Below are positions 1-60,761 of a stretch of DNA of 60,761 nucleotides, one piece after another. Positions within the stretch are counted from its first letter, which is position 1; the number at the start of each line of letters is the position of its first letter. This DNA is from Thermus igniterrae ATCC 700962 (GTDB taxonomy: Bacteria > Deinococcota > Deinococci > Deinococcales > Thermaceae). Under the pieces are notes generated by a model that worked only from the letters and a program-made list of their open reading frames with translations, searched no databases and had not been told where the DNA came from. The stretch spans positions 1-60,761 of the forward strand of contig NZ_AQWU01000059.1 in assembly GCF_000376265.1 (NCBI RefSeq), read 5' to 3'. Both the position numbers and the translations under genes were made by a program.

Positions 1-266
1 CGTGTCCAGGCGGGTGGAGGTACCGGAGGGGGTAGGTTTGGTCTTTTTGCCCCCCTACTCTCCTGAGCTACAGCCTGTGGAGCGGGTATGGCCCTTGGTG
101 GACGGGGTGGTAGCGAATGGGCGGGTGGATTCGGAGGAGGAGCTTTGGGAGAGGGTGGAGGCCCGCTGTGCTTACTTGCAGACCCAGCCGGAGCTTATTC
201 GGAGCCACACTCTTTTTCACTGGTGGCCGGGGGGATGCTGAGGGAATGGATCGGGAGGATTTCATA
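1..266 (+). mobile_element. IS630-family insertion sequence, right part
   Basis: The transposase fragment ends at 241 and coding similarity to a phosphoribosyltransferase resumes at about 263. The IS right end therefore lies in roughly 242-266. IS630 elements target TA, and a TA occurs at 265-266, which I take as a tentative junction. The left end is outside the window, so the terminal repeat cannot be checked. Confidence 0.45.
2..241 (+). CDS. IS630-type transposase, C-terminal fragment
   Basis: This is the last 79 codons of a transposase whose 5' part lies before the window. The peptide carries the FLPPYSPELQPVERVW segment, which in the IS630/Tc1 DDE superfamily surrounds the third catalytic acidic residue. 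Here the E of PVERVW is in the expected place, followed by an Asn/Arg-rich helix region and an HTLFHWW C terminus. The GTG at position 2 is just the first in-frame start-like codon, not a true start. The stop is followed in the same frame by the remnant of a phosphoribosyltransferase, which suggests that this element inserted into that gene. Family assignment is from motifs only. Confidence 0.8.
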   Translation: MSRRVEVPEGVGLVFLPPYSPELQPVERVWPLVDGVVANGRVDSEEELWERVEARCAYLQTQPELIRSHTLFHWWPGGC

Positions 267-613
267 TCATCCCCACCGCCCTCCTGGCCCAGGCCCTCTC
301 CCTGCGGGAAATCCTCACCGCAGCGGTGATGTTCTACGAGGGGGAGGAGACCCTGCCTGAGCCGGTGTTCTTGCAGTTCCCCCCAGACCCCCTCCTCTTT
401 GGCAAGCGGGTCTTGGTGGTGGACGATGTCTGGGACTCGGGCCGCACCGCCTTTGCCGTCAAGGCCCGGGTGCGCCAGGCAGGGGGAGTGCCCCTGGTGG
501 CCACCCTCCACTTCAAACCCAGCAGGAACCAGGTGCCTGACCGCCCCGACTTCTACGGCGAGGCCGCCGAGGCCTGGGTGGTCTACCCCTGGGCCCCGGA
601 GGCGTGGGCCTAG
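242..613 (+). pseudogene. Phosphoribosyltransferase, 5'-truncated by IS insertion
   Basis: From about 263 the frame reads IIPTALLAQALSLREIL, then a body ending at 613. It contains the PRPP-binding signature RVLVVDDVWDSGRT, with two acidic residues and a Gly-Arg-Thr loop, typical of type I phosphoribosyltransferases such as the xanthine/guanine family. An intact member would have about 60 more N-terminal residues, including the strand that leads into GGxIPA. Here that part is replaced by IS630 sequence. ATG codons at 326 or 329 could start a 95-aa product, but it would lack the N-terminal half of the fold. The original substrate, probably a purine base, cannot be settled. Confidence 0.7.
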
Positions 614-627
614 GCCCACGCCTCCGG
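596..627. terminator. 32-bp perfect palindrome between convergent genes
   Basis: A gap-free 32-bp palindrome runs from CCGGAGGCGTGGGCC to its exact complement. It is centred on the TAG stop of the truncated phosphoribosyltransferase (611-613), 9 bp beyond the mdh stop on the other strand. It has no T-run. It could fold into a strong hairpin in both transcripts and may act as a bidirectional terminator or mRNA 3' end protector. Confidence 0.5.
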
Positions 628-636
628 CCGGTGCCC

Positions 637-1620
637 TCAGATGAGACCCAGGGCCTTCACCTGCTCCATCTCCTCCAGGAGTTCCCGGGCGGTGATCTCC
701 ATGCGTTCCCGGGCGAAGGGGTTGATCTCCAGACCCTGGACGATCTGGTACTCCCCGTCCCTGGCGGTCACGGGGAAGGAGTAGACGATGCCCTCAGGGA
801 CCCCGTAGGAGCCATCGGAGGGGATGGCCATGGAGACCCAGTCCCCCTCGGGGGTGCCGAGGGCCCAGTCCCGGATGTGCTCAATGGCGGCGTTGGCGGC
901 GCTGGCGGCGCTGCTGGCCCCCCGGGCCTGGATGATGGCGGCTCCCCGCTGGGCCACGGTGGGGATGAAGGTCTTCTCGTACCACTCCATGTCCACCCAC
1001 TCCAAAGCGGGCTTTCCCGCCACCTCCGCGTGGAAGAGGTCGGGGAACATGGTGGAGGAGTGGTTCCCCCACACCGTCATCCGGCGGATCTGGTCCACGG
1101 GGACCCCGGTCTTTCTGGCCAGCTGGGCCTTGGCCCGGTTGTGGTCCAACCGGGTCATGGCGGTGAAGTTCTTGGGGTCCAGGCCGGGGGCGTTCTTGTA
1201 GGCGATGAGGGCGTTGGTGTTGGCGGGGTTGCCCACCACCAGCACCTTCACGCTCCGCTTGGCCACCTCAGAGAGGGCCCGGCCCTGCTCGGTGAAGATG
1301 CGGCCATTCATCTCCAGGAGGTCGCGGCGCTCCATGCCCGCCTTCCTGGGGGCCGCCCCCACCAGGAGGGCGTAGTCCGCGTCCTTGAAGGCCACCCTGG
1401 GGTCATCGCTGGCCTCAATCCCCGCCAGGAGGGGGAAGGCGCAGTCCTCCAGTTCCATGATGACCCCCTCCAGGGCTCTCAGGGCCTGGGGAATCTCCAG
1501 GAGCTGGAGGATGACGGGCTGGTCCTTGCCCAGCATCTCCCCCGCGGCGATGCGGAAGAGGAGGCTGTAGCCGATCTGCCCTGCGGCGCCGGTGACCGCC
1601 ACACGAACGGGGTTTTTCAT
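637..1620 (-). CDS. mdh: Malate dehydrogenase
   Basis: A 327-aa NAD-dependent malate dehydrogenase that interconverts malate and oxaloacetate in the TCA cycle, cytosolic. The N terminus has the Rossmann motif [15 protein letters not shown]. The substrate/catalytic segments [37 protein letters not shown] (catalytic Asp and Arg) and [12 protein letters not shown] (catalytic His) are all present. Length matches the dimeric Thermus/cytosolic-type enzyme. The ATG is preceded by GGGAGG at a suitable distance. The gene follows dnaG in the same direction with a 41-bp gap; a TAGAAT box at the end of dnaG may give it its own promoter. Confidence 0.97.
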
Positions 1621-1661
1621 GGCTTACCTCCCTCGGGCTTGCGCCCAGGGGCATTCTACCC

Positions 1662-3398
1662 CTAGAGGCGGCGATAGATGCGCCGTTCCGCTTCTATGGC
1701 CTGGTCCAGCTCCTGGATTTCCTTGAGGAGCTCCAGGCTTGGGGTGCGGCTCAGGGCCTCCTTCAGCTTGGCCCGGCGCTCCAGGTAGTAGGCCTCCCGC
1801 AGGCGGGCCAGGGTCTTCTCCACCACCTCGGGGAAGCGGGACTCCTCCACCGAGGGGGCCATCATCAGCCGTTCCAGGAAGATCCCCCCCGCTTCCTTGC
1901 GGCTCAACACCTGGCGCAGGTGGTCCCGCCTGGGGCCCACCCTGCGGGCCAGGTCCAGAAACTCTGCCAGCAGGGAGCCCTCGGGGGGCCAGGTGTGGTC
2001 GGCCACGTGGTGCACCCACTCCAGGAAGCGCTCTTCGGGCAGGGAGAGGAGGAGGGCCACCACGTCCAGCTCCAGGAGGAGGGTGCGGTTTTTGGGCTCG
2101 GCCTTAGGGGGTGGGGGCGGGGGCGGCTTGCCCCGCCTGCGGCTCAGGAGGTACTCCTCCAGCTGGCGGGGGCTCAGGCCCAGGCGCTCCACCACCAGGG
2201 CCTTGAGCCGGTCGGCCACGGGGTCAAAGGGTTCGGGGGAGAGCATCCTGGGGGTGAGGGCCTCCAGCACCTTGCGCTTGTGCTCGGGCCGGGAGAGGTC
2301 CAGGCCCTTGCTGGCCTCCTGGAAGCGGAACTCCACCTCGGGGAGGGCCTCGAGGAGGGCCTCCTGGAAGAGGGCCGGCCCCTCGGGGTGCAGGAGGAGC
2401 TCCCCGGGGTCCTTGGCGGGCAGGCGCACCGCGTGGAAGAGGAACTGGCGGGCCATCTCCAGGTCCAGGCTCTGCAGGGTGGCCCGCTGCCCCGCCTCGT
2501 CCGCGTCAAAGGCCAGGTAGACCTCCCGCACCTCCTGGCTTTTGAGGAGGCGGGCCTGCTCCTCGGAAAGCCCCGAGCCCAGCACGGCCACCGCCTCCCC
2601 GAAGCCCATCTGGTGCAGGGCGATGGCGTCAAAAAGCCCTTCCACCACGATGGCCCGCCCCGTCTCCCGCAGGCGGGCTTTGGCCTCGGGGTAGGCGAAG
2701 AGCACCTCCCGCTTGCGGAAGAGGGGGGTTTCCGGAGAGTTCAGGTACTTGGGGGTCTCGTCCCCCAGGGCCCGCCCGGTGAAGGCCACGATCCGCCCCA
2801 GGTGGTCCTTGATGGGGAAGGTGATGCGGTGGCGGAAGCGGTCGTAAAAGCGCCCTTCCTTTTCCGCCAGCACCCCGGCCTTCAGGCCCTCCTCGGGGGA
2901 GACCCCATGCTGGGTGAGGAAGGCCACGAGCCCCTCCCCCCTGGCCGGGGCATAGCCCAGGCCGAAGCGGGCCACGCTGGCCTCGCTCAGGCCCCGGGCC
3001 CTCAGGTAGGCCTGGGCCTCGAGGCTGGCCCTCAGGCCCTCCTGGAAGTAGGTCTGGGCCAGTTGCAGGACGTCCAGAAGTTCCCGGCGCCTTTGGAACC
3101 CCCCCCGCTTGGGGAGCTCTACCCCCGCTTCCTCCGCCAGCCGCTCCAGGGCGCCGGCGAAGTCCAGGCCCTCCATCCGCTCCACGAAGGCGAAGAGGTC
3201 CCCCCCCGCCTTGCACCCGAAGCAGTGGAAAAGCCCCTTTTCCTCGTCCACGTAAAAGGAGGGCGTCTTCTCCTGGTGGAAGGGGCAGAGGCCCTTCCAG
3301 CGCCCCCGGCCGGCGGGCTTGAGGACCACGTGGCGGGAGACCACCTCCTTGAGGGAGAGGCGGCGCTTGATGGCCTCTACTGCTTGTGCTGCGTCCAT
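1662..3398 (-). CDS. dnaG: DNA primase
   Basis: A 578-aa DnaG primase that lays RNA primers at the replication fork. Residues 1-100 form the CHC2 zinc domain, with C38, H41, C59 and C62 visible in [14 protein letters not shown] and [11 protein letters not shown]. The core has the TOPRIM signature [15 protein letters not shown], with the DADEAGQRA acidic motif about 55 residues later. The C-terminal 150 residues are the variable helicase-binding region and contain a proline-rich linker. It overlaps the 3' end of the upstream cyclase gene by 22 bp, so it is probably cotranscribed. Housekeeping rpoD-dnaG linkage is not seen here. Confidence 0.96.
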
Positions 3399-5974
3399 CC
3401 TACCCCCCGCCTACGCCAGAGTTCCCGGACCCACCTTCCCAGGATACCGTATCCCGAGAGGGACTCCTCCGGTTCCTTTCCGGCCAGGACGCCCTGCCAG
3501 ACCCGGGTGAGGGGCACCGAGGGGGTGAAGCCCAGGAGGTGGTCCACCCTTTCCCCCTGCTCCAAGAGGAGCTGGGCCCTTAGGAGCCTGGCCACCTCCA
3601 GGTGCACGGCGAAGCCCGTGCGGTGGGTCTGGTAGAGGAGGTGCTGGGAGAGGCTCTGGGCCTTCTTTGGGGCGCGGGGCCAGAGGTAGAGGGCCAGGGA
3701 GGTGAGGGCCAGGTGGTGGACGTAGGGGTTGGGGAGGCGGCGGGTCTGGCGGAGGACCTCCTTGAGGAAGGGGAGGGGGTCCAGGCCCCGTTGCCAGCGG
3801 TGGTGGGCCAAGGCCAGCACGGCCAGGCTCCGCCCGTCCGGGTGGGTCCTGGCCATCTGGAAGAGGTCCTCGCGGAAGCGCCCCCTTAGCGTCCAGGCCC
3901 CCAGGAGGGCGGCGGCCAGCCAGGGATGGGGAGCCTCCCGGTGGGCGGTTTCCCCCTCCCCCAGGGCCTGGGCCAGGCGGCCGGTCTCCAGGAGGAGGCG
4001 GAGGCGGGCCGCCTGAAAGCGGGCCCGGGCCTCCGGGTCCTCCCCCCCGCTTCCCGAAAGCAGGGCCTCGGCCTCGAGGTAGTGCCCCAGGTCCATGAGG
4101 AGGCCCGCGCGCAGGCTCCGCCAGTGCACCCGAAGGGGTTCGGGGACCCCGGGGTGGGGCTCGGGGAGGAGCTCCAGGGCCAGCCGGGGCTGGAAGCGCC
4201 GCCAGAGGGCCCCGGCCAGGAGGAGGCGGGCCTGGGCCTCCTCCAGGGGGTAGGGCCTCAGGCCGGGGAGGAGGGGGAGGAGGTCCAGGGGGGCCTGGGC
4301 CTCCCGGAGGGCCCGGAGCACGGGGTCCTGGGACCGGGGCCCCCCCTCGGCCTCCAGTCCCCAGCCCAAGGAGGCCCGGGCGTCCTGGAGCTCCCGGGCC
4401 AGGGCCTTCCGCCAGCCCTGGGGGGCGGCCTCCAGGGCCTCCTGGTAGAGGGGGATGGCCTCCTCGGGGTGGCCCTGCCTCCAGGCCTCCTGGGCCAGAA
4501 TCCTCAGGGTCTGGGCGGCCTCCTGGGCCCTACCCGCCTGCCGCAGGTGCCGGGCCATGGGGAGGTACTGCCCTCTTGCCCGGTGGAACCGGGCCGCCTC
4601 CTGGTGCCAGGCCTGGGCCAGCTCCTCGGGGACCAGGGCCCGGGCGGCCTGGGCCACCTCGGGCAGGGGGTTTTCCCCCTCCACCAGCCCCTCCGCCTCC
4701 AGCCTTTCCCAGGAGAAGGTGCCCACCAGGGCCTTCAGGAGCTCTAAGGGGGCTTCTCCTAAGACCCCTAAGGCCAAGAGGGCCTGCCGCTCGGCCAGGG
4801 GCAGGGCGTCCAGGGCGGGTTGCAGGGCCAGAAGGGGCGGGGCCTTGAGCCCCCTTAGTTCCAGGAGGGGGCCGAAGAGGGGCCGGCGGCTTTCCGCCAG
4901 GACCAGGAGGTGCGGGAAGGGTTGGGCCAGGGCCTTGCGCAGCGTGGGGTCGGGGGCGTGCAGGTCCTTGAGGACCAGGAGGACGGGCTGGGGGAGGGCG
5001 CTGAGCACCTGGCGCCAGGCCTCGAGGATGGCCTCGTTAAGCCTCTCCCGCTCCCAAGGGGGACGGGGCTCCAGGCCCAGGCTGTAGCGCCAGGCCAGGG
5101 CCAGGGGGTCGGGGAGCTCCGCTTGGGCCAGCAGGGCTTCTGGCTGGCCGAAAGCCCGGACCACCGCCTGCTGGAGGGTGGTGCGCAGGGGGGTTTCCGG
5201 CCCCATGCGCTCCAGCACCACCACGGGCTTGGGGGCCCTTTCCAGAAATTCCTCCAAAAGCAGACTCTTTCCGCTTCCCGGAGGGCCCACCAGGTTGAAC
5301 CGGGCCGGGGGGGCCTGGAAGGCCTGTTCCAGGCGCTCCAGGAGGGCCTTACCCTCCGCGCCCAGGTCCACCGCCACCCTCTCCAGGCGGTAGACCTCCA
5401 CCGTCCCCAGCCCCTTGGCCTCCTTGGGCCCCAGGGGCGTCCCCCGGACCCCGGGGGCCAGGCCCAGGGTCGCGGCCTCGGTGAGGACCTCCCCCGGCTG
5501 GGCCAGTCTGGAAAGCCGTTCCGCCAACACCACGGGGGTGCCCACGGCCGTGGGTTCCCCTGCCTGGCCGCTTCCCAGGGGGGCCCAGAGCACCTCCCCG
5601 CTGGCCACCCCGGCGCGGGCGGGTAGGGGGGAGGTGCGCACCATCTCCCAGGCGGCCTCCAGGGCCCGCCAGGGCTCCTTGCCCCGGGCCCGGGGAGCCC
5701 CGAAGAGGACCAGGATCCCGTCCCCCAGGAAGCGGTGGACGAAGCCCCCTTTGGCCCGGGCCACCCGGGCAGCCCCCTCCAGGGCCTCCTGCAGGCCCTG
5801 GTAAGCGGCCCTGAGCCCTGCCTGGAAGCGCCGGCTGGAGTCCACCAGGTCGTAGAAGACCACGCTCACAAAGCGCCGCTCCGTGGCCAAAAGCGCCCCC
5901 AGGGCCCGGCCGCAGGCCATGCAGAACCGGGCCTCCGGGGGGTTTTTGGCTCCGCACTCGCAGCGCACCCTCAC
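3377..5974 (-). CDS. Class III nucleotide cyclase-ATPase-TPR protein
   Basis: An 865-aa multidomain protein. Residues 1-25 form a small zinc ribbon (C5, C7, C18, C21). Residues 33-200 are a class III adenylate/guanylate cyclase domain with metal-binding Asp in [10 protein letters not shown] (D42) and in [13 protein letters not shown] (D84). It continues with an AAA/STAND-type ATPase with P-loop [15 protein letters not shown] and a long helical, TPR-like C-terminal half rich in Ala/Leu. This order is typical of signalling cyclases that sense through the ATPase/TPR part. The classic substrate-selecting Lys is not evident, so product (cAMP, cGMP) and activity are uncertain. GTG start in a GTGA overlap with the upstream small gene. 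It precedes dnaG. Confidence 0.85.
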
Positions 5975-6378
5975 TCCCTAAAGAGCATCAGGGGAGGCCA
6001 GAGGAGGACTTGGGCCCTGTCCGGCAGGGGATCCTCCGCGTAGACCACCACCGGCAGGGGGCCCTCCAGGAGGTAAAACCCTTCCCCCAAGGGGGTGGCC
6101 CGCCCCCCCAGGCGGTAGCTGGCCCCCTCCCGCTCCAGGAAGGGCTCGCCTTCCCAAGGCCAGGCTTCCCGCACCACCCCGTGGAGGAGGACCCGCACCC
6201 GTCCCGTGGGGGCAGGGGGGGCCCCGCGGTCAAAGGCCCACACCACCTGCCCCGCCGCCAGCACCTCCAAGAGGGGGCTTCCCCAAGGTTCGGGGAGGAG
6301 GTGGGCCTCCAGGGCGTGGGCCTGGAAGCGGGCGAAGAAACTCTCCGGACTTTCCTCCAAGACCGGGCCCCGGCGCAT
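5971..6378 (-). CDS. Conserved hypothetical protein, 135 aa
   Basis: I do not recognise this family. The product is a soluble 135-aa protein, acidic, with an Ala/Leu-rich amphipathic N terminus (residues 1-45) and a beta-rich C-terminal half containing several Gly/Pro turns. There is no signal peptide, membrane segment or Cys. It lies between a DUF1998 helicase (9-bp gap) and the cyclase-ATPase-TPR gene (4-bp GTGA overlap), so it is almost certainly translated from the same mRNA. A role with either neighbour is only a guess. Confidence 0.75.
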   Translation of the reverse strand: MRRGPVLEESPESFFARFQAHALEAHLLPEPWGSPLLEVLAAGQVVWAFDRGAPPAPTGRVRVLLHGVVREAWPWEGEPFLEREGASYRLGGRATPLGEGFYLLEGPLPVVVYAEDPLPDRAQVLLWPPLMLFRE

Positions 6379-6387
6379 GAGAAGAGT

Positions 6388-8589
6388 CTAATGCACCGTG
6401 CGCCGGGGCAGGGAGAGGGCCAGGGCCGCCGCCAGGTGCAGGGCGGCCTCCTTGTCCAGGTACTGGTTGCCGTTGCCGCACTTGGGGCTCAGGACGCACC
6501 GCGGACACCCCTCGAGGCAGGGGCAGGCCTTGAGGAGGTCCAGGGTGGCCCTCAGCCACTCGGGAAAGCGGCGGGCGGCGGCCCGGGCGTAGCCCACGCC
6601 CCCGGGGTAGCCGTCGTAGACGAAGACCGTGGGGCCGCTCCCCGAGGGCAGGGGCCGGGGGTAGAAGGGATAGGAGAGGCCGCCGATGTCCTGCCGCTCC
6701 GCCAGGACGAAGAGGGGAAGGAGGCCGATCATGGCGTGCTCCAGGGCGTGGATGCCCCCGGGGATGCGGTGGGGAGGCACCACCTCCTTTGGGTGGAACC
6801 AGAGGGCCTCCGTGGGGAAGGTGATCTCGGGCAATTCCAGGGGGACTTCCTCCAGGACGCTGCCCGTGAAGAAGCGCTTCTTCACGTAGGCCACCACCCT
6901 CTCCCGGAGCACCACCTTCCCCACCCAGACCCCGTGGCCCAGGGGCTCGCCGGAGAGCACCTCCAGGTCCGTCTCCACCCGGGGCTCGGTGTAGTGGTCC
7001 TCGAGGGCCGGCAAGAGCCAGATCTCCCGCCGCACCGGGTCTATGTTCCGCACCAGAAAGCTTTCCCCCCCGTGGAGGTAAACCGCCCCGGGGTGGGCCT
7101 CCCAGTAGGCCTGGCGCTCGTCCAGGTGGCCCAGGAACTCCCCCTCTGGCCCCCGCAGGGTGAAGGTGGCTCCAAGCCCCCGCAGGCTCAGGTCCCGGTG
7201 GGGGTGGCGCTTGGGGGTGTACCACCGCCCCTCCCTTTCCCTGAGCTCCCCAAATCCCTCCGGGCAGAGCACCTCCTCCCGGGCCAGGGGCTTCTCCCAG
7301 GCGGCGGCGTGCAGGTGCAGGGGGCAGAGGACGGGGTTTTTGGGGTCGGCCACCGCCGCCTCCGGGGGGCTTTGCAGGAGGAGCTCGGGGCGGTGGAGGA
7401 AGTACTCGTCCAGGGGGTCTTCCCGGGGGATGAAGGCCACCAACGCCCGGCGCTCCCCCCGGCCTGCCCGCCCTGCCCGTTGCCAGAAGGCGGCCATGGA
7501 GCCGGGGTAGCCCACCAGGGCCACCGCGTCCAGCTCCCCGATGTCCACCCCCAGCTCCAGGGCGCTGGTGGAGACCAGGACCCGCACCTCCCCCCCTTTG
7601 AGGGCTTCCTCCAGCCGGCGCCTTTCCCGGGCGGTATATCCCGCCCGGTAGGGGCGCACCGCGGGGTGGGCGGCGTAGCGGGCCACCAGCTCGGCGCTCC
7701 TGCGGGCGTTGGTGAAGACCAGGCCCCTAAGCCCCCCCTCGGCCAGGGCCCGGGCCAGGTAGGCGGCCTCCAGGAGGGGGCTACGCCGCCTTTCCCCCGT
7801 GCGGTCCAGGGGCTTGGGCAGGAGGACCAGAAGCTCGCGCTCGGAGCGGGCCACCTCCTCCTTGAGCTCCACGAAGGGAAGGCCGGTGAGGGTCTCCGCG
7901 TGGTGCTGGGCGTTGCCGATGGTGGCGCTGGCGGCGATCACCTGGGGGTTGGCCCCGTAGTGGCGGGCCAGGCGCAGGAGGCGGAAGAGCACCAGGGCCA
8001 CGTGGGTGCCGAACACCCCCCGGTAGGCGTGGAGTTCGTCCAGGACCAGGTAGCGCAGCCGGGACAGGAAGGGGGCCCAGTCCCCATGCCGGGGCAGGAG
8101 GCCGAAGTGGAGCATGTCGGGGTTGCTGAGGAGGACCAGCCCCTCCTCCCGGGCCCGGCGGCGCCCCTCCCCGTGGGTGTCCCCGTCGTAGGGATAGACT
8201 CCCTTCACCCCCAGGGCCTGGGCCATGGCCCTAAGCCGCCGGAGCTGGTCGTGGGCCAGGGCCTTGGTGGGGAAGAGGAGGAGGCTGGTCTCGCCCTTTA
8301 GGGCCGCCTGGAGCACGGGTACCTGGAAGACCAGGCTCTTGCCCGCGGCGGTGGAGTAGGCCATGACCACGTTTTCCCCCGCCTCCACCCTCTTGAGGGC
8401 CGCCACCTGGTGGGCGAAGGGCTCCAGGCCCAGGGCCTGGAGCACCCCGGCGAAGGCCCCCTGGTAGGGGAGGGTCCGCGGGGGCTTTTTGGGGAGAGTT
8501 TTGGCGAAGACGATGCGGCCGCGGAACTCGGGGTCGGCCTCTAGCCAATCCCGATAGCTGGCAAACCCCCTCAGGGCCTCGGGCAGCAC
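6388..8589 (-). CDS. DEAD/DEAH-box helicase with DUF1998 (MrfA-like)
   Basis: A protein of about 733 aa. The first RecA lobe has AYSTAAGKSLVFQVP (Walker A), FPTKALAHDQ (motif Ia), VLDELHAYRG (DEAH-type box) and SATIGN (motif III). The second lobe has LVSTSALELGVDIG and QRAGRAGRG (motif VI). The C-terminal DUF1998 region ends in a four-Cys cluster, CPCLEGCPRCVLSPKC, as in MrfA DNA-repair helicases. An MrfB exonuclease partner is not adjacent. I chose GTG 8589 because coding sense above it overlaps the acetyltransferase gene. A CATAAT box 7 nt before this GTG is compatible with a leaderless internal start. The longer frame upstream is antisense noise. Confidence 0.9.
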   Translation of the reverse strand: MLPEALRGFASYRDWLEADPEFRGRIVFAKTLPKKPPRTLPYQGAFAGVLQALGLEPFAHQVAALKRVEAGENVVMAYSTAAGKSLVFQVPVLQAALKGETSLLLFPTKALAHDQLRRLRAMAQALGVKGVYPYDGDTHGEGRRRAREEGLVLLSNPDMLHFGLLPRHGDWAPFLSRLRYLVLDELHAYRGVFGTHVALVLFRLLRLARHYGANPQVIAASATIGNAQHHAETLTGLPFVELKEEVARSERELLVLLPKPLDRTGERRRSPLLEAAYLARALAEGGLRGLVFTNARRSAELVARYAAHPAVRPYRAGYTARERRRLEEALKGGEVRVLVSTSALELGVDIGELDAVALVGYPGSMAAFWQRAGRAGRGERRALVAFIPREDPLDEYFLHRPELLLQSPPEAAVADPKNPVLCPLHLHAAAWEKPLAREEVLCPEGFGELREREGRWYTPKRHPHRDLSLRGLGATFTLRGPEGEFLGHLDERQAYWEAHPGAVYLHGGESFLVRNIDPVRREIWLLPALEDHYTEPRVETDLEVLSGEPLGHGVWVGKVVLRERVVAYVKKRFFTGSVLEEVPLELPEITFPTEALWFHPKEVVPPHRIPGGIHALEHAMIGLLPLFVLAERQDIGGLSYPFYPRPLPSGSGPTVFVYDGYPGGVGYARAAARRFPEWLRATLDLLKACPCLEGCPRCVLSPKCGNGNQYLDKEAALHLAAALALSLPRRTVH

Positions 8590-8612
8590 CCCCTTATTAT
8601 GGCCCCTATGGC

Positions 8613-9233
8613 CTAGAGCTCCCGTACCCAGACCTCGTGGATCACCGGGTGGCCCAGGTAGGGGGCCCAGAAGGGGCTGGCCTTCTTGGCGTAAAGCCGG
8701 AAGCCCAGGCTCCGGTAGAGCCGGCGGGCGGCCTGGTTGACCCGGGTGGTGGAAAGCTGTACCCCTTTCACCCCTTGGGCCCTGAGGCAGTCCAGGAATG
8801 CGGTGAGCAGGGCTTTCCCCAGGCCCTGCCCCTGGGCCTCGAGGCGCACGGCAATGTGGAGGTGGGCGGGATAGAGGCCTTTGGGGGCCTTGGGCCCGGG
8901 GTAGAGGAGGAGGCGGAGGAGGTAGTGGAGGTGGGGAAGCCGGGGGCCATAGTGCCCCAGGAGGAGGTTGAGGAGGAGCCGGGGCAGGCGGGGCAGCAGA
9001 TCTAGGGCCAAGGCCCAGTCCGAGCAGGCCCCCAGGACATAGCCCAGCACCTCCCCCTCCTCGGCCACCAGGCTGCAACAGCCCCGGCGCAGGTAGGGAG
9101 CCACGAAGAGTTCGCCCCAGAGCTCCTGGCTGGGGAAGGCGTGGCCTCCCTCCCGCCCCAGGAGGAGGGTCTGGTGGGAAAGGCGGGCGATGGCCGGGAG
9201 GTCTGTTTCCCGGGCGGGGCGCAGATGGGCCAC
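8613..9233 (-). CDS. GNAT-family N-acetyltransferase
   Basis: A 206-aa protein starting HLRPARETDLPAIARLS, typical of GNAT enzymes. The acetyl-CoA pyrophosphate loop is LEAQGQGLGKALL (Q/RxxGxG/A), followed by VNQAARRLYRSLGF (motif B), which strongly supports the family. A Leu-rich, very hydrophobic stretch (about residues 75-115) is unusual and could be an acceptor pocket or membrane-contact region. The substrate is unknown. GTG start. It is first in a minus-strand series that leads to the helicase after 23 bp, and it is divergent from the PIG-L gene. Confidence 0.85.
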   Translation of the reverse strand: MAHLRPARETDLPAIARLSHQTLLLGREGGHAFPSQELWGELFVAPYLRRGCCSLVAEEGEVLGYVLGACSDWALALDLLPRLPRLLLNLLLGHYGPRLPHLHYLLRLLLYPGPKAPKGLYPAHLHIAVRLEAQGQGLGKALLTAFLDCLRAQGVKGVQLSTTRVNQAARRLYRSLGFRLYAKKASPFWAPYLGHPVIHEVWVREL

Positions 9234-9237
9234 GAAA

Positions 9238-9243
9238 TCATTC
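9238..9243 (-). promoter_or_regulatory. -10 box of the GNAT gene, leaderless-type
   Basis: On the minus strand TAGAAT is followed by about 5-7 nt and then the GTG start. This is the spacing expected when transcription begins at the start codon. No strong -35 is seen. Confidence 0.5.
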
Positions 9244-9275
9244 TAACCTTTCCCGGAAACCGGTTCTGGCCGGGG

Positions 9276-9281
9276 TATAAA
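9276..9281 (+). promoter_or_regulatory. -10 box of the PIG-L gene, leaderless-type
   Basis: TATAAA lies 8 nt before the GTG start at 9290. The short palindrome AACCGGTT (9258-9265) sits between the two divergent promoters and could be an operator; this is only an inference. Confidence 0.5.
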
Positions 9282-9289
9282 ATGCCTCC

Positions 9290-10369
9290 GTGCGCCGTCT
9301 GGCCCCCTGGCAGTGGCTGGTGTTGCTGGTTCTCCTCTACTTGGGTCTGGCGGAGGCCCTAAGGCTTTGGCTGGGCCTGGTCTGGGCGGAGCGGCTGGCC
9401 CTCCTCCTGGCGGCCTTGGGAGTCTGGGCCTTCGTCAACGGCCGCTTCGTCTTCGCCTACTACCACGCCTTCCTCACCTCCTTGCGGGTGCGCCACCTGC
9501 CCCGGGCCCAGGAGCCTGGCCCGGAGGAGCACCTTCTGGTCCTGGCCCCCCACCCCGACGACGAGGTCCTGGCGGCGGCCGGGCGCATGCGCCGCACCCT
9601 GGCGGCGGGGGGGCGGGTGAGCGTGGTCTACCTCACCTCGGGGGACGCCTTTGACCTGGCCGCAGGAAGCCCTCTTCCCTCCCAGGAGGCCATGCGCAGG
9701 CTGGCCTTGAGGCGCATGGTGGAGGCCTGGCGGGGCCTGGAGGCCCTGGGGGTTTCCCGGGAAAACGCCTACTTCCTGGGCTTTCCCGACCAGGGTCTTT
9801 TCCAGCTCTTCACCACCCACTACTACCTGGCCTACGAGAGCCCCTACACCGGCCTCAAGGCGGTGGCCTACCCCGGGTGCTACCGCCCGGGGCTTCCCTA
9901 CACGGGCAAGGCCCTGGAGGCCACCCTGGTGGAGCTTCTGGAGCGCCTCAAGCCCACCCGCATCCTCCTCCCCAGCCCCCTGGACGCCCACCGGGACCAC
10001 CAGGCCACCGCCTACTTGGGCATGCAGGCGGCGGCCTCCTTGGGCATGGAGGGGCGGCTGGAGTACTACCTCATCCACGGAGGGTACCAGTACCCCCTGC
10101 CCAAGGGCCTCCACCCCCGCCTGCCCCTCTACCCCCCGCCTCGAGGCCGGGGCCTCATCTGGTGGCGCTTCCCCCTCACCGAGGAGGAGGTCCGCCTTAA
10201 GGAGAAGGCCATCCGGGCCCACCGCAGCCAGATGCGCCTCTTGGGCCGCTTTCTCCTGGCCTTCGTGCGGCAGAACGAGCTCTTTAGCCCCCTGCCCGTC
10301 CCCACCAAGGAGGCCCTAGCCCCGGAGGAGGAGGGGTGGGCCGTCCTCGAGGGGCGGGAGGTCGGCTAG
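9290..10369 (+). CDS. PIG-L (LmbE-like) family deacetylase, membrane-anchored
   Basis: A 359-aa protein. The N-terminal 60 residues form two hydrophobic helices (WLVLLVLLYLGLAEAL and LALLLAALGVWAFV), which should tether it to the membrane. The zinc-binding motif APHPDDEVLAAAG follows, with a second metal/catalytic motif SPLDAHRDHQA. Both are diagnostic of N-acetylglucosaminyl deacetylases of the PIG-L/BshB/MshB fold. The acceptor could be a sugar lipid or a low-molecular-weight thiol precursor; the sequence does not decide. The 3' end overlaps scpB on the opposite strand by 54 bp. Confidence 0.88.
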   Translation: MRRLAPWQWLVLLVLLYLGLAEALRLWLGLVWAERLALLLAALGVWAFVNGRFVFAYYHAFLTSLRVRHLPRAQEPGPEEHLLVLAPHPDDEVLAAAGRMRRTLAAGGRVSVVYLTSGDAFDLAAGSPLPSQEAMRRLALRRMVEAWRGLEALGVSRENAYFLGFPDQGLFQLFTTHYYLAYESPYTGLKAVAYPGCYRPGLPYTGKALEATLVELLERLKPTRILLPSPLDAHRDHQATAYLGMQAAASLGMEGRLEYYLIHGGYQYPLPKGLHPRLPLYPPPRGRGLIWWRFPLTEEEVRLKEKAIRAHRSQMRLLGRFLLAFVRQNELFSPLPVPTKEALAPEEEGWAVLEGREVG

Positions 10370-10840
10370 GCTCTCCAGGCCGAAGACCTCCAGGAAGCGC
10401 TCGGTGGTGCCGTAGAGCTTGGGCCTCCCCGGGGCCTCCTTCTCCCCCACCAACTGGACCAGCCCCCTTTCCAGTAGTCCCTCCAGGATGCCCTCTACGC
10501 TTTTGCCCCGCATGGCCTCCAGCTCCGCCCGGGCCACGGGCTGGTGGTAGGCGATGAGGGCCAGCACCTCCAGGGCTGCCTTGGAAAGCCGGGGCGGGGA
10601 GGGCTTGAGCACCCGCTCCACCGCGGGCAGAGCGGCCTCATGCACCACCAGCCGCCACCCCCCCGCCACCCGCTCCAGGGCCACCCCCAGGTGCCCGGCC
10701 TCGAGGTCCTTTTCCAGGGCCTTGAGGGTCCGCAGGAGCACCTCCTCCGGGTGGCCCAGGGCCCTGAGCTCCTTCAGGGCCACAGGCCGCCCCGCGGCGA
10801 AGAGGACGGCCAGGAGCTCGGCCTTGAGGCTTACCTCCAT
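10316..10840 (-). CDS. scpB: Segregation and condensation protein B
   Basis: A 174-aa ScpB, the winged-helix partner of SMC-ScpA in chromosome condensation. Recognisable features are the first winged helix AVLFAAGRPVALKEL and the second with ALEVLALIAYHQPVARAEL, VEGILEGLLERGLV and GRPKLYGTTERFLEVFGL, which is the most conserved ScpB block. ATG 10840 is chosen because it follows the tsaC stop by 2 bp and matches the usual family N terminus. A longer frame runs back through tsaC antisense sequence and is rejected. scpA is not adjacent. Confidence 0.93.
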   Translation of the reverse strand: MEVSLKAELLAVLFAAGRPVALKELRALGHPEEVLLRTLKALEKDLEAGHLGVALERVAGGWRLVVHEAALPAVERVLKPSPPRLSKAALEVLALIAYHQPVARAELEAMRGKSVEGILEGLLERGLVQLVGEKEAPGRPKLYGTTERFLEVFGLESLADLPPLEDGPPLLLRG

Positions 10841-10842
10841 GG

Positions 10843-11430
10843 CTAGCGGAGGTAGGGCAGCAGGGCCTCCTTGGGGATGGCCCCTTCCCGCAACACCTCC
10901 CCCGTGCGCAGGTCCACCACGCTGGAGGCAAGCCCCCCCGCCTCCCCGGGGAAGACGTAGTCCACGGCAAAGGCCCGGGCCTCGGCCTCCGTGCGCACCG
11001 GGGGCTCCCCGCTCCGGTTCAGGCTGGTGGCGGCCACGTGCCCTCCCACCCGGCGGAGGAGTTCCCGCAGGGTCTCGTGGGCGGGCATCCTCAGGCCCAC
11101 GGAGCCGTCCGGGCTGATCCAGGGGGGGATGTTCCGGCCCGGCACCACCACGGTGAGCCCCCCCGGCCAGAAGGCCTCGGCAAGCCGTAAAAACTTCTCC
11201 CTGAGGGCCCCGGGTTCGGCCAGCTTCAGGGCGCTTTCTAGGTCGGCCACCAGCACCTGCAGGGGCTTGGTCTCCTCCCGTCCCTTGAGGGCGTAGATGC
11301 GGCGGCAGGCCGCCTCGTCCTCCATGAGGGCCATTACCCCCCAGACGGTGTCCGTGGGGAAGGCCACCAGACCGCCCCCTTTGAGGGTCTTGGCGGCTTC
11401 GTCCAGCTCCTTGGGGTATACTAGGGCCAT
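10843..11430 (-). CDS. tsaC: L-threonylcarbamoyladenylate synthase (TsaC/YrdC)
   Basis: A 195-aa YrdC/Sua5-domain enzyme that makes threonylcarbamoyl-AMP from Thr, bicarbonate and ATP for the t6A37 modification of ANN-decoding tRNAs. Motifs: GGLVAFPTDTVWGV, LKGREETKPLQVL (KxR), WPGGLTVVVP, GLRMPAHE and ATSLNRSGEPP (SxN). It lacks the C-terminal Sua5 domain. Its ATG overlaps the pilC ATG on the other strand (shared CATG), and it is tightly coupled to scpB downstream. Confidence 0.93.
   Translation of the reverse strand: MALVYPKELDEAAKTLKGGGLVAFPTDTVWGVMALMEDEAACRRIYALKGREETKPLQVLVADLESALKLAEPGALREKFLRLAEAFWPGGLTVVVPGRNIPPWISPDGSVGLRMPAHETLRELLRRVGGHVAATSLNRSGEPPVRTEAEARAFAVDYVFPGEAGGLASSVVDLRTGEVLREGAIPKEALLPYLR
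11417..11422 (+). promoter_or_regulatory. -10 box of pilC inside the tsaC start region
   Basis: TATACT followed by exactly 6 nt and the pilC ATG suggests a leaderless transcript. The box lies inside codons 3-5 of tsaC on the other strand. A mirror TATACT on the minus strand (11442-11447) lies inside pilC, 11 nt before the tsaC ATG. No clear -35 for either. Confidence 0.5.
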
Positions 11431-12649
11431 GCCAGTCTACCAGTATAAGGCCCGGGACCGGCAGGGCCGCCTGGTGGAGGCCACCATTGAGGCGGAAGAC
11501 CTGCGCACCGCCGCCCGGCTTCTGCGGGACAAGGGCCTCTTCGTGGCCGAGATCAAGGAGCCAGGGAGGGGCCTGCAGGCCGAGGTACGCCTGCCCGCCA
11601 TAGAGCGGGGCCCCGGCCTGAAGGACCTGGCCATCTTCTCCCGGCAGCTCGCCACCATGCTGGGGGCTGGCCTCACCCTTCTCCAGTCCCTGGCCATCCT
11701 GGAGCGGCAGACGGAGAACAAGAAGTTTCGCGAGATCCTCAAGCAGGTCCGCACCGACATTGAAGGGGGGTTGGCCTTCTCCGATGCCCTCACCAAGCAC
11801 AAGCTCTTCTCCCGCCTCTATGTGAACCTGGTGCGGGCCGGGGAGACCTCGGGCGGCCTGGACGTGATCCTGGACCGGCTGGCCAGCTTCCTGGAGAAGG
11901 AGCTGGAGCTCCGGGGCAAGATCCGTAGCGCCATGACCTACCCCGCCATCGTCTTCGTCTTCGCCGTGGGCGTGGCCTACTTCCTCCTCACGGGCATCGT
12001 GCCCCAGTTCGCCCAGATCCTCACCGACCTGGGCTCGGAGCTCCCCCTCCTCACCCGTTTCCTCATCGCCGTATCCAAGTTCCTGCAGGCGTCCACCCTG
12101 CCCCTTCTCCTCCTGGCGGTGGTCCTGGTTTTCGTCTACCGCTGGTACTACGGCACCCCTCAGGGGCGGAAGGTCATTGACCGCATCAAGCTCCGCATCC
12201 CCGTCTTCGGCAACCTCAACCGCAAGACCGCGGTGGCCCGCTTTTCCCGCACCCTGGCCCTCCTCCTCTCTAGCGGCGTGAACATTGTGGAGTCCCTGGA
12301 CATCACCAAGGGTACCGCGGGGAACGTGGTGGTGGAGGAGATCGTGGAGGCGGCCAAGCAAAGGATCCAGCAAGGGGACCCCCTGAACCTCACCCTGGCC
12401 CAGCACCCCTTTGTCTTTCCCCCCATGGTGAGCTCCATGGTGGCCATCGGCGAGGAGACGGGTGCCCTGGACACCCTGCTTTCCAAGATCGCCGACTTCT
12501 ACGAGCGGGAGGTGGACGAGGCGGTGGCCAGCCTCACCGCCGCCATTGAGCCCCTCATGATCATCTTCCTGGGCGTGATCGTGGGCATGATCGTGGCGGG
12601 CATGTTCCTGCCCCTCTTCCGCATCATCGGCACCCTTTCCGCGCAATAA
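11429..12649 (+). CDS. pilC: Type IV pilus inner-membrane platform protein PilC
   Basis: A 406-aa GspF/PilC protein, the inner-membrane platform on which the assembly ATPase acts for pili, twitching and DNA uptake. It begins MPVYQYKARDRQGRLVEATI, the family hallmark. It carries two T2SSF domains (about residues 65-190 and 270-395), with the repeated RQLATMLGAGLTLLQSL / RTLALLLSSGVNIVESL blocks. Three membrane segments lie near residues 170-190, 220-240 and 370-400. No other pil gene is adjacent, so it is an orphan platform gene here. Convergent 26-bp overlap with the EVE gene. Confidence 0.95.
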   Translation: MPVYQYKARDRQGRLVEATIEAEDLRTAARLLRDKGLFVAEIKEPGRGLQAEVRLPAIERGPGLKDLAIFSRQLATMLGAGLTLLQSLAILERQTENKKFREILKQVRTDIEGGLAFSDALTKHKLFSRLYVNLVRAGETSGGLDVILDRLASFLEKELELRGKIRSAMTYPAIVFVFAVGVAYFLLTGIVPQFAQILTDLGSELPLLTRFLIAVSKFLQASTLPLLLLAVVLVFVYRWYYGTPQGRKVIDRIKLRIPVFGNLNRKTAVARFSRTLALLLSSGVNIVESLDITKGTAGNVVVEEIVEAAKQRIQQGDPLNLTLAQHPFVFPPMVSSMVAIGEETGALDTLLSKIADFYEREVDEAVASLTAAIEPLMIIFLGVIVGMIVAGMFLPLFRIIGTLSAQ

Positions 12650-13076
12650 GCGCCTGGGCCACCTCCGGGGGGACCGGCATCACGGAAAGCCGGTTCCCCC
12701 GGCGCACCAGGGGGTGGTCGGGGGGGAAGCAGGTCCTGAGGGCCTCCAGGGGGATGAGGGGCCAGGCCTCGAGGAAGGCCACCTCCACCGTGTACCAGCG
12801 GGGCCTTTCCCGGGTGGCCCTGGGGTCAAAGTAGGGGCTCTGCGGGTCAAACTGCGTGGGGTCGGGGAGACGGGTGGCCACCACCTGGCAGAGCCCCACG
12901 ATGCCCGGGGGGTTCTGGTCGGAGTGGTAGAAGAAGCAGAGGTCGCCTTCTTCCATCTGCATCAGGTAGTTCCGGGCCTGGTAGTTCCTCACCCCGTCCC
13001 AGATGGCCCTGCTTTCCCGCCTGAGGTCTTCTATGCTGTAGGTCTTGGGCTCGGATTTGAGGAGCCAGTAGGCCAT
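12624..13076 (-). CDS. EVE-domain protein
   Basis: A 150-aa protein beginning MAYWLLKSEPKTYSIEDL, with IWDGVRNYQARNYLMQM, GDLCFFYHSD, PGIVGLCQVV and PRWYTVEVAFLEAW. These are the conserved blocks of the EVE fold (PUA superfamily), which binds modified nucleobases in DNA or RNA. Standalone EVE proteins are common in bacteria and are often near modification or restriction functions; none is visible here. The start is supported by a leaderless-type promoter. Confidence 0.93.
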   Translation of the reverse strand: MAYWLLKSEPKTYSIEDLRRESRAIWDGVRNYQARNYLMQMEEGDLCFFYHSDQNPPGIVGLCQVVATRLPDPTQFDPQSPYFDPRATRERPRWYTVEVAFLEAWPLIPLEALRTCFPPDHPLVRRGNRLSVMPVPPEVAQALIARKGCR

Positions 13077-13083
13077 AACCTAA

Positions 13084-13113
13084 AGTCTAAAGGCCTTTTT
13101 AGCCCCTTCCCAA
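13084..13113 (-). promoter_or_regulatory. Promoter of the EVE gene
   Basis: On the minus strand there is a -35-like TTGGGA (13108-13113), an 18-bp spacer and -10 TAGACT (13084-13089), with 7 nt to the ATG at 13076. This again fits a leaderless transcript. Confidence 0.55.
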
Positions 13114-13147
13114 CCCTTTTGGCGTGGCAGAAAGTAAGGATGAAAGC

Positions 13148-13617
13148 ATGCGCTTCCTTCTCCTCCCTTTCCTTATCGCCCTTTCCGCCTGCACCCTTTC
13201 CCTCAAGGTCCTCCCCGGGCACCGCATCCAGGGCCTGGAGACCCAGGCCGCCTACTGCACCGCCGGTAACACGCAGGTGGACTTCCGCTTCTTCCTGGAG
13301 GGCCATCTGGACTGCCTGGACTTTTTCTGGTTTCCCGAGGGCCTGGGCCCGGACCAGGCCCTTTCTCAGGAGCGCGGGACCCTACAGGGTCTCTTGGGGC
13401 CGGGGACCCACCGGGGGTGACCCCCTCGGGGGAGGTGCGGGCTGTGGCCCTGGCCTCTCCCCAAGCCCTGGGGGTGGCCCCCCAGGGGATTGGGGTGGAG
13501 CCCCTGCCCCATAGGAGGCTTTGGCTCCGGGGCTACACGGAGGGGGTTCCCGGCCCCTATGTGCCGGCCCAGAGCCCGGTGCGCCCGGCCGCTTCCTTCT
13601 GCGACCCTTCCTGGTAG
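13148..13617 (+). pseudogene. Small lipoprotein, apparently split by a 1-nt frameshift
   Basis: The ATG at 13148 opens with a lipoprotein signal, MRFLLLPFLIALSAC, with C15 as the lipidated Cys. The frame stops at 13420. A second frame (-1 relative) continues without interruption to 13617 and ends FCDPSW, with [11 protein letters not shown] before it. The switch point is the G5 run at 13411-13415. One extra G there would join both parts into a single protein of about 156 aa. I cannot tell a real mutation from a sequencing error or programmed slippage. The family is not recognised; four further Cys residues suggest an exported, disulfide-bearing protein. Confidence 0.55.
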
Positions 13618-13627
13618 CCTTAAGGGC

Positions 13628-14980
13628 ATGGGAGCGGCCACCCAGGGGGTCTTGGAGGAGCTTCGGCGCCTTTTTGGTGCCCGGGCCCTGCTTTCCCGGG
13701 CACAGAAGGAGGTCTACCGCTACGACGCCATCCTGGTGGGCCCAGAGCCCCTGGCGGTGGTTCTGCCGGAAAGCCGGGAGGAGGTGCAGGCCCTGGTGCG
13801 CCTGGCCCGGCGCCACGGGCTTCCCCTGGTGGCCCGGGGGGCGGGGAGCGGGCTTTCCGGGGGCTCGGTGCCCGGGGAGGGGGCGGTGGTGGTGGCCTTC
13901 ACCCGCATGGCTCGCCTGGAGGTGGACCCCGTGGGGCGCACCGCCTGGGCCGAGCCCGGGGTGACCACGGCCCGCATCTCCGAGGCCGCCCGTCCCTTCG
14001 GCCTCTTCTACCCCCCAGACCCTGCCTCCTACCGCACCAGCACCCTGGGGGGGAACCTGGGGGAGAACGCTGGAGGGCCCCTCTGCTTCAAGTACGGGGT
14101 CACGGGGGACTACGTCCTGGAGCTGGAGTGGGTGGATGCCTGGGGGGAGGTCCACCGCCTGGACCGCAAGGCCTACGACCTCCCGGGCCTCCTCATCGGC
14201 TCCGAGGGCACCCTGGGCCTCATCACCGGAGCCCGCCTCCGCCTTCTGCCCCTGCCCCGCCACCGGGCCACCCTGATGGCGGTCTTCCCCGAGGTGGGCG
14301 CTTTGGCCCAGGCGGTTTCCCGGGCCATCGCCCGGGGGGCGGTCCCCGCGCGGCTGGAGTTTCTGGACCCCCACTGCGTGGATGCGGTGGAGGACTACCT
14401 GGGCATGGGCCTTCCCCGGGGTCACGCCCTCCTCCTGGCGGAGACCGATGGGGAGGAGGCCGAGGCGGTGGAGGAGGAGCTTTCCCTTCTGGAGGAGGCC
14501 GCCTTGGCCCACGGGGCCCGGGTGGTGCGGGCGAGGGACGAAGGGGAGGCCGAGGCCCTCTGGCGGGCCCGGCGGGCGGTGAGCCCCGCCCTGGGCCGGC
14601 TGCGCCCTAAGCGGGTGAACGAGGACATCGCCGTGCCCCGGAGCCGCCTGCCCCAGGTGGTGCGGGAGATCCGGGCGCTGGGGGAGGCCTTTGGCCTCCT
14701 GGTGGTGCAGTTCGGGCACATCGGGGATGGGAACCTCCACCCCAACATCCTCTTTGACCCCCGGTGCGAGCCCGAGGAAAGGGTCTGGGAGCTGGCCCAT
14801 GAGATCGCCCGCGTGGCCCTGCGCCACGGGGGGGTGCTCTCGGGGGAGCACGGCATCGGGCTTATGAAGCGAAAGTTCATGGCGGAGGCCCTGGCCCCTG
14901 AGGGCCTCGAGGCCTTCCGCACCGTCAAAAGGGCCTTGGACCCTGAGGGCATCCTCAACCCGGACAAGGTGCTTCCCTAA
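13628..14980 (+). CDS. glcD: FAD-binding glycolate/lactate oxidase subunit (GlcD-like)
   Basis: A 450-aa protein of the FAD-linked oxidase family. Residues 30-210 form the PCMH FAD domain, with [37 protein letters not shown] and [11 protein letters not shown]. The C-terminal half has the conserved [12 protein letters not shown] and [14 protein letters not shown] blocks of GlcD and D-lactate dehydrogenases. It would oxidise a 2-hydroxy acid such as glycolate or D-lactate. glcE/glcF partners are not nearby, so exact substrate and complex are open. ATG 13628 has AAGGG upstream; a longer frame through the split lipoprotein is rejected. Confidence 0.9.
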
Positions 14981-15034
14981 ACCCGTGTCCCGAGGAGGGA
15001 AGGCTGGGGGACTACGGTTTATTTTTCACAGTAC

Positions 15035-15061
15035 TTGCACAGGGCTGGGCTAACCATAAAG
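15035..15061 (+). promoter_or_regulatory. Possible promoter of the diguanylate cyclase gene
   Basis: TTGCAC followed about 15-17 bp later by an AT-rich ACCATAAAG just before the ATG at 15064. The 83-bp gap is AT-richer than its surroundings (GGTTTATTTTTCACAG). Weak match; inference only. Confidence 0.35.
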
Positions 15062-15063
15062 GC

Positions 15064-16050
15064 ATGGGACGCTTCTCCCGGGAAGCGGAGGGGGGCCTCG
15101 AGGGCCTGGCCCGTGGGCTCTACTGGCTCACCTGGGGGGGCCTCCTTGCGGGGATGGGTCTCCAGGTCCTCCTTTACCCTCCCCGGGGTTGGCAGGGATA
15201 CCTCTATCCGGTGTTCCTGGGCCTTTTCCTGCTGGCCCTGCGCGCCGGGCCCCGGGAGGCCCCCCGCCGCCTGGTCCCGGCCTTGGGGGCCTACTTCCTC
15301 TTTGAGTTGGGGCGGGTGGGGGAGGCCTGGGTGGTATTGGGCTTCTGGACCCCCAGCCTTTACCTCCTGGTGGCCTTCGGCTACCGGGGCTGGAGGGCGG
15401 TCTTCCAGGGGGCGGCCTGGGCCTTCCTCTTCCTCCTTCTCCCCTTGGCCCTGGGCCGGGGCTTTTCCCCTACCTGGGCCCACTTCGCCCTGGCCCAGCC
15501 CGTCCTCCTGGCCCTCACCCTACTCCTGGCCCGCTTCCGCGAGCTCTACGGCCAGGTGCGCTTCTGGCGGGACCAGGCCCTTACCGACCCCCTCACCGGC
15601 CTCCCCAACCGCCGTGCCCTGGAGATGGCCATGGAACGGGAGGCGGCCCGGGTGGAGCGGGGCGGGGCGCCCTTCAGCCTGGTCCTGGTGGACCTGGACG
15701 ATTTCAAGCGCATCAACGACGAGCGGGGCCACCCCGAGGGGGACCGCCTCCTCAAGGAGGTGGGGCGCTACCTGGTGGCCCACGTGCGCCGGGAGGACCT
15801 GGTGGGGCGCTGGGGGGGAGAGGAGTTCGCCCTGCTCCTACCCGAGACCAACCCCCTTCAGGCGGAGCGCCTGGCGGAGCGCCTGCGGGAAGGGCTGAAG
15901 GCCTTAGGGGTCACCGCCAGCTTTGGGGTGGCGGGCTACCGCGGGGACCTTCTGGACCTCTACCAGCGGGCCGACCGGGCCCTTTACCGGGCCAAGGCCG
16001 GGGGTAAGGACCGGGTGGAGCGCCACACGGGCTCCTGGGAGGCCTCCTAG
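15064..16050 (+). CDS. Membrane diguanylate cyclase (GGDEF)
   Basis: A 328-aa protein. Residues 1-165 contain about five to six hydrophobic helices with no large extracytoplasmic domain. The GGDEF domain (about 175-325) starts TDPLTGLPNRRALE. It holds the active-site loop RWGGEEFALLLPE and the inhibitory site RRED five residues before it (RxxD I-site), so product inhibition by c-di-GMP is likely. It should make c-di-GMP from GTP in response to a membrane signal. No EAL partner is nearby. The last 4 bp overlap tyrA on the opposite strand. Confidence 0.93.
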   Translation: MGRFSREAEGGLEGLARGLYWLTWGGLLAGMGLQVLLYPPRGWQGYLYPVFLGLFLLALRAGPREAPRRLVPALGAYFLFELGRVGEAWVVLGFWTPSLYLLVAFGYRGWRAVFQGAAWAFLFLLLPLALGRGFSPTWAHFALAQPVLLALTLLLARFRELYGQVRFWRDQALTDPLTGLPNRRALEMAMEREAARVERGGAPFSLVLVDLDDFKRINDERGHPEGDRLLKEVGRYLVAHVRREDLVGRWGGEEFALLLPETNPLQAERLAERLREGLKALGVTASFGVAGYRGDLLDLYQRADRALYRAKAGGKDRVERHTGSWEAS

Positions 16051-17126
16051 GGCATGCGGTAGCCCACGCCCTGAAGGACGGCCCTGGCCCGCTCCCGCTC
16101 CTCCCGGGTGGCGAAGCCCAGGCGCAGGGCCCCCGCCGCCTCCCGGATGGTGAGGACCTCGATGTCCTTTATGTTCACCCCCGCCTCCCCCAAGGCGGTG
16201 GCGATGCGGGCGATCTCCCCGGGACGGTCGGGCACCTGGACCACCAGGTCGTGCATCTCGGGCAGGAGGCTGCGGCGCACGATGGGAAGGCTGTCCCGGG
16301 TGCGCTTGGCGGCCTCGGCGGCCTCCAGCAGGGCCTCGGGCGCCTCCAAAAGCTCCTCCAGCTCCAGGAGGACGGCCCGGAGCTCCTCTATGGCCTCCTT
16401 GAGGGCCTCCTTGTTGGCCACCACCATGTCCCGGCTCATCCTGGGAGACCCGGAGGCCACCCGGGTGAGGTCGCGGAAGCCCCCGGCGGCCAGGAAGATG
16501 AGGAGGTCCCGGTGGGGGCTCTGCGCCACCATGCGGTTCAGGGCCACCGCCAGGAGGTAGGGGAGGTGGGAGATGCGGGCCACCAGCCGGTCGTGGAGGA
16601 GGGGGGGCATCTCCAGGGGGTAGGCCCCCAGGGCCTCCACCAGGCGGCGCACCCCTTCCTTGGCCCGGAGGGGGGTCCGGTCCGTGGGGGTGAGCACCCA
16701 GACCGCGTTTTGCAACAGGCCGGCGTGGGCGTTCTCCACCCCCGCCCGCTCGCTCCCCGCCATGGGGTGCCCCCCCAGGTAGTGGGGAAGGCGGCTTTCC
16801 AAAGCCGCCACCACCTCCCCCTTGACGCTACCCACGTCCGTCCAGAGGCTTTCGGGGTGGGCCAGGGGAGCCAGGGCCTCCCCCAGGGCCGGGAGGGCCC
16901 CCACGGGGGCCGCCAGGACCCCCAGGTCCAGCTCGGCCACCCAGGGCCCCAGCTGGGTGTGCACCCGGTCGGCTACCCCCAGGAAGAGGGCCTTTTCCAG
17001 GGCCACCGGGTCTTGGTCGTAGGCGTGGACCTCCTCCGCCAGGAAGCGCTCCTTGAGGCCCAGGGCCACGCTCCCCCCCAGGAGGCCCACGCCGAAGATG
17101 CCCACCTTGCGAAAAAAGGGCTTCAT
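16047..17126 (-). CDS. tyrA: Prephenate dehydrogenase with ACT domain
   Basis: A 359-aa enzyme that converts prephenate to 4-hydroxyphenylpyruvate in tyrosine synthesis. The N-terminal Rossmann motif is VGIFGVGLLGGSVALGL. The catalytic-region blocks TDVGSVKG, GGHPMAGSERAGVENA and ISHLPYLLAVAL follow. The last 75 residues form an ACT domain (DLVVQVPDRPGEIARIA, GVNIKDIEVL), consistent with feedback by tyrosine. ATG 17126 is chosen because it overlaps the aroF stop as ATGA. A longer frame adds non-homologous residues. It shares the aroF attenuator. Confidence 0.94.
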   Translation of the reverse strand: MKPFFRKVGIFGVGLLGGSVALGLKERFLAEEVHAYDQDPVALEKALFLGVADRVHTQLGPWVAELDLGVLAAPVGALPALGEALAPLAHPESLWTDVGSVKGEVVAALESRLPHYLGGHPMAGSERAGVENAHAGLLQNAVWVLTPTDRTPLRAKEGVRRLVEALGAYPLEMPPLLHDRLVARISHLPYLLAVALNRMVAQSPHRDLLIFLAAGGFRDLTRVASGSPRMSRDMVVANKEALKEAIEELRAVLLELEELLEAPEALLEAAEAAKRTRDSLPIVRRSLLPEMHDLVVQVPDRPGEIARIATALGEAGVNIKDIEVLTIREAAGALRLGFATREERERARAVLQGVGYRMP

Positions 17127-18157
17127 CCCAGGACCGGGGCGGAGAGGGTCTTGTCCAGGGCCTGGACCAGGCGCCGGACCCTTTGCATGAGCTCGGCGAA
17201 CTCCCACTCGTGGAGTTGCTGGGCCGCGTCGGAGAGGGCCTTTTCCGGCTCGGGGTGGGTTTCCACGATGAGGCCGTCGGCCCCCGCGGCCAGGCCGGCC
17301 AGGGCCAAGGGGATCACCCAGTCCCGCTTGCCCGCGGGGTGGGAGGGGTCCACCCAGATGGGGAGGTGGGTCCAGCTCTTGAGCACCGGCACGGCGGAGA
17401 CGTCCAGGGTGAAGCGGGTGGCCTTCTCAAAGGTGCGGATGCCCCGCTCCACCAGGATGACCTGCATGTTGCCCCGGGAGAGGATGTACTCGGCGCTCAT
17501 GAGGAACTCCTCCAGGGTCATGCTCATGCCCCGCTTGAGCAGCACGGGCTTTCGTACCTCCCCCACCGCCTGGAGCAGGGGGAAGTTCTGGGCGTTGCGG
17601 GCGCCGATCTGCAGGGCGTCCGCGTACTCCGCCACCAGCTCCACCTGCTCGGGGGAGAGGACCTCGGTGACCACAGGGAGGCCCGTCTCCTTCCGGGCCT
17701 CGGCCAGGATTTTGAGGCCCTCCTCCCCCAGTCCCTGGAAGGCGTAGGGACTCGTGCGCGGCTTGAAGGCTCCCCCCCGGAGCATCCCGCCCCCGTGGGC
17801 CTTCACGTAGCGGGCGGCCTTGAGGGTCTGCTCCCGGGACTCCACCCCGCAGGGGCCCGCGGCCACCAGCACGTGGCCTCCACCGGTTTTGCCCGTGGCG
17901 AACTCCAAGACGGTGGGGAAGGGCTGGACCTCGAGGCTCGCCAGCTTCCAGGGCTTGGAGATGGGGATGACCTCCGCCACCCCGGGCAGGGCGCGGAAGT
18001 GCTCCATGAGCTCCGGGGTGGGGCCCTTGCCGATGGCCCCCACCAGGGTGGTCTCCACCCCCCGGGACACGTGGGGCCGGTACCCCACCTTCTCAATCTC
18101 CCGGATGACCTCCTCCAGCTCCGCCTCCTGGTACCCTCGCTTCATCACGATCAGCAT
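17123..18157 (-). CDS. aroF: 3-deoxy-7-phosphoheptulonate synthase, type I-beta
   Basis: A 344-aa DAHP synthase that condenses PEP and erythrose-4-phosphate, the first step of aromatic amino acid synthesis. Residues 1-70 are the ferredoxin-like regulatory domain (MLIVMKRGYQEAELEEVI). The TIM barrel has VAAGPCGVESREQ (metal Cys), GGAFKPRTSPYAFQG, LQIGARNAQNFPLL, KPVLLKRGMSMT, LVERGIRTFE, VDPSHPAGKRD and ETHPEPEKALSD. This N-terminal domain mediates Tyr/Phe feedback in related thermophile enzymes. The gene is preceded by a leader peptide and terminator and overlaps tyrA by 4 bp. Confidence 0.96.
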   Translation of the reverse strand: MLIVMKRGYQEAELEEVIREIEKVGYRPHVSRGVETTLVGAIGKGPTPELMEHFRALPGVAEVIPISKPWKLASLEVQPFPTVLEFATGKTGGGHVLVAAGPCGVESREQTLKAARYVKAHGGGMLRGGAFKPRTSPYAFQGLGEEGLKILAEARKETGLPVVTEVLSPEQVELVAEYADALQIGARNAQNFPLLQAVGEVRKPVLLKRGMSMTLEEFLMSAEYILSRGNMQVILVERGIRTFEKATRFTLDVSAVPVLKSWTHLPIWVDPSHPAGKRDWVIPLALAGLAAGADGLIVETHPEPEKALSDAAQQLHEWEFAELMQRVRRLVQALDKTLSAPVLG

Positions 18158-18168
18158 GGTCCCCTCCC

Positions 18169-18199
18169 AAAAAACTTGGGCGCCCCTTTTGGGGCGCCC
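18169..18199 (-). terminator. aroF attenuator terminator
   Basis: On the minus strand there is a perfect 9-bp stem GGGCGCCCC with loop AAAA and GGGGCGCCC, then AAGTTTTTT, 11 nt before the aroF ATG. It is an intrinsic terminator in the leader of the gene it precedes. Confidence 0.85.
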
Positions 18200-18215
18200 T
18201 TTTGCGGCAAAGCCT

Positions 18216-18281
18216 CTATGCGGGCCGCAGGGCGCCCCCGGCGGGATAATAAAAGCCGAAGTGGCGCCCTAGCCTCCGCAT
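18216..18281 (-). CDS. aroF-tyrA leader peptide (Phe/Tyr)
   Basis: A 21-codon frame reads MRRLGRHFGFYYPAGG then ALRPA and stops. Codons 8-12 give Phe-Gly-Phe-Tyr-Tyr, using TTC, TTT, TAT and TAT. TTT and TAT are uncommon in this GC-rich genome. The ATG lies 10 nt after the promoter -10, so the message is nearly leaderless. Four copies of GGGCGCC(C) lie at 18263-18270 (in the leader), 18230-18239 (leader end), 18191-18199 and 18178-18186 (terminator arms). They give the 1:2/3:4 versus 2:3 choice of a classical ribosome-stalling attenuator. This is inferred from sequence and not from any known entry. Confidence 0.8.
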   Translation of the reverse strand: MRRLGRHFGFYYPAGGALRPA

Positions 18282-18291
18282 ATTGCCCCCA

Positions 18292-18321
18292 AGTTTAGGC
18301 GGGCTCTGGTCCCCTTGTCAA
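18292..18321 (-). promoter_or_regulatory. aroF-tyrA promoter
   Basis: -35 TTGACA (18316-18321), an 18-bp spacer and -10 TAAACT (18292-18297) on the minus strand. The -35 is a perfect consensus, lies within the end of the VOC dioxygenase gene, and points at the leader peptide. Confidence 0.8.
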
Positions 18322-19062
18322 GCGCACCCCGTGGCCCCAGGGGTCCAGGAACTCCTCCTCCATCCCCCAGGGGGCCAGGAGGGTGTAGCCCAGAAGCCCC
18401 GTGGCCCCTTCGGGGGCCCTCTGTCCCCTGGCCCAGGTGTTGGCCCCCACGTGGTGGTGGTACCCGTCCCAGGCGAAGAAGAGGGCCCCGGGGTAGGTGC
18501 GCAGGGTGGTCGCCATGCCTAGCCTCCCCCCGAAGAAGGCCTCTGCCTCCCGGAGGTCCCCCACGTGCAGGTGGAGGTGGCCAAGGCGGGTTTCCGGGGG
18601 AAGAGGGGTGGGGTGGGGGGTCTCCCCAAGCAACCCCTCCAGGTTGAGGGGGGCGGTGAACATCAGGGGTTCCCTGGGCCAGGCCTCTGGGGGGCGGTCC
18701 CAGTAAAGCTCCAGGCCGTTTCCCTCGGGGTCGCGGAAGTAGAGGGCCTCGGAGACCCCGTGGTCCGCTGCCCCCTCAAAGAAGGCCCCCGCTTCCAGAA
18801 GCCTTCGGGAAACCCCAGCCAGGTCCTTGCGGTGGGGTAGGAGGAGGGCGAAGTGGTAAAGCCCTACCGAGGGGTAAGGCCTTAGGGGGGCCTCAGGTTT
18901 GTGGATCAGGTCCAGGTAAAACCCCCTCCCTTCGGGAAAAAAGCGGTAAAGGGGAGGGTCGGCCTCCAGGCTAAGGCCCAGGAGGTCCCGGTAGAAGGCG
19001 AGGGCGGCCCCCAGGTTCCTCACCCGCAGGGAGAGGCCCAGGAGCCGCCTGGGGAAGGTCAT
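18295..19062 (-). CDS. Two-domain VOC (glyoxalase/catechol dioxygenase-like) protein
   Basis: A 255-aa protein with two VOC domains, residues 5-125 and 155-250. The first has SLRVRNLGAALAFYRDLLGL, LYHFALLLP and DPEGNGLELYWD; the second has LGHLHLHVGDLREAEAFF, GYHHHVGANTW and EEEFLDPWG. The His...His...Glu pattern in the second domain resembles the Fe(II) site of CatE-type catechol 2,3-dioxygenases. No aromatic-degradation genes are adjacent, so the substrate is open. The ATG abuts the yceI stop, suggesting cotranscription. The aroF promoter lies in its last 30 bp. Confidence 0.85.
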   Translation of the reverse strand: MTFPRRLLGLSLRVRNLGAALAFYRDLLGLSLEADPPLYRFFPEGRGFYLDLIHKPEAPLRPYPSVGLYHFALLLPHRKDLAGVSRRLLEAGAFFEGAADHGVSEALYFRDPEGNGLELYWDRPPEAWPREPLMFTAPLNLEGLLGETPHPTPLPPETRLGHLHLHVGDLREAEAFFGGRLGMATTLRTYPGALFFAWDGYHHHVGANTWARGQRAPEGATGLLGYTLLAPWGMEEEFLDPWGHGVRLTRGPEPA

Positions 19063-19599
19063 CTAGCCCACCGCCGCTTCCTGGAGCTTTACCGCCTGGG
19101 TGTCCACGCTGAAGCGCACCTCTTCCCCCACCAGCACCCCGCCCATCTCCAGGGCCACGTTCCAGGTGAGGCCGAAGTCCTTGCGGTTCAGTTTGCCCTC
19201 AAAGTGGGCGCCCAGGCGCTCGTTGCCCCAGGGGTCCTTGGCGGGCCCGTGGGTCTCCACCTCAAAGGCCAGGGGCCGGGTAGTGCCTCGGATGGTGACT
19301 TCCCCTTCCACCCGGTAGCGGCCTTCTCCCAGGGGCGTGATCCGCTCACTCCGGAAGAGGATCTCGGGGTGGTTGGCCACGTCCAGGAAGTCTGCGGAGC
19401 GCAGGTGGGCGTCCCGGTCCGCCACCCCCGTGTGGATGCTCTGGGCGTCCAGCCGGGCCTCTACCCGCACCGGCTTCCCCGTGGCGTCGGTCTCCACGTA
19501 CCCCTCCTTGAGGTTCAGGGTACCCTTCACCGTGGCGATCATCATATGGCGGACGGAAAACTCCACGCTGGTATGGGCTGGATCCAGGTTCCAACGCAT
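19063..19599 (-). CDS. YceI-family polyisoprenoid-binding protein
   Basis: A 178-aa YceI-domain lipocalin-like protein: WNLDPAHTSVEFSVRHMM, ADFLDVANHPEILFRSERI, GEVTIRGTTRPLAFEV and LNRKDFGLTWN are all family blocks. YceI proteins bind long isoprenoid chains; the Thermus homologue of this length is known from a crystal structure with a bound polyisoprenoid. It has no signal peptide. ATG 19599 gives the expected N terminus; a longer upstream frame enters the IS element. Before the IS inserted, the gene followed mqnA directly, which suggests a link to menaquinone. Confidence 0.93.
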   Translation of the reverse strand: MRWNLDPAHTSVEFSVRHMMIATVKGTLNLKEGYVETDATGKPVRVEARLDAQSIHTGVADRDAHLRSADFLDVANHPEILFRSERITPLGEGRYRVEGEVTIRGTTRPLAFEVETHGPAKDPWGNERLGAHFEGKLNRKDFGLTWNVALEMGGVLVGEEVRFSVDTQAVKLQEAAVG

Positions 19600-19632
19600 C
19601 TTGGCCTCCTTAGGGCCCAGGGCCCTTAGGGT

Positions 19633-19661
19633 AGGATATCCAAAGCGCTTTATAAAGTCAA
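19633..19661 (-). promoter_or_regulatory. yceI promoter with palindrome in the spacer
   Basis: -35 TTGACT (19656-19661), a 17-bp spacer and -10 TATCCT (19633-19638) on the minus strand. The spacer contains the 10-bp palindrome AAAGCGCTTT (19642-19651), a good place for a repressor. The IS481-type element sits directly upstream of the -35; its target duplication starts at 19661. Confidence 0.7.
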
Positions 19662-19666
19662 GTGCT
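19661..19666. repeat. Target-site duplication, left copy AGTGCT
   Basis: AGTGCT directly precedes the left IS end; the same hexamer is at 20802-20807. The first A may belong to either the IS end or the duplication. Confidence 0.65.
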
Positions 19667-20802
19667 TGTAATCGGTCAATACATCTGAGACTGGGGGACC
19701 GACTCCGCTTGCATTTTAGCCAAGAACTCCAGGGGCGCCAGCCCCCCCAGGGCCATGTGGGGCCTGCGGTGGTTGTAGTACGCCAGATAAGCGTCCAGCT
19801 CGGCCTGCAGGCGCACAAGCCCCCTTGGCAAGGGCAGGGTATAAAACTCGTCGCGGAAGGTGCGCTGCATCCGCTCCACGTGCCCGTTGAGCTTCGGGCT
19901 CCGTGGGGGCAGCACAAAGAGCCGGATTCCCAGGCTCCGGCAGGCTTCCTCAAACTCGGCCATGAACTCGCTCCCCCCGTCCACCTGGACGGCCCGGATG
20001 GGGAAGGGGGCCTTGGTCACGAGGGCGGAGAGGAATCCCGCCGCCAGGTTGGCCGTGGCCCTGGTGTGCACCTGGGCCAGGGAGAAGCGCGTGACCAGGT
20101 CCAGGGCCGAGAAGTGCTTGACCACCTCCCCGGGCCCTAGGGTCACGGTGAGGGTGTCCAACTGCACCAGGTCCCCGGGCGCCCTGGCCTCGTATCCCCG
20201 GGGCTTCCTCTGGGCGTAGGGCCTCTGGGGTCTTGGCCTCCCCTTGCCCCGCCTCGCCCGGGCCAGGAAGGCGGCCACCCTTTCCACCCGCCCCCTGGCT
20301 TCCAGATGGGCGAGGATGCGGCCCACGGTGCGCTCGCTGACCTCAAAACCTCCCTTCCTCAAGCTCCACCAGATGGGCCAGCGGCCCCAGGTGGGGTTTT
20401 GTCTCCGCAAGTCCTCGGTGGCGATGAGGAGTTCGGAGGTCCAGTGCACCTTCCGCCGTAGGCGTTTGGGGCGTTTGGGTTTCGGAAGAAGGCCTTTAAG
20501 TCCTTCGTCCTTGAGCCTGCTCCGCCAGCGGTGATAGGTGGCCCGGCTGATCCCCACCAGGGCCTGGATCTCGGGCCAGCTCACCCCGTGCTTCCTGAAC
20601 GCCTCCACCTGCTTGAGCTTGCGCAGCCGTTCCTGGACCAGGGGGTCGCCGGCCCCCGCCATCTCCAGCTCCTGGGCCTTCCTCGCTCCTCGCCAGATCG
20701 CTTTGCCAACCGTGGTAAGCTGCACTCGGGGGGCCTCCTTCCGGAGTCGGTCCCCCTCTTTTTATCCCAGCCCAGAGTCTCACATGTGTTTGTCCGGGTT
20801 CA
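19667..20802 (-). mobile_element. IS481-type insertion sequence (about 1.14 kb)
   Basis: The element holds one transposase gene. Its ends are imperfect inverted repeats: left 19667-19692 (TG, then CGG.CAA and ACATCTGAGACT) and right 20776-20802 (complement reading TG, then CGG.CAA and ACATGTGAGACT). A 5-bp direct repeat GTGCT (19662-19666 and 20803-20807) flanks it and becomes 6 bp (AGTGCT) if the boundary A is counted. A second, perfect 15-bp inverted repeat GGGGGACCGACTCCG lies inside (19693-19707 and 20742-20756). The insertion sits 3 bp past the mqnA stop and just upstream of the yceI promoter. Confidence 0.8.
19676..20725 (-). CDS. IS481-type transposase (integrase core)
   Basis: A 349-aa transposase, apparently intact. 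Residues 25-95 are a helix-turn-helix region (FRKHGVSWPEIQALVGIS, ATYHRWRSRLK). An integrase catalytic core follows with the DDE triad in VQLDTLTVT, VQVDGGSEFMAEF and LNGHVERMQRTFRDEF. The C terminus YYNHRRPHMALGGLAPLEF is typical of IS481/IS3-like enzymes. A single frame with no frameshift favours IS481 over IS3. GTG start at 20725. The stop lies inside the left terminal repeat. Confidence 0.9.
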   Translation of the reverse strand: MQLTTVGKAIWRGARKAQELEMAGAGDPLVQERLRKLKQVEAFRKHGVSWPEIQALVGISRATYHRWRSRLKDEGLKGLLPKPKRPKRLRRKVHWTSELLIATEDLRRQNPTWGRWPIWWSLRKGGFEVSERTVGRILAHLEARGRVERVAAFLARARRGKGRPRPQRPYAQRKPRGYEARAPGDLVQLDTLTVTLGPGEVVKHFSALDLVTRFSLAQVHTRATANLAAGFLSALVTKAPFPIRAVQVDGGSEFMAEFEEACRSLGIRLFVLPPRSPKLNGHVERMQRTFRDEFYTLPLPRGLVRLQAELDAYLAYYNHRRPHMALGGLAPLEFLAKMQAESVPQSQMY

Positions 20803-20807
20803 GTGCT
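20802..20807. repeat. Target-site duplication, right copy AGTGCT
   Basis: Second copy, overlapping the last two bases of the mqnA stop codon region (stop at 20806-20808 on the minus strand). This shows the insertion occurred at the very end of mqnA without damaging it. Confidence 0.65.
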
Positions 20808-21618
20808 ATCCCGGATAGTACGCCGGGGCGAAGGGCAGGCCTAGGGCCTGGGCAAAGGCCAGGAGACCCAGGCGGTCGGGCTCCTCCAGGTGGTAGCGGA
20901 AGTTCCAGAGGTAGTGTTCCATGAGGGCGGGGTGCACCCCAAGCCGCTCCGCTTCCTCCCGGGCCACCTCCCCCAGGTGGGCCAACCCCTGCCGCCGGGC
21001 CCGTCGCAGGGCCTGGACCAGCTCCCGGGGCGGCGGGTTTTCCTTGCGGTAGGCCCAGACGGCGAAGACGAAGGGGAGGCGGGTCCTGGCGAACCAGAGC
21101 ATGGAGAGGTCCACCACCGCCACCTCCCCGAAGCGGGTGGGAAGGGCGTGGGGGGTCTCGGGGAGTTCCCTCAGGAGGCCGGCGTAGGCCTGGATGGCCC
21201 GGTCCCCAATGAGGAGAACCCCGTCGTAGGGGCCCAGGAGCTCGAGGCCCCCTTCCTCCCGTACGTACTGGGGCTCTACCCCCCGTTCCTTGAGCAGTAG
21301 CTTCAGGAGGGCCACGCTGGTGGCGCTTTCCGTGGTGAGGGCTACCCGCTTGAGCCCTTCCAGCCTGCCCAGGTGGAAGAGGTTCACGGAGTAGACCCGG
21401 CCCAACACGGCCACGGAAAAGTCGGGGAGCAGGCCCAGGGCCTCCTGGTGCCTCAGGTAAAAGTAGCTGGAAACCAGGGAAAGCCCCACTTCCCCCGAGA
21501 GGACCAGGCGGTTCAGCTCCGCCGGTACCCCGTGGCGCAGGGTCCAGCCGTCGGCTTCCAGGAAGCGGTAGAGGGGGGCCACGTTGGCGTAGCGGGGCAC
21601 CCCCAAGACGTAGGCCAT
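20806..21618 (-). CDS. mqnA: Chorismate dehydratase, futalosine pathway
   Basis: A 270-aa MqnA that dehydrates chorismate to 3-enolpyruvylbenzoate, the entry step of the futalosine route to menaquinone. It has the periplasmic-binding-like fold with GVPRYANVAPLYRFLE, VPAELNRLVLSGEVGLSLVSSYFY, VALTTESATSVALLKLLL, LLIGDRAIQ, DLSMLWFARTRLPFVFAVW and the C-terminal HYLWNFRYHL, all characteristic. Its ATG overlaps the mqnE stop by 1 nt (TGATG). Downstream an IS has inserted just past its stop. Confidence 0.95.
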   Translation of the reverse strand: MAYVLGVPRYANVAPLYRFLEADGWTLRHGVPAELNRLVLSGEVGLSLVSSYFYLRHQEALGLLPDFSVAVLGRVYSVNLFHLGRLEGLKRVALTTESATSVALLKLLLKERGVEPQYVREEGGLELLGPYDGVLLIGDRAIQAYAGLLRELPETPHALPTRFGEVAVVDLSMLWFARTRLPFVFAVWAYRKENPPPRELVQALRRARRQGLAHLGEVAREEAERLGVHPALMEHYLWNFRYHLEEPDRLGLLAFAQALGLPFAPAYYPG

Positions 21619-22736
21619 CAGGCTTCCACCTGGGTGTAGACCCGCACCTCCCGGTAGAGGGCGTCCCGTTCCACGGGAATCCGTCCGGCCATCAGGATGA
21701 TGCGGGCCAGCTCCCGCTTGGAAAGCCCCTGGGGCGTGGGGCTTCCCGCCATATGGACGATGCGCTCCTCAATGAGGGTGCCGTCAATGTCCGTCACCCC
21801 CCAGTCCAAGGAGACCTGGGCCAGCTCCGGGGTCAGGGTGGCCCAGTAGCCCTTGATGTGGGGGATGTTGTCCAGGTAAAGCCGGGCCACCGCCAGGTTG
21901 CGCAGGTCATCCAGGCCGGTGGTGAAGGTCCTTTTGCCCAGTTCCCGCGCCAGCTGGTTGCCGTCGGGCTGGAAGGCCAGGGGGATGAAGCTCATGAAGC
22001 CCCCGGTCTCGTCCTGGAGGCGGCGCAGGCGGTCCATGTGGTCCAGGCGTTCCTCCAGGGTCTCTATGTGGCCGTAGAGCATGGTGGCGTTGGTGGGGAT
22101 GCCCAGGAGGTGGGCGGTGCGATGGACCTCCAGCCACCCTTCCGCGCTCACCTTGGCCCGGGCGATCTGCCTGCGCACCCTCTCGGCGAAGATTTCCGCC
22201 CCTCCGCCCGGCATGGCGTCCAGACCCGCCTCCTTCAGGGCCTGGAGCACCTCCTTGTAGGGCAGGCGGGCGATCTTGGAAAAGTGGTGGATTTCCGCCG
22301 CGGTCCAGGCCTTCACCTGGACCCCGGGGAAGGCCTCCTTGAGGGCCCGCACCAGGTCCAGGTAGTACTGGAAGGGGCGCTTGGGGTGGTGGCCCGCCGT
22401 CATGTGGATCTCGGTGAGGCCAGGCTGGTAGCGGGCCCGCACCCACTCCACCACCTCTTCCACCTCCCAGTCCCAGGCCCCTTCCTCCCCGAAGCGGCGC
22501 TGGAAGGCGCAGAAGGTGCACCCCACGTAGCAGATGTTGGTCTGGGAGACGCGGATGGAATGGACGAAGTAGGTCTTCTTGCCGTGCTTGCGCTCCCGCA
22601 CCAGGTTGGCCAGGCGCATAAGCGTGGGGAGGTCACGGGTCTCGTAGAGGGCAAGCCCCTCGGCAAAGGTGAGGCGTTCGCCGGCCTCCACCTTTTCCGC
22701 GATGGGCAGCAGGCGGGGGTCCTGAATCCCCTTCAC
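21618..22736 (-). CDS. mqnE: Aminofutalosine synthase, radical SAM
   Basis: A protein of about 372 aa that uses SAM and 3-enolpyruvylbenzoate to make aminodeoxyfutalosine. The radical SAM motif is CYVGCTFC (CxxxCxxC), followed by EIHMTAGHHPKRPFQYYLDL, VKAWTAAEIHHFSKIA and AGLDAMPGGGAEIF. The AAEIHHF block separates it from MqnC, which has a different block there. I start at GTG 22736 because the family N terminus begins about there; a TTG 24 bp upstream is less likely. It forms an operon with mqnA. Confidence 0.93.
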   Translation of the reverse strand: MKGIQDPRLLPIAEKVEAGERLTFAEGLALYETRDLPTLMRLANLVRERKHGKKTYFVHSIRVSQTNICYVGCTFCAFQRRFGEEGAWDWEVEEVVEWVRARYQPGLTEIHMTAGHHPKRPFQYYLDLVRALKEAFPGVQVKAWTAAEIHHFSKIARLPYKEVLQALKEAGLDAMPGGGAEIFAERVRRQIARAKVSAEGWLEVHRTAHLLGIPTNATMLYGHIETLEERLDHMDRLRRLQDETGGFMSFIPLAFQPDGNQLARELGKRTFTTGLDDLRNLAVARLYLDNIPHIKGYWATLTPELAQVSLDWGVTDIDGTLIEERIVHMAGSPTPQGLSKRELARIILMAGRIPVERDALYREVRVYTQVEA

Positions 22737-22746
22737 GGCAAGGAGT

Positions 22747-23412
22747 CTACTCCCCGGCAAAGCGCCTGACCAGGGCCTCCACCTCTTTCTGCCGTCCGCC
22801 CACGCTCCTTTCCGGCAGGAGGTTTCTCAGGTAGCGGTCCGTGAGGAGGAGGTCCACGTAGGGGTAGACCGTGGCCGCCATCACCGCGTCCAGGAGGTCG
22901 GAGGGACGGGGCCTGCGGCCGGGGTCAGAGGCCATGCGGGCCAGCAACCCTGCCAGGAGGCGCACGAAGGGGACCTCCCTGAGCCCTGTTCGCGTGCGGA
23001 TCTCCCTAAGGGCGGCCTCGAGGGCCTCCCCATAGGGTAGCCCCTGGAGGAGGGCCGGCAAGCCCTGGAAAGGGGAGAGGTCGGCCGGGGTCTCCCAGCC
23101 CCCTCCGCGCCAGAGGAGGTCCTCCCGGAAGAGCCCCCGGGCCTGCCTGGCGGCCACTTCCTGCCAGGGGCGCACCCAGTACCCTTGGGAAAGGGCCCCA
23201 AAAACCTCCCGCAGGGCGGGAAGGAGGTAGCCCGCCTTTTCCTCGGGGCCCCGGATGGGATGGAGGGTTTCCAGCACGTGGAAGGGACTGGGCGGGGCCA
23301 GGGCCTTCCCCCGCATGGCCCGGAAGAGGCGGCCAAAGGCCTCGTGCCCCCGCTGGCCCAAAAGGTGCTTGGCCATGCGGCTGGCGTAGTTCTGGTCCAG
23401 GTAGACGAGCAC
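22747..23412 (-). CDS. PIN-like domain protein
   Basis: A 221-aa protein. It starts with a strand carrying an acidic residue, LVYLDQNYASRMAK, and has a second acidic cluster in SDLLDAVMAATVYPYVDLLLTDRYL. This layout is that of PIN-like nucleases, with Asp after strand 1 and two Asp near strand 4. The middle is helical and not recognised. No antitoxin-like neighbour is visible; it is instead tightly coupled to a UPF0114 membrane protein (TAGTG overlap) and to mqnE (10-bp gap). Nuclease activity is an inference. Confidence 0.6.
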   Translation of the reverse strand: MLVYLDQNYASRMAKHLLGQRGHEAFGRLFRAMRGKALAPPSPFHVLETLHPIRGPEEKAGYLLPALREVFGALSQGYWVRPWQEVAARQARGLFREDLLWRGGGWETPADLSPFQGLPALLQGLPYGEALEAALREIRTRTGLREVPFVRLLAGLLARMASDPGRRPRPSDLLDAVMAATVYPYVDLLLTDRYLRNLLPERSVGGRQKEVEALVRRFAGE

Positions 23413-23855
23413 TACTCCTTGGCCCGGGTGAGCCAGAGGGCCACGGCCAAAAGGGCCACCCCCCCGGCGAAGAGGAGGAAGTCCAGGGCGGCCTCTGGCT
23501 TGAAGGCCATGGCCTTCTCAAAGAACTTCACCACCAGGATCATCACGATCACCTGGCCCAGTTTGCCCTTGAGGTCGGCCAGGCTTTCCACGGAAAGGAC
23601 GTTCTCCAGAGGGAGGTCCAGCCGGCGGATGAAAAGCTCAAAAAGCCCCAGGCTAAAGATGAGAAAGACCGCCGCCAAAAGGGCCAGGTCCACAGCGCCC
23701 ACCAGGGCGGGGAGGGCGGTTTCCAGGTCCTGGCCCAACGCCCCCGCCGCCTCCTTAAGGGCGTGCCAGGCGAAGTAAAAGGCCCCCAAAAGGAGCCCGA
23801 GGACGGGCAGGAGCATGCTCCAGCGCACCAGGTTGGCCAGGATTTCCAGCCGCAT
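23412..23855 (-). CDS. UPF0114 (YqhA-like) membrane protein
   Basis: A 147-aa protein with four predicted membrane helices (about residues 10-32, 50-72, 92-112 and 120-142). The family block LENVLSVESLADLKGKLGQVIVMILVVKF fits UPF0114/YqhA. Its function is not known. An ATG with AAGGAGG upstream lies 9 bp after the lacI-type gene stop, so it is in the same transcript as that regulator. Confidence 0.85.
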   Translation of the reverse strand: MRLEILANLVRWSMLLPVLGLLLGAFYFAWHALKEAAGALGQDLETALPALVGAVDLALLAAVFLIFSLGLFELFIRRLDLPLENVLSVESLADLKGKLGQVIVMILVVKFFEKAMAFKPEAALDFLLFAGGVALLAVALWLTRAKE

Positions 23856-23864
23856 GGGGCCTCC

Positions 23865-24899
23865 TTAGGGGAGGTAGGGCACCGCCGGGGGAGTTCCGGT
23901 AGAGGCCCGCTCCACCAGGACCGGCTCAAACCGCACCTCCCGGGGTGGGCCCTGGTAGCCCTGCATCCTTTCCAAGAGGAGCTGGGCCGCCCGGGCCCCC
24001 ATGGCCTCCACCGGCTGGGCGATGGTGGAAAGCCCCCGCTCCTCCGTGAAGGGATGGCCGTCAAAGCCCAGCACCCGCACTTCCTTGCCCAGGGTGAGGC
24101 CCAGGCGCTCTGCCTCCTCCAGCACCCCCAGGGCCACCAGGTCGGCCCCGGCGAAGACGTTGAGGGGCGGGGAGGCCTTTTCCAGGAAGTACCGCAGGGC
24201 GAGCCGCCCCCCCTCTTGGGAAAGCCGCGTGGTGTAGAGGTGGTCCTGGGGGAAGGGACGGCCCGCGGCTCCCAAGGCCTCCTGGAAGCCCTGCATGCGC
24301 TCGGCGAAGACCGTGTGGCGGAAGGCCCGGTCGGGCTCCTCCTCCACCTTGACGGCGAAGATGGCCCCGGGGAAGCGGGTCAGGTACGCTCCCGCCATCC
24401 GTCCCCCCAGGAGGTTGTCCAGGTAGACGGAGTCGTAGCGGGGGTTTTTGGCGTCCACCAGGACCACGGGGCGGTCGGTGGGGAGGCGGCCCTCCTCAAA
24501 GTGCTCCGTGAGGTCATAGGAGGCCAGGATCAGCCCGTCGGTGAGGTAGGCCAGGGTGGTGCTTTCCAGGTAGCGACGGAGCCTGGCCTGGGAGAGGATG
24601 GGGAAGAGGGCGAGGTCGTAGCGCTTTTCCAAAAGGACCCCCTCAATCCCCTCCAGGAGCCGGCGGTAAAACTCCGTGGCCACGAAGGGCAGGAGGACGG
24701 AGACCGTGTAGCTCCGGCCCCCGGCGATCCTGCGGGCGTGGGGGTTGGGGGTGTAGCCCAGCTCCTCCATGGCCCTCAGCACCCGGGCCCGGGTTTCCGG
24801 GCGCACCGCCGGGTGGTTGTTCAGGACCCGGCTCACCGTGCCCAGGCCTACACCGGCCCGGGCGGCCACCTCGTGGATGGTGGGCTTTTTCTTCTTCAT
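23865..24899 (-). CDS. LacI-family transcriptional regulator
   Basis: A 344-aa repressor. Residues 6-52 are the LacI helix-turn-helix and hinge (TIHEVAARAGVGLGTVSRVL then NNHPAVRPETRARV). The rest is a periplasmic-binding-like sensor with TDGLILAS, GFDGHPFTEERGLSTIAQP and the C-terminal AAQLLLERM. The effector is unknown; no sugar genes are adjacent. The promoter region holds two palindromes just downstream of the expected start point, so autorepression is likely. Confidence 0.92.
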   Translation of the reverse strand: MKKKKPTIHEVAARAGVGLGTVSRVLNNHPAVRPETRARVLRAMEELGYTPNPHARRIAGGRSYTVSVLLPFVATEFYRRLLEGIEGVLLEKRYDLALFPILSQARLRRYLESTTLAYLTDGLILASYDLTEHFEEGRLPTDRPVVLVDAKNPRYDSVYLDNLLGGRMAGAYLTRFPGAIFAVKVEEEPDRAFRHTVFAERMQGFQEALGAAGRPFPQDHLYTTRLSQEGGRLALRYFLEKASPPLNVFAGADLVALGVLEEAERLGLTLGKEVRVLGFDGHPFTEERGLSTIAQPVEAMGARAAQLLLERMQGYQGPPREVRFEPVLVERASTGTPPAVPYLP

Positions 24900-24917
24900 G
24901 ATGGGGTTCCCTGGGTC

Positions 24918-24943
24918 TGGAAGCGCTTCATGGAAACTTCCAT
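24918..24943. promoter_or_regulatory. Tandem palindromic operators before the lacI-type gene
   Basis: GAAGCGCTTC (24920-24929, perfect, CpG-centred as in LacI-family operators) is followed by ATGGAA-AC-TTCCAT (24930-24943). Both lie between the -10 and the ATG of the regulator, so a bound repressor would block early elongation or the start site. Confidence 0.65.
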
Positions 24944-24947
24944 TCTC

Positions 24948-24977
24948 AGGATACGCCAACCTAGGCCCTTCCTGCAA
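24948..24977 (-). promoter_or_regulatory. Promoter of the lacI-type gene
   Basis: -35 TTGCAG (24972-24977), an 18-bp spacer and -10 TATCCT (24948-24953) on the minus strand. The -35 lies close to the start of the divergent plsY-like gene (24988). Confidence 0.6.
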
Positions 24978-24987
24978 GAATGGGGGC

Positions 24988-25521
24988 ATGGGCTACCTCC
25001 TCCTGGCCTACCTCCTGGGCTCCTTGGTGGGGGGGCTTTTGCTCTTCCCCGAGGTGCGGGGGAAGGACTTGCCCGGGGGCTCAGGGGTCTTCCGCCGCAA
25101 GGGGCCCCTGGCCTCGGCCCTGGTGGTCCTCATAGACCTGGGCAAGGGGGTCCTGGCCGCCCTCCTCACCCCCCCGGAGTGGCGGCCCTACGCGGGGGTG
25201 GCGGTGGTGGCGGGGCACTGCTGGCCCGTTTTTTTCCGCTTCCGGGGCGGTGGGGGGATTGCGCCCTCCCTGGGGTTCTTCCTGGCCTGGCTACCCAGGG
25301 AGGCCCTCCTGGCCACGGGGCTTGGCCTTGCCGTGGCGGGGCTTTACCACCTCTTCTACTGGCGGTGGCGGCGCCGGGGGGTTTACCCCATCCCCTTCGG
25401 GGCTATCTTTGGCTACCTGGCCCTCCTTTTCCTTGCCCCTCCGGAGGGGCGGCTTGGGGGCTTTTTGGTGGCGGGGGTGGTGGCCCTGAGAGGCCTGCAA
25501 ATCCTCCGGGGAAGGTGGTAG
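24988..25521 (+). CDS. plsY: PlsY-like glycerol-3-phosphate acyltransferase
   Basis: A 177-aa polytopic membrane protein, the acyl-phosphate:G3P acyltransferase type that makes lysophosphatidate. The loops are recognisable: LLGSLVGGLLL (loop 1), RGKDLPGGSGVFRRKG (loop 1/2, canonical GSGNxGATN), GHCWPVFFRFRGGGGIAPSLG (loop 3, canonical GHxxPxFxxFKGGKG) and YPIPFGAIFGY. The second motif is degenerate (no N or GATN) and the third has RGGGG for KGGKG. Either it is a divergent Thermus PlsY or a paralogue with altered function. About five membrane helices. Confidence 0.8.
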   Translation: MGYLLLAYLLGSLVGGLLLFPEVRGKDLPGGSGVFRRKGPLASALVVLIDLGKGVLAALLTPPEWRPYAGVAVVAGHCWPVFFRFRGGGGIAPSLGFFLAWLPREALLATGLGLAVAGLYHLFYWRWRRRGVYPIPFGAIFGYLALLFLAPPEGRLGGFLVAGVVALRGLQILRGRW

Positions 25522-25530
25522 TTTTAGGGC

Positions 25531-26325
25531 ATGAAGATCCTGCGCTTCAACGAGGGCCGCTGGGGCATCCTGGAGGGGGAGACCGTGCTGGAGACCGACG
25601 GCCCCGGGGGCAACCCCACGGGCCGCCGCTACGACCTGGCCTCGGTGCGGCTTCTGGTGCCCGCCACCCCCAGCAAGATCGTCTGCGTGGGGCGAAACTA
25701 CCGGGAGCACATCCGGGAGATGGGCCACGACTTCGGGGAGGACCTCCCCAAGGAGCCGGGGCTTTTCCTGAAGGGCCCCAACACCCTGGCCCATCCCGGC
25801 AACCCCCGGGACCCCTGGAACACCGGGGATGCCGTGCCCTACCCCGCCTTCACCCAGGAGCTCCACTACGAGGGGGAGCTGGCCGTGGTCATCGGGGACC
25901 GCATGCGCCACGTTCCCCCAGAGAAGGCCCTGGACCACGTGCTGGGGTACACCATCGCCGTGGACATCACCGCCCGGGATGTGCAGAAAAAGGACCTGCA
26001 GTGGGTGAGGGCCAAGAGCGCGGACAAGTTCCTCCCCCTGGGACCCTGGATTGAGACCGACCTGGATCCCCAGAACACCTGGGTCCGCACCTATGTGAAC
26101 GAGACGCTCCGCCAGGAGGGGCACACCTCGCAGATGATCTTCAGCGTGGCCGAGATCCTGGCCTACATCTCGGGCTTCATGACCCTCGAGCCCCTGGACG
26201 TGGTCCTCACGGGCACCCCCGAGGGGGTGGGGGCCCTAAACCCCGGGGACCGCATTGAGGTGGCCGTGGAGGGGGTGGGCACCCTGCACACCCGCATCGG
26301 CCCCAAGGAGGAAGGGCGGTGGTAA
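25531..26325 (+). CDS. Fumarylacetoacetate hydrolase-family protein
   Basis: A 264-aa FAH-domain protein. The C-terminal core (about residues 60-260) has [24 protein letters not shown], the metal-binding [11 protein letters not shown] (ExE), [16 protein letters not shown] (Asp) and [15 protein letters not shown]. Such proteins hydrolyse or decarboxylate C-C bonds of acyl-pyruvates or oxaloacetate; the homologue in Thermus has a known structure but no assigned substrate that I know of. It overlaps the next gene by 7 bp. Confidence 0.9.
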
Positions 26326-27221
26326 AGGTCCTGGACCTTCACTTCCAGGGGGCAGAGCGGGTCATCGCCAGCTTCCTCCTCAAGACCCCTCAGGGCCCCG
26401 TCCTCATAGAGACCGGCCCCGAGAGCACCTACCCCCAGCTGGTGGCCGCCCTAAGGGCTGAGGGGGTGGAGCCCGAGGCCGTGCGCCACGTCTTCGTGAC
26501 CCACATCCACCTGGACCACGCGGGGGCCGCCTGGCGGTTGGCCGAGCTGGGCGCCACGGTCTACGTCCACCCCAGGGGAGCACCCCACCTGGTGGACCCC
26601 TCCAAGCTCCTGGCCTCGGCGGAGCGCATCTACGGCCACCTCCTCAAGCCCCTCTGGGGCGAGCTTAGGGGCATCCCCCCAGAGCGGGTGCGGGTGCTGG
26701 AGGATGGGGAACGGGTGGACCTGGGGGAGGTGCAGGTTCAGGCCCTGGAGACCCTGGGGCACGCCAGCCACCACCATGCCTACCTGGTGGAGGGCCTCCT
26801 CTTCGCCGGGGACATCGCCGGGGTGCGCATCGCCCCGGGGCCTGTCCTGCCCCCCACCCCACCCCCCGACATCCACCTGGAGAGCTGGTACGCCTCCCTG
26901 GACCGCCTCCTGGCCCTCAGGCCCGAGGCCCTCTACCTCACCCACTTCGGCCCCTACGGGGACGTGGAGGCCCACCTCCTGGCCCTGCGCCAGGTCCTGG
27001 AGGATTGGGCGGGCTGGACCCTGGGCCGGCTCAGGGAGGGCCTGGACCTGGAGGCCATGACCCCCCGTTTTGAGGCCTACTGGCGGGAGGGCCTGAGGCG
27101 GGCCGGGGTGGAGGAGGCGGGGATGCGCCTTTACGAGCTGGCGGACCCCCCCTACATGAACCTCCAGGGCCTGGTGCGTTACTGGCAGAAGCACCACCCC
27201 GAGCGGCTCCGGGAAGGGTAG
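26319..27221 (+). CDS. Metallo-beta-lactamase-fold hydrolase
   Basis: A 300-aa protein with the two-metal site: THIHLDHAG (HxHxDH), [13 protein letters not shown] (third His), [10 protein letters not shown] (bridging Asp) and LTHFGPYGD (last His). A helical C-terminal extension of about 90 residues follows. This resembles glyoxalase II/quorum-lactonase-like enzymes, but the substrate is not evident. GTG start inside the end of the FAH gene, so translational coupling is likely. Confidence 0.9.
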
Positions 27222-27225
27222 GCCT

Positions 27226-28143
27226 ATGGAGGGTGTGCCTTCAGAAGGGGGCCTGACCCCCTTTCCCCTGGGCCGCCCGGCCCGCATGGCTGTGTTGGCC
27301 TCGGGTCGGGGGACGAACCTCGAGGCCCTCCTCCAGGCCTTCCCCCCCGGAAACCCCTGGGGCGAGGTGGTCCTGGTCCTCTCCGACAACCCCGAGGCCT
27401 ACGCCCTGGAGCGGGCCCGGAGCCGGGGGGTAGAGGCGGTGGCCCTTCCCTGGCGGGGGCGGCGGGCCTTTGAGGCCGAGGCCCTAGCCCTCCTGGCCCA
27501 AAAGGGGGTGGACCTGGTCCTCCTGGCGGGCTTCATGCGCCTCCTCTCCCCAGGCTTTGTGGAACCCTGGTACGGCCGCCTCCTCAACATCCACCCTTCC
27601 CTCCTCCCCGACTACCCCGGCCTCCACGTGCACCAAAGGGTCCTGGCGGCTGGGGAGCGGGAGACGGGCTCCACGGTGCACTTCGTGGACCAGGGCATGG
27701 ACACCGGCCCCATCCTCCTCCAGGGGCGGGTGCCGGTCCTCCCCGGGGACACCCCCAAGACCCTGGAAAGCCGGGTGCTCTTCCTGGAGCACCGCCTCTA
27801 CCCCAAGGCGGTGCGCCTCCTCCTCCTCGGCCTGGCCTTTCCCCCGCCCAAGGGGCTTGGCGGGCTCCTGGGGGAGGAGGCGGCTCGCCGCTTTGAGGCC
27901 CTTTCCCCCCGGGAGCGGCCCCTGTACCTGCGGGCCTGGGCCCTTCTGCGCGCCTGGGGCCAGGAGGCCTTGGCAGGGCTGGCCTTCCTGGGCCAGGGGG
28001 GGGTCTGGGGGCAGGGGGCTTTTCTCACCGCCCACCTCCTGGCCCAGGACCACCCTGCCCTCCGGGCCGAGCTCGCCACCCTGCCCGAGGCGGTGCGCAC
28101 CCGGGCCGAGGCGGTGCTCAAGCGGGTAGAATCCCCCCTATGA
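27226..28143 (+). CDS. purN: Phosphoribosylglycinamide formyltransferase with C-terminal extension
   Basis: A 305-aa protein. Residues 20-205 are a GART transformylase: MAVLASGRGTNLEALL, LAGFMRLLSPGFV, the catalytic NIHPSLLPDYPGLHVHQRVL (Asn, His) and GSTVHFVDQGMDTGPILLQ (Asp). It transfers formyl from 10-formyl-THF to GAR in purine synthesis. PurN is normally about 190-215 aa; here about 100 helical, Leu/Ala-rich residues are added after the domain. ATGA overlap with purD. Possible start at ATG 27286 would remove a non-conserved 20-aa lead. Confidence 0.9.
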   Translation: MEGVPSEGGLTPFPLGRPARMAVLASGRGTNLEALLQAFPPGNPWGEVVLVLSDNPEAYALERARSRGVEAVALPWRGRRAFEAEALALLAQKGVDLVLLAGFMRLLSPGFVEPWYGRLLNIHPSLLPDYPGLHVHQRVLAAGERETGSTVHFVDQGMDTGPILLQGRVPVLPGDTPKTLESRVLFLEHRLYPKAVRLLLLGLAFPPPKGLGGLLGEEAARRFEALSPRERPLYLRAWALLRAWGQEALAGLAFLGQGGVWGQGAFLTAHLLAQDHPALRAELATLPEAVRTRAEAVLKRVESPL

Positions 28144-29387
28144 GGGTGCTGGTGGTGGGTTCTGGGGGGCGGGAGCACGCCCTGGTGTGGAAGGCGGCGC
28201 AAAGCCCCCTGGTGGATAGGCTCTACGCCGCCCCTGGCAACGCGGGGATGGCGGCCTTGGCGGAACTCGTCCCCTGGAACGGGGACGTGGAGGCCCTGGC
28301 GGATTGGGCCCTCGAGGCGGGCATAGACCTCACCCTGGTGGGCCCCGAGGCCCCTTTGGTGGAGGGTATCGCCGACGCCTTTCAGGAGCGGGGCCTCCTC
28401 CTCTTCGGCCCCACCCAGAAGGCGGCCATGATTGAGGGTTCCAAGGCCTTCGCCAAGGGCCTCATGGAGAGGTACGGTATCCCCACCGCCCGCTACCGGG
28501 TCTTCCAGGACCCCCTCGAGGCCCTGGAGTACCTGGAGGAGGTGGGGGTACCCATCGTCATCAAGGACTCGGGGCTGGCGGCGGGCAAGGGGGTCACGGT
28601 GGCCTTTGACCTCCACACCGCCAAGCAGGCAGTGCTGAACCTGCTCTCCGGCCCCGAGGGGGGGGAGGTGGTGGTGGAGGAGTACCTGGAGGGGGAGGAG
28701 GCCACGGTCCTGGCCCTCACCGATGGGGAGACCATCCTGCCCCTCCTTCCCTCCCAGGACCACAAGCGCCTCCTGGACGGAGACCAGGGGCCCATGACCG
28801 GGGGGATGGGGGCGGTGGCCCCCTACCCCATGGACGGGGCCACCTTAAGGCGAGTGGAGGAGGAGATCCTCAAGCCCCTCATCGTCGGCCTGCGGGCCGA
28901 GGGGGTGGTCTACCGGGGGGTGGTCTACGCCGGGCTGATGCTCACCCGGGAAGGGCCCAAGGTGCTGGAGTTCAACGCCCGCTTCGGCGACCCCGAGGCC
29001 CAGGCCCTTTTGCCCCTCCTGGAGAGCGACCTGGTGGAGCTGGCCCTGCGGGTGGCTGAGGGGAGATTGGCGGGGGTAGAGCTTTCCTGGAAGCCGGGGG
29101 CCGCGGCCTGCGTGGTCCTGGCCGCCCCGGGCTATCCGGAAAGCCCCCGGAAGGGGATTCCCCTCCGGGTGCCTGAGCCCCCGGAAGGGGTGCTGGTCTT
29201 CCACGCGGGCACAAGGCGGGAGGGTAGGGTCTTGGTGAGCGCCGGGGGGCGGGTGCTGAACGTGGTGGGGTTGGGACAGGACCTCAGGGAGGCCCTGGAG
29301 CGGGCCTATGCCTTCCTCCCCCAGGTGGGTTTCCCCGGGGCCCTTTACCGCCGGGACATCGGCAGGCGGGCCCTGGCTAGTACTTGA
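28140..29387 (+). CDS. purD: Phosphoribosylamine-glycine ligase
   Basis: A 415-aa GAR synthetase of the ATP-grasp superfamily, the second step of purine synthesis. Signatures: RVLVVGSGGREHALVWK, YAAPGNAGMA, TLVGPEAPLVEGIAD, IVIKDSGLAAGKGVTVA, LPSQDHKRLLDGDQGPMTGGMGA and VLEFNARFGDPEAQALL. It acts just before PurN, with which it is translationally coupled. The 3' end overlaps the exonuclease-fusion gene by 11 bp, convergent. Confidence 0.96.
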   Translation: MRVLVVGSGGREHALVWKAAQSPLVDRLYAAPGNAGMAALAELVPWNGDVEALADWALEAGIDLTLVGPEAPLVEGIADAFQERGLLLFGPTQKAAMIEGSKAFAKGLMERYGIPTARYRVFQDPLEALEYLEEVGVPIVIKDSGLAAGKGVTVAFDLHTAKQAVLNLLSGPEGGEVVVEEYLEGEEATVLALTDGETILPLLPSQDHKRLLDGDQGPMTGGMGAVAPYPMDGATLRRVEEEILKPLIVGLRAEGVVYRGVVYAGLMLTREGPKVLEFNARFGDPEAQALLPLLESDLVELALRVAEGRLAGVELSWKPGAAACVVLAAPGYPESPRKGIPLRVPEPPEGVLVFHAGTRREGRVLVSAGGRVLNVVGLGQDLREALERAYAFLPQVGFPGALYRRDIGRRALAST

Positions 29388-31266
29388 GCCGGGCCAGGGG
29401 AAGCCGGGCGCAGGCCGCAAGGACCTCCCCCAGGGTGCGGTAGCCCCGTTCCCGCAAGAGGGGGAGCATGCGGGCGAAGACCTCGGCGGTCATCAGGGCG
29501 TCCCCCAGGGCGGTGTGGCGGCCCAGGACCGGTACCCCGAAGCGTTCCGCCAGGGTCTCCAGGCGGTGGTCCTTCAGGTCGGGGAAGAGGAGGTGGGCCA
29601 GGAGGAGGGTGTCCACCAGGGGGGGCTGGTCCACCCCCGCCCGCCGCAGGAAGGCCATGTCAAAGGCCCCGTTGTGGGCCAGGAGCACCGTGTCCTCCAG
29701 GAAGGCCCGGAAGGCGGGCAGGACCTCCTCCAGGCGGGGTTTTCCCTTCAGCATCTCCCAGGTGAGGCCGTGCACCTGGGTGGAGGCCTCGGGGATGGGG
29801 CGGCCCGGGTCCACCAGGGCCTCAAAAACCTCCTGGTGGAGCACCCGCCGGCCCAGGAGGTGGACCCCTCCCAGGGCGATGATGGCGTCCTTTTCCGGGT
29901 CCAGGCCGGTGGTCTCCAGGTCAAAGGCGGTGTAGAGGAGGCCCTCCAGAGGGGCTTCCTCCAGGGCCTCGGGCACCTGGAGGAGGGAGAGATCAAAGAC
30001 CTCGGCCCGGGGCGGGGGGCCTTCCTGGACGGGCAGGCTGGGGGCTTCCCGGGCGGGCAGGAGGAGGTGGAGGTGGTGCCCCTCCCGCCAGAGGCTTCCC
30101 CCGGCCCGCTCCACGGCCTCCTGCAGGGAGGGGTGGGGCGCGGGGGCGGGGTGGGGGAAGGCCAGGGTGAGGCGGAGGAGGCCGCCGGTGCGCCCGCCCT
30201 GGAGGAAGACCTCCTCCTCCTCCCGCAGGGTGGCGGCCAGGCCCCGGGCCAGGGCGTAGGTGTCCGCCCGCACCAGTAGCTCCCGGGCCTCCTCGGAGAG
30301 GGCCATCCCCGGGGAGAGGCCGGCCTCCCGCTCCAGGGCCTGGGCCAGGAGGGTAAGGAGGTCCCCCGCCAGCACCTCCGCCGCCTTGGGCGGGGGGGTG
30401 AGGCCCAGGACGAGGGCGGAAAGCTCCTCCGCCGTGGCCCGGGCTACCCGCAGGAGGGGCTTTAGGGAGGGGGAGGCCTCCCCCTCCAAGGCCTCCACCA
30501 GGGCCTTCAGCCCTGCCAGCTTGTCCTTCAGGCGGTGAAGGGTGGCCTCGTCCATGCCCCCCTCCTCCTTGGCCGCCTCCAGGAGGACCAGGAACCCCCC
30601 CTCGTCCGGCAGGGGCACCACCTGCAAGGAGAGCAGGCCTCCCCGACCCTGGACCAGGAAGCGCTCCTCGGGGAGGGCCAGGGCGTGGACCAAAAGCCCC
30701 CGCTCCAGGAGGCCAAAGAGGCTTTTCCCCGCCCCTAGGCCTTCCCCCAGGAGCTGGCGGGCGGGGGCATTGTAGAGGAGGACCTGGCCCCTGGCGTTGG
30801 CCAGCACCACCCCCTGGGGCAGGTGGCCGATGAGGGCCGCAAGGGTTTCCCGCTCCCTCTCCAGAAGGGCCTTGGCCTCGGCCACCCGGGCCGCCACCTG
30901 CTCTTCCAGGGCCTCTTTCTCCGCCGCCAGGCGGTTGATGAGCCCCGCCAGGGCCTGGAGCTCAAAGGGGCCCCGCAGGGGCAGGCGGTGGGCGGGGTTG
31001 GCCAGGAGCACCTCCGCTTCCTGCCCCAGGGCCCGGGTGGCTGCCAGGTACCCCAGGAAGAGGGGGTGGAGGAGGGCGGCCAGCACCAGGGCGAAAAGCC
31101 CCCCCACGAAGAGGAGGAGGGCGAGCTTTTCCCGGGCCACCCGGGTGAGTTCCCGGGCCAGGGCCTCTTCCCCCTGGAGGAGGAGGAAAAGGCCCAGGCC
31201 CACCGTGCCCCCCACCAGGAGAAGCCCCAGGAGGAGGGCGCCAAGAAAGCGCAGGGCCTCCTTCAT
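29377..31266 (-). CDS. Membrane sensor-like protein fused to a DnaQ-type 3'-5' exonuclease
   Basis: A 629-aa fusion. Two membrane helices (residues 8-30 and 48-75) are followed by a HAMP-like/coiled coil (95-140), a PAS-like domain (145-230, GHLPQGVVLANARGQVLLYN) and a helical region like a degenerate HisKA/ATPase with no clear phospho-His or ATP motifs (235-410). The C-terminal 190 residues are a DEDDh exonuclease: AFDLETTGLD (D449, E451), HNGAFDMAFL (D536), RHTALGDALMTA (H584, D589). Similar exonuclease-sensor genes accompany CrbS-type acetate kinases in proteobacteria. ATGA overlap with the receiver gene. Target nucleic acid or nucleotide unknown. Confidence 0.85.
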   Translation of the reverse strand: MKEALRFLGALLLGLLLVGGTVGLGLFLLLQGEEALARELTRVAREKLALLLFVGGLFALVLAALLHPLFLGYLAATRALGQEAEVLLANPAHRLPLRGPFELQALAGLINRLAAEKEALEEQVAARVAEAKALLERERETLAALIGHLPQGVVLANARGQVLLYNAPARQLLGEGLGAGKSLFGLLERGLLVHALALPEERFLVQGRGGLLSLQVVPLPDEGGFLVLLEAAKEEGGMDEATLHRLKDKLAGLKALVEALEGEASPSLKPLLRVARATAEELSALVLGLTPPPKAAEVLAGDLLTLLAQALEREAGLSPGMALSEEARELLVRADTYALARGLAATLREEEEVFLQGGRTGGLLRLTLAFPHPAPAPHPSLQEAVERAGGSLWREGHHLHLLLPAREAPSLPVQEGPPPRAEVFDLSLLQVPEALEEAPLEGLLYTAFDLETTGLDPEKDAIIALGGVHLLGRRVLHQEVFEALVDPGRPIPEASTQVHGLTWEMLKGKPRLEEVLPAFRAFLEDTVLLAHNGAFDMAFLRRAGVDQPPLVDTLLLAHLLFPDLKDHRLETLAERFGVPVLGRHTALGDALMTAEVFARMLPLLRERGYRTLGEVLAACARLPLARLKY

Positions 31267-31622
31267 GCTTCCTCCAGGAGCCGCTCCACCTGGGCCAGGA
31301 GGTCTTGGATGCCGAAGGGCTTGGCCATGAAGGCCTCGGCCCCCAGGGCCTCCGCCTTGGCCCGGTCCGCCTCCCGGCCCCGGGCGGTGAGGACCAGCAC
31401 CTTGGGCCGTCTGGGAAGGGGCTGTAGCCTCTCCAGGACGGCGAAGCCGTCCAGGCCGGGGAGCATCAGGTCCAGGACCAAAAGGTCAAAGGCCCCCCGG
31501 CCCAAGGCCTCCAGGGCCTCCTCCCCCGTCCGGGCCAGGGCCACCTCGTGGCCCGCCTTCTTAAGGAGGAACTCCAGGGGCACCAGGATGCTTTCCTCAT
31601 CGTCCACCACCAGGATCCGCAC
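31263..31622 (-). CDS. Stand-alone response regulator receiver domain
   Basis: A 119-aa CheY-like receiver. The acidic pocket is in VVDDEESI, the phosphoacceptor in LLVLDLMLPGLDG, the Thr/Ser switch in VLTARG and the Lys in MAKPFG. There is no output domain, so it must act by protein contact, unlike CrbR of Vibrio, which has a LuxR-type DNA-binding part. The GTG start lies 26 bp inside the end of the symporter-kinase gene, its obvious phosphodonor. Confidence 0.93.
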   Translation of the reverse strand: MRILVVDDEESILVPLEFLLKKAGHEVALARTGEEALEALGRGAFDLLVLDLMLPGLDGFAVLERLQPLPRRPKVLVLTARGREADRAKAEALGAEAFMAKPFGIQDLLAQVERLLEEA

Positions 31623-34095
31623 ACTCCACCTCCAAGGGCAGGGTGAAGGCGAAAGAGGCGCCTTCCCCCTCGGTTCCCTCCAGCCAGATCCGCCCCCCCA
31701 GGCCCTCCAGGAGCCGCCGGGCCAGAAAGAGGCCTAAGCCGGTTCCCCCGGAAAAGCTCTGGAAGGGCTCAAAGACCAGGGGCCTGGCCGCCTGGGGCAC
31801 CCCGGGCCCGTCGTCCGCCACCCGGAAGAGGACCTCTCCCCCCTGGCGCATAAGCTCCAGGCGCACCCGGCTTCGGGCATGGCGTAGGGCGTTGTGGAGG
31901 AGGTTGAGGAGCACCTGGAGCACCCGGTCCCGATCGGTGAGGGTCTGGACCTCCTCCAGATGGGCCTCCATTTTAATCCCCTTTTCCCGGGCCAGGGGTT
32001 CGGCCAGGGCCAGGGCCTCCTCCGCCAGGGCCTTAAGGTCCGTGGGGGTGCGATTGGGGGAGGGGTTGGCCTGGAGCCGGGTGTAGGCCAGGACCTCCTC
32101 CACCAGGCGGGAAAGCCGCCCCGCCTCCTTGGCCAAGAGGGCGGTGAAGCGTTGCCGCTCCGCCTCGGGCAGGTGGGGGTGGGCCTCGAGGATCTCCGCC
32201 AGGGCCCGTACCGAGGTAAGGGGAGTCTTGAGCTCGTGGGAGACCGCGGCCAAAAGCTCGTCCTTGGCCTGGTCCAGGGCCTTGAGGCGCTCGTAGGCCT
32301 CGGCCAGCTCCTGCCGGGCCTCCTCCAGGGCCTTGGCGTAGGCCCTAACCTCCCGGGACTCCCGGGCGGCCTCCTCCAGGAGGGCCTCGAGGGGCGCCTC
32401 CCGGGTGGCGGGGAGGAGGAGGAGCCGGGCGGTGGCGGGCCCTACCGATCCCGCCAGAAGGGCCTCGGCCAGGGCCGCCGCCTGGGAGCCCGAAAGGCCT
32501 TGGGCCTGCTTGCGGAAGGCCTCCTCGGCCTCCCCTCCCAGGACCCGCCGGAGGAGGGCGGCAAGTTCCTCCACCTCCCCCGTGCGCCCCTCCCGCACGG
32601 CTTCCTTCCGGGTGAAGAGGGAAACCCCCACGGTGAGGGCCAGGTTCACGAGGAGGCTTGCCAGGAAGCCGTGGGTGATGGGGTCCAACCCCTCAATACC
32701 CAAAAGCCCCTCGGGGTGGAGAAGGGGATGGGGACCCCGGAGGAAGACCTCGGGGAGCCAGCCCGAGCGGGCGAGAGCAGGGAGGAAGAGGGTGTAGGCC
32801 CAAAGGGCCATTCCCCCCAGGAGCCCGGCCAAGGCCCCCTGCCCGGTGGTCCCCCGCCAGTAAAGTCCAAGGAGGCCGGCTGGGGCCAGCTGGGCCACGG
32901 CCACGAAGGAGATGAGCCCCATGCCCACCAGGGCGTAGGCCTCCCCCGCCAGGCGGAAGTAGAGGTAGGCCAGGAGCAGGACCAGGAGGATGGCCATCCG
33001 CCGCCACAGAAGGAGGCTTCCCAGGGCCCGGAAGCGCAGAAGGAGGGGGGAGAGGAGGTGGTTGGAGACCAGGATGGAAAGGGCCAGGCTCTCCACCACC
33101 ACCATGGCCGTGGCCGCGGAGACCCCGCCCAGGAAAGCCAGGAGGGCCAGGGCGGGCTGGCCTGCTTCCAGGGGGAGGGCCAGGACGTAGAGGTCGGGGT
33201 TTTCCCCGGGGAGGTGGAGGCGGCCCAAGAGGGCCAGGGGCACCATGGGCAGGTTGATGAGGAGGAGGTAGAGGGGAAAGGCCCAGGCGGCTAGGCGCAG
33301 GTGGCCCGGCTCCACGTTCTCCACCACGCTCACGTGGAACTGCCGGGGGAGGAAGAGGAAGGCCAGGGCGGAGAGCCCCACCAGGCTGACCCAGGCCAGG
33401 TGGCCGGCAAGCCCCTCCGGGGGCAGGAGGAGGGGGAGGAGCTCGGGATGGGCCCCCACCTTGGGGAAGGGGTTTCCCAGGGCCAGCCAAACAAAGCCGC
33501 CCACCAGGAGGAGGGCGAGGAGCTTTACCAAGGACTCAAAGGCCACCGCCAGCACCAGGCCCTGGTGCCGCTCCGAGGGGTCCAGGCGGCGGGTGCCGAA
33601 GAGGATGGCGAAGAGGGCCAGGAGCAGGGCGGTGAGGAGGGCCACGTCCGCCAGGGGACTCTTCTGCCCGCTCAGGAAGAGGAAGGCCTGGGCGATGGCC
33701 TTAAGCTGCAGGGCTAGGTAGGGCAGAAGGCCCACCGCCAAAAAGGCCGCAATGAGGGGGCCCAGGGCGGGATGGCCGTAGCGCAGGAAGAGGAAGTCGG
33801 CCCAGGAGGTGAGGCGGTGGGCCCGGGCCAGCTCCAGGATCCGCCCGTGCAGGAAGGGCCAAAGCAGGAGGACCAGGGTGGGTCCCAGGTAGATGGGCAG
33901 GAAGGTGGCCCCCTCGGTGGCGGCCCGGCCCACGCTGCCGAAGAAGGTCCAAGCGGTGGCGTAGACCGCCAGGGAGAGGGCGTAGGCCTGGGGGCTTTGG
34001 GCCAGGGCCCGGGCCCGACCCTCCCCTAGAAGGGCCACCAGGAAGAGGAGGCCCAGGTAGAGGAGGAGGAGGGCTAGGAGGAAAAAGGGGCTCAT
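31597..34095 (-). CDS. Sodium/solute symporter-histidine kinase (CrbS-like)
   Basis: An 832-aa hybrid. Residues 1-500 are an SSS-family symporter of about 13 membrane helices (YATAWTFFGSVGRAATEG, FLFLPRQFHVSVVENVEPGH, GVSAATAMVVVESLALS). Residues 505-600 form a linker/coiled coil. Residues 605-825 are a histidine kinase with phospho-H620 in AAVSHELKTPLTSV, N735 in LLHNALRHA, DDGPGVP and SGGTGLGLFLARR. In Vibrio and Pseudomonas CrbS controls acs in response to acetate. ATG 34095 overlaps the upstream 58-aa gene as ATGA; the longer frame upstream is not homologous. Confidence 0.93.
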   Translation of the reverse strand: MSPFFLLALLLLYLGLLFLVALLGEGRARALAQSPQAYALSLAVYATAWTFFGSVGRAATEGATFLPIYLGPTLVLLLWPFLHGRILELARAHRLTSWADFLFLRYGHPALGPLIAAFLAVGLLPYLALQLKAIAQAFLFLSGQKSPLADVALLTALLLALFAILFGTRRLDPSERHQGLVLAVAFESLVKLLALLLVGGFVWLALGNPFPKVGAHPELLPLLLPPEGLAGHLAWVSLVGLSALAFLFLPRQFHVSVVENVEPGHLRLAAWAFPLYLLLINLPMVPLALLGRLHLPGENPDLYVLALPLEAGQPALALLAFLGGVSAATAMVVVESLALSILVSNHLLSPLLLRFRALGSLLLWRRMAILLVLLLAYLYFRLAGEAYALVGMGLISFVAVAQLAPAGLLGLYWRGTTGQGALAGLLGGMALWAYTLFLPALARSGWLPEVFLRGPHPLLHPEGLLGIEGLDPITHGFLASLLVNLALTVGVSLFTRKEAVREGRTGEVEELAALLRRVLGGEAEEAFRKQAQGLSGSQAAALAEALLAGSVGPATARLLLLPATREAPLEALLEEAARESREVRAYAKALEEARQELAEAYERLKALDQAKDELLAAVSHELKTPLTSVRALAEILEAHPHLPEAERQRFTALLAKEAGRLSRLVEEVLAYTRLQANPSPNRTPTDLKALAEEALALAEPLAREKGIKMEAHLEEVQTLTDRDRVLQVLLNLLHNALRHARSRVRLELMRQGGEVLFRVADDGPGVPQAARPLVFEPFQSFSGGTGLGLFLARRLLEGLGGRIWLEGTEGEGASFAFTLPLEVECADPGGGR

Positions 34096-34268
34096 GCCCT
34101 GCGGAAGAGGAGGTAGGCCAGGAGGATCACCAGCCCCCAGGCCCCGTAAAGGTAGAGGTACAAAGGGGGCAGGCCCAAAGGACCAACCGCCTCGCGGAAG
34201 AGGAGGCCCAAGGGCATGAGGAAAAGGAAAAGGGCCAGGAGAAAGAGGGCAAAGGCCTTCTCCCTCAT
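34092..34268 (-). CDS. 58-aa membrane protein between DUF294 and CrbS-like genes
   Basis: A short gene starting MREKAFALFLLALFLFLMPL and ending LVILLAYLLFRRA, with two membrane helices (residues 5-25 and 38-55). Its ATG overlaps the DUF294 stop (ATGA 34265-34268) and its stop overlaps the kinase ATG (ATGA 34092-34095). Such double coupling strongly argues that it is a real gene. I do not know a name. It may be an accessory subunit of the symporter-kinase, as small membrane proteins accompany SSS proteins elsewhere, including the DUF4212 protein in this locus. Confidence 0.8.
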   Translation of the reverse strand: MREKAFALFLLALFLFLMPLGLLFREAVGPLGLPPLYLYLYGAWGLVILLAYLLFRRA

Positions 34269-36013
34269 CGCAGCTGGAAGCGGGCCGCGGTGCTCTCCTG
34301 CACCTCCAGGATGGCCCGGAACCCCTCAAGGGCCCGCCGGCGTTCCCCCGGGGAAAGGGCCGACCACAGGATGCGGTTGCTGATGCCCTTTCCTTCGCGG
34401 AAGGCCCTAAGCTGGTGGGCCAGGCGCAGGCCGAAGAAGAAGCGGTAGGCCTCCTCCAGCCGCTCGGCCCCCTCGGGGCTCAGGGTGCCCCCCTCTTTGG
34501 CCGCCCGTAGGCGCTCCACCGTTCCCTTGGCCAGGCTTCCCGCCATGAGGGCGTAGAGCCGGGCCAGGGAGACGATGGGGGCCAGGGCGGCCCGCTTCAG
34601 GTCCACGAACCCCTCCTCGGTGCGCACCCGGCCGAAGAGGCCCAGGGGAGGGCGGAACTCCAGGCTGGCCCGGGCCAGGTGGTAGCGGAAGACCCCTTGC
34701 CGGCTCCCCTCGAGGACCGCCTCCTCCAGAGGTTTTAGGGAAAGGGTCCCCGCCGCCGGACGCAGGTCAAAGAAGATCTGCGTCTCCAGGAGGGCCTGGG
34801 GCTCGGGGGCCTCCATCCAGCGGCGGAAGGTGGCCACCCACTCCCCCAGGGGAAGCCGCCAGCGGGTGGCCATGTACCCCCCCTTGCACTCGGGAATCCC
34901 CGCCCGTAAAAGCCCCCCCACCACCCGCTCCGCCAGAGCCTGGAAGTAGGCTTCGTGCCCGGGTTCGGCCAGGACCAGGGCGTTGTCCTGGTCGGTCAAA
35001 AGGGCCTGCTCCCGGCGCCCTTCCGAACCGAAGACCATGAAGCTGTAGGCCACGGGAGGGGGTCCCAGCGCTTCCTCCGCTTCCTTGGCCAGGCGGCGGA
35101 TTAGGGCGTCGTTGAGGGAGGCCACCACCCGGCCGATCTCCAGCCCCCCCAGGCCCCGGGCGAAGAGGCCTTCCACCAGGTGGGCCACCTCGAGGCTGTA
35201 CCGCTCCAGCTCCAGGCGCTCAATCCGCCGCAGGAGCAGGAGGGGGCTTTGCGCCTGGTGCAGGAGGAGGTCGGTGTGGGTCACCACGCCCACCACCCTT
35301 TCCCCTTCCGTGAGGGGCAGGTGGTGGATGCCCCGCTCCACCATGGCCGCCACCGCCTCGTAGAGGGGGGTTTCCGCCGGCAGGGCGAAGAGGGGGGCGG
35401 TCTGCACCTCCGCCACCCTTGTGGTGGGGGGACGGCCCTCGGCCAGCACCCGGTTGCGCAGGTCCCGGTCGGTGAGGATGCCCAGGGGTTCCCCAGCCAC
35501 CAGGAGGCTGGAGATGCCCTCCTGCCGCATGATGCGGGCCGCCTCCGCCACCGTGGCCGAAGGGGGGATGAAGACGGGCTCCTTGCGCACAAGCCGCCCC
35601 ACCGGGGCGAAAAGGGAGAGGTCGGGGGCCGCCTTCAGCCGCACCCGCTCGGCCAGCCCCTGGCCGAAGAAGCGGGCGGCCTCGGGGTGGGCGAGAAGCC
35701 GGTGGAAAGTGGCCTGGGGGAAGACCAAAAGCCGCACGGGTTCCTCGGCCTCCACGCTGAAGGCCGGGGACTCTCCCGAAAGGAGGGAGGGGAAGCCGAA
35801 GAACTCCCCGGCCTCCAAAACCCCCACCTTTTCCTCCCCGTCCAGAAGGGCCACCTTCCCTTCCAGCACCAGGTAGAGGGCCTCCGCCGGCCTCCCGCCC
35901 TGCTCCAGGAAGCGGGTGCCCGCGGGGTGGGCTTCCTCCTTGGCCTCCTGGAGGAGGGCTTCCCGCTCAGCCTCGGGAAGGGCGCTCAGGGGTGGGACCG
36001 TTCTTGGGTCCAT
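34265..36013 (-). CDS. cNMP-binding/CBS/DUF294 nucleotidyltransferase-like protein
   Basis: A 582-aa cytosolic protein. Residues 10-120 form a cyclic-nucleotide-binding fold (RFLEQGGRPAEALYLVLEG, GVLEAGEFFGFPSLLSG). Residues 140-255 are two CBS domains (ARIMRQEGISSLLV, GILTDRDLRNRVL, GVVTHTDLLL). Residues 320-450 are a DUF294 nucleotidyltransferase with FGSEGRREQ (329-335) and TDQDNAL (340-346), like GlnD. Residues 470-575 are the DUF294 C-terminal helical domain. Members of this family regularly neighbour actP/acs and CrbS genes. Target protein unknown; it could sense cAMP or adenylates and modify a partner. Confidence 0.92.
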   Translation of the reverse strand: MDPRTVPPLSALPEAEREALLQEAKEEAHPAGTRFLEQGGRPAEALYLVLEGKVALLDGEEKVGVLEAGEFFGFPSLLSGESPAFSVEAEEPVRLLVFPQATFHRLLAHPEAARFFGQGLAERVRLKAAPDLSLFAPVGRLVRKEPVFIPPSATVAEAARIMRQEGISSLLVAGEPLGILTDRDLRNRVLAEGRPPTTRVAEVQTAPLFALPAETPLYEAVAAMVERGIHHLPLTEGERVVGVVTHTDLLLHQAQSPLLLLRRIERLELERYSLEVAHLVEGLFARGLGGLEIGRVVASLNDALIRRLAKEAEEALGPPPVAYSFMVFGSEGRREQALLTDQDNALVLAEPGHEAYFQALAERVVGGLLRAGIPECKGGYMATRWRLPLGEWVATFRRWMEAPEPQALLETQIFFDLRPAAGTLSLKPLEEAVLEGSRQGVFRYHLARASLEFRPPLGLFGRVRTEEGFVDLKRAALAPIVSLARLYALMAGSLAKGTVERLRAAKEGGTLSPEGAERLEEAYRFFFGLRLAHQLRAFREGKGISNRILWSALSPGERRRALEGFRAILEVQESTAARFQLR

Positions 36014-36338
36014 AGTCCGGGGTAATCCAGGCCAGGAGGGGGATGAGGAAGTGCAGGGCCACCTGGCCTCCCAGGAGGAGGGTAAAGCCCATCCCCAGCA
36101 CGAAGGCCGGAGGAAGGAGGACCAGGAGCCGCACCACCCGGCCTATCCCCACCGGGGGCAGGGGCCAGAGCCGGTGGTAGATGCGGCCCAGCCCCACCCC
36201 CACCAGGGCCCCCAGGGCCAGCTGGGCCAGGATGCCCGGGGTGGGAAAGGGGAAGCCCAGAAGGTAGTGCCCCCCCAGGTAAAAGGCGAAGAGGGCGGTC
36301 AGGCTGCCCAGGAAAAAGCGAAGGTAGCGTAGGTCCAT
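35967..36338 (-). CDS. Small integral membrane protein, 123 aa
   Basis: Three hydrophobic segments (about residues 5-25, 35-52 and 68-103) with GGHYLLGFPFPTPGILAQLALGA and a charged C-terminal tail. I do not recognise the family. The 3' end overlaps the DUF294 gene by 47 bp, and the ATG follows a hairpin after the SSS transporter stop. It is part of the symporter/acs gene series. Confidence 0.7.
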   Translation of the reverse strand: MDLRYLRFFLGSLTALFAFYLGGHYLLGFPFPTPGILAQLALGALVGVGLGRIYHRLWPLPPVGIGRVVRLLVLLPPAFVLGMGFTLLLGGQVALHFLIPLLAWITPDYGPKNGPTPERPSRG

Positions 36339-36360
36339 GCCTCACTTTACCCAAACCGAA

Positions 36361-36380
36361 GGGCCCCCTTGCGGGGGCCC
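36361..36380 (-). terminator. Hairpin after the SSS transporter gene
   Basis: GGGCCCCC-TTGC-GGGGGCCC, an 8-bp stem with a 4-nt loop. On the minus strand it is followed by TTCGGTTTGGG, a weak T-run. It may reduce readthrough from the transporter genes into the regulatory genes or protect the transporter mRNA. Confidence 0.55.
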
Positions 36381-36385
36381 CTCGC

Positions 36386-38056
36386 CTAGTGCTCGGCGGC
36401 CGCTCCTGCCCCCTTGGGCACCCGGATCTCGTCCACCAGCTTCTGGATCTCCGCGGGGGGCGGGGGCGTGGCCCGGGAGACCAGGTAGGCCACCAGGAAG
36501 TTGAGGAGCATGCCCACGGTGCCGATGCCCTCAGGGGAGATGCCGAAGAGGAAGCGGGGCCAGCCCAGGTAGTTGGTGCCCACGATGTAGGTGGCGGTGA
36601 AGACCAGGCCCACCAGCATCCCCGCCACCGCCCCTTGCGTGTTCATCCGGCGGTCAAAGATGCCGAGCAGAATGGCGGGGAAGAAGGTGCTGGCGGCCAG
36701 GCCGAAGGCGAAGGCCACCAGCTGGGCGATGAAGGCCGGGGGGTTGATGCCGAAGGGGGCGGCCAGCACCGTGACCAGGAGGATCACCACCCGGGCGATG
36801 GTGAGCTTGGTGGCCTCGGAGGCCTGGGGGTTGATGATGCGGGTGTAGAGGTCGTGGCTGATGGCGCTGGCCATGACGATGAGGAGGCCTGCCGCCGTGG
36901 AAAGGGCCGCCGCCAGACCCCCAGCCGCCACCAGGCCCACCACGATGGGGGAGAGCTTGGCCACCTCCGGCGTGGAGAGCACGATGATGTCCCGGTCAAT
37001 GGTGATCTCGTTGGTGTCCTTGGCCGCGGTGATCTGGTACTTCCCGTCCCCGTTTTTGTCCTCCAGCTTGAGGAGGCCGGTCTTGCTCCACTTCTGCACC
37101 CAGTCAATCCCCTGGACCTCCTCCACGGTCTTGTTGGCCAGGGTGTTCAGGAGGTTGTACTTGGAGAAAACGGCCACGGCAGGAGCGGTGGTGTAGAGGA
37201 GGGCGATGAAGAGCAGGGCCCAGCCGGCGCTCCAGCGGGCGTCGGAGGCCTTGGGCACCGTGTAGAAGCGGATGATCACGTGGGGCAGGCCCGCGGTGCC
37301 CACCATGAGGGTCAGGGTGATGAGGAAGACGTTGAGCAGGTTCAGGTTCTGGAAGGGGGCCACGTACTCCTTGAGGCCCAGCTCCACCTGGAGCTGGCTG
37401 AGGCGCACGGCGAAGTCGGAGAAGGTGAAGGCCAGCTGGGGGATGGGGTTGCCGGTGAGGAAGTTGGACAGGGCGATGCCGGTGATCAGGTAGGCGATGA
37501 TGAGCACGGTGTACTGGGCCACCTGGGTCCAGGTGATGCCCTTCATCCCCCCGATCACCGCGATGAAGGCGGTGACGATCACCGCGGCCCAGACCCCCGT
37601 GGCCACGTCCACCCCCAGGTAGCGGGAGAGCACGATGCCCACGCCCCGGAGCTGGGGCACCGCGTAGGTGAAGGAGACGAAGATGGCGGCGATCACCGCC
37701 ACCACCCGGGCCACGTTGGAGTAGTACCGGTCCCCCACGAACTCGGGCACCGTGTACTTGCCGTACTTCCGCAGGTAGGGGGCCAGAAGGAGGGCCAGGA
37801 GCACGTACCCCCCGGTCCAGCCCATGAGGTAGACCGCCCCGTCGTAGCCCAGGAAGGAGATGAGGCCCGCCATGGAGATGAAGCTGGCGGCAGACATCCA
37901 GTCGGCGGCGGTGGCGGCCCCGTTGGCTACCGGGGGTACCCCGCGCCCGGCCACGTAGAAGCCGGCGGTCTCCTGCACGCGGGCCCAGTAACCGATGCCC
38001 AGGTAGAGGGCGAAGGTGGCCAGCACGATGATCCAGGTCCAGACTTCAGCGCTCAT
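36386..38056 (-). CDS. Sodium:solute symporter, VC_2705-type large subunit
   Basis: A 556-aa SSS-family transporter with about 13 helices. Signature blocks: GFYVAGRGVPPVANGAATAA, DWMSAASFISMAGLI, GYDGAVYLMGWTGGYVLLA, GTAGLPHVIIRFYTVP (ActP/PutP family loop) and GGLAAALSTAAGLLIVMASA. It pairs with the DUF4212 small subunit just upstream. Acetate or another short-chain monocarboxylate is the likely solute, because it sits with acs genes; this is inference. Residues 331-360 form a loop with an EF-hand-like DKNGDGKYQI. Confidence 0.93.
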   Translation of the reverse strand: MSAEVWTWIIVLATFALYLGIGYWARVQETAGFYVAGRGVPPVANGAATAADWMSAASFISMAGLISFLGYDGAVYLMGWTGGYVLLALLLAPYLRKYGKYTVPEFVGDRYYSNVARVVAVIAAIFVSFTYAVPQLRGVGIVLSRYLGVDVATGVWAAVIVTAFIAVIGGMKGITWTQVAQYTVLIIAYLITGIALSNFLTGNPIPQLAFTFSDFAVRLSQLQVELGLKEYVAPFQNLNLLNVFLITLTLMVGTAGLPHVIIRFYTVPKASDARWSAGWALLFIALLYTTAPAVAVFSKYNLLNTLANKTVEEVQGIDWVQKWSKTGLLKLEDKNGDGKYQITAAKDTNEITIDRDIIVLSTPEVAKLSPIVVGLVAAGGLAAALSTAAGLLIVMASAISHDLYTRIINPQASEATKLTIARVVILLVTVLAAPFGINPPAFIAQLVAFAFGLAASTFFPAILLGIFDRRMNTQGAVAGMLVGLVFTATYIVGTNYLGWPRFLFGISPEGIGTVGMLLNFLVAYLVSRATPPPPAEIQKLVDEIRVPKGAGAAAEH

Positions 38057-38067
38057 GGGCGTTCCTC

Positions 38068-38319
38068 CTAGTCCTCAAAGCCGTACTTCCGGTCCAGGGC
38101 CGCCATGCGGCTGGCGTAGTAGAAGATGAGGATGACGAAGACGTAGATGCTCCCCTGCTGGGCGATCCAAAAGCCCAAGGGGGGCCCGCCGAAGACCCGG
38201 ATAGCGTTCAGGGGCTCGGCCAGCAGGATGCCCAGCACATAAGAGGCCAAGGCCCAGATGATGAGGAGGTTTCGGATAAGACTTAGGTTTTCCTTCCAGT
38301 ATGCCTCCAGCGCGCTCAT
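38068..38319 (-). CDS. DUF4212 symporter small subunit
   Basis: An 83-aa protein with two membrane helices, ENLSLIRNLLIIWALASYVL and GFWIAQQGSIYVFVILIFYY. The latter is the hallmark of the small subunit of VC_2705-type symporters. The ATG at 38319 is preceded by GGGAGGGAG; a longer frame would add non-conserved residues over the 5' UTR hairpin. It precedes the large subunit by 11 bp. Confidence 0.92.
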   Translation of the reverse strand: MSALEAYWKENLSLIRNLLIIWALASYVLGILLAEPLNAIRVFGGPPLGFWIAQQGSIYVFVILIFYYASRMAALDRKYGFED

Positions 38320-38337
38320 AACTCCCTCCCCCGCTCG

Positions 38338-38358
38338 GGAAGCGCTACAGGCGCTTCC
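38338..38358. repeat. Inverted repeat in the 5' UTR of the symporter operon
   Basis: GGAAGCGC-TACAG-GCGCTTCC, 8-bp arms, between the predicted start point and the DUF4212 ATG. It could be an RNA hairpin or a protein operator. The arm sequence GGAAGCGC also occurs in the operator of the LacI-type gene at 24919-24926. Confidence 0.6.
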
Positions 38359-38388
38359 TGGCACAGGCTTCCCTCGCGGTTAGCGGCA

Positions 38389-38417
38389 ATCTTAGGGAAG
38401 GATGAGGGGGGTGTCAA
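38389..38417 (-). promoter_or_regulatory. Promoter of the DUF4212-SSS operon
   Basis: -35 TTGACA (38412-38417), a 17-bp spacer and -10 TAAGAT (38389-38394) on the minus strand. It is a near-consensus housekeeping promoter with about 65 nt of 5' UTR, long for this genome. Confidence 0.75.
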
Positions 38418-38486
38418 GAAACCTTGGCTTTTCAGCCATGCGCAAAAGGGGCGTTTTTGTATGCCCAATCTCCCCGGAAAGGGGGC

Positions 38487-38517
38487 AAAAAGGGGTGGGG
38501 CCCAAGGGCCCCACCCC
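38487..38517 (-). terminator. Intrinsic terminator of the iclR-acs/acs operon
   Basis: GGGGTGGGGCCC-(2 nt)-GGGCCCCACCCC followed on the minus strand by TTTTT. A 12-bp perfect stem, 17 bp after the acs-like stop. Confidence 0.9.
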
Positions 38518-38533
38518 TTAAGGTTGGGGAAAC

Positions 38534-40417
38534 CTACTCCTCCAGGGTGGAGAGGTCTCCCGGGTCCTTGCCCAGTTCCCGGGCCTTCAGGAGGCGCCTG
38601 AGGATTTTCCCCGAGCGGGTCTTGGGCAGCTTGTCCAGGAAGACGATCTCGCTGGGGGTGGCGATGGGCCCCAGTTCCCGGCGCACGTGCTGGACCAGGC
38701 CCTCCTTCAGCTCTTCGGAAGGGGTTTGCCCTAGGCGCAGGACCACAAAGGCCTTGATGGCCTCCCCCTTCAGGGGGTCGGGCACCCCGATCACCGCGGC
38801 CTCGGCCACTGCCGGGTGGGAGACCAGGGCGCTTTCCACATCCGCGGTGCCGATGCGGTGCCCGGCCACGTTCAAGACGTCGTCCGCCCGGCCGAGGACG
38901 CTGAAGTAGCCCTCCTCGTCCTGGCTCGCCACGTCCCCGGCGGCGTAGACCCCGCCCGGGACCTCGCGCCAGTACTGGAGGTAGCGCTCGTGGTTGCCCC
39001 AGACGGTGCGCATCATGTGGGGGAAGGGGCGCCGGAGGACCAGAAGTCCGCCCTGCCCTGGGGGCACGGGCCTGCCCTCCTCGTCCACCACCCCCGCCTC
39101 CACCCCAGGCAGGGCCACCCCGGCGAAGCCGGGCTTGGCGGGGAGGACCAGGGGGGTGCCCAGGGTGGGCCCCCCGAGCTCCGTCTGCCACCAGTTGTCG
39201 GCCACGAAGCCCCGCCGGCCTCCCTCCGCCAGGTGCTCGTAGGCCCAGCGGAGGGCCTCGGGGTTCAAGGGCTCCCCGGCCACCCCCAGGAGGCGCAAGG
39301 AGGAGAGGTCGTATTTGGCCGGCCACTCCGGGCCGAAGCGCATGAACATGCGCACCGCGGTGGGGGCGGTGAACATGATGTTCACCCGGTAGCGTTCCAC
39401 CACCTGCCAGAAGGCCCCGGGGTCGGGGTAGTCGGGGGCGCCTTCCCGCAGGACGCTGGTGAGGCCTTCCAGGAGGGGAGCGTAGACGATGTAGGAGTGG
39501 CCCACGATCCAGCCGATGTCACTGGTGGCCCAGAAGACGTCGTCGTCCTTGGCGTCAAAGAAGGTGCGCAGGTGGTAGGTGGTGCCCACCATGTAGCCCC
39601 CGTGCACGTGCACCACCCCCTTGGGCTTCCCCGTGGAGCCCGAGGTGTAGAGGATGAAGAGGGGGTGTTCCGCCTCCACCATCTCCGCCCGGGCCTCCGG
39701 GGGGGTTTGCCAGAGGAGCTCCTGGAAGTCGTGGTGTCCCTCGGGGAGCTCCGCCTTGTAGGCCCGCTGGAACCAGACCACCTGGAGGGGAAGGTCCTTG
39801 ATGGCCTCCTCCACGATGGAGCGCAGGTCCACCCCCTTGCCCCGGCGGTAGCTGACGTCCCCGGCGATGACCACCTTGGCCCCGGCGTCCAGGATGCGTT
39901 CCCTTAAGGCAGAGACCCCAAGCCCGGCGTAGACCACGCTGTGGATGGCCCCCAGGTAGGCGGTGGCCAGCATGGCCATCACCCCCTCGAGGGTGAGGGG
40001 CATGTAGATCACCACCCGGTCTCCCTTGCCCACCCCCAGGCGCCGTAGCCCCGTGGCCAGGCGGCGCACCCGGTCCAGAAGCTCCCCGTAGGTGAGCTTT
40101 TCCTCCCGGCCCTCCTCCGAAAGGTAGAGGAGGGCCAGCTTGTTCCTGAGGCCCCGGGCCACCTGGCGGTCCAGGGCGTTGTAGGCGGCGTTGGTGGTGC
40201 CCCCTAAGAACCAGCGGTGCTCGGGGAGGTTCCACTCCAGGACCTTTTCAAAAGGCTTTTCCCAGTGAAAGCGCCTGGCCCAGGCGCCCCAGAACCCCTC
40301 GGGATCCTCGAGGCTCCTTTGGTATTCCCCCTGGAAATCCTGCAGATTGGCCTGCTGCCTGAGGTGCTCCGGGGCCCAAAGCCGTTCCTCTGCCCTAAGA
40401 AGCTTTTCCAGTGCCAT
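38534..40417 (-). CDS. Acetyl/propionyl-CoA synthetase-type enzyme, AMP-forming
   Basis: A 627-aa acyl-CoA synthetase of the Acs family. Motifs: [20 protein letters not shown] (ATP loop), NIMFTAPTAVR, GEPLNPEAL, DNWWQTELGG (A5), YAAGDVASQDEEGYF (A7), [16 protein letters not shown] (A8 hinge) and [14 protein letters not shown] (catalytic Lys). The DNWWQTELGG block differs from canonical Acs ([10 protein letters not shown]) and is closer to PrpE-like enzymes, so a slightly larger acid such as propionate is possible. The start overlaps the IclR-fusion gene by 23 bp; they form one operon. Confidence 0.9.
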   Translation of the reverse strand: MALEKLLRAEERLWAPEHLRQQANLQDFQGEYQRSLEDPEGFWGAWARRFHWEKPFEKVLEWNLPEHRWFLGGTTNAAYNALDRQVARGLRNKLALLYLSEEGREEKLTYGELLDRVRRLATGLRRLGVGKGDRVVIYMPLTLEGVMAMLATAYLGAIHSVVYAGLGVSALRERILDAGAKVVIAGDVSYRRGKGVDLRSIVEEAIKDLPLQVVWFQRAYKAELPEGHHDFQELLWQTPPEARAEMVEAEHPLFILYTSGSTGKPKGVVHVHGGYMVGTTYHLRTFFDAKDDDVFWATSDIGWIVGHSYIVYAPLLEGLTSVLREGAPDYPDPGAFWQVVERYRVNIMFTAPTAVRMFMRFGPEWPAKYDLSSLRLLGVAGEPLNPEALRWAYEHLAEGGRRGFVADNWWQTELGGPTLGTPLVLPAKPGFAGVALPGVEAGVVDEEGRPVPPGQGGLLVLRRPFPHMMRTVWGNHERYLQYWREVPGGVYAAGDVASQDEEGYFSVLGRADDVLNVAGHRIGTADVESALVSHPAVAEAAVIGVPDPLKGEAIKAFVVLRLGQTPSEELKEGLVQHVRRELGPIATPSEIVFLDKLPKTRSGKILRRLLKARELGKDPGDLSTLEE

Positions 40418-42926
40418 ACTCTTCCTCCAGACCCGAGGTGTCCCCGGGGTCCATGCCCAGGAGCTCCGCCTTGAGGAGCCGCCTGAGGATCTTGCCGCTA
40501 CGGGTGCGGGGCAGGCGTTCGGCGAAGAGGATGCGGGGCGGGGGTACAGGGCCTAGGTGCCGGAGGAGGTGGGCCTTGAGCTTCTCCGCCAGGAGGGGCT
40601 TGAGGTCCTCGGGCACCTCCTTTTTGGGCACCACGAAGACCACCACCTCCTCCCCTTCCTCCCCCGGCACCCCGATGGCCGCGGCCTCCGCCACCTGGGG
40701 ATGGGTGAGGGCCGCGGCCTCCACCTCGGCGGTGCCCAGGCGGGCCTCCCCCACCTTGATCACCTCCTCCGAGCGGCCCAGGATGCGGAAGTAGCCTTCC
40801 TCGTCCCAGGTGGCCAGGTCTCCGGTCCAGTAAAGCCCCCCGCGCCAGGGGTTCTCCCCGCCCAAGAGGTTCACCATCTGGGCGGGGCCCGCCTGCAGGA
40901 GGACCAGGTGGCCCTTGGCCCCGGGGGGGAGGACGTGCCCCTCGGCGTCCACCACCCGGGCCTCCACCCCGGGGAGGGGAACGCCCACGTAGCCGGGCTT
41001 GGCGGGGAGGGCCAGGGGGGTGGCCAGGGCGGGGGCCCCCAGCTCCGTCTGCCACCAGTTGTCCAGGGGCCAGGCCAGGTGGTCCCGGGTCCAGCGCCAC
41101 ACCTCGGGGGCCAGGGCCTCCCCCACGCTGCCCACCAGGCGCAAGGCGGTGGGCCGGGCCTCCCCGTGGCGGCGCAGGGCCCTCAAGACCGTGGGGGAGG
41201 TGAGGAGGATGTCCACCCCAAGCCGCTTTAGGCGCTCGTAGAAGGCGGCGGGGCTGGGGTGGTCGGGCCGGTCCTCTACCAGGAGGCTGGTGCCCCCCAG
41301 GAAGAGGGGGGCATAGAGGCCGAAGGAGTGCCCCACCACCCAGAAGAGGTCCGCGGTGGTGTGGAAGACCTCGCCCGGCTTCAGGTCAAAGAGGTAGCGC
41401 AAGGCCCAGGCCACCCCCACCATGTACCCCCCGTGGCCGTGGACCACCCCCTTGGGGATGCCCGTGGAGCCCGAGGTGTGGAGGAGGAAAAGGGGGTGCT
41501 GGGCGGGGACGGGCACCGCCTCCAGGGGGCTTCCCTCGGAGGCTCGTTCCAGGAACTCGGTGCTTCCCCGCACGTGCCACAGCACCGGCAGGTCCAGGTC
41601 CTTTAGGGCTGCCTCCACCACCGGCCTCAAGGGGACGAGTTGCCCCCGGCGGAAGTAGCCGTCGGCGGCGATGAGGAGCCGGGCCTGGCTTTGCAGGAGG
41701 CGCTCCCTAAGGGCCTCGGGCCCCAGGCCCACGGGCAGGGCCACGTGCACCGCTCCCAGGCGGGCGGTGGCCAGGAGGCTTAGGGCGGCCTCGAGCCCCG
41801 TGGGCAGGTAGAGGGCCACCCGGTCCCCCGGGCCCACCCCCAGCCCCTTCAGCACCCCGGCCAGGCGGGCGGAGAGGTCCTGGAGCTCGCGGTAGGTCCA
41901 CTTCTCCAGGTGCCCCTCCCCGTCCAGGGTGAGGAGGGCCACCTGCTGGGCCCGTTCGGGGAGGTGCCGGTCCAGGGCGTTCAGGGCGGCGTTGGTGAGC
42001 CCGCCAACAAACCAGCGCTTGGTCTCCTTGTCCAGGACCTTTTCCCAAGGCCTCTCCCAGTGGAACTCCCGGGCGAAGCCGCCCCAGAAGGCCTCGGGGT
42101 CCTCGAGGCTCGCCCGGTGGAGGCCGGCAAACTCCCGCAGGTTGGCCCCTTCCCTCAAGGGAGGGGGGGGTTCCAACACCTCCACCCGGAAGCTGGGCTC
42201 GGGGGGTGGGGCCAGGGAGGGGGGCTCCGGGGGCTTCAGGTAGGCGGAGACCTGGGCCACCTCGGAAAGGGCCCGGGCCAGGCGGCTGAAGGCGAAGGGG
42301 AAGCGCCGGGCGGGCACCACCACCCCCAAAGCCCCCAGAAGCTGCCCCTCGGGGCCGAAGAGGGGGGCCGCTAGGCCGGAAAGCCCCTGGGCGTACTCCT
42401 CCATCTCCGCCGCCAACCCCGACTCCCGCACCCGGGCCAGCTCCTCCTCCAGGGCCAGGGGGTCGGTGAGGGTATAGGGGGTGCGGGGGCGCAAGGGGGG
42501 AAGGGGCAGGGCCCCGTGGGCCAGGAGGACCTTCCCCAGGGCCAGGGCGTGGGCTTCCTCCGGCAGGCTCTCCCCCAGGGGGTGGGGCTGGCCCTGCCGC
42601 CCCCGGGTCTTGAGCCGCACCCCTTCCGGGGTGAGGAGGGCCAGGTAGCAACGCTCCCGGGTCCTGAGGTAGAGCTCCTCCAGGGCCTCCTCCAGGGGCG
42701 TGGCCTGGAGGGGCACCGGCTTGGCGCTCCCCGCACGGTAGCCCCTTTCCGTCTTCACGGCAAACCCCTCCTCCACCAGGCTGTTCAGCAGGGCGTAGGC
42801 GGTGGAGAGGCTCTTGCCCAGGAGGCGGGCCACCTCCTTAACCTCCACCCCCTCGGGATGCTCGGCCAAGTAGGCCAGGATGCGCAGGGCCGCCTGCACG
42901 GTGGAGAGGCTTCTCTTCCTGGCCAT
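40395..42926 (-). CDS. IclR-family regulator fused to acyl-CoA synthetase
   Basis: A single 843-aa frame. Residues 5-65 are an IclR winged helix (LSTVQAALRILAYLAEHPEG, EVARLLGKSLSTAYALLNSL). Residues 75-230 are the IclR effector domain (LGKVLLAHG, ESGLAAEMEEYAQGLSGLAA, GALGVVVPARRF). Residues 231-262 are a Pro-rich linker. Residues 265-843 are an Acs-type synthetase with FLLHTSGSTGIPKGVVHGHG (484-497), DNWWQTELG (622-630), YWTGDLATWDEEGYF and RTRSGKI (K812). The hinge segment is EVIKVGEARLGT instead of the usual NVAGHRLGT. No frameshift or internal stop. It is divergent from acs and in an operon with the other synthetase. A regulator that binds or senses acyl-adenylate chemistry is inferred. 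Confidence 0.93.
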   Translation of the reverse strand: MARKRSLSTVQAALRILAYLAEHPEGVEVKEVARLLGKSLSTAYALLNSLVEEGFAVKTERGYRAGSAKPVPLQATPLEEALEELYLRTRERCYLALLTPEGVRLKTRGRQGQPHPLGESLPEEAHALALGKVLLAHGALPLPPLRPRTPYTLTDPLALEEELARVRESGLAAEMEEYAQGLSGLAAPLFGPEGQLLGALGVVVPARRFPFAFSRLARALSEVAQVSAYLKPPEPPSLAPPPEPSFRVEVLEPPPPLREGANLREFAGLHRASLEDPEAFWGGFAREFHWERPWEKVLDKETKRWFVGGLTNAALNALDRHLPERAQQVALLTLDGEGHLEKWTYRELQDLSARLAGVLKGLGVGPGDRVALYLPTGLEAALSLLATARLGAVHVALPVGLGPEALRERLLQSQARLLIAADGYFRRGQLVPLRPVVEAALKDLDLPVLWHVRGSTEFLERASEGSPLEAVPVPAQHPLFLLHTSGSTGIPKGVVHGHGGYMVGVAWALRYLFDLKPGEVFHTTADLFWVVGHSFGLYAPLFLGGTSLLVEDRPDHPSPAAFYERLKRLGVDILLTSPTVLRALRRHGEARPTALRLVGSVGEALAPEVWRWTRDHLAWPLDNWWQTELGAPALATPLALPAKPGYVGVPLPGVEARVVDAEGHVLPPGAKGHLVLLQAGPAQMVNLLGGENPWRGGLYWTGDLATWDEEGYFRILGRSEEVIKVGEARLGTAEVEAAALTHPQVAEAAAIGVPGEEGEEVVVFVVPKKEVPEDLKPLLAEKLKAHLLRHLGPVPPPRILFAERLPRTRSGKILRRLLKAELLGMDPGDTSGLEEEYGTGKAS

Positions 42927-42934
42927 TTGCGCCC

Positions 42935-42964
42935 ATCTTGCGAAGGGGAGTCTTCCCCTGTCAA
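42935..42964 (-). promoter_or_regulatory. Promoter of the iclR-acs fusion operon
   Basis: -35 TTGACA (42959-42964), an 18-bp spacer and -10 CAAGAT (42935-42940) on the minus strand, then 8 nt to the ATG, so leaderless. The spacer holds the dyad AGGGGA-GTCT-TCCCCT (42944-42959), a candidate operator. Confidence 0.75.
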
Positions 42965-43010
42965 GAAAGGGGGGGTTTTGGCAAATGGTGAAAAACCCTA
43001 GCTTTCTTGA
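42960..43010. promoter_or_regulatory. Inverted repeats between iclR-acs and acs
   Basis: GTCAAGAAAG (42960-42969) and CTTTCTTGAC (43001-43010) are perfect 10-bp arms that include both divergent -35 boxes. Between them GGTTTT (42975-42980) and AAAACC (about 42993-42998) form a second, looser dyad around GCAAATGG. These are candidate sites for the IclR domain. Confidence 0.6.
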
Positions 43011-43035
43011 CCCCTTGAGAGGGCCGTCCTATCCT
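43007..43035 (+). promoter_or_regulatory. acs promoter
   Basis: -35 TTGACC (43007-43012), a 17-bp spacer and -10 TATCCT (43030-43035), then a short UTR with the ribosome site AAAGGAGGG before ATG 43055. Confidence 0.75.
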
Positions 43036-43054
43036 CAAGGCCAAAGGAGGGAGT

Positions 43055-45001
43055 ATGGACCGGATTGAGGGCGTTCTGAAGGAGGAGCGGGTCTTCTACC
43101 CCAGCGAGGCCTTCCGGCAGCAGGCCCACCTCAAGAGCGAGGAGGAGTACCAGCGCCTTTACGAGGAGAGCCTAAAAGACCCCGAGGGCTTCTGGGGACG
43201 GGTGGCCTCCGAGCTCCACTGGTTCCAGCCCTGGCAGAAGGTGCTGGAGGGGGACCTGCCCCACCCCAAGTGGTTCGTGGGGGGCAGGACCAACCTCTCC
43301 TACAACGCCCTGGACCGCCATGTCCAGACCTGGCGCAAGAACAAGGCGGCCCTCATCTGGGAAGGGGAGCCGGGGGAGGAGCGCGTCCTTACCTACCACG
43401 ACCTCTGGCGGGAGGTGCAGAAGTTCGCCAACGTCCTAAAGCGTCTGGGGGTGAGGAAGGGCGACCGGGTCACCATCTACCTGCCCATGATCCCCGAGGC
43501 GGCCATCGCCATGCTGGCCTGCACCCGCATCGGGGCGGTGCACTCCGTGGTCTTCGGGGGCTTCTCCAGCGGGGCCCTGGCCGACCGCATCAAGGACGCC
43601 GAGGCCAAGGTGCTGATTACCGCCGACGGGGGCTACCGCCGCGGCCAGGTGGTGCCCCTGAAGCAGAACGCGGACGAGGCCCTGAAGGAGACCACCAGCG
43701 TGGAGCACGTGGTGGTGGTGCGCCGCACCGGGGAGGAGGTCCCCTGGACCCCGGGCCGGGACCACTGGTGGCACGAGCTCATGGAGGCGGCCTCCGACCG
43801 CTGTGAACCCGAACCCATGGAGGCGGAAGATCCCCTCTTCATCCTTTACACCTCCGGCTCCACGGGGAAGCCCAAGGGGGTCCTGCACACCACGGGCGGC
43901 TACATGACCTACGTCTACCTCACCACCAAGCTGGTCTTTGACCTCAAGGACGAGGACGTCTACTGGTGCACCGCCGACGTGGGCTGGATTACCGGCCACT
44001 CCTACGTGGTCTACGGCCCCCTCCTCAACGGGGCCACCACGGTGATGTACGAGGGGGCCCCCAACTGGCCCGAGCCCGACCGCTTCTGGCAAATCGTGGA
44101 CAAGTACGGGGTCACCATCCTCTACACCGCTCCCACCGCCATCCGGGCCTTCATGAAGTGGGGGGAGGGCTGGCCCCTCAAGCACCGCCTGGACACCCTG
44201 CGCCTTTTGGGCTCCGTGGGCGAGCCCATCAACCCTGAGGCCTGGCTCTGGTACTACAACGTCATCGGCAAGGGCCGCTGCCCCATTGTGGACACCTGGT
44301 GGCAGACGGAGACCGGGGGCATCATGATCACCACCCTGCCCGGCGTCCACCCCATGAAGCCGGGGCATGCGGGCAAGCCCTTCTTCGGGGTGAAGCCGGA
44401 GATCCTGGACGCCGAGCACCGCCCCGTGGAGAACCCTGACGAGGGAGGGCACCTCTGCATCACCCGTCCCTGGCCCAGCATGCTCCGCACCGTCTGGGGC
44501 GACCCCGAGCGCTTCATCCAGCAGTACTTCAGCCAGCACCCCGGGGCCTACTTCACCGGGGACGGGGCCCGGCGGGACAAGGACGGCTACCACATGATCC
44601 TGGGCCGGGTGGACGACGTCTTGAACGTGGCCGGGCACCGGCTGGGCACCATGGAGATTGAGTCGGCCCTGGTGGCCCACCCGGCGGTGGCCGAGGCCGC
44701 GGTGGTGGGCCGCCCCGACCCCCTGAAGGGGGAGGCCATTGTGGCCTTCGTCACCCTGAAGGAGGGGCACACCCCCTCGGAGGCCCTGCGGGACGACCTC
44801 AAGGCCCACGTGGCCAAGGTGATCGGCCCCATCGCCCGGCCCGACGAGGTGCGCTTCACCGACGCCCTGCCCAAGACCCGTTCCGGCAAGATCATGCGCC
44901 GCCTCCTGCGGCAGATCGCCGCCGGGGAGAAGGAGATCAAGGGGGATACCTCCACCCTCGAGGACCGCTCGGTGGTGGAGCGCCTGAAGGAAGGGGCCTA
45001 G
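43055..45001 (+). CDS. acs: Acetyl-CoA synthetase
   Basis: A 648-aa canonical AMP-forming acetate-CoA ligase: ACS N-terminal region ([15 protein letters not shown]), [82 protein letters not shown] with the acetate-pocket Trp, [35 protein letters not shown] and [15 protein letters not shown]. The Lys of the last motif is the one commonly acetylated in Acs regulation. Good Shine-Dalgarno site. It lies divergent to the IclR-Acs fusion, its likely regulator. Confidence 0.97.
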
Positions 45002-45039
45002 CCCCCCTTTGGGGGCCCGGCGGGGTCAGCCCGCCGGGC
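45001..45039. terminator. Paired hairpins at the acs / SnoaL-like convergence
   Basis: GCCCCC-CTTT-GGGGGC (45001-45016), overlapping at its end with GCCCGGCGGG-GTCAG-CCCGCCGGGC (45015-45039). They are mutually exclusive by 2 bp. The second covers the last codons of the minus-strand gene. No T-run; a possible bidirectional terminator. Confidence 0.5.
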
Positions 45040-45412
45040 TCTTGTGCACGTGGACCACCTTCCAGCCCTCGGGGAAGCGCACGGCCACCCGGCTTTCGTT
45101 CACCGCCCGGTGCCTAAGCCCTTCCTCCGCCTCCACGGTGAGGAGGAGGGTGTAGCTGAAGATGGCCACGTCTCCGTAGCGTTGCAGGCGCCTTTCCAGG
45201 AGGTCCAGGCGGTAGGGCCTTCCCCCCGTGGCCCAGCGGCGCTCGGTCATGTAGAGGTGGAAGGGGAGGCCATCCAGGCGGTGGGGGGTGACGAACCACT
45301 CGTAGAGGGAGAGCTCCTCGTGGGTGGTGGCCCGGTAGCCCTCCGGGTCGCCGTCGTAGATGCTCTTTAGGTGCTTTTCCAGAAAATCCCAGAGCTCGGC
45401 CTCGCTCTCCAT
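45026..45412 (-). CDS. SnoaL/CaMKII-association-like small protein
   Basis: A 128-aa protein with an N-terminal helix pair (ESEAELWDFLEKHLKSIYDG), TTHEELSLYEWFVTPHRLDG, then beta strands ending RVAVRFPEGWKVVHVHKS. This fits the NTF2-like cone fold of DUF4440/CaMKII-association-domain proteins. Role unknown; perhaps binding of a small hydrophobic ligand. It lies 21 bp after the mutase gene, the same strand, so it may be cotranscribed. Confidence 0.75.
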   Translation of the reverse strand: MESEAELWDFLEKHLKSIYDGDPEGYRATTHEELSLYEWFVTPHRLDGLPFHLYMTERRWATGGRPYRLDLLERRLQRYGDVAIFSYTLLLTVEAEEGLRHRAVNESRVAVRFPEGWKVVHVHKSPAG

Positions 45413-45433
45413 CCCCGGCCTCCTCGGGCGGCC

Positions 45434-46978
45434 TCAACGCCCCGGCTGGTACTCCCCCCACTCCTCCCGCAACACCCCGCAGACCTCCCCCAGGGTGGCC
45501 CGGCGGCGGAAGGCCTCCAGCACGTGAGGGAAGAGGTTTTCCCCGCTCCTTGCCGCCTGGCGCAGGGCTTCCAGGCCCACCTGGGCGCTCTGGCCGTCCC
45601 GCCTGGCCTTGAACTCCGCCACCTCCCGCTTGCGGCGCTCGTGGAGCTCGGGGTCAATGCGTTGCACGGGCACGGGCTCGTTCAGGGGGCTTTGGGGGTC
45701 AAAGAAGCGGTTCACACCCACGATGACCCGCTTCCCCTCCTCCACCTCCTTCTGGAACTGCCAGGCGGACTCCTCTATGGCCCGGCTGAAGTACCCGGCC
45801 TCCACCGCGGCCACCGCGCCCCCCAGGGCCTCTATCTCGGCGATGAGCCTTTCCGCCTCCTTCTCCAGGGTGTCCGTGAGGTGCTCCACGTAGAAGCTAC
45901 CCCCCAGGGGGTCCACTGCCCGGGTCACCCCGCTCTCGTAGGCCAGGATCTGCTGGGTGCGCAGGGCCAGGAGGGCGCTTTTCTCCGTGGGCAGGCCCAG
46001 GGCCTCGTCGTAGGCGTTGGTGTGCAGGCTTTGCGTGCCCCCCAGGACCGCGGCCAGGGCCTGGTAGGCGGTGCGCACCACGTTGTTGAGGGGCTCCTGG
46101 GCGGTGAGGGTGGAGCCCCCGGTCTGGGTGTGGAAGCGCAGGGCCCAGCTCCTGGGGTCCTTGGCCCCAAACTCCTCCCGCATGATGCGGGCCCAGAGCC
46201 TGCGGGCGGCGCGGAACTTGGCCGCTTCCTCCAGGATGTCCCCGTGGGCGGCGAAGAAGAAGGAAAGCCGGGGGGCGAAGGCGTCTACGTCCAGGCCCCG
46301 CTCCAGGGCGGCCCGCACGTAGGCCTTGCCGTCCGCCAGGGTGAAGGCGATCTCCTGGGCGGCGGTGGCCCCGGCCTCGCGGATGTGGTAGCCGGAGATG
46401 CTGATGGTGTTCCACTTGGGCACGTGGCGGGCGCAGAACTCGAAGATGTCCGTCACCAGGCGCATGGAAGGCCCCGGGGGGTAGATGTAGGTGCCACGGG
46501 CGAAGTACTCCTTGAGGATGTCGTTTTGCACCGTGCCCGAGACCTTGTCCCAGGGGACCCCCTGCTCCTCGGCCACCAGCAGGTAGAGGGCCAGGAGCAT
46601 CATGGCCGGGGCGTTGATGGTCATGCTGGTGGAGACCCGGTCCAGGGGGATGCCCGCAAAGAGCTTCTGCATGTCCTCCAGGGTGGCGATGGACACCCCC
46701 ACCCGCCCCACCTCCCCCACGCTCATGGGGTGGTCGGGGTCCAGGCCCAGCTGGGTGGGCAGGTCAAAGGCCACGGAAAGCCCCGTCTGCCCCTGGGCCA
46801 GGAGGTATCGGTAGCGGGCGTTGGACTCCTCGGCGGTGGAGAAGCCGGCGTACTGGCGCATGGTCCAGAGCCGGTCCAGGTACATCCGCGGGTAGATGCC
46901 CCGGGTAAAGGGGTACTCCCCGGGCCGCCCCAGCCTCTCCCGGTAGCCTTCGGGTAAGGATTCAAACAGGCCTTCCAT
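45434..46978 (-). CDS. Methylmalonyl-CoA mutase, catalytic large-subunit domain
   Basis: A 514-aa protein containing only the TIM-barrel substrate domain. Motifs: [57 protein letters not shown] (Arg that in methylmalonyl mutases binds the carboxylate), [14 protein letters not shown] (catalytic His), [16 protein letters not shown] and [15 protein letters not shown]. The B12 domain must come from a separate small subunit not in this window. It links propionyl/methylmalonyl-CoA to succinyl-CoA, which fits a neighbour of acyl-CoA synthetases. An isobutyryl-type mutase is less likely given the Arg. Confidence 0.92.
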
Positions 46979-46987
46979 GCCTTAGTT

Positions 46988-47125
46988 TTACAGGAAAACC
47001 CGCACCAAGAGGAGGAAGAGGAGGAGAACGCCCAGGATGACCAGAAGGGGAGGGAAGAGGAGGCTGTAGGCCGCCAGCACCAGGGCCAGGAAGTCCTTCC
47101 AGTCGGGCTTGGGCTCGCCCCTCAT
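46988..47125 (-). CDS. 45-aa single-span membrane protein
   Basis: The frame starts MRGEPKPDWKDFLALVLAAY and ends LLVRVFL, with a charged 10-residue head and a hydrophobic tail that could form one long or two short helices. A promoter directly upstream gives a leaderless start, and the mutase ATG follows 9 bp after its stop. That supports expression as first gene of the mutase operon. Family and role unknown. Confidence 0.65.
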   Translation of the reverse strand: MRGEPKPDWKDFLALVLAAYSLLFPPLLVILGVLLLFLLLVRVFL

Positions 47126-47133
47126 GCCCTTTC

Positions 47134-47162
47134 AGCATAGCCCCCCGGGCCCCTTGGGACAA
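47134..47162 (-). promoter_or_regulatory. Promoter of the mutase operon
   Basis: -35 TTGTCC (47157-47162), a 17-bp spacer, -10 TATGCT (47134-47139), and 8 nt to the ATG of the 45-aa gene. Confidence 0.65.
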
Positions 47163-47191
47163 GGAGGCCTGGGCGGCCATCGCTTCCAGGC

Positions 47192-47220
47192 TTCATAGCT
47201 ACACCCACCTTTGATAGCAT
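47192..47220 (+). promoter_or_regulatory. Promoter of the wHTH-minDE-rodA operon
   Basis: -35 TTCATA (47192-47197), a 17-bp spacer, -10 TAGCAT (47215-47220), and 6 nt to ATG 47227, so leaderless. Confidence 0.6.
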
Positions 47221-47226
47221 TAGGCC

Positions 47227-47535
47227 ATGGCCCTGTCCAAGACGGCCCGCAAGGTGCTCAAGGTCCTGGCCCGGCGCGGGGCCCCTGAGGTTCTGGTGGC
47301 CCTGAGCCGGGGTTCCACCCGCTTCTCGGACCTGCAGACCCACCTGCAGCTTTCTCCCCGCACCCTGGCGGAAAGGTTGCGGGAGTTCCACCTTCTGGGC
47401 TTCGTGGAGCGGCGGGCGCACTCGGAGGTACCGCCTCGGGTAGAATACACCCTGACCCCGCGGGGCAAGCGGGTTTTGGAATTCTTGCGTGAATTAGAGG
47501 ACGTGTTGGACGCCGTGCAGGAGGGGGTAAGGTGA
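47227..47535 (+). CDS. HxlR-type winged-helix regulator
   Basis: A 102-aa protein with a single winged helix: GAPEVLVALSRGSTRFSDLQ, LQLSPRTLAERLREFHLLGF and PRVEYTLTPRGKRVLEFLREL. The T(L/P)RG block is typical of HxlR/PadR-like regulators. HxlR proteins usually have a redox Cys near the N terminus; none is present here. GTGA overlap with minD couples its translation to a cell-division operon, an unusual place for such a regulator. minC, which normally sits here, is absent. Confidence 0.85.
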   Translation: MALSKTARKVLKVLARRGAPEVLVALSRGSTRFSDLQTHLQLSPRTLAERLREFHLLGFVERRAHSEVPPRVEYTLTPRGKRVLEFLRELEDVLDAVQEGVR

Positions 47536-48335
47536 AGGCGAGAGCCATCGTGGTCACATCGGGCAAGGGTGGGGTGGGGAAGACCACCACCACCGCCAAC
47601 CTGGGAGCGGCCTTGGCCAAGCTGGGCCAGAAGGTGGCGGTGGTGGACGTGGATGTGGGCTTGCGCAACCTGGACGTGGTCATGGGCCTCGAGGGCCGGG
47701 TGGTCTTTGACCTCATCGACGTCCTCGAGGGCCGGGCCAAGCCCCGGCAGGCCCTCATCCGCGACAAGCGGGTGGAAAACCTCTACCTCCTGCCTGCCTC
47801 CCAGACCCGGGACAAGGAGGCCCTGGACCCGGGGAAGTTCAAGGAACTAGTCCACTTTCTCCTCACCGAGGAGGGCTTTGACCGGGTCCTCATAGACTCT
47901 CCCGCCGGCATTGAGCGGGGCTTCCAGACCGCGGCCACCCCGGCTGAGGGGGCCTTGGTGGTGGTGAACCCCGAGGTCTCCAGCGTCCGGGATGCCGACC
48001 GCATCATTGGCCTCCTCGAGGCCCGGGAGATCCGGGAGAACTACCTGGTCATCAACCGCCTGCGCCCCAGGATGGTGGCCCGGGGGGACATGCTCTCGGT
48101 GGAGGATGTGGTGGAGATCCTGGGCCTAAAGCCCATCGGCATCATCCCCGAGGACGAGCAGGTCCTCATCTCCACCAACCAGGGGGAGCCCCTGGTGCTC
48201 AAGGGCACGAGCCCCGCGGCCCTAGCCTACATGGATACCGCCCGGCGCCTCCTGGGGGAGGAGGTGCCCTTCCGCAACCTGGAGGACGCCCAAGGCTTCC
48301 TGGCCGTCATCCGCAAGCTCTTTGGGGGTCGGTGA
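47532..48335 (+). CDS. minD: Septum-site determining ATPase MinD
   Basis: A 267-aa deviant Walker ATPase: VVTSGKGGVGKTTTTANLGA (signature Lys), VVDVDVGLRNLDVVMGLEGR, DRVLIDSPAGIERGF and a C-terminal amphipathic helix (LGEEVPFRNL..FLAVIRKLFG) that would bind the membrane. It cooperates with MinE and normally MinC to place the division site. GTG start overlapping the regulator stop. Confidence 0.96.
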   Translation: MKARAIVVTSGKGGVGKTTTTANLGAALAKLGQKVAVVDVDVGLRNLDVVMGLEGRVVFDLIDVLEGRAKPRQALIRDKRVENLYLLPASQTRDKEALDPGKFKELVHFLLTEEGFDRVLIDSPAGIERGFQTAATPAEGALVVVNPEVSSVRDADRIIGLLEAREIRENYLVINRLRPRMVARGDMLSVEDVVEILGLKPIGIIPEDEQVLISTNQGEPLVLKGTSPAALAYMDTARRLLGEEVPFRNLEDAQGFLAVIRKLFGGR

Positions 48336-48556
48336 TGTGGTGGCGCAAAAAGAGCAAGGACCAGGCCAAGGAGCGGCTTAAGTTGGTCCTGGCCTACGAC
48401 CGGGCCCGGCTTTCCCCGGGGCTGGTGGAGGCCCTCAAGCGCGACCTCCTGGAGGTGCTCCGCCGCTACTTCCCTGCCCAGGAGGAGGGGCTTTCCGTGG
48501 CCCTGGAGGAGCGGGGGGAGAAGATGGTCCTGGTGGCCGACATCCCCCTCAGGTGA
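48335..48556 (+). CDS. minE: Cell division topological factor MinE
   Basis: A 73-74 aa MinE. The anti-MinCD helix is AKERLKLVLAYDRARLSPG, followed by VEALKRDLLEVLRRYF and the dimerisation strand EKMVLVADIPLR. ATG 48335 overlaps the minD stop (TGATG); the GTG at 48332 is an in-frame alternative. It stimulates MinD ATPase and drives its dynamics. Confidence 0.93.
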   Translation: MWWRKKSKDQAKERLKLVLAYDRARLSPGLVEALKRDLLEVLRRYFPAQEEGLSVALEERGEKMVLVADIPLR

Positions 48557-48569
48557 AGGTGGAACCCCG

Positions 48570-49649
48570 GTGGTCCTCAGGCGGGTAAACCTCCTGGCCT
48601 ACGATTGGGGCCTGGTCCTCCTGGTCCTGGCCCTGAGCGTCCTCGGGCTTTTCAACCTGCGAAGCGCCGCCCCTGACCCCGGGCTGGTCTCCCGCCAGCT
48701 CCTGGCCTTTGGCCTGGGTCTCCTCCTGGCCGTGGGGGTGCAGGCCTTCTCCCGCCGCACCCTCTTCGCCTGGGCCTATCCCCTCTATGCCCTTTCCCTC
48801 CTCCTCCTCCTGGCCGTGCTCGCCTTCGGGCGGGAGATCAACGGGGCCAAGGCCTGGTTTGTCCTGGGGCCTTTGCAGTTCCAGCCCCTGGAGCTGGCCA
48901 AGCTGGGCCTTGTAATGGCCCTGGCCCGCCTCCTGGAGCCAAGGCCCGTGCGGCGGGTGTGGGACTACTTGCTTCCCGGCCTCCTCACCCTGCCCGTGGC
49001 CGGGCTTCTCCTCCTGCAGCCCGACCTGGGGGGCACCCTGGTGGTCCTCTTCGGGGCTTTCGCCGTCCTCTTCGTGCGGGGCCTTCCCGCCAAGCACCTT
49101 CTGGTGGGGGCCTTGGCCCTGGTCCTCCTGGTGCCCACCGTGGTCTGGCCCAACCTCAAGCCCTACCAGCGGGAGCGGGTGCTCATCGTCCTGGACCCCT
49201 ACCGCGACCCCCTGGGCCAGGGCTTCCAGGTCATCCAGTCCACCATTGCCATCGGTTCCGGGGGGCTTTTGGGCAAGGGCTACGGCCAGGGTACCCAGAC
49301 CCAGCTGGGCTTCGTCCCCTTCCGCCACACGGACTTCGTCTTCGCCGTCTGGGCCGAGGAGTGGGGCTTCGTGGGGAGCCTGGCCCTGCTGGGCCTCTAC
49401 GCCCTCCTCCTGGCCCGGCTCTTCGGCCTGGCCCTGGAGTGTCCCCGGCTGGCCGACCGCCTCTTCATCGCCGGGGTGGGGGGGATGCTGGGCTTCCAGG
49501 TGTTGGTGAACCTGGGGGTGGCCCTGGGGGTGATGCCGGTTACCGGCCTCACCCTGCCCCTCTTCTCCTATGGGGGCTCCAGCCTCATGGCCACCCTGCT
49601 CTCCTTGGGCCTGGTCCTCCTGGTGCATCGGGACCGGGCGCAACCTTAG
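48570..49649 (+). CDS. rodA: SEDS peptidoglycan glycosyltransferase RodA
   Basis: A 359-aa SEDS protein with ten membrane helices: YDWGLVLLVLALSVLGLFNL, INGAKAWFVLGPLQFQPLELAK, LLLLQPDLGGTLVVL, GQGTQTQLGFVPFRHTDFVF and the catalytic-loop acidic segment WAEEWGFVGSL, then TLPLFSYGGSSL. Length equals the Thermus RodA whose structure is known. It polymerises lipid II for cell elongation with a class B PBP not present here. It follows minE by 13 bp. Confidence 0.95.
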   Translation: MVLRRVNLLAYDWGLVLLVLALSVLGLFNLRSAAPDPGLVSRQLLAFGLGLLLAVGVQAFSRRTLFAWAYPLYALSLLLLLAVLAFGREINGAKAWFVLGPLQFQPLELAKLGLVMALARLLEPRPVRRVWDYLLPGLLTLPVAGLLLLQPDLGGTLVVLFGAFAVLFVRGLPAKHLLVGALALVLLVPTVVWPNLKPYQRERVLIVLDPYRDPLGQGFQVIQSTIAIGSGGLLGKGYGQGTQTQLGFVPFRHTDFVFAVWAEEWGFVGSLALLGLYALLLARLFGLALECPRLADRLFIAGVGGMLGFQVLVNLGVALGVMPVTGLTLPLFSYGGSSLMATLLSLGLVLLVHRDRAQP

Positions 49650-49681
49650 GGCGGTCCTGGAATAAGGGAGGTGAGGGATGC

Positions 49682-50059
49682 ATGCGGTGGCTGGGGTTCG
49701 GGATACTCCTTCTCCTCGGAGCCTGCGGCCCATGGGGTTCTTTTGACCCGGAGGTCACGCCTTCCCGCCTAGTCCTGGCCCCCGGAGAGCGAGGCCAGCT
49801 CTTGGTCATCCTTCGGCCTCAGGGGGGGTTTTCGGGGGAGGTGTACCTGGGCCTGGCGGGCGAGACCGGCGGGCCGCCTCCTGCCTTTGTCTCTGGCGGG
49901 GGTGTGGTGGTGCGGGTCCAGGCTCCCTATACTGTGGCGGACCTCTTCCTGCGCCTGGCCCAGGAGGCTCCTCCTGGGACCTACGCCCTTCAGGTGAAGG
50001 CCCTGGCGGGGGGGCTGGTCCGCTACGCGCCCTTTACCCTGGAGGTGGTTTCCCCCTAG
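49682..50059 (+). CDS. Putative lipoprotein, 125 aa
   Basis: MRWLGFGILLLLGACG is a lipoprotein signal with Cys15. The mature part is a beta-rich, Gly/Pro-rich domain (PSRLVLAPGERGQLLVILRP, GTYALQVKALAGGLVRY) that looks like an immunoglobulin-like sandwich. Family not recognised. It follows rodA by 32 bp with GGGAGGTGAGG upstream. An export or envelope role is likely. Confidence 0.75.
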   Translation: MRWLGFGILLLLGACGPWGSFDPEVTPSRLVLAPGERGQLLVILRPQGGFSGEVYLGLAGETGGPPPAFVSGGGVVVRVQAPYTVADLFLRLAQEAPPGTYALQVKALAGGLVRYAPFTLEVVSP

Positions 50060-50069
50060 GCCCAAGGGC

Positions 50070-50097
50070 TTTAACCGGGGACCGGGCCTGCTAAACT
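50070..50097 (+). promoter_or_regulatory. Promoter of the potABCD operon
   Basis: TTTAAC (50070-50075), a 16-bp spacer, TAAACT (50092-50097), and 7 nt to the GTG start. Leaderless-type. Confidence 0.5.
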
Positions 50098-50104
50098 AGG
50101 CCCC

Positions 50105-51175
50105 GTGGCCGGGGACGTGCTGGTGCGCCTGGAAGGGGTGCGGAAGGCCTTCGGTGGGGTGGTGGCCCTGGATGGGGTGGACCTCGAGGTCCGCCGGGGG
50201 GAGTTCTTCAGCCTCCTGGGGCCTTCGGGTTGCGGCAAGACCACCCTGTTGCGGCTATTGGCGGGGTTTGACACCCCGGACGCCGGGCGGGTTGCCATCG
50301 CCGGCCGGGACATGGCGGGGGTTCCCCCCTACGAGCGGCCGGTGAACACCGTCTTCCAAAACTACGCCCTCTTCCCCCACATGACCGTGGCGGGGAACGT
50401 GGCCTTTGGCCTGCGCATGAAGGGCCTACCCGCGGCGGAGATCCGCAGGAAGGTGGCCTGGGCCCTGGAGCTGGTGGACCTCCTGGGCCTGGAGGGCCGC
50501 TACCCCAGGGAGCTTTCCGGGGGGCAAAGGCAGCGGGTGGCCCTGGCCCGAGCCCTGGTCCTGGAGCCCCAGGTCCTCCTCCTGGACGAGCCCCTTTCCG
50601 CCCTGGACCTCAAGCTCCGCCAGGAGCTCAGGGTGGAGCTCATGCAGCTCCAAAGGCGCCTGGGGACCACCTTCATCTTCGTCACCCACGACCAGGAGGA
50701 GGCCCTGGTCATGTCCGACCGCATCGCGGTGATGCGGGCCGGGCGCATTGAGCAGCTGGGCCTGCCCGATGAGGTGTACGAGCGGCCCAAAAACCGCTTC
50801 GTGGCCGAGTTCCTGGGCCGCTCCAACTTCCTTCCCGCCCGGCCCCACCCCCTGGGGGCGGAGACCCCTCTGGGGCCCTTGCGCCTCAAGACCCCCTTGG
50901 CCCGGGAGGCCCTCCTGGCCATCCGCCCCGAGAAGATGCGCCTCTACCGGGGGCAAAACGGCCTCCCCACCCGGGAAAACCTGGTGCGGGCCCGGGTGGA
51001 GGAGATCGTCTACACGGGGGCGGAGAACCAGTACTACCTGCGGGCCGGGGAGGTGCGGCTTCTGGCCTACACCCTGAACCAGGACCTGCAGGAGCCGGGC
51101 GCCGAGGAGTTTGGCTACGGGGAGGAGGTCCTCTGCTACCTTCCCCCAGAGAACCTGGTGGTGCTCCATGAATGA
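50105..51175 (+). CDS. potA: Spermidine/putrescine ABC transporter ATPase
   Basis: A 356-aa ABC ATPase: [18 protein letters not shown] (Walker A), [13 protein letters not shown] (Q-loop), [20 protein letters not shown] (signature), [12 protein letters not shown] (Walker B), [13 protein letters not shown] (switch His). A C-terminal TOBE domain follows (about 270-350). These features and the neighbouring permeases point to the PotA/polyamine class. GTG start. It overlaps potB by 8 bp. Confidence 0.92.
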
Positions 51176-52028
51176 GGCGGCAACCCCCTGGCAGCGCTTC
51201 TTCCGCGTCCTGGTGACCGTGGGGCCGGGGGGGCTTTGGCTCTTCCTTTTCGTCCTCCTCCCCACCCTCCTGGTCCTCCTGGCCTCCTTCCTCACCCGGG
51301 GGCCCTACGGGGAGCTCACCGGTCCCTGGGGCCTCCACAACTACGCCCGCCTCCTGAACCCGTACTACCTCGAGGCCTTCGCCCAGAGCCTCCTGGTGGG
51401 CGCCCTGGCCACCCTCCTTTCCGCCCTCTTGGGCTACCCCCTGGCCTTCCACATCGCCCGCCACCCCCGGCGCGACCTCCTCCTCTTCCTCCTCCTCCTG
51501 CCCTTCCTCACCAACTTCCTCATCCGCGTCTACGCCTGGCTGGTCCTGCTCCAGCGGGAAGGGCTGGTGAATGCCCTCTTGGGGGCTTTGGGCCTGGGGC
51601 CGGTGGTCCTCTACCCCTCCTTCCTCGCCGTGCTCCTGGCCACGGTGTACACCTTCCTGCCCTTCTTCGTCCTGCCGGTCTACGCCAGCGTGGAGCGCCT
51701 GGACTGGCAGCTGTTGGAGGCGGCTTACGACCTTGGGGCGCGGCCTTTCAGGGCCTTCCTCCACGCCGTGTTACCCCAGACCTACCCCGGGCTTTTCGCG
51801 GGCTCGGTCCTGGTCTTCATCCCCGCCATGGGCACCTTCGTGGTGGCCGACCTTCTGGGGGCAGGGCGGGTGGTGCTCATTGGCAACCTCATCCAGCAGC
51901 AGTTCGGCCTCACCCGGGACTGGGCCTTCGGGGCCGCCCTGAGCGTCTTCCTCATGGGCTTTGTCCTCCTGGCCCTTTACCTCTACGCCCGCATCCAGGG
52001 GGAAAGGGGGCTTGAGGAGCTGGTATGA
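51168..52028 (+). CDS. potB: Polyamine ABC transporter permease PotB
   Basis: A 286-aa permease with six membrane helices. The EAA-type loop is [20 protein letters not shown] followed by [16 protein letters not shown], which docks on Pot[17 protein letters not shown] is typical of PotB. ATG 51168 lies in the end of potA; a start further upstream is not supported. Confidence 0.92.
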
Positions 52029-52804
52029 GGCGGCTTCTCTCCATTCATGCCCTGTTGGTCTACCTCTTCCTCTACCTTCCCATCCTGGTGATCGTGGCCC
52101 TCTCCTTCAACGAGAGCCGCCGGGGGGTGCGCTTCACCGGCTTCACCCTGGAGTGGTACCAGGCCCTTTTCCAGGACCCCCGGGTGCTGGGCTACCTGGC
52201 CAACACCCTCACCGTGGCCTTTGCCTCCACCCTGGTCTCCACGGTGCTCGGCACCCTTCTGGCCCTGGGGCTGGTGCGCTACCGCTTCCCGGGCAAGGGC
52301 TTCCTGCGCTACCTCCTCTACATCCCCGTGGTGGTGCCCGACGTGGTCATGGGGGTGAGCCTCCTCCTCCTCTTCGCCTTTGCCCGGGAGCTCTTGGGCT
52401 TTCCCCGGCTTTCCCTCCTCACGGTCATCCTGGGGCACATCACCTTCCAGGTGGCCTTCGTGACCCTGGTGGTGCGCTCTAGGCTCCTCCTCCTGGACCC
52501 GGGCCTGGAGGAGGCGGCCCGCGACCTGGGGGCCCGGGGCTTCCAGACCTTCTGGTACGTGACCCTCCCCCTGGCCTGGCCGGGGGTGGCCGCGGGGGCC
52601 CTCCTCGCCCTCACCCTCTCCCTGGACGACTTCGTGGTCACCTTCTTCACCGCCGGGCCTGGGGCCACCACCCTGCCCCTTTACATCTACTCCAGCGTGA
52701 AGCTGGGGGTGAGCCCCAAGGTGCACGCCCTTTCCACCCTCATCATCGGCCTCAGCGCCTTTTTCCTGGCCCTGGGGTATGCTCTCACCCGGAGGCGGCC
52801 TTAG
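52025..52804 (+). CDS. potC: Polyamine ABC transporter permease PotC
   Basis: A 259-aa permease with six helices. LPILVIVALSFNESRRGVRF is the common PotC start, and the EAA loop is LEEAARDLGARGFQTFWYVT then LPLAWPGVAAGALLAL. SLDDFVVTFFTAGPGATTLP is the PotC hallmark. ATGA overlap with potB. Confidence 0.93.
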   Translation: MRRLLSIHALLVYLFLYLPILVIVALSFNESRRGVRFTGFTLEWYQALFQDPRVLGYLANTLTVAFASTLVSTVLGTLLALGLVRYRFPGKGFLRYLLYIPVVVPDVVMGVSLLLLFAFARELLGFPRLSLLTVILGHITFQVAFVTLVVRSRLLLLDPGLEEAARDLGARGFQTFWYVTLPLAWPGVAAGALLALTLSLDDFVVTFFTAGPGATTLPLYIYSSVKLGVSPKVHALSTLIIGLSAFFLALGYALTRRRP

Positions 52805-52829
52805 GCCGCCCAGACCGGGGAGGAAGCGT

Positions 52830-53885
52830 ATGGCGAGAATCCTGATGGTGGCCTTGGCCCTGGCCCTGGTGGTCCTCGGGGTGGTCTTTCTGCGCCCAAG
52901 ACCGGCCCAGGAGGTGAAAACCCTCTACTTCCTCAACTGGGCGGACTACATTCCGGAAGACCTCCTCAAGAAGTTCGCCGCGGAGACCGGGGCCAAGGTG
53001 GTCCTGGACACCTTTGAGTCCCCCGAGGCCATGCTGGCCAAGCTGAAGGCGGGGGCGGACCAGGAGTTCTCCCTGGTGGTGGCCCCGGACTACTACGTGC
53101 TCCAGATGGCCCGGGAGGGGCTCCTTGCCCCCCTGGACAAGGGGCGCCTGAAGAACCTGGCTAACCTGGACCCCTTCTTCCAGGACCCCCCCTACGACCC
53201 CGGCCTGCAGTATTCCGTCCCCTACCTCTGGGGCACCACCGGTCTGGCCTACCGGGAGGACCTGGTGACGGGCCCCGTGGACTCCTATGCCGTCCTTTTT
53301 GACCCCGGGCGCCAGGTGGGCCCTTTCCTCCTCCTGGACGAGATGCGGGAGACCATCGGGGCGGCCTTGAAGTACCTGGGCTACTCCGTGAACACCACGG
53401 ACCTCGAGGCCCTGGAGAAGGCCAAGGAACTCCTCCTTGCCGCCAAACGCCGCTCCGTGGGCTTCGCCGGGGGCATAGAGGGGCTGAACCGGGTCTTGGC
53501 CGGGGATGCCGCGGTGGCCCTGGCCTACTCGGGGGATGTCCTCCAGGCCCGCCAGGAGGACGCCCGCCTGCGCTACGCCCTCCCCAAGGAGGGGGCCACC
53601 CTGTGGACCGATGCCCTGGTGGTCCTTAAGCGGGGTCCGGCCCAGGACCTGGCCTACCGCTTCATTGACTTCCTCCTGGAGCCGGAAAATGCCCGGGCCT
53701 TGGCGGAGTACACCCGCTACGCTACCCCGGTGGCCCCGGCCATCCCCCTCCTTCCCGAGGAGATGCGCCAGGACCCCACGGTCTTCCCCCCGGAGGAGAT
53801 CCGGGCCAAGCTGGAGTACCTGAAGGACCTGGGGCCGGATATCGCCCTCTTTGACCGGGTCTGGACCGAGGTGAAGGCCCGCTAA
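52830..53885 (+). CDS. potD: Polyamine-binding protein PotD
   Basis: A 351-aa extracytoplasmic binding protein. An N-terminal hydrophobic segment (residues 5-23) has no lipobox Cys, so it is a cleaved signal or a membrane anchor. LYFLNWADYIPEDLLKKFA, SPEAMLAKLKAG and PYLWGTTGLAYRED are typical PotD/PotF blocks with aromatic and acidic residues for polyamine. Thermus makes long and branched polyamines, so uptake of such compounds would be useful. 25 bp after potC. Confidence 0.92.
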   Translation: MARILMVALALALVVLGVVFLRPRPAQEVKTLYFLNWADYIPEDLLKKFAAETGAKVVLDTFESPEAMLAKLKAGADQEFSLVVAPDYYVLQMAREGLLAPLDKGRLKNLANLDPFFQDPPYDPGLQYSVPYLWGTTGLAYREDLVTGPVDSYAVLFDPGRQVGPFLLLDEMRETIGAALKYLGYSVNTTDLEALEKAKELLLAAKRRSVGFAGGIEGLNRVLAGDAAVALAYSGDVLQARQEDARLRYALPKEGATLWTDALVVLKRGPAQDLAYRFIDFLLEPENARALAEYTRYATPVAPAIPLLPEEMRQDPTVFPPEEIRAKLEYLKDLGPDIALFDRVWTEVKAR

Positions 53886-53908
53886 AGGCTGTGGGGAAGG
53901 GGCCGGGC

Positions 53909-53914
53909 TATACT
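53909..53914 (+). promoter_or_regulatory. -10 box of the cytochrome c gene
   Basis: TATACT with 6 nt to the ATG, leaderless-type, just after potD. Confidence 0.5.
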
Positions 53915-53920
53915 GGGCCC

Positions 53921-54310
53921 ATGAAAGGCCTCCTGTTCCTCCTCCTGGCCTTGGGCCTCTCCGTTTGGGCCCAGGGGGTGGAGGCCCTCTGGAACCGGAG
54001 TTGCGCCGTTTGCCATGGGGAAAAGGCCCAAGGGGTGCGGCCCTACCCCGGCCTGCAGGCGGTAGCCCCCTTTTTTGCCACCCCGGAGGGGCGGCGCTAC
54101 CTGGTCCTGGTGAGCCTCTACGGCAAGAAGGGAGAGGCGGGGCTCATGCCGGGTTTTGCCCAGCTCAAGGACGAGGAGCTCGCCGCCCTCCTCAACCACC
54201 TCAAGGCCCTGCTCCAGGCCAAGGGCGAGGCCTTCACCCCGGAGGAGGTGCGCCGGGGCCGGGGGCTCAACCTCACCCCGGAGCAGGTGAGGCGGCCCCC
54301 GGTGCCCTAG
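53921..54310 (+). CDS. Small exported monoheme cytochrome c
   Basis: A 129-aa protein. [19 protein letters not shown] is a cleavable signal. The heme motif is SCAVCHG (CxxCH), and the axial Met is likely in [16 protein letters not shown]. The short C-terminal tail is charged. It looks like a class I c-type electron carrier or domain. ATG 53921. The end overlaps ilvD by 4 bp, convergent. Confidence 0.9.
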
Positions 54311-55977
54311 CCCTCGAGGTCCCGCAGGACCGCCCCCTCGTCCGCCTGGCCCACCAGGGCGGCGTAGCGGGCGAAAAGCCCCTTGGTGAAGGCGGGGGGC
54401 CTGGGCCGCCAGCGTTCCCGGCGCCGGGCCAGCTCCTCCTCCGGCAGGAGGACTTCCAAAAGGCGGCGCTCCACGTCAATGCGCACCCGGTCTCCTTCCT
54501 CCAGGAGGGCGATGGGCCCACCTATGGCCGCCTCCGGGGCGATGTGGCCAATCATGAGCCCCCGGGTGCCCCCGGAGAAGCGGCCGTCCGTGAGGAGGGC
54601 CACCTCCGGCCCCAGGCCCTCGCCCACCAGGGCGCTGGTCACCGAGAGCATCTCCGGCATCCCCGGGGCCCCCTTGGGCCCCACGTAGCGGATGACCACC
54701 ACATCCCCGGGCCGGATCTCCTTGGCCAGCACCTTCTGCATGGCCTCCTCCTCGGAGTCAAAGACCCGGGCGGGCCCCTCAAACTGGGTGCGCTCGGTGC
54801 CGGCCAGCTTCAAGACCGCCCCCTTGGGGGCCAGGTTCCCCCTGAGGACCACCAGTCCCCCATGGGGCTTTAAGGCCCGTTCCACCGGGAAGACCACCTG
54901 CTGCCCCTCCTGTTCCCGGTAGGCCCTTTCCACCTCCTCGGCCAGGGTGCGCCCGGTGAGGGTCTTCTCCTCCCCATGGAGGAGGCCCGCCTCCAGGAGG
55001 CGCTTAAAGACCAAGGCCGTGCCCCCGGCCTCGTAGAGCTCCCAGGCGGTATAGGTACCCCAGGGGCGCAGGTCGGCGATCACCGGGGTCTGGCGGGAAA
55101 CCCGGTCAAAATCGTCCAGGGAGAGCTCCACCCCCGCCTCCTTGGCCATGGCCAGCAGGTGGAGCACGGCGTTGGTGCTCCCCCCGGTGGCGGCCACGGC
55201 GGCGATGGCGTTGAGGAAGCCTCTGCGGGTGAGGAAGTCCCTGGGTTTCCAGTCCCGGGCGATGGCCTCGGCCAGGATCCGCCCCGCCTCCCGGGTGGCC
55301 CGGGGCTTCTCGGGGTGGACGGCGGGGATGGCGTTGTAGCCCACGGGGGAGAGGCCCAGGGCCTCGAGGGCCATGGCCATGGTGTTGGCCGTGTACTGCC
55401 CACCGCAGGCCCCGGGGCCGGGGATGGCCCGGCGCTCAATCTCCAGAAGCTCCTCCTCGCTTATTTTGCCCGCGGCCCGCTGCCCCACCGCCTCAAAGAC
55501 CTCCACGATGGTGAGCTTCCGCCCCCGCCACTCCCCCGGAGCGATGGTCCCCCCGTAGAGGACCATCCCCGGCACCCCGCTGCGGATCACCCCCATGGCC
55601 CCCCCGGGGATGGTCTTGTCGCAGGCGGAGAGGGCCACCATGCCGTCGTAGAGGTAGCCCTGGGCGATGAGCTCCACGCTGTCGGCGATCACCTCGCGGC
55701 TCACCAGGCTGGCCCGCATCCCCGGGGTGCCCATGCTGATGCCGTCGGAGATGGCCGGGGCCCCGAACTCAAAGGGCACCAGCCCTGCCTCCCTGAGGCC
55801 GGCCTTCAGGTCCAGGGCCAGCTGCCGCAGGTGCAGGTTGCAGGGCATGCCGTCGGTGAAGGTGTTGACCACTCCCACGAAAGGCCTGGCGAAGTCCTCA
55901 TCGCCCACGCCCACCGCCCGCAACATGGCCCGGGCTGGGGCCTGGGGTAAGCCCTTTTTGATCCGGTCGGAACGCAT
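54307..55977 (-). CDS. ilvD: Dihydroxy-acid dehydratase
   Basis: A 556-aa Fe-S dehydratase of the valine/isoleucine (and hence leucine) pathway. Blocks: [19 protein letters not shown] (Cys), [31 protein letters not shown] (Cys and metal site), [20 protein letters not shown] (third Cys), [14 protein letters not shown] and [20 protein letters not shown]. It is the last gene of the leu operon. ATG 55977 has AGGAGG upstream. Confidence 0.96.
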
Positions 55978-55993
55978 GCTAAGCCTCCTAGGG

Positions 55994-56728
55994 TTAAGCG
56001 TCTCGCCAGCTGGCGATCTTGCCGTGGAACTGCCGTGCCCGGGGGAGCAGGCGCACCAGGGCCTGGGCCGCCGCCTCGGGGGTGAGGAGGCGGCCCTCCT
56101 CCTTGTAGCTGCGGAAAACCCGGTGGAGCACGGGCGCGGCGCTCCCCTGGGCCTCCCGGGCCGCCCGTTGCATCTCCGTCTCCACCACCCCCGGGCGGTA
56201 GACGAAGCAGGCCACCTCGGGCACCTCCGCCGCCAGCTGCCTGGCCAGGTGCTCCTCCGCCGCCTTGGCCACTGCGTAGGCCCCGATGCCGGGCAGGTTG
56301 CTCTCCGCCGCCCCGGAGCCCACGTAGACCGCCAGGCCCTCCCCCTGGCGCCGCAGGAGGGGATAGGCGAAGCGGGCCAGCTGGTAGCCGGCCACCAGGT
56401 TGGCCTCCAGGACCTCCTGGAAGAGGCCCTCGGCCAGCTCAAAGAGGAGGGGCCCCGGGTGCAGGACCCCGGCGTTGTGGATGTAGCCGTAAAAGCCCCC
56501 AAGCCCCTCCGCCTTCCGCACCAGGGCCTCGGCCACCTCGGCCTTTCCGGCGCTTCCCGCCACGGCTTCCGCCCTGCCCCCCTGGGCCCGCACCTCTTCC
56601 AGCACCGCCAGCAGGGGGGCTTCCGAACGGGCGTTCAGCACCAGCTGGTAGCCGGCCTTGGCCAGCTCCAGGGCCAGCGCCCGGCCGATGCCGCGGCTGG
56701 CCCCGGTGAGGATCAGGGTTTTTTTCAT
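55994..56728 (-). CDS. Short-chain dehydrogenase/reductase
   Basis: A 244-aa [22 protein letters not shown] (cofactor), [11 protein letters not shown] (NAG), and a catalytic Tyr-Lys in [31 protein letters not shown] follows, as in sepiapterin-reductase-like SDRs. The substrate is unknown. It sits between leuB and ilvD in the branched-chain operon, 79 bp after leuB with its own ribosome site AAGGAGG. It could serve a keto-acid side reaction or be a passenger. Confidence 0.88.
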
Positions 56729-56807
56729 GTGCCTTCCTCCTTGGGCGCCGGTCCGCCGAAGGCCTCCTCTAGGACCCGTGGCGGAGGTGCCTGGCGGCGC
56801 GTTGCCC

Positions 56808-58447
<1,640 letters not shown>

Positions 58448-58450
58448 GCC

Positions 58451-59863
58451 TTACCTCCCAATGCCAAACACTTCCCGGGCGTCGGCGATCTCGCCCGTTA
58501 CCGCCGCCGCCGCCACCATGAGGGGGCTCATGAGCACGGTGCGCCCCCTGGGGCTTCCCATCCGGCCCTTGTAGTTGCGGTTGGAGGAGCTGGCCGCCAG
58601 CTCGTCCCCTTCCAGGCGGTCCGGGTTCATGGCCAGGCACATGGAGCACCCGGGGTTGCGCCACTCAAAGCCCGCCTCCCGGAAGACCTCGGCGATACCC
58701 TCCTCCTCCGCCTTCTTGGCCACCCACTCCGAACCCGGCACCACCAGGGCCCTCACCCCCCGCTTCACCCGGTGGCCCCGGAGGTAGCGGGCCACCTCCC
58801 GCAGGTCGGAGAGCCGGGCGTTGGTGCAGCTGCCGATAAAGGCCACCTGCACCGGCACCCCCTTGATGGGCTGGCCGGGGCGGAAGCCCATGTAGGCCAA
58901 AGCCTCCTCGGCCACGGGGCGCTCCTCGGGGGAAAGCTCCTCCAGGAGGGGAATACGGCCGTCTATGGGGATGGCCTGCCCCGGGGTGATGCCCCAGGTG
59001 ACCGTGGGGGCGATCTCCTCCGCCTGGAAGGTGACCACGTCGTCGTAGGGGGCATCGGGGTCGGAGGCGAAGCTGAGCCAGCGCCGCTTGGCCTCCTCCC
59101 ACTCCGCCCCCTTGGGGCTGTAGGGGCGGCCTTCCAGGTAGCGGAAGGTGGTCTCGTCGGGGTTCACGTACCCCACCCGGGCCCCGCCCTCAATGGACAT
59201 GTTGCAAAGGGTCATGCGGCTTTCCATGTCCATGGCCTCCACCGCGCTCCCCCCGTACTCGTAGGCGTAGCCCAGGCCTCCCTTCACCCCCAGGTGGCGG
59301 ATGATGTGCAGGATCACGTCCTTGGCGTAGACCCCCGGGGCCAGCCTCCCCTCCACGTTGATGCGCCGCACCTTGAGCTTCTGGGCGGCGATGGTCTGGG
59401 TGGCCAGCACGTCCCGCACCTGGCTGGTGCCGATGCCGAAGGCCACCGCTCCAAAGGCCCCGTGGGTGGAGGTGTGGGAGTCCCCGCAGGCGATGGTCAT
59501 CCCGGGCTGGGTAAGGCCCAGCTGGGGGCCGATCACGTGCACGATGCCCTGGTTGCCGCTTCCCAGGTCAAAGAAGGTGATGCCGTGCTCCAGGGTGTTC
59601 TTCCGCAGGGCCTCCAGCATGCTCTGGGCCAGGGGGTCGGCGAAGGGCTCGGTGCGGTCGTGGGTGGGGACGATGTGGTCCACGGTGGCGAAGGTTCGGT
59701 GGGGATAGCGCACCCTAAGGCCCAGGTCCTTCAGCATGCCGAAGGCCTGGGGGCTGGTGACCTCGTGCAGGAGGTGGAGGTCAATGAAAAGCTGGCTTTG
59801 GCCGTTGCGCAGCTTTCTGACCTCGTGGGCCTCCCATACCTTCTCGTAAAGCGTTTTCCCCAT
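58451..59863 (-). CDS. leuC: 3-isopropylmalate dehydratase large subunit
   Basis: A 470-aa aconitase-family subunit that isomerises 2- to 3-isopropylmalate. [74 protein letters not shown] and [13 protein letters not shown] hold the Asp/His and three cluster Cys. The first structural gene of the leu operon; the ATG has GGGAGGGAG upstream, after the attenuator. Confidence 0.97.
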
Positions 59864-59881
59864 GGCTCCCTCCCTTTATGG

Positions 59882-59911
59882 AAAACCCCCCGGGTGGTCT
59901 GGCCCGGGGGG
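59882..59911 (-). terminator. leu attenuator terminator
   Basis: CCCCCCGGG-(8 nt)-CCCGGGGGG then TTTT on the minus strand, 18 bp before the leuC ATG. A 9-bp perfect stem. Confidence 0.8.
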
Positions 59912-59928
59912 AAAGCGGAAAGGCCTCC

Positions 59929-59976
59929 CTAGACCGGGCCCGCCCGGCCTAGGTCTAGTAGGATGCCCCACCGCAT
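59929..59976 (-). CDS. leu operon leader peptide
   Basis: A 15-codon frame, MRWGILLDLGRAGPV, with Ile5 and Leu6, Leu7 and Leu9 all written CTA, an uncommon Leu codon here. The ATG is 8 nt after the promoter -10. Complementary pieces CCGGGC (59942-59947), GGCCCGG (59934-59940), CCGGGCC (59901-59907, in the terminator arm) and the second arm (59886-59894) give the standard choice between 1:2 plus 3:4 (stop) and 2:3 (read on) when ribosomes stall at the CTA codons. Confidence 0.78.
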   Translation of the reverse strand: MRWGILLDLGRAGPV

Positions 59977-59984
59977 TGCCCCCT

Positions 59985-60014
59985 AGCCTAAGCCCTAGCC
60001 GGCCCAAAGGTCAA
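59985..60014 (-). promoter_or_regulatory. leu operon promoter
   Basis: -35 TTGACC (60009-60014), an 18-bp spacer, -10 TAGGCT (59985-59990) on the minus strand. Confidence 0.75.
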
Positions 60015-60021
60015 GCTTGAC
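60010..60021. repeat. Palindrome GTCAAGCTTGAC shared by two -35 boxes
   Basis: A perfect 12-bp palindrome. Each half is the -35 box of one of the divergent promoters (leu on minus, tRNA-Leu on plus), separated by 2 bp. Confidence 0.85.
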
Positions 60022-60045
60022 GAAAAAGGAGGTGTCCCCTACAAT
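60017..60045 (+). promoter_or_regulatory. tRNA-Leu promoter
   Basis: -35 TTGACG (60017-60022), a 17-bp spacer, -10 TACAAT (60040-60045); the tRNA starts 13 nt later at 60059. Confidence 0.8.
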
Positions 60046-60058
60046 GACCCTTGCGTCT

Positions 60059-60145
60059 GCCGGGGTGGCGGAATTGGTAGACGCGCACGATTCAGGGTCG
60101 TGTGTCCTCACGGACGTGCGGGTTCAAGTCCCGCCCCCGGCACCA
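60059..60145 (+). tRNA. tRNA-Leu (anticodon CAG)
   Basis: An 87-nt class II tRNA with CCA encoded. Acceptor GCCGGGG pairs with CCCCGGC. The anticodon stem-loop is CACGA-TTCAGGG-TCGTG, with CAG at the anticodon positions, so it reads CUG. A variable arm (GTGTCCTCACGGAC region) and GGTTCAAGTCC T-loop are present. Confidence 0.95.
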
Positions 60146-60149
60146 AAGG

Positions 60150-60170
60150 CCCCGCGCAAGCGGGGTTTTT
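60150..60170 (+). terminator. tRNA-Leu terminator
   Basis: CCCCGC-GCAA-GCGGGG then TTTTT, 4 bp after the CCA end. Confidence 0.92.
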
Positions 60171-60172
60171 GC

Positions 60173-60178
60173 TATTCT
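60173..60178 (+). promoter_or_regulatory. -10 box of trpS
   Basis: TATTCT with 7 nt to the ATG, leaderless-type, right after the tRNA terminator. Confidence 0.55.
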
Positions 60179-60185
60179 CTGGGGT

Positions 60186-60761
60186 ATGACGCGGGTTCTT
60201 TCCGGCATCCAGCCCTCGGGGGAGATCCACATCGGCAACTACCTGGGGGCCATCAAGCAGTGGGTGGCCCTGGGGGAGCGCCTGGGCCGGGAGGCCTTTT
60301 TCTGCATCGTGGACTACCACGCCCTCACCAACCCCCTGGCCTACGACCCCGCCACCCTGGCCCGGCGCACCTTTGAGGCGGCCCTGGTGAACATCGCCGC
60401 TGGGCTGGACCCCGAGCGGGTCACCCTCTTCGTCCAGTCCCACGTGCCCGAGCACACGGAGCTGGCCTGGGTCTTCACCACCATCACCCCCCTGGGGGAC
60501 CTCACCCGCATGACCCAGTTCAAGGACAAGGCCGCCAAGCAGGAGGCCATCTGGTCCGGCCTCCTCATGTACCCCGTGCTCCAGGCGGCGGACATCCTCA
60601 TCTACAAGGCGGACACCGTGCCGGTGGGGGAGGACCAGGTGCAGCACATTGAGCTCACCCGGGAGATTGCCCGCCGCTTCAACGCCCTCTTTGGCGAGAC
60701 CTTTCCCGAACCAGAGGCCCTCCTCAACCCCGAGGCCCCCCGGGTGCCGGGGATTGACGGC
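60186..60761 (+). CDS. trpS: Tryptophanyl-tRNA synthetase, N-terminal part
   Basis: 192 codons of a class I synthetase, cut by the window end. VLSGIQPSGEIHIGNYLGAI contains the HIGH-like motif (HIGN). FCIVDYHALTNPL, FVQSHVPEHTELAWVF, DLTRMTQFKDKA, LMYPVLQAADILIYKADTVP and VGEDQVQHIELTREIARRFN are the Trp-binding and dimer blocks of TrpS. The KMSKS loop would lie beyond the window. The open frame stays intact to the last base. Confidence 0.95.
   Translation, partial: MTRVLSGIQPSGEIHIGNYLGAIKQWVALGERLGREAFFCIVDYHALTNPLAYDPATLARRTFEAALVNIAAGLDPERVTLFVQSHVPEHTELAWVFTTITPLGDLTRMTQFKDKAAKQEAIWSGLLMYPVLQAADILIYKADTVPVGEDQVQHIELTREIARRFNALFGETFPEPEALLNPEAPRVPGIDG

Follow-up and report, generated by a model that had tools for sequence, protein, structure and literature searches.

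The DNA directly upstream of the aroF-tyrA operon of Thermus igniterrae ATCC 700962 very probably encodes a ribosome-mediated transcription attenuator of the trp/phe type, by which transcription of aroF-tyrA would be tied to charged tRNA-Phe and tRNA-Tyr. It consists of a promoter followed by a short open reading frame (ORF) with a cluster of end-product codons and by an intrinsic terminator before the first gene. The antiterminator helix (2:3) and the terminator helix (3:4) are mutually exclusive, a protector helix (1:2) is present, and the reading frame, the control codons and the pairings are conserved; in the fold model, a ribosome stalled on the control codons frees 2:3, and one at the stop codon prevents it. 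The mechanism is already known, and the aroF-tyrA leader is a well-supported further example rather than a new type of switch. For aromatic amino-acid synthesis in Thermus and Meiothermus, it accounts clearly for the probable control and gives each part a testable position.

Layout of the aroF-tyrA leader

The window analysed, which is the whole stretch of 60,761 nt, carries the element at positions 18,169–18,321, with all features of the locus on the minus strand. The initial annotation had read here a promoter, a 21-codon leader, four GGGCGCC words and a T6 terminator before aroF, and every part is present base for base where it had been placed. The promoter, TTGACA-18-TAAACT (18,292–18,321), has its -35 box at 18,321–18,316 and its -10 box at 18,297–18,292, with an 18-nt spacer, and is the single promoter-like site called in 1 kb, upstream of the terminator (promoter scan; shuffle mean 0.1). 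A transcript start downstream of the terminator, which had been named as one case against the attenuator, is not indicated, since the scan of 1 kb called no promoter between terminator and aroF. The gene upstream of the leader (18,295–19,062) matches glyoxalase/extradiol-dioxygenase families weakly; it runs in the same direction as aroF, and its TAA stop codon is part of the TAAACT box.

The leader ORF, MRRLGRHFGFYYPAGGALRPA (18,216–18,281), has 21 codons between the ATG at 18,281–18,279 and the TAG at 18,218–18,216, and codons 8–12 (TTC GGC TTT TAT TAT; 18,246–18,260) specify Phe8-Gly9-Phe10-Tyr11-Tyr12. At least four Phe/Tyr in five consecutive codons are expected by chance in a 20-codon ORF with a probability of about 0.0007, and among short ORFs of the window that start with ATG, the leader alone has a Phe/Tyr cluster of this kind. 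The remaining cluster matches, with Phe, Tyr and Trp counted, form one nested GTG/TTG-started set at 18,401–18,440, antisense to a gene.

The four words are (A)GGGCGCC (word 1, 18,270–18,263), GGGGGCGCCC (word 2, 18,239–18,230), GGGCGCCCC (word 3, 18,199–18,191) and GGGGCGCCC (word 4, 18,178–18,186). GGCGCC occurs 41 times in the window, four times within the 153 bp of the element and at most twice in any other 153-bp stretch, and GGGCGCC lies below expectation across the window (31 observed vs 61 expected). The words had been taken as the pairing segments, and they do pair, though the helices extend past them. Segment 1, comprising the start-codon region AUGCGG... and the word AGGGCGCC (18,263–18,281), pairs with segment 2, GGGGGCGCCCUGCGGCCCGCAU (18,218–18,239), through word 1 with word 2 and through the start-codon region (mostly AUGCGGACC across species) with GGUCCGCAU before the stop codon; this extension beyond the words joins AUGCGG(ACC) at the start codon to (GGU)CCGCAU at the leader end. 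Segment 2 pairs alternatively with segment 3, GCCGCAAAAGGGCGCCCC (18,191–18,208), as the antiterminator, in which word 2 with word 3 is followed by a short bulge and then by UGCGG with CCGCA. The word of segment 3 also pairs with segment 4, which is word 4 and forms the 3' arm of the terminator (18,169–18,199), with nine G-C pairs, an AAAA loop and T6 at 18,174–18,169. It was the single terminator called in 1 kb, a kind of call that is frequent enough in shuffles (mean 0.9). The leader fold had a z-score of -3.2, with none of 200 shuffles equally stable, and when the window's element was dinucleotide-shuffled 300 times, no shuffle had 1:2, 2:3 and 3:4 together.

Directly 3' of the T tract lies a probable Shine-Dalgarno sequence of aroF, GGGAGGGG (18,161–18,168), identified by inspection. 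The aroF gene (17,123–18,157, ATG at 18,157) encodes a 3-deoxy-7-phosphoheptulonate (DAHP) synthase of the PRK08673/DAHP_synth_Bsub type, and the ORF of tyrA, prephenate dehydrogenase (16,047–17,207), overlaps the end of aroF, with the true start within the ORF.

Ribosome position and the amino acids probably sensed

Forty-one leaders were folded at 37 and 65 °C with a ribosome footprint from P-13 to P+15 kept single-stranded; these sequences are related and in effect form two clades, so that counts over them are not independent. In Thermus at 37 °C, with segment 4 not yet made, the free RNA formed 1:2 (mean 16.7 bp), and a ribosome at the first control codon gave 2:3 (14.2 bp). With the ribosome at the stop codon, 1:2 was down to 0.9 bp and 2:3 to 0.3 bp, and 3:4 (9.9 bp) formed once the transcript was complete. 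For the full transcript of the window's sequence with the ribosome at the first control codon, 2:3 reached 12.4 bp vs 1.4 bp of 3:4. Masked folding thus reproduces the proposal that a stall covers segment 1 and yields 2:3, with 3:4 forming otherwise. In a codon-by-codon scan, 2:3 was present through codon 11 and gone from codon 13, the outcome at codon 12 varying with footprint and temperature. In 37 of the 41 sequences, this switch edge fell at most one codon from the last aromatic codon; three Meiothermus leaders had no clear edge and one Thermus leader was two codons off.

The order of events would be as follows. Translation would begin at the AUG, close to the 5' end of the RNA as it is made, and where Phe- or Tyr-tRNA is scarce the ribosome would wait at codons 8–11 (or 12) with segment 1 covered; 2:3 (about 14 bp) would then form, the terminator would not, and RNA polymerase would enter aroF. 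With ample aminoacyl-tRNA, the ribosome would continue across segment 2 as far as the stop codon, whereupon 3:4 would end transcription before aroF. If the leader were not translated, 1:2 would form, the start codon would be buried and 3:4 would be free, so that transcription would also stop. The model also permits 2:3 for any ribosome position 5' of the control codons, and amino-acid specificity would therefore be set by where the ribosome waits. At equilibrium, 3:4 is the favoured helix of the complete transcript in many relatives and, by the averages, invariably in Meiothermus; antitermination there would consequently have to be kinetic.

The same 1:2, 2:3 and 3:4 logic, with control codons for the operon's product, governs the pheA, pheST and trp leaders of Escherichia coli, which PMC11802643 cites as well. 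Those leaders carry a Shine-Dalgarno sequence, whereas in Thermus the ATG follows the -10 box by 10 nt and lies inside the 1:2 stem. The leader mRNA is probably leaderless, given that the ATG stands 10–11 nt after the -10 box in every Thermus-type sequence, and a leaderless attenuator ORF is known from Sinorhizobium meliloti trpL (PMC7298713). With its start codon enclosed by the 1:2 stem, the leader may be closed to a late ribosome.

Which of the aromatic codons act as sensors bears on the reading that competes best with joint Phe and Tyr control, namely an attenuator that senses Phe only and in which the Tyr codons are passive, as for AroR of Corynebacterium glutamicum; we regard this as possible and rather less probable than joint sensing. 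AroR, whose motif is Phe-Tyr-Phe, has a response to Phe but none to Tyr (PMC11802643), and in the Thermus leader Phe8 and Phe10 precede the Tyr codons, with Tyr12 at the switch edge and absent in 5 of the 27 Thermus species. Against it, codon 11 encodes Tyr in all 27 distinct Thermus-type sequences and a ribosome stalled at Tyr11 gives the full 2:3 helix (14 bp) in the fold model, the operon includes tyrA, and Meiothermus leaders contain at least two Tyr codons. Codon 10 is TTT in 27/27 of these sequences, and codon 8 is Phe in 26 and Tyr in one. TTT and TAT, the rarer synonyms among the window's genes (TTT 22% of Phe codons, TAT 5% of Tyr codons), are retained at the control codons despite the scarcity of TAT. 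For the attenuator sensing both amino acids, Phe8, Phe10 and Tyr11 appear better supported as sensors than Tyr12, owing to the position of the latter at the switch edge and its loss in some species.

Conservation and rewriting of the element in Thermaceae

The aroF upstream regions sampled comprised 25 named loci and the family genomes (50 searched), and the upstream DNA was read in all 27 Thermus-type and 14 Meiothermus/Calidithermus-type genomes. The element lies directly 5' of aroF in 27/27 Thermus genomes and in one sister genus, and the distinct Thermus-type leaders mostly read MRTLGRYFGFYYPAGGALRSA. The promoter geometry is common to all 27 Thermus-type sequences (TTGACA/G, 17–18 nt, a TA-rich -10 box and the ATG 10–11 nt later). 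A covariance model built from Thermus-type sequences found a single strong match in each Thermus genome, in every case immediately next to aroF; in the own genome (2.2 Mb) this match had an E-value of 4e-30, the next best being 0.07, and the Thermus-built model also reported a Meiothermus copy directly 5' of its aroF (E 0.004). Two weak DNA matches of the element elsewhere in the own genome (C33, C47) proved short and of low complexity on inspection. The leader is not common to all DAHP synthases, as the paralogue of the AroQ-AroG type lacks one and starts right after its own -10 box. In five Thermaceae genomes (G001, G002, G015, G018 and G020), that type was the only DAHP synthase found, the attenuated AroF being absent at the threshold used. 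The locus of one Thermaceae metagenome-assembled genome (MAG; L019/L096) has about 100 bp extra, including a TTGACA box, between terminator and aroF, so that aroF may also be transcribed there from a second promoter, free of attenuation.

In Meiothermus and Calidithermus, the leaders (e.g. MQTSRGFASQSARFFGYFYWPGVPVRLA, ...FFGYFYWPxVPVRSA) add a Trp codon in most cases, and words 1–4 read CGGGG, CCCCG, CGGGG and CCCCG, all different from those of Thermus. The end of word 2 lies 11 nt from the stop codon in both groups. Judged from their sequences, the two groups have the same architecture and pairings with the letters of all four words changed; layout, aromatic codons and the spacing between word 2 and the stop codon are shared, and the attenuator logic is kept while the words differ. 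A lack of conservation of the leader frame or of the repeats among relatives had been set beforehand as refuting the attenuator; leader frame, aromatic codons, four segments and terminator are in fact conserved in 27/27 Thermus and, with other letters, in Meiothermus/Calidithermus. The pair of clades provides a clean natural example of a rewritten attenuator. The single self-complementary word, whose use for all four segments had been called unusually economical, is dispensable, as Meiothermus achieves the same with CGGGG/CCCCG.

Pairing was well above slid controls in both alignments. In Thermus, 95% of cells were compatible with 1:2 plus 3:4 and 92% with 2:3 (slid controls 34–56% and 47–62%), and the corresponding values for Meiothermus were 89% and 96% (slid controls 36–56% and 36–70%). 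Within the Thermus alignment, double-sided covariation did not exceed chance, and one-sided G-U changes were present; the lack of double changes follows from the invariance of the words and from the two partners that each segment 2 base must serve. The Meiothermus alignment contained a few double changes and modest covariation, whose score was reached by 22/500 and 41/500 shuffles. The covarying GGGCGCC pairs anticipated in the initial annotation are accordingly missing in Thermus, while the pairings themselves are kept with different words in Meiothermus/Calidithermus. As far as these alignments indicate, the support from covariation lies in the comparison of the two clades and in the modest covariation inside Meiothermus.

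The conservation pattern also bears on two further readings, both very improbable. An exclusive terminator/antiterminator pair would equally suit a leader that binds tRNA or a metabolite (T-box, riboswitch) or a protein-bound attenuator, with no part for ribosome stalling; yet the conserved letters belong to the leader frame and to the sequences that pair with it, both clades place the switch edge at aromatic codons, and no Rfam family, including T-box, riboswitch and described leader families, matched the leader at the gathering score, on which ground a T-box or riboswitch identity was rejected. That the hairpin serves only as the terminator of the preceding gene, with the short ORF arising by chance, might be suggested by the co-directional upstream gene with its stop overlapping the -10 box and by the frequency of GC-rich hairpins in Thermus, and was rejected because species vary in the sequence farther upstream and yet share the leader peptide, the control codons and the alternative helices, besides the lack of a called promoter between terminator and aroF.

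Related leaders in other organisms and operons

The attenuator before aroF-tyrA has counterparts in earlier work. The initial annotation had named no description of it in Thermus, and Table 7 of a 2005 study, with Merino's website as the source, does enter T. thermophilus aroAIbeta > tyrA among putative attenuators (PMC1173090). This prediction concerns the same operon and genus, and it is a table entry only: the word 'leader' is absent from the text, and no leader peptide, codons, conservation or mechanism is given for aroAIbeta > tyrA. In C. glutamicum, the aroR leader before aroF, with Phe-Tyr-Phe, acts by ribosome-mediated attenuation (Neshat et al., 2014, as cited in PMC11802643). Compared by description, not by sequence, both systems place a leader peptide with Phe/Tyr before a DAHP synthase gene; the C. 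glutamicum leader belongs to another phylum and has a Phe-only response, in contrast to FGFYY in Thermus (FGYFYW in Meiothermus) ahead of aroF-tyrA. The uORFC-13-1 motif proposed computationally for Acholeplasma aroF (PMC8632094) likewise combines a Phe-coding uORF with an adjacent terminator, with a different phylum and consensus.

A single attenuator for the whole order was ruled out, as other families carry a different leader. A second conserved mini-ORF precedes aroF in 19 upstream regions from genomes that are probably Marinithermaceae- and Trueperaceae-like (loci L077–L091, L014, L015, L018, L020, L021 and L027; e.g. L084, L085 and L078). It consists of a G-rich run (often GGAGGTGRTGCC, often Shine-Dalgarno-like) followed by (A/G)TG-GAN-GAY-GGC-TAT, and encodes (M/V)(E/D)DGY..., with (E/D)(D/E) at positions 2–3, starting with ATG in 8 and GTG in 11 cases and mostly containing a second Tyr, usually TAT. 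An in-frame upstream ATG, usually near the -10 box, occurs in 18/19. Of 111 genomes, 16 contained exactly one match to the pattern, at most about 300 bp before aroF, and a reversed control pattern gave no match. RNAalifold found no common RNA structure in this second leader, and the motif was not found in three aroF upstream regions from these families. Tentatively, and with considerable doubt, aroF in the order could be under two unrelated aromatic leader controls: in Thermaceae, the leaderless attenuator with its start codon in the protector stem, where a late ribosome would be locked out and initiation would act as a timer; in the Marinithermaceae- and Trueperaceae-like genomes, a Shine-Dalgarno–ATG/GTG–(E/D)DGY... 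mini-ORF without a conserved hairpin, which would sense Tyr by an undescribed route.

Other biosynthetic operons of the own genome have leaders as well, which suggests leader attenuation in several operons of one thermophile (aro, trp and lys), combining a leaderless start with GC-rich stems at high temperature. Upstream of trpE (G000:C48, L097), the peptide MVRPFARWWSG is followed by a CCCCCGGGG...CCCCGGGGG terminator and is probably the leader of a Trp attenuator. The use of a self-complementary word is a Thermus feature only, and CCCCGGGG is reused similarly before trpE. Upstream of the homocitrate synthase gene (G000:C24, L100) lies a Lys-Lys leader, MLALEKKLGRRGVG, with a terminator, probably a Lys attenuator. 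Tsubouchi and colleagues reportedly demonstrated a lysine leader attenuator in T. thermophilus experimentally in 2005, with which this assignment is consistent; that system shares genus and leader-peptide attenuation with the aroF element and differs in amino acid and operon. In the fold model of the homocitrate synthase leader, the leader end forms a 13-bp helix with segment 3.
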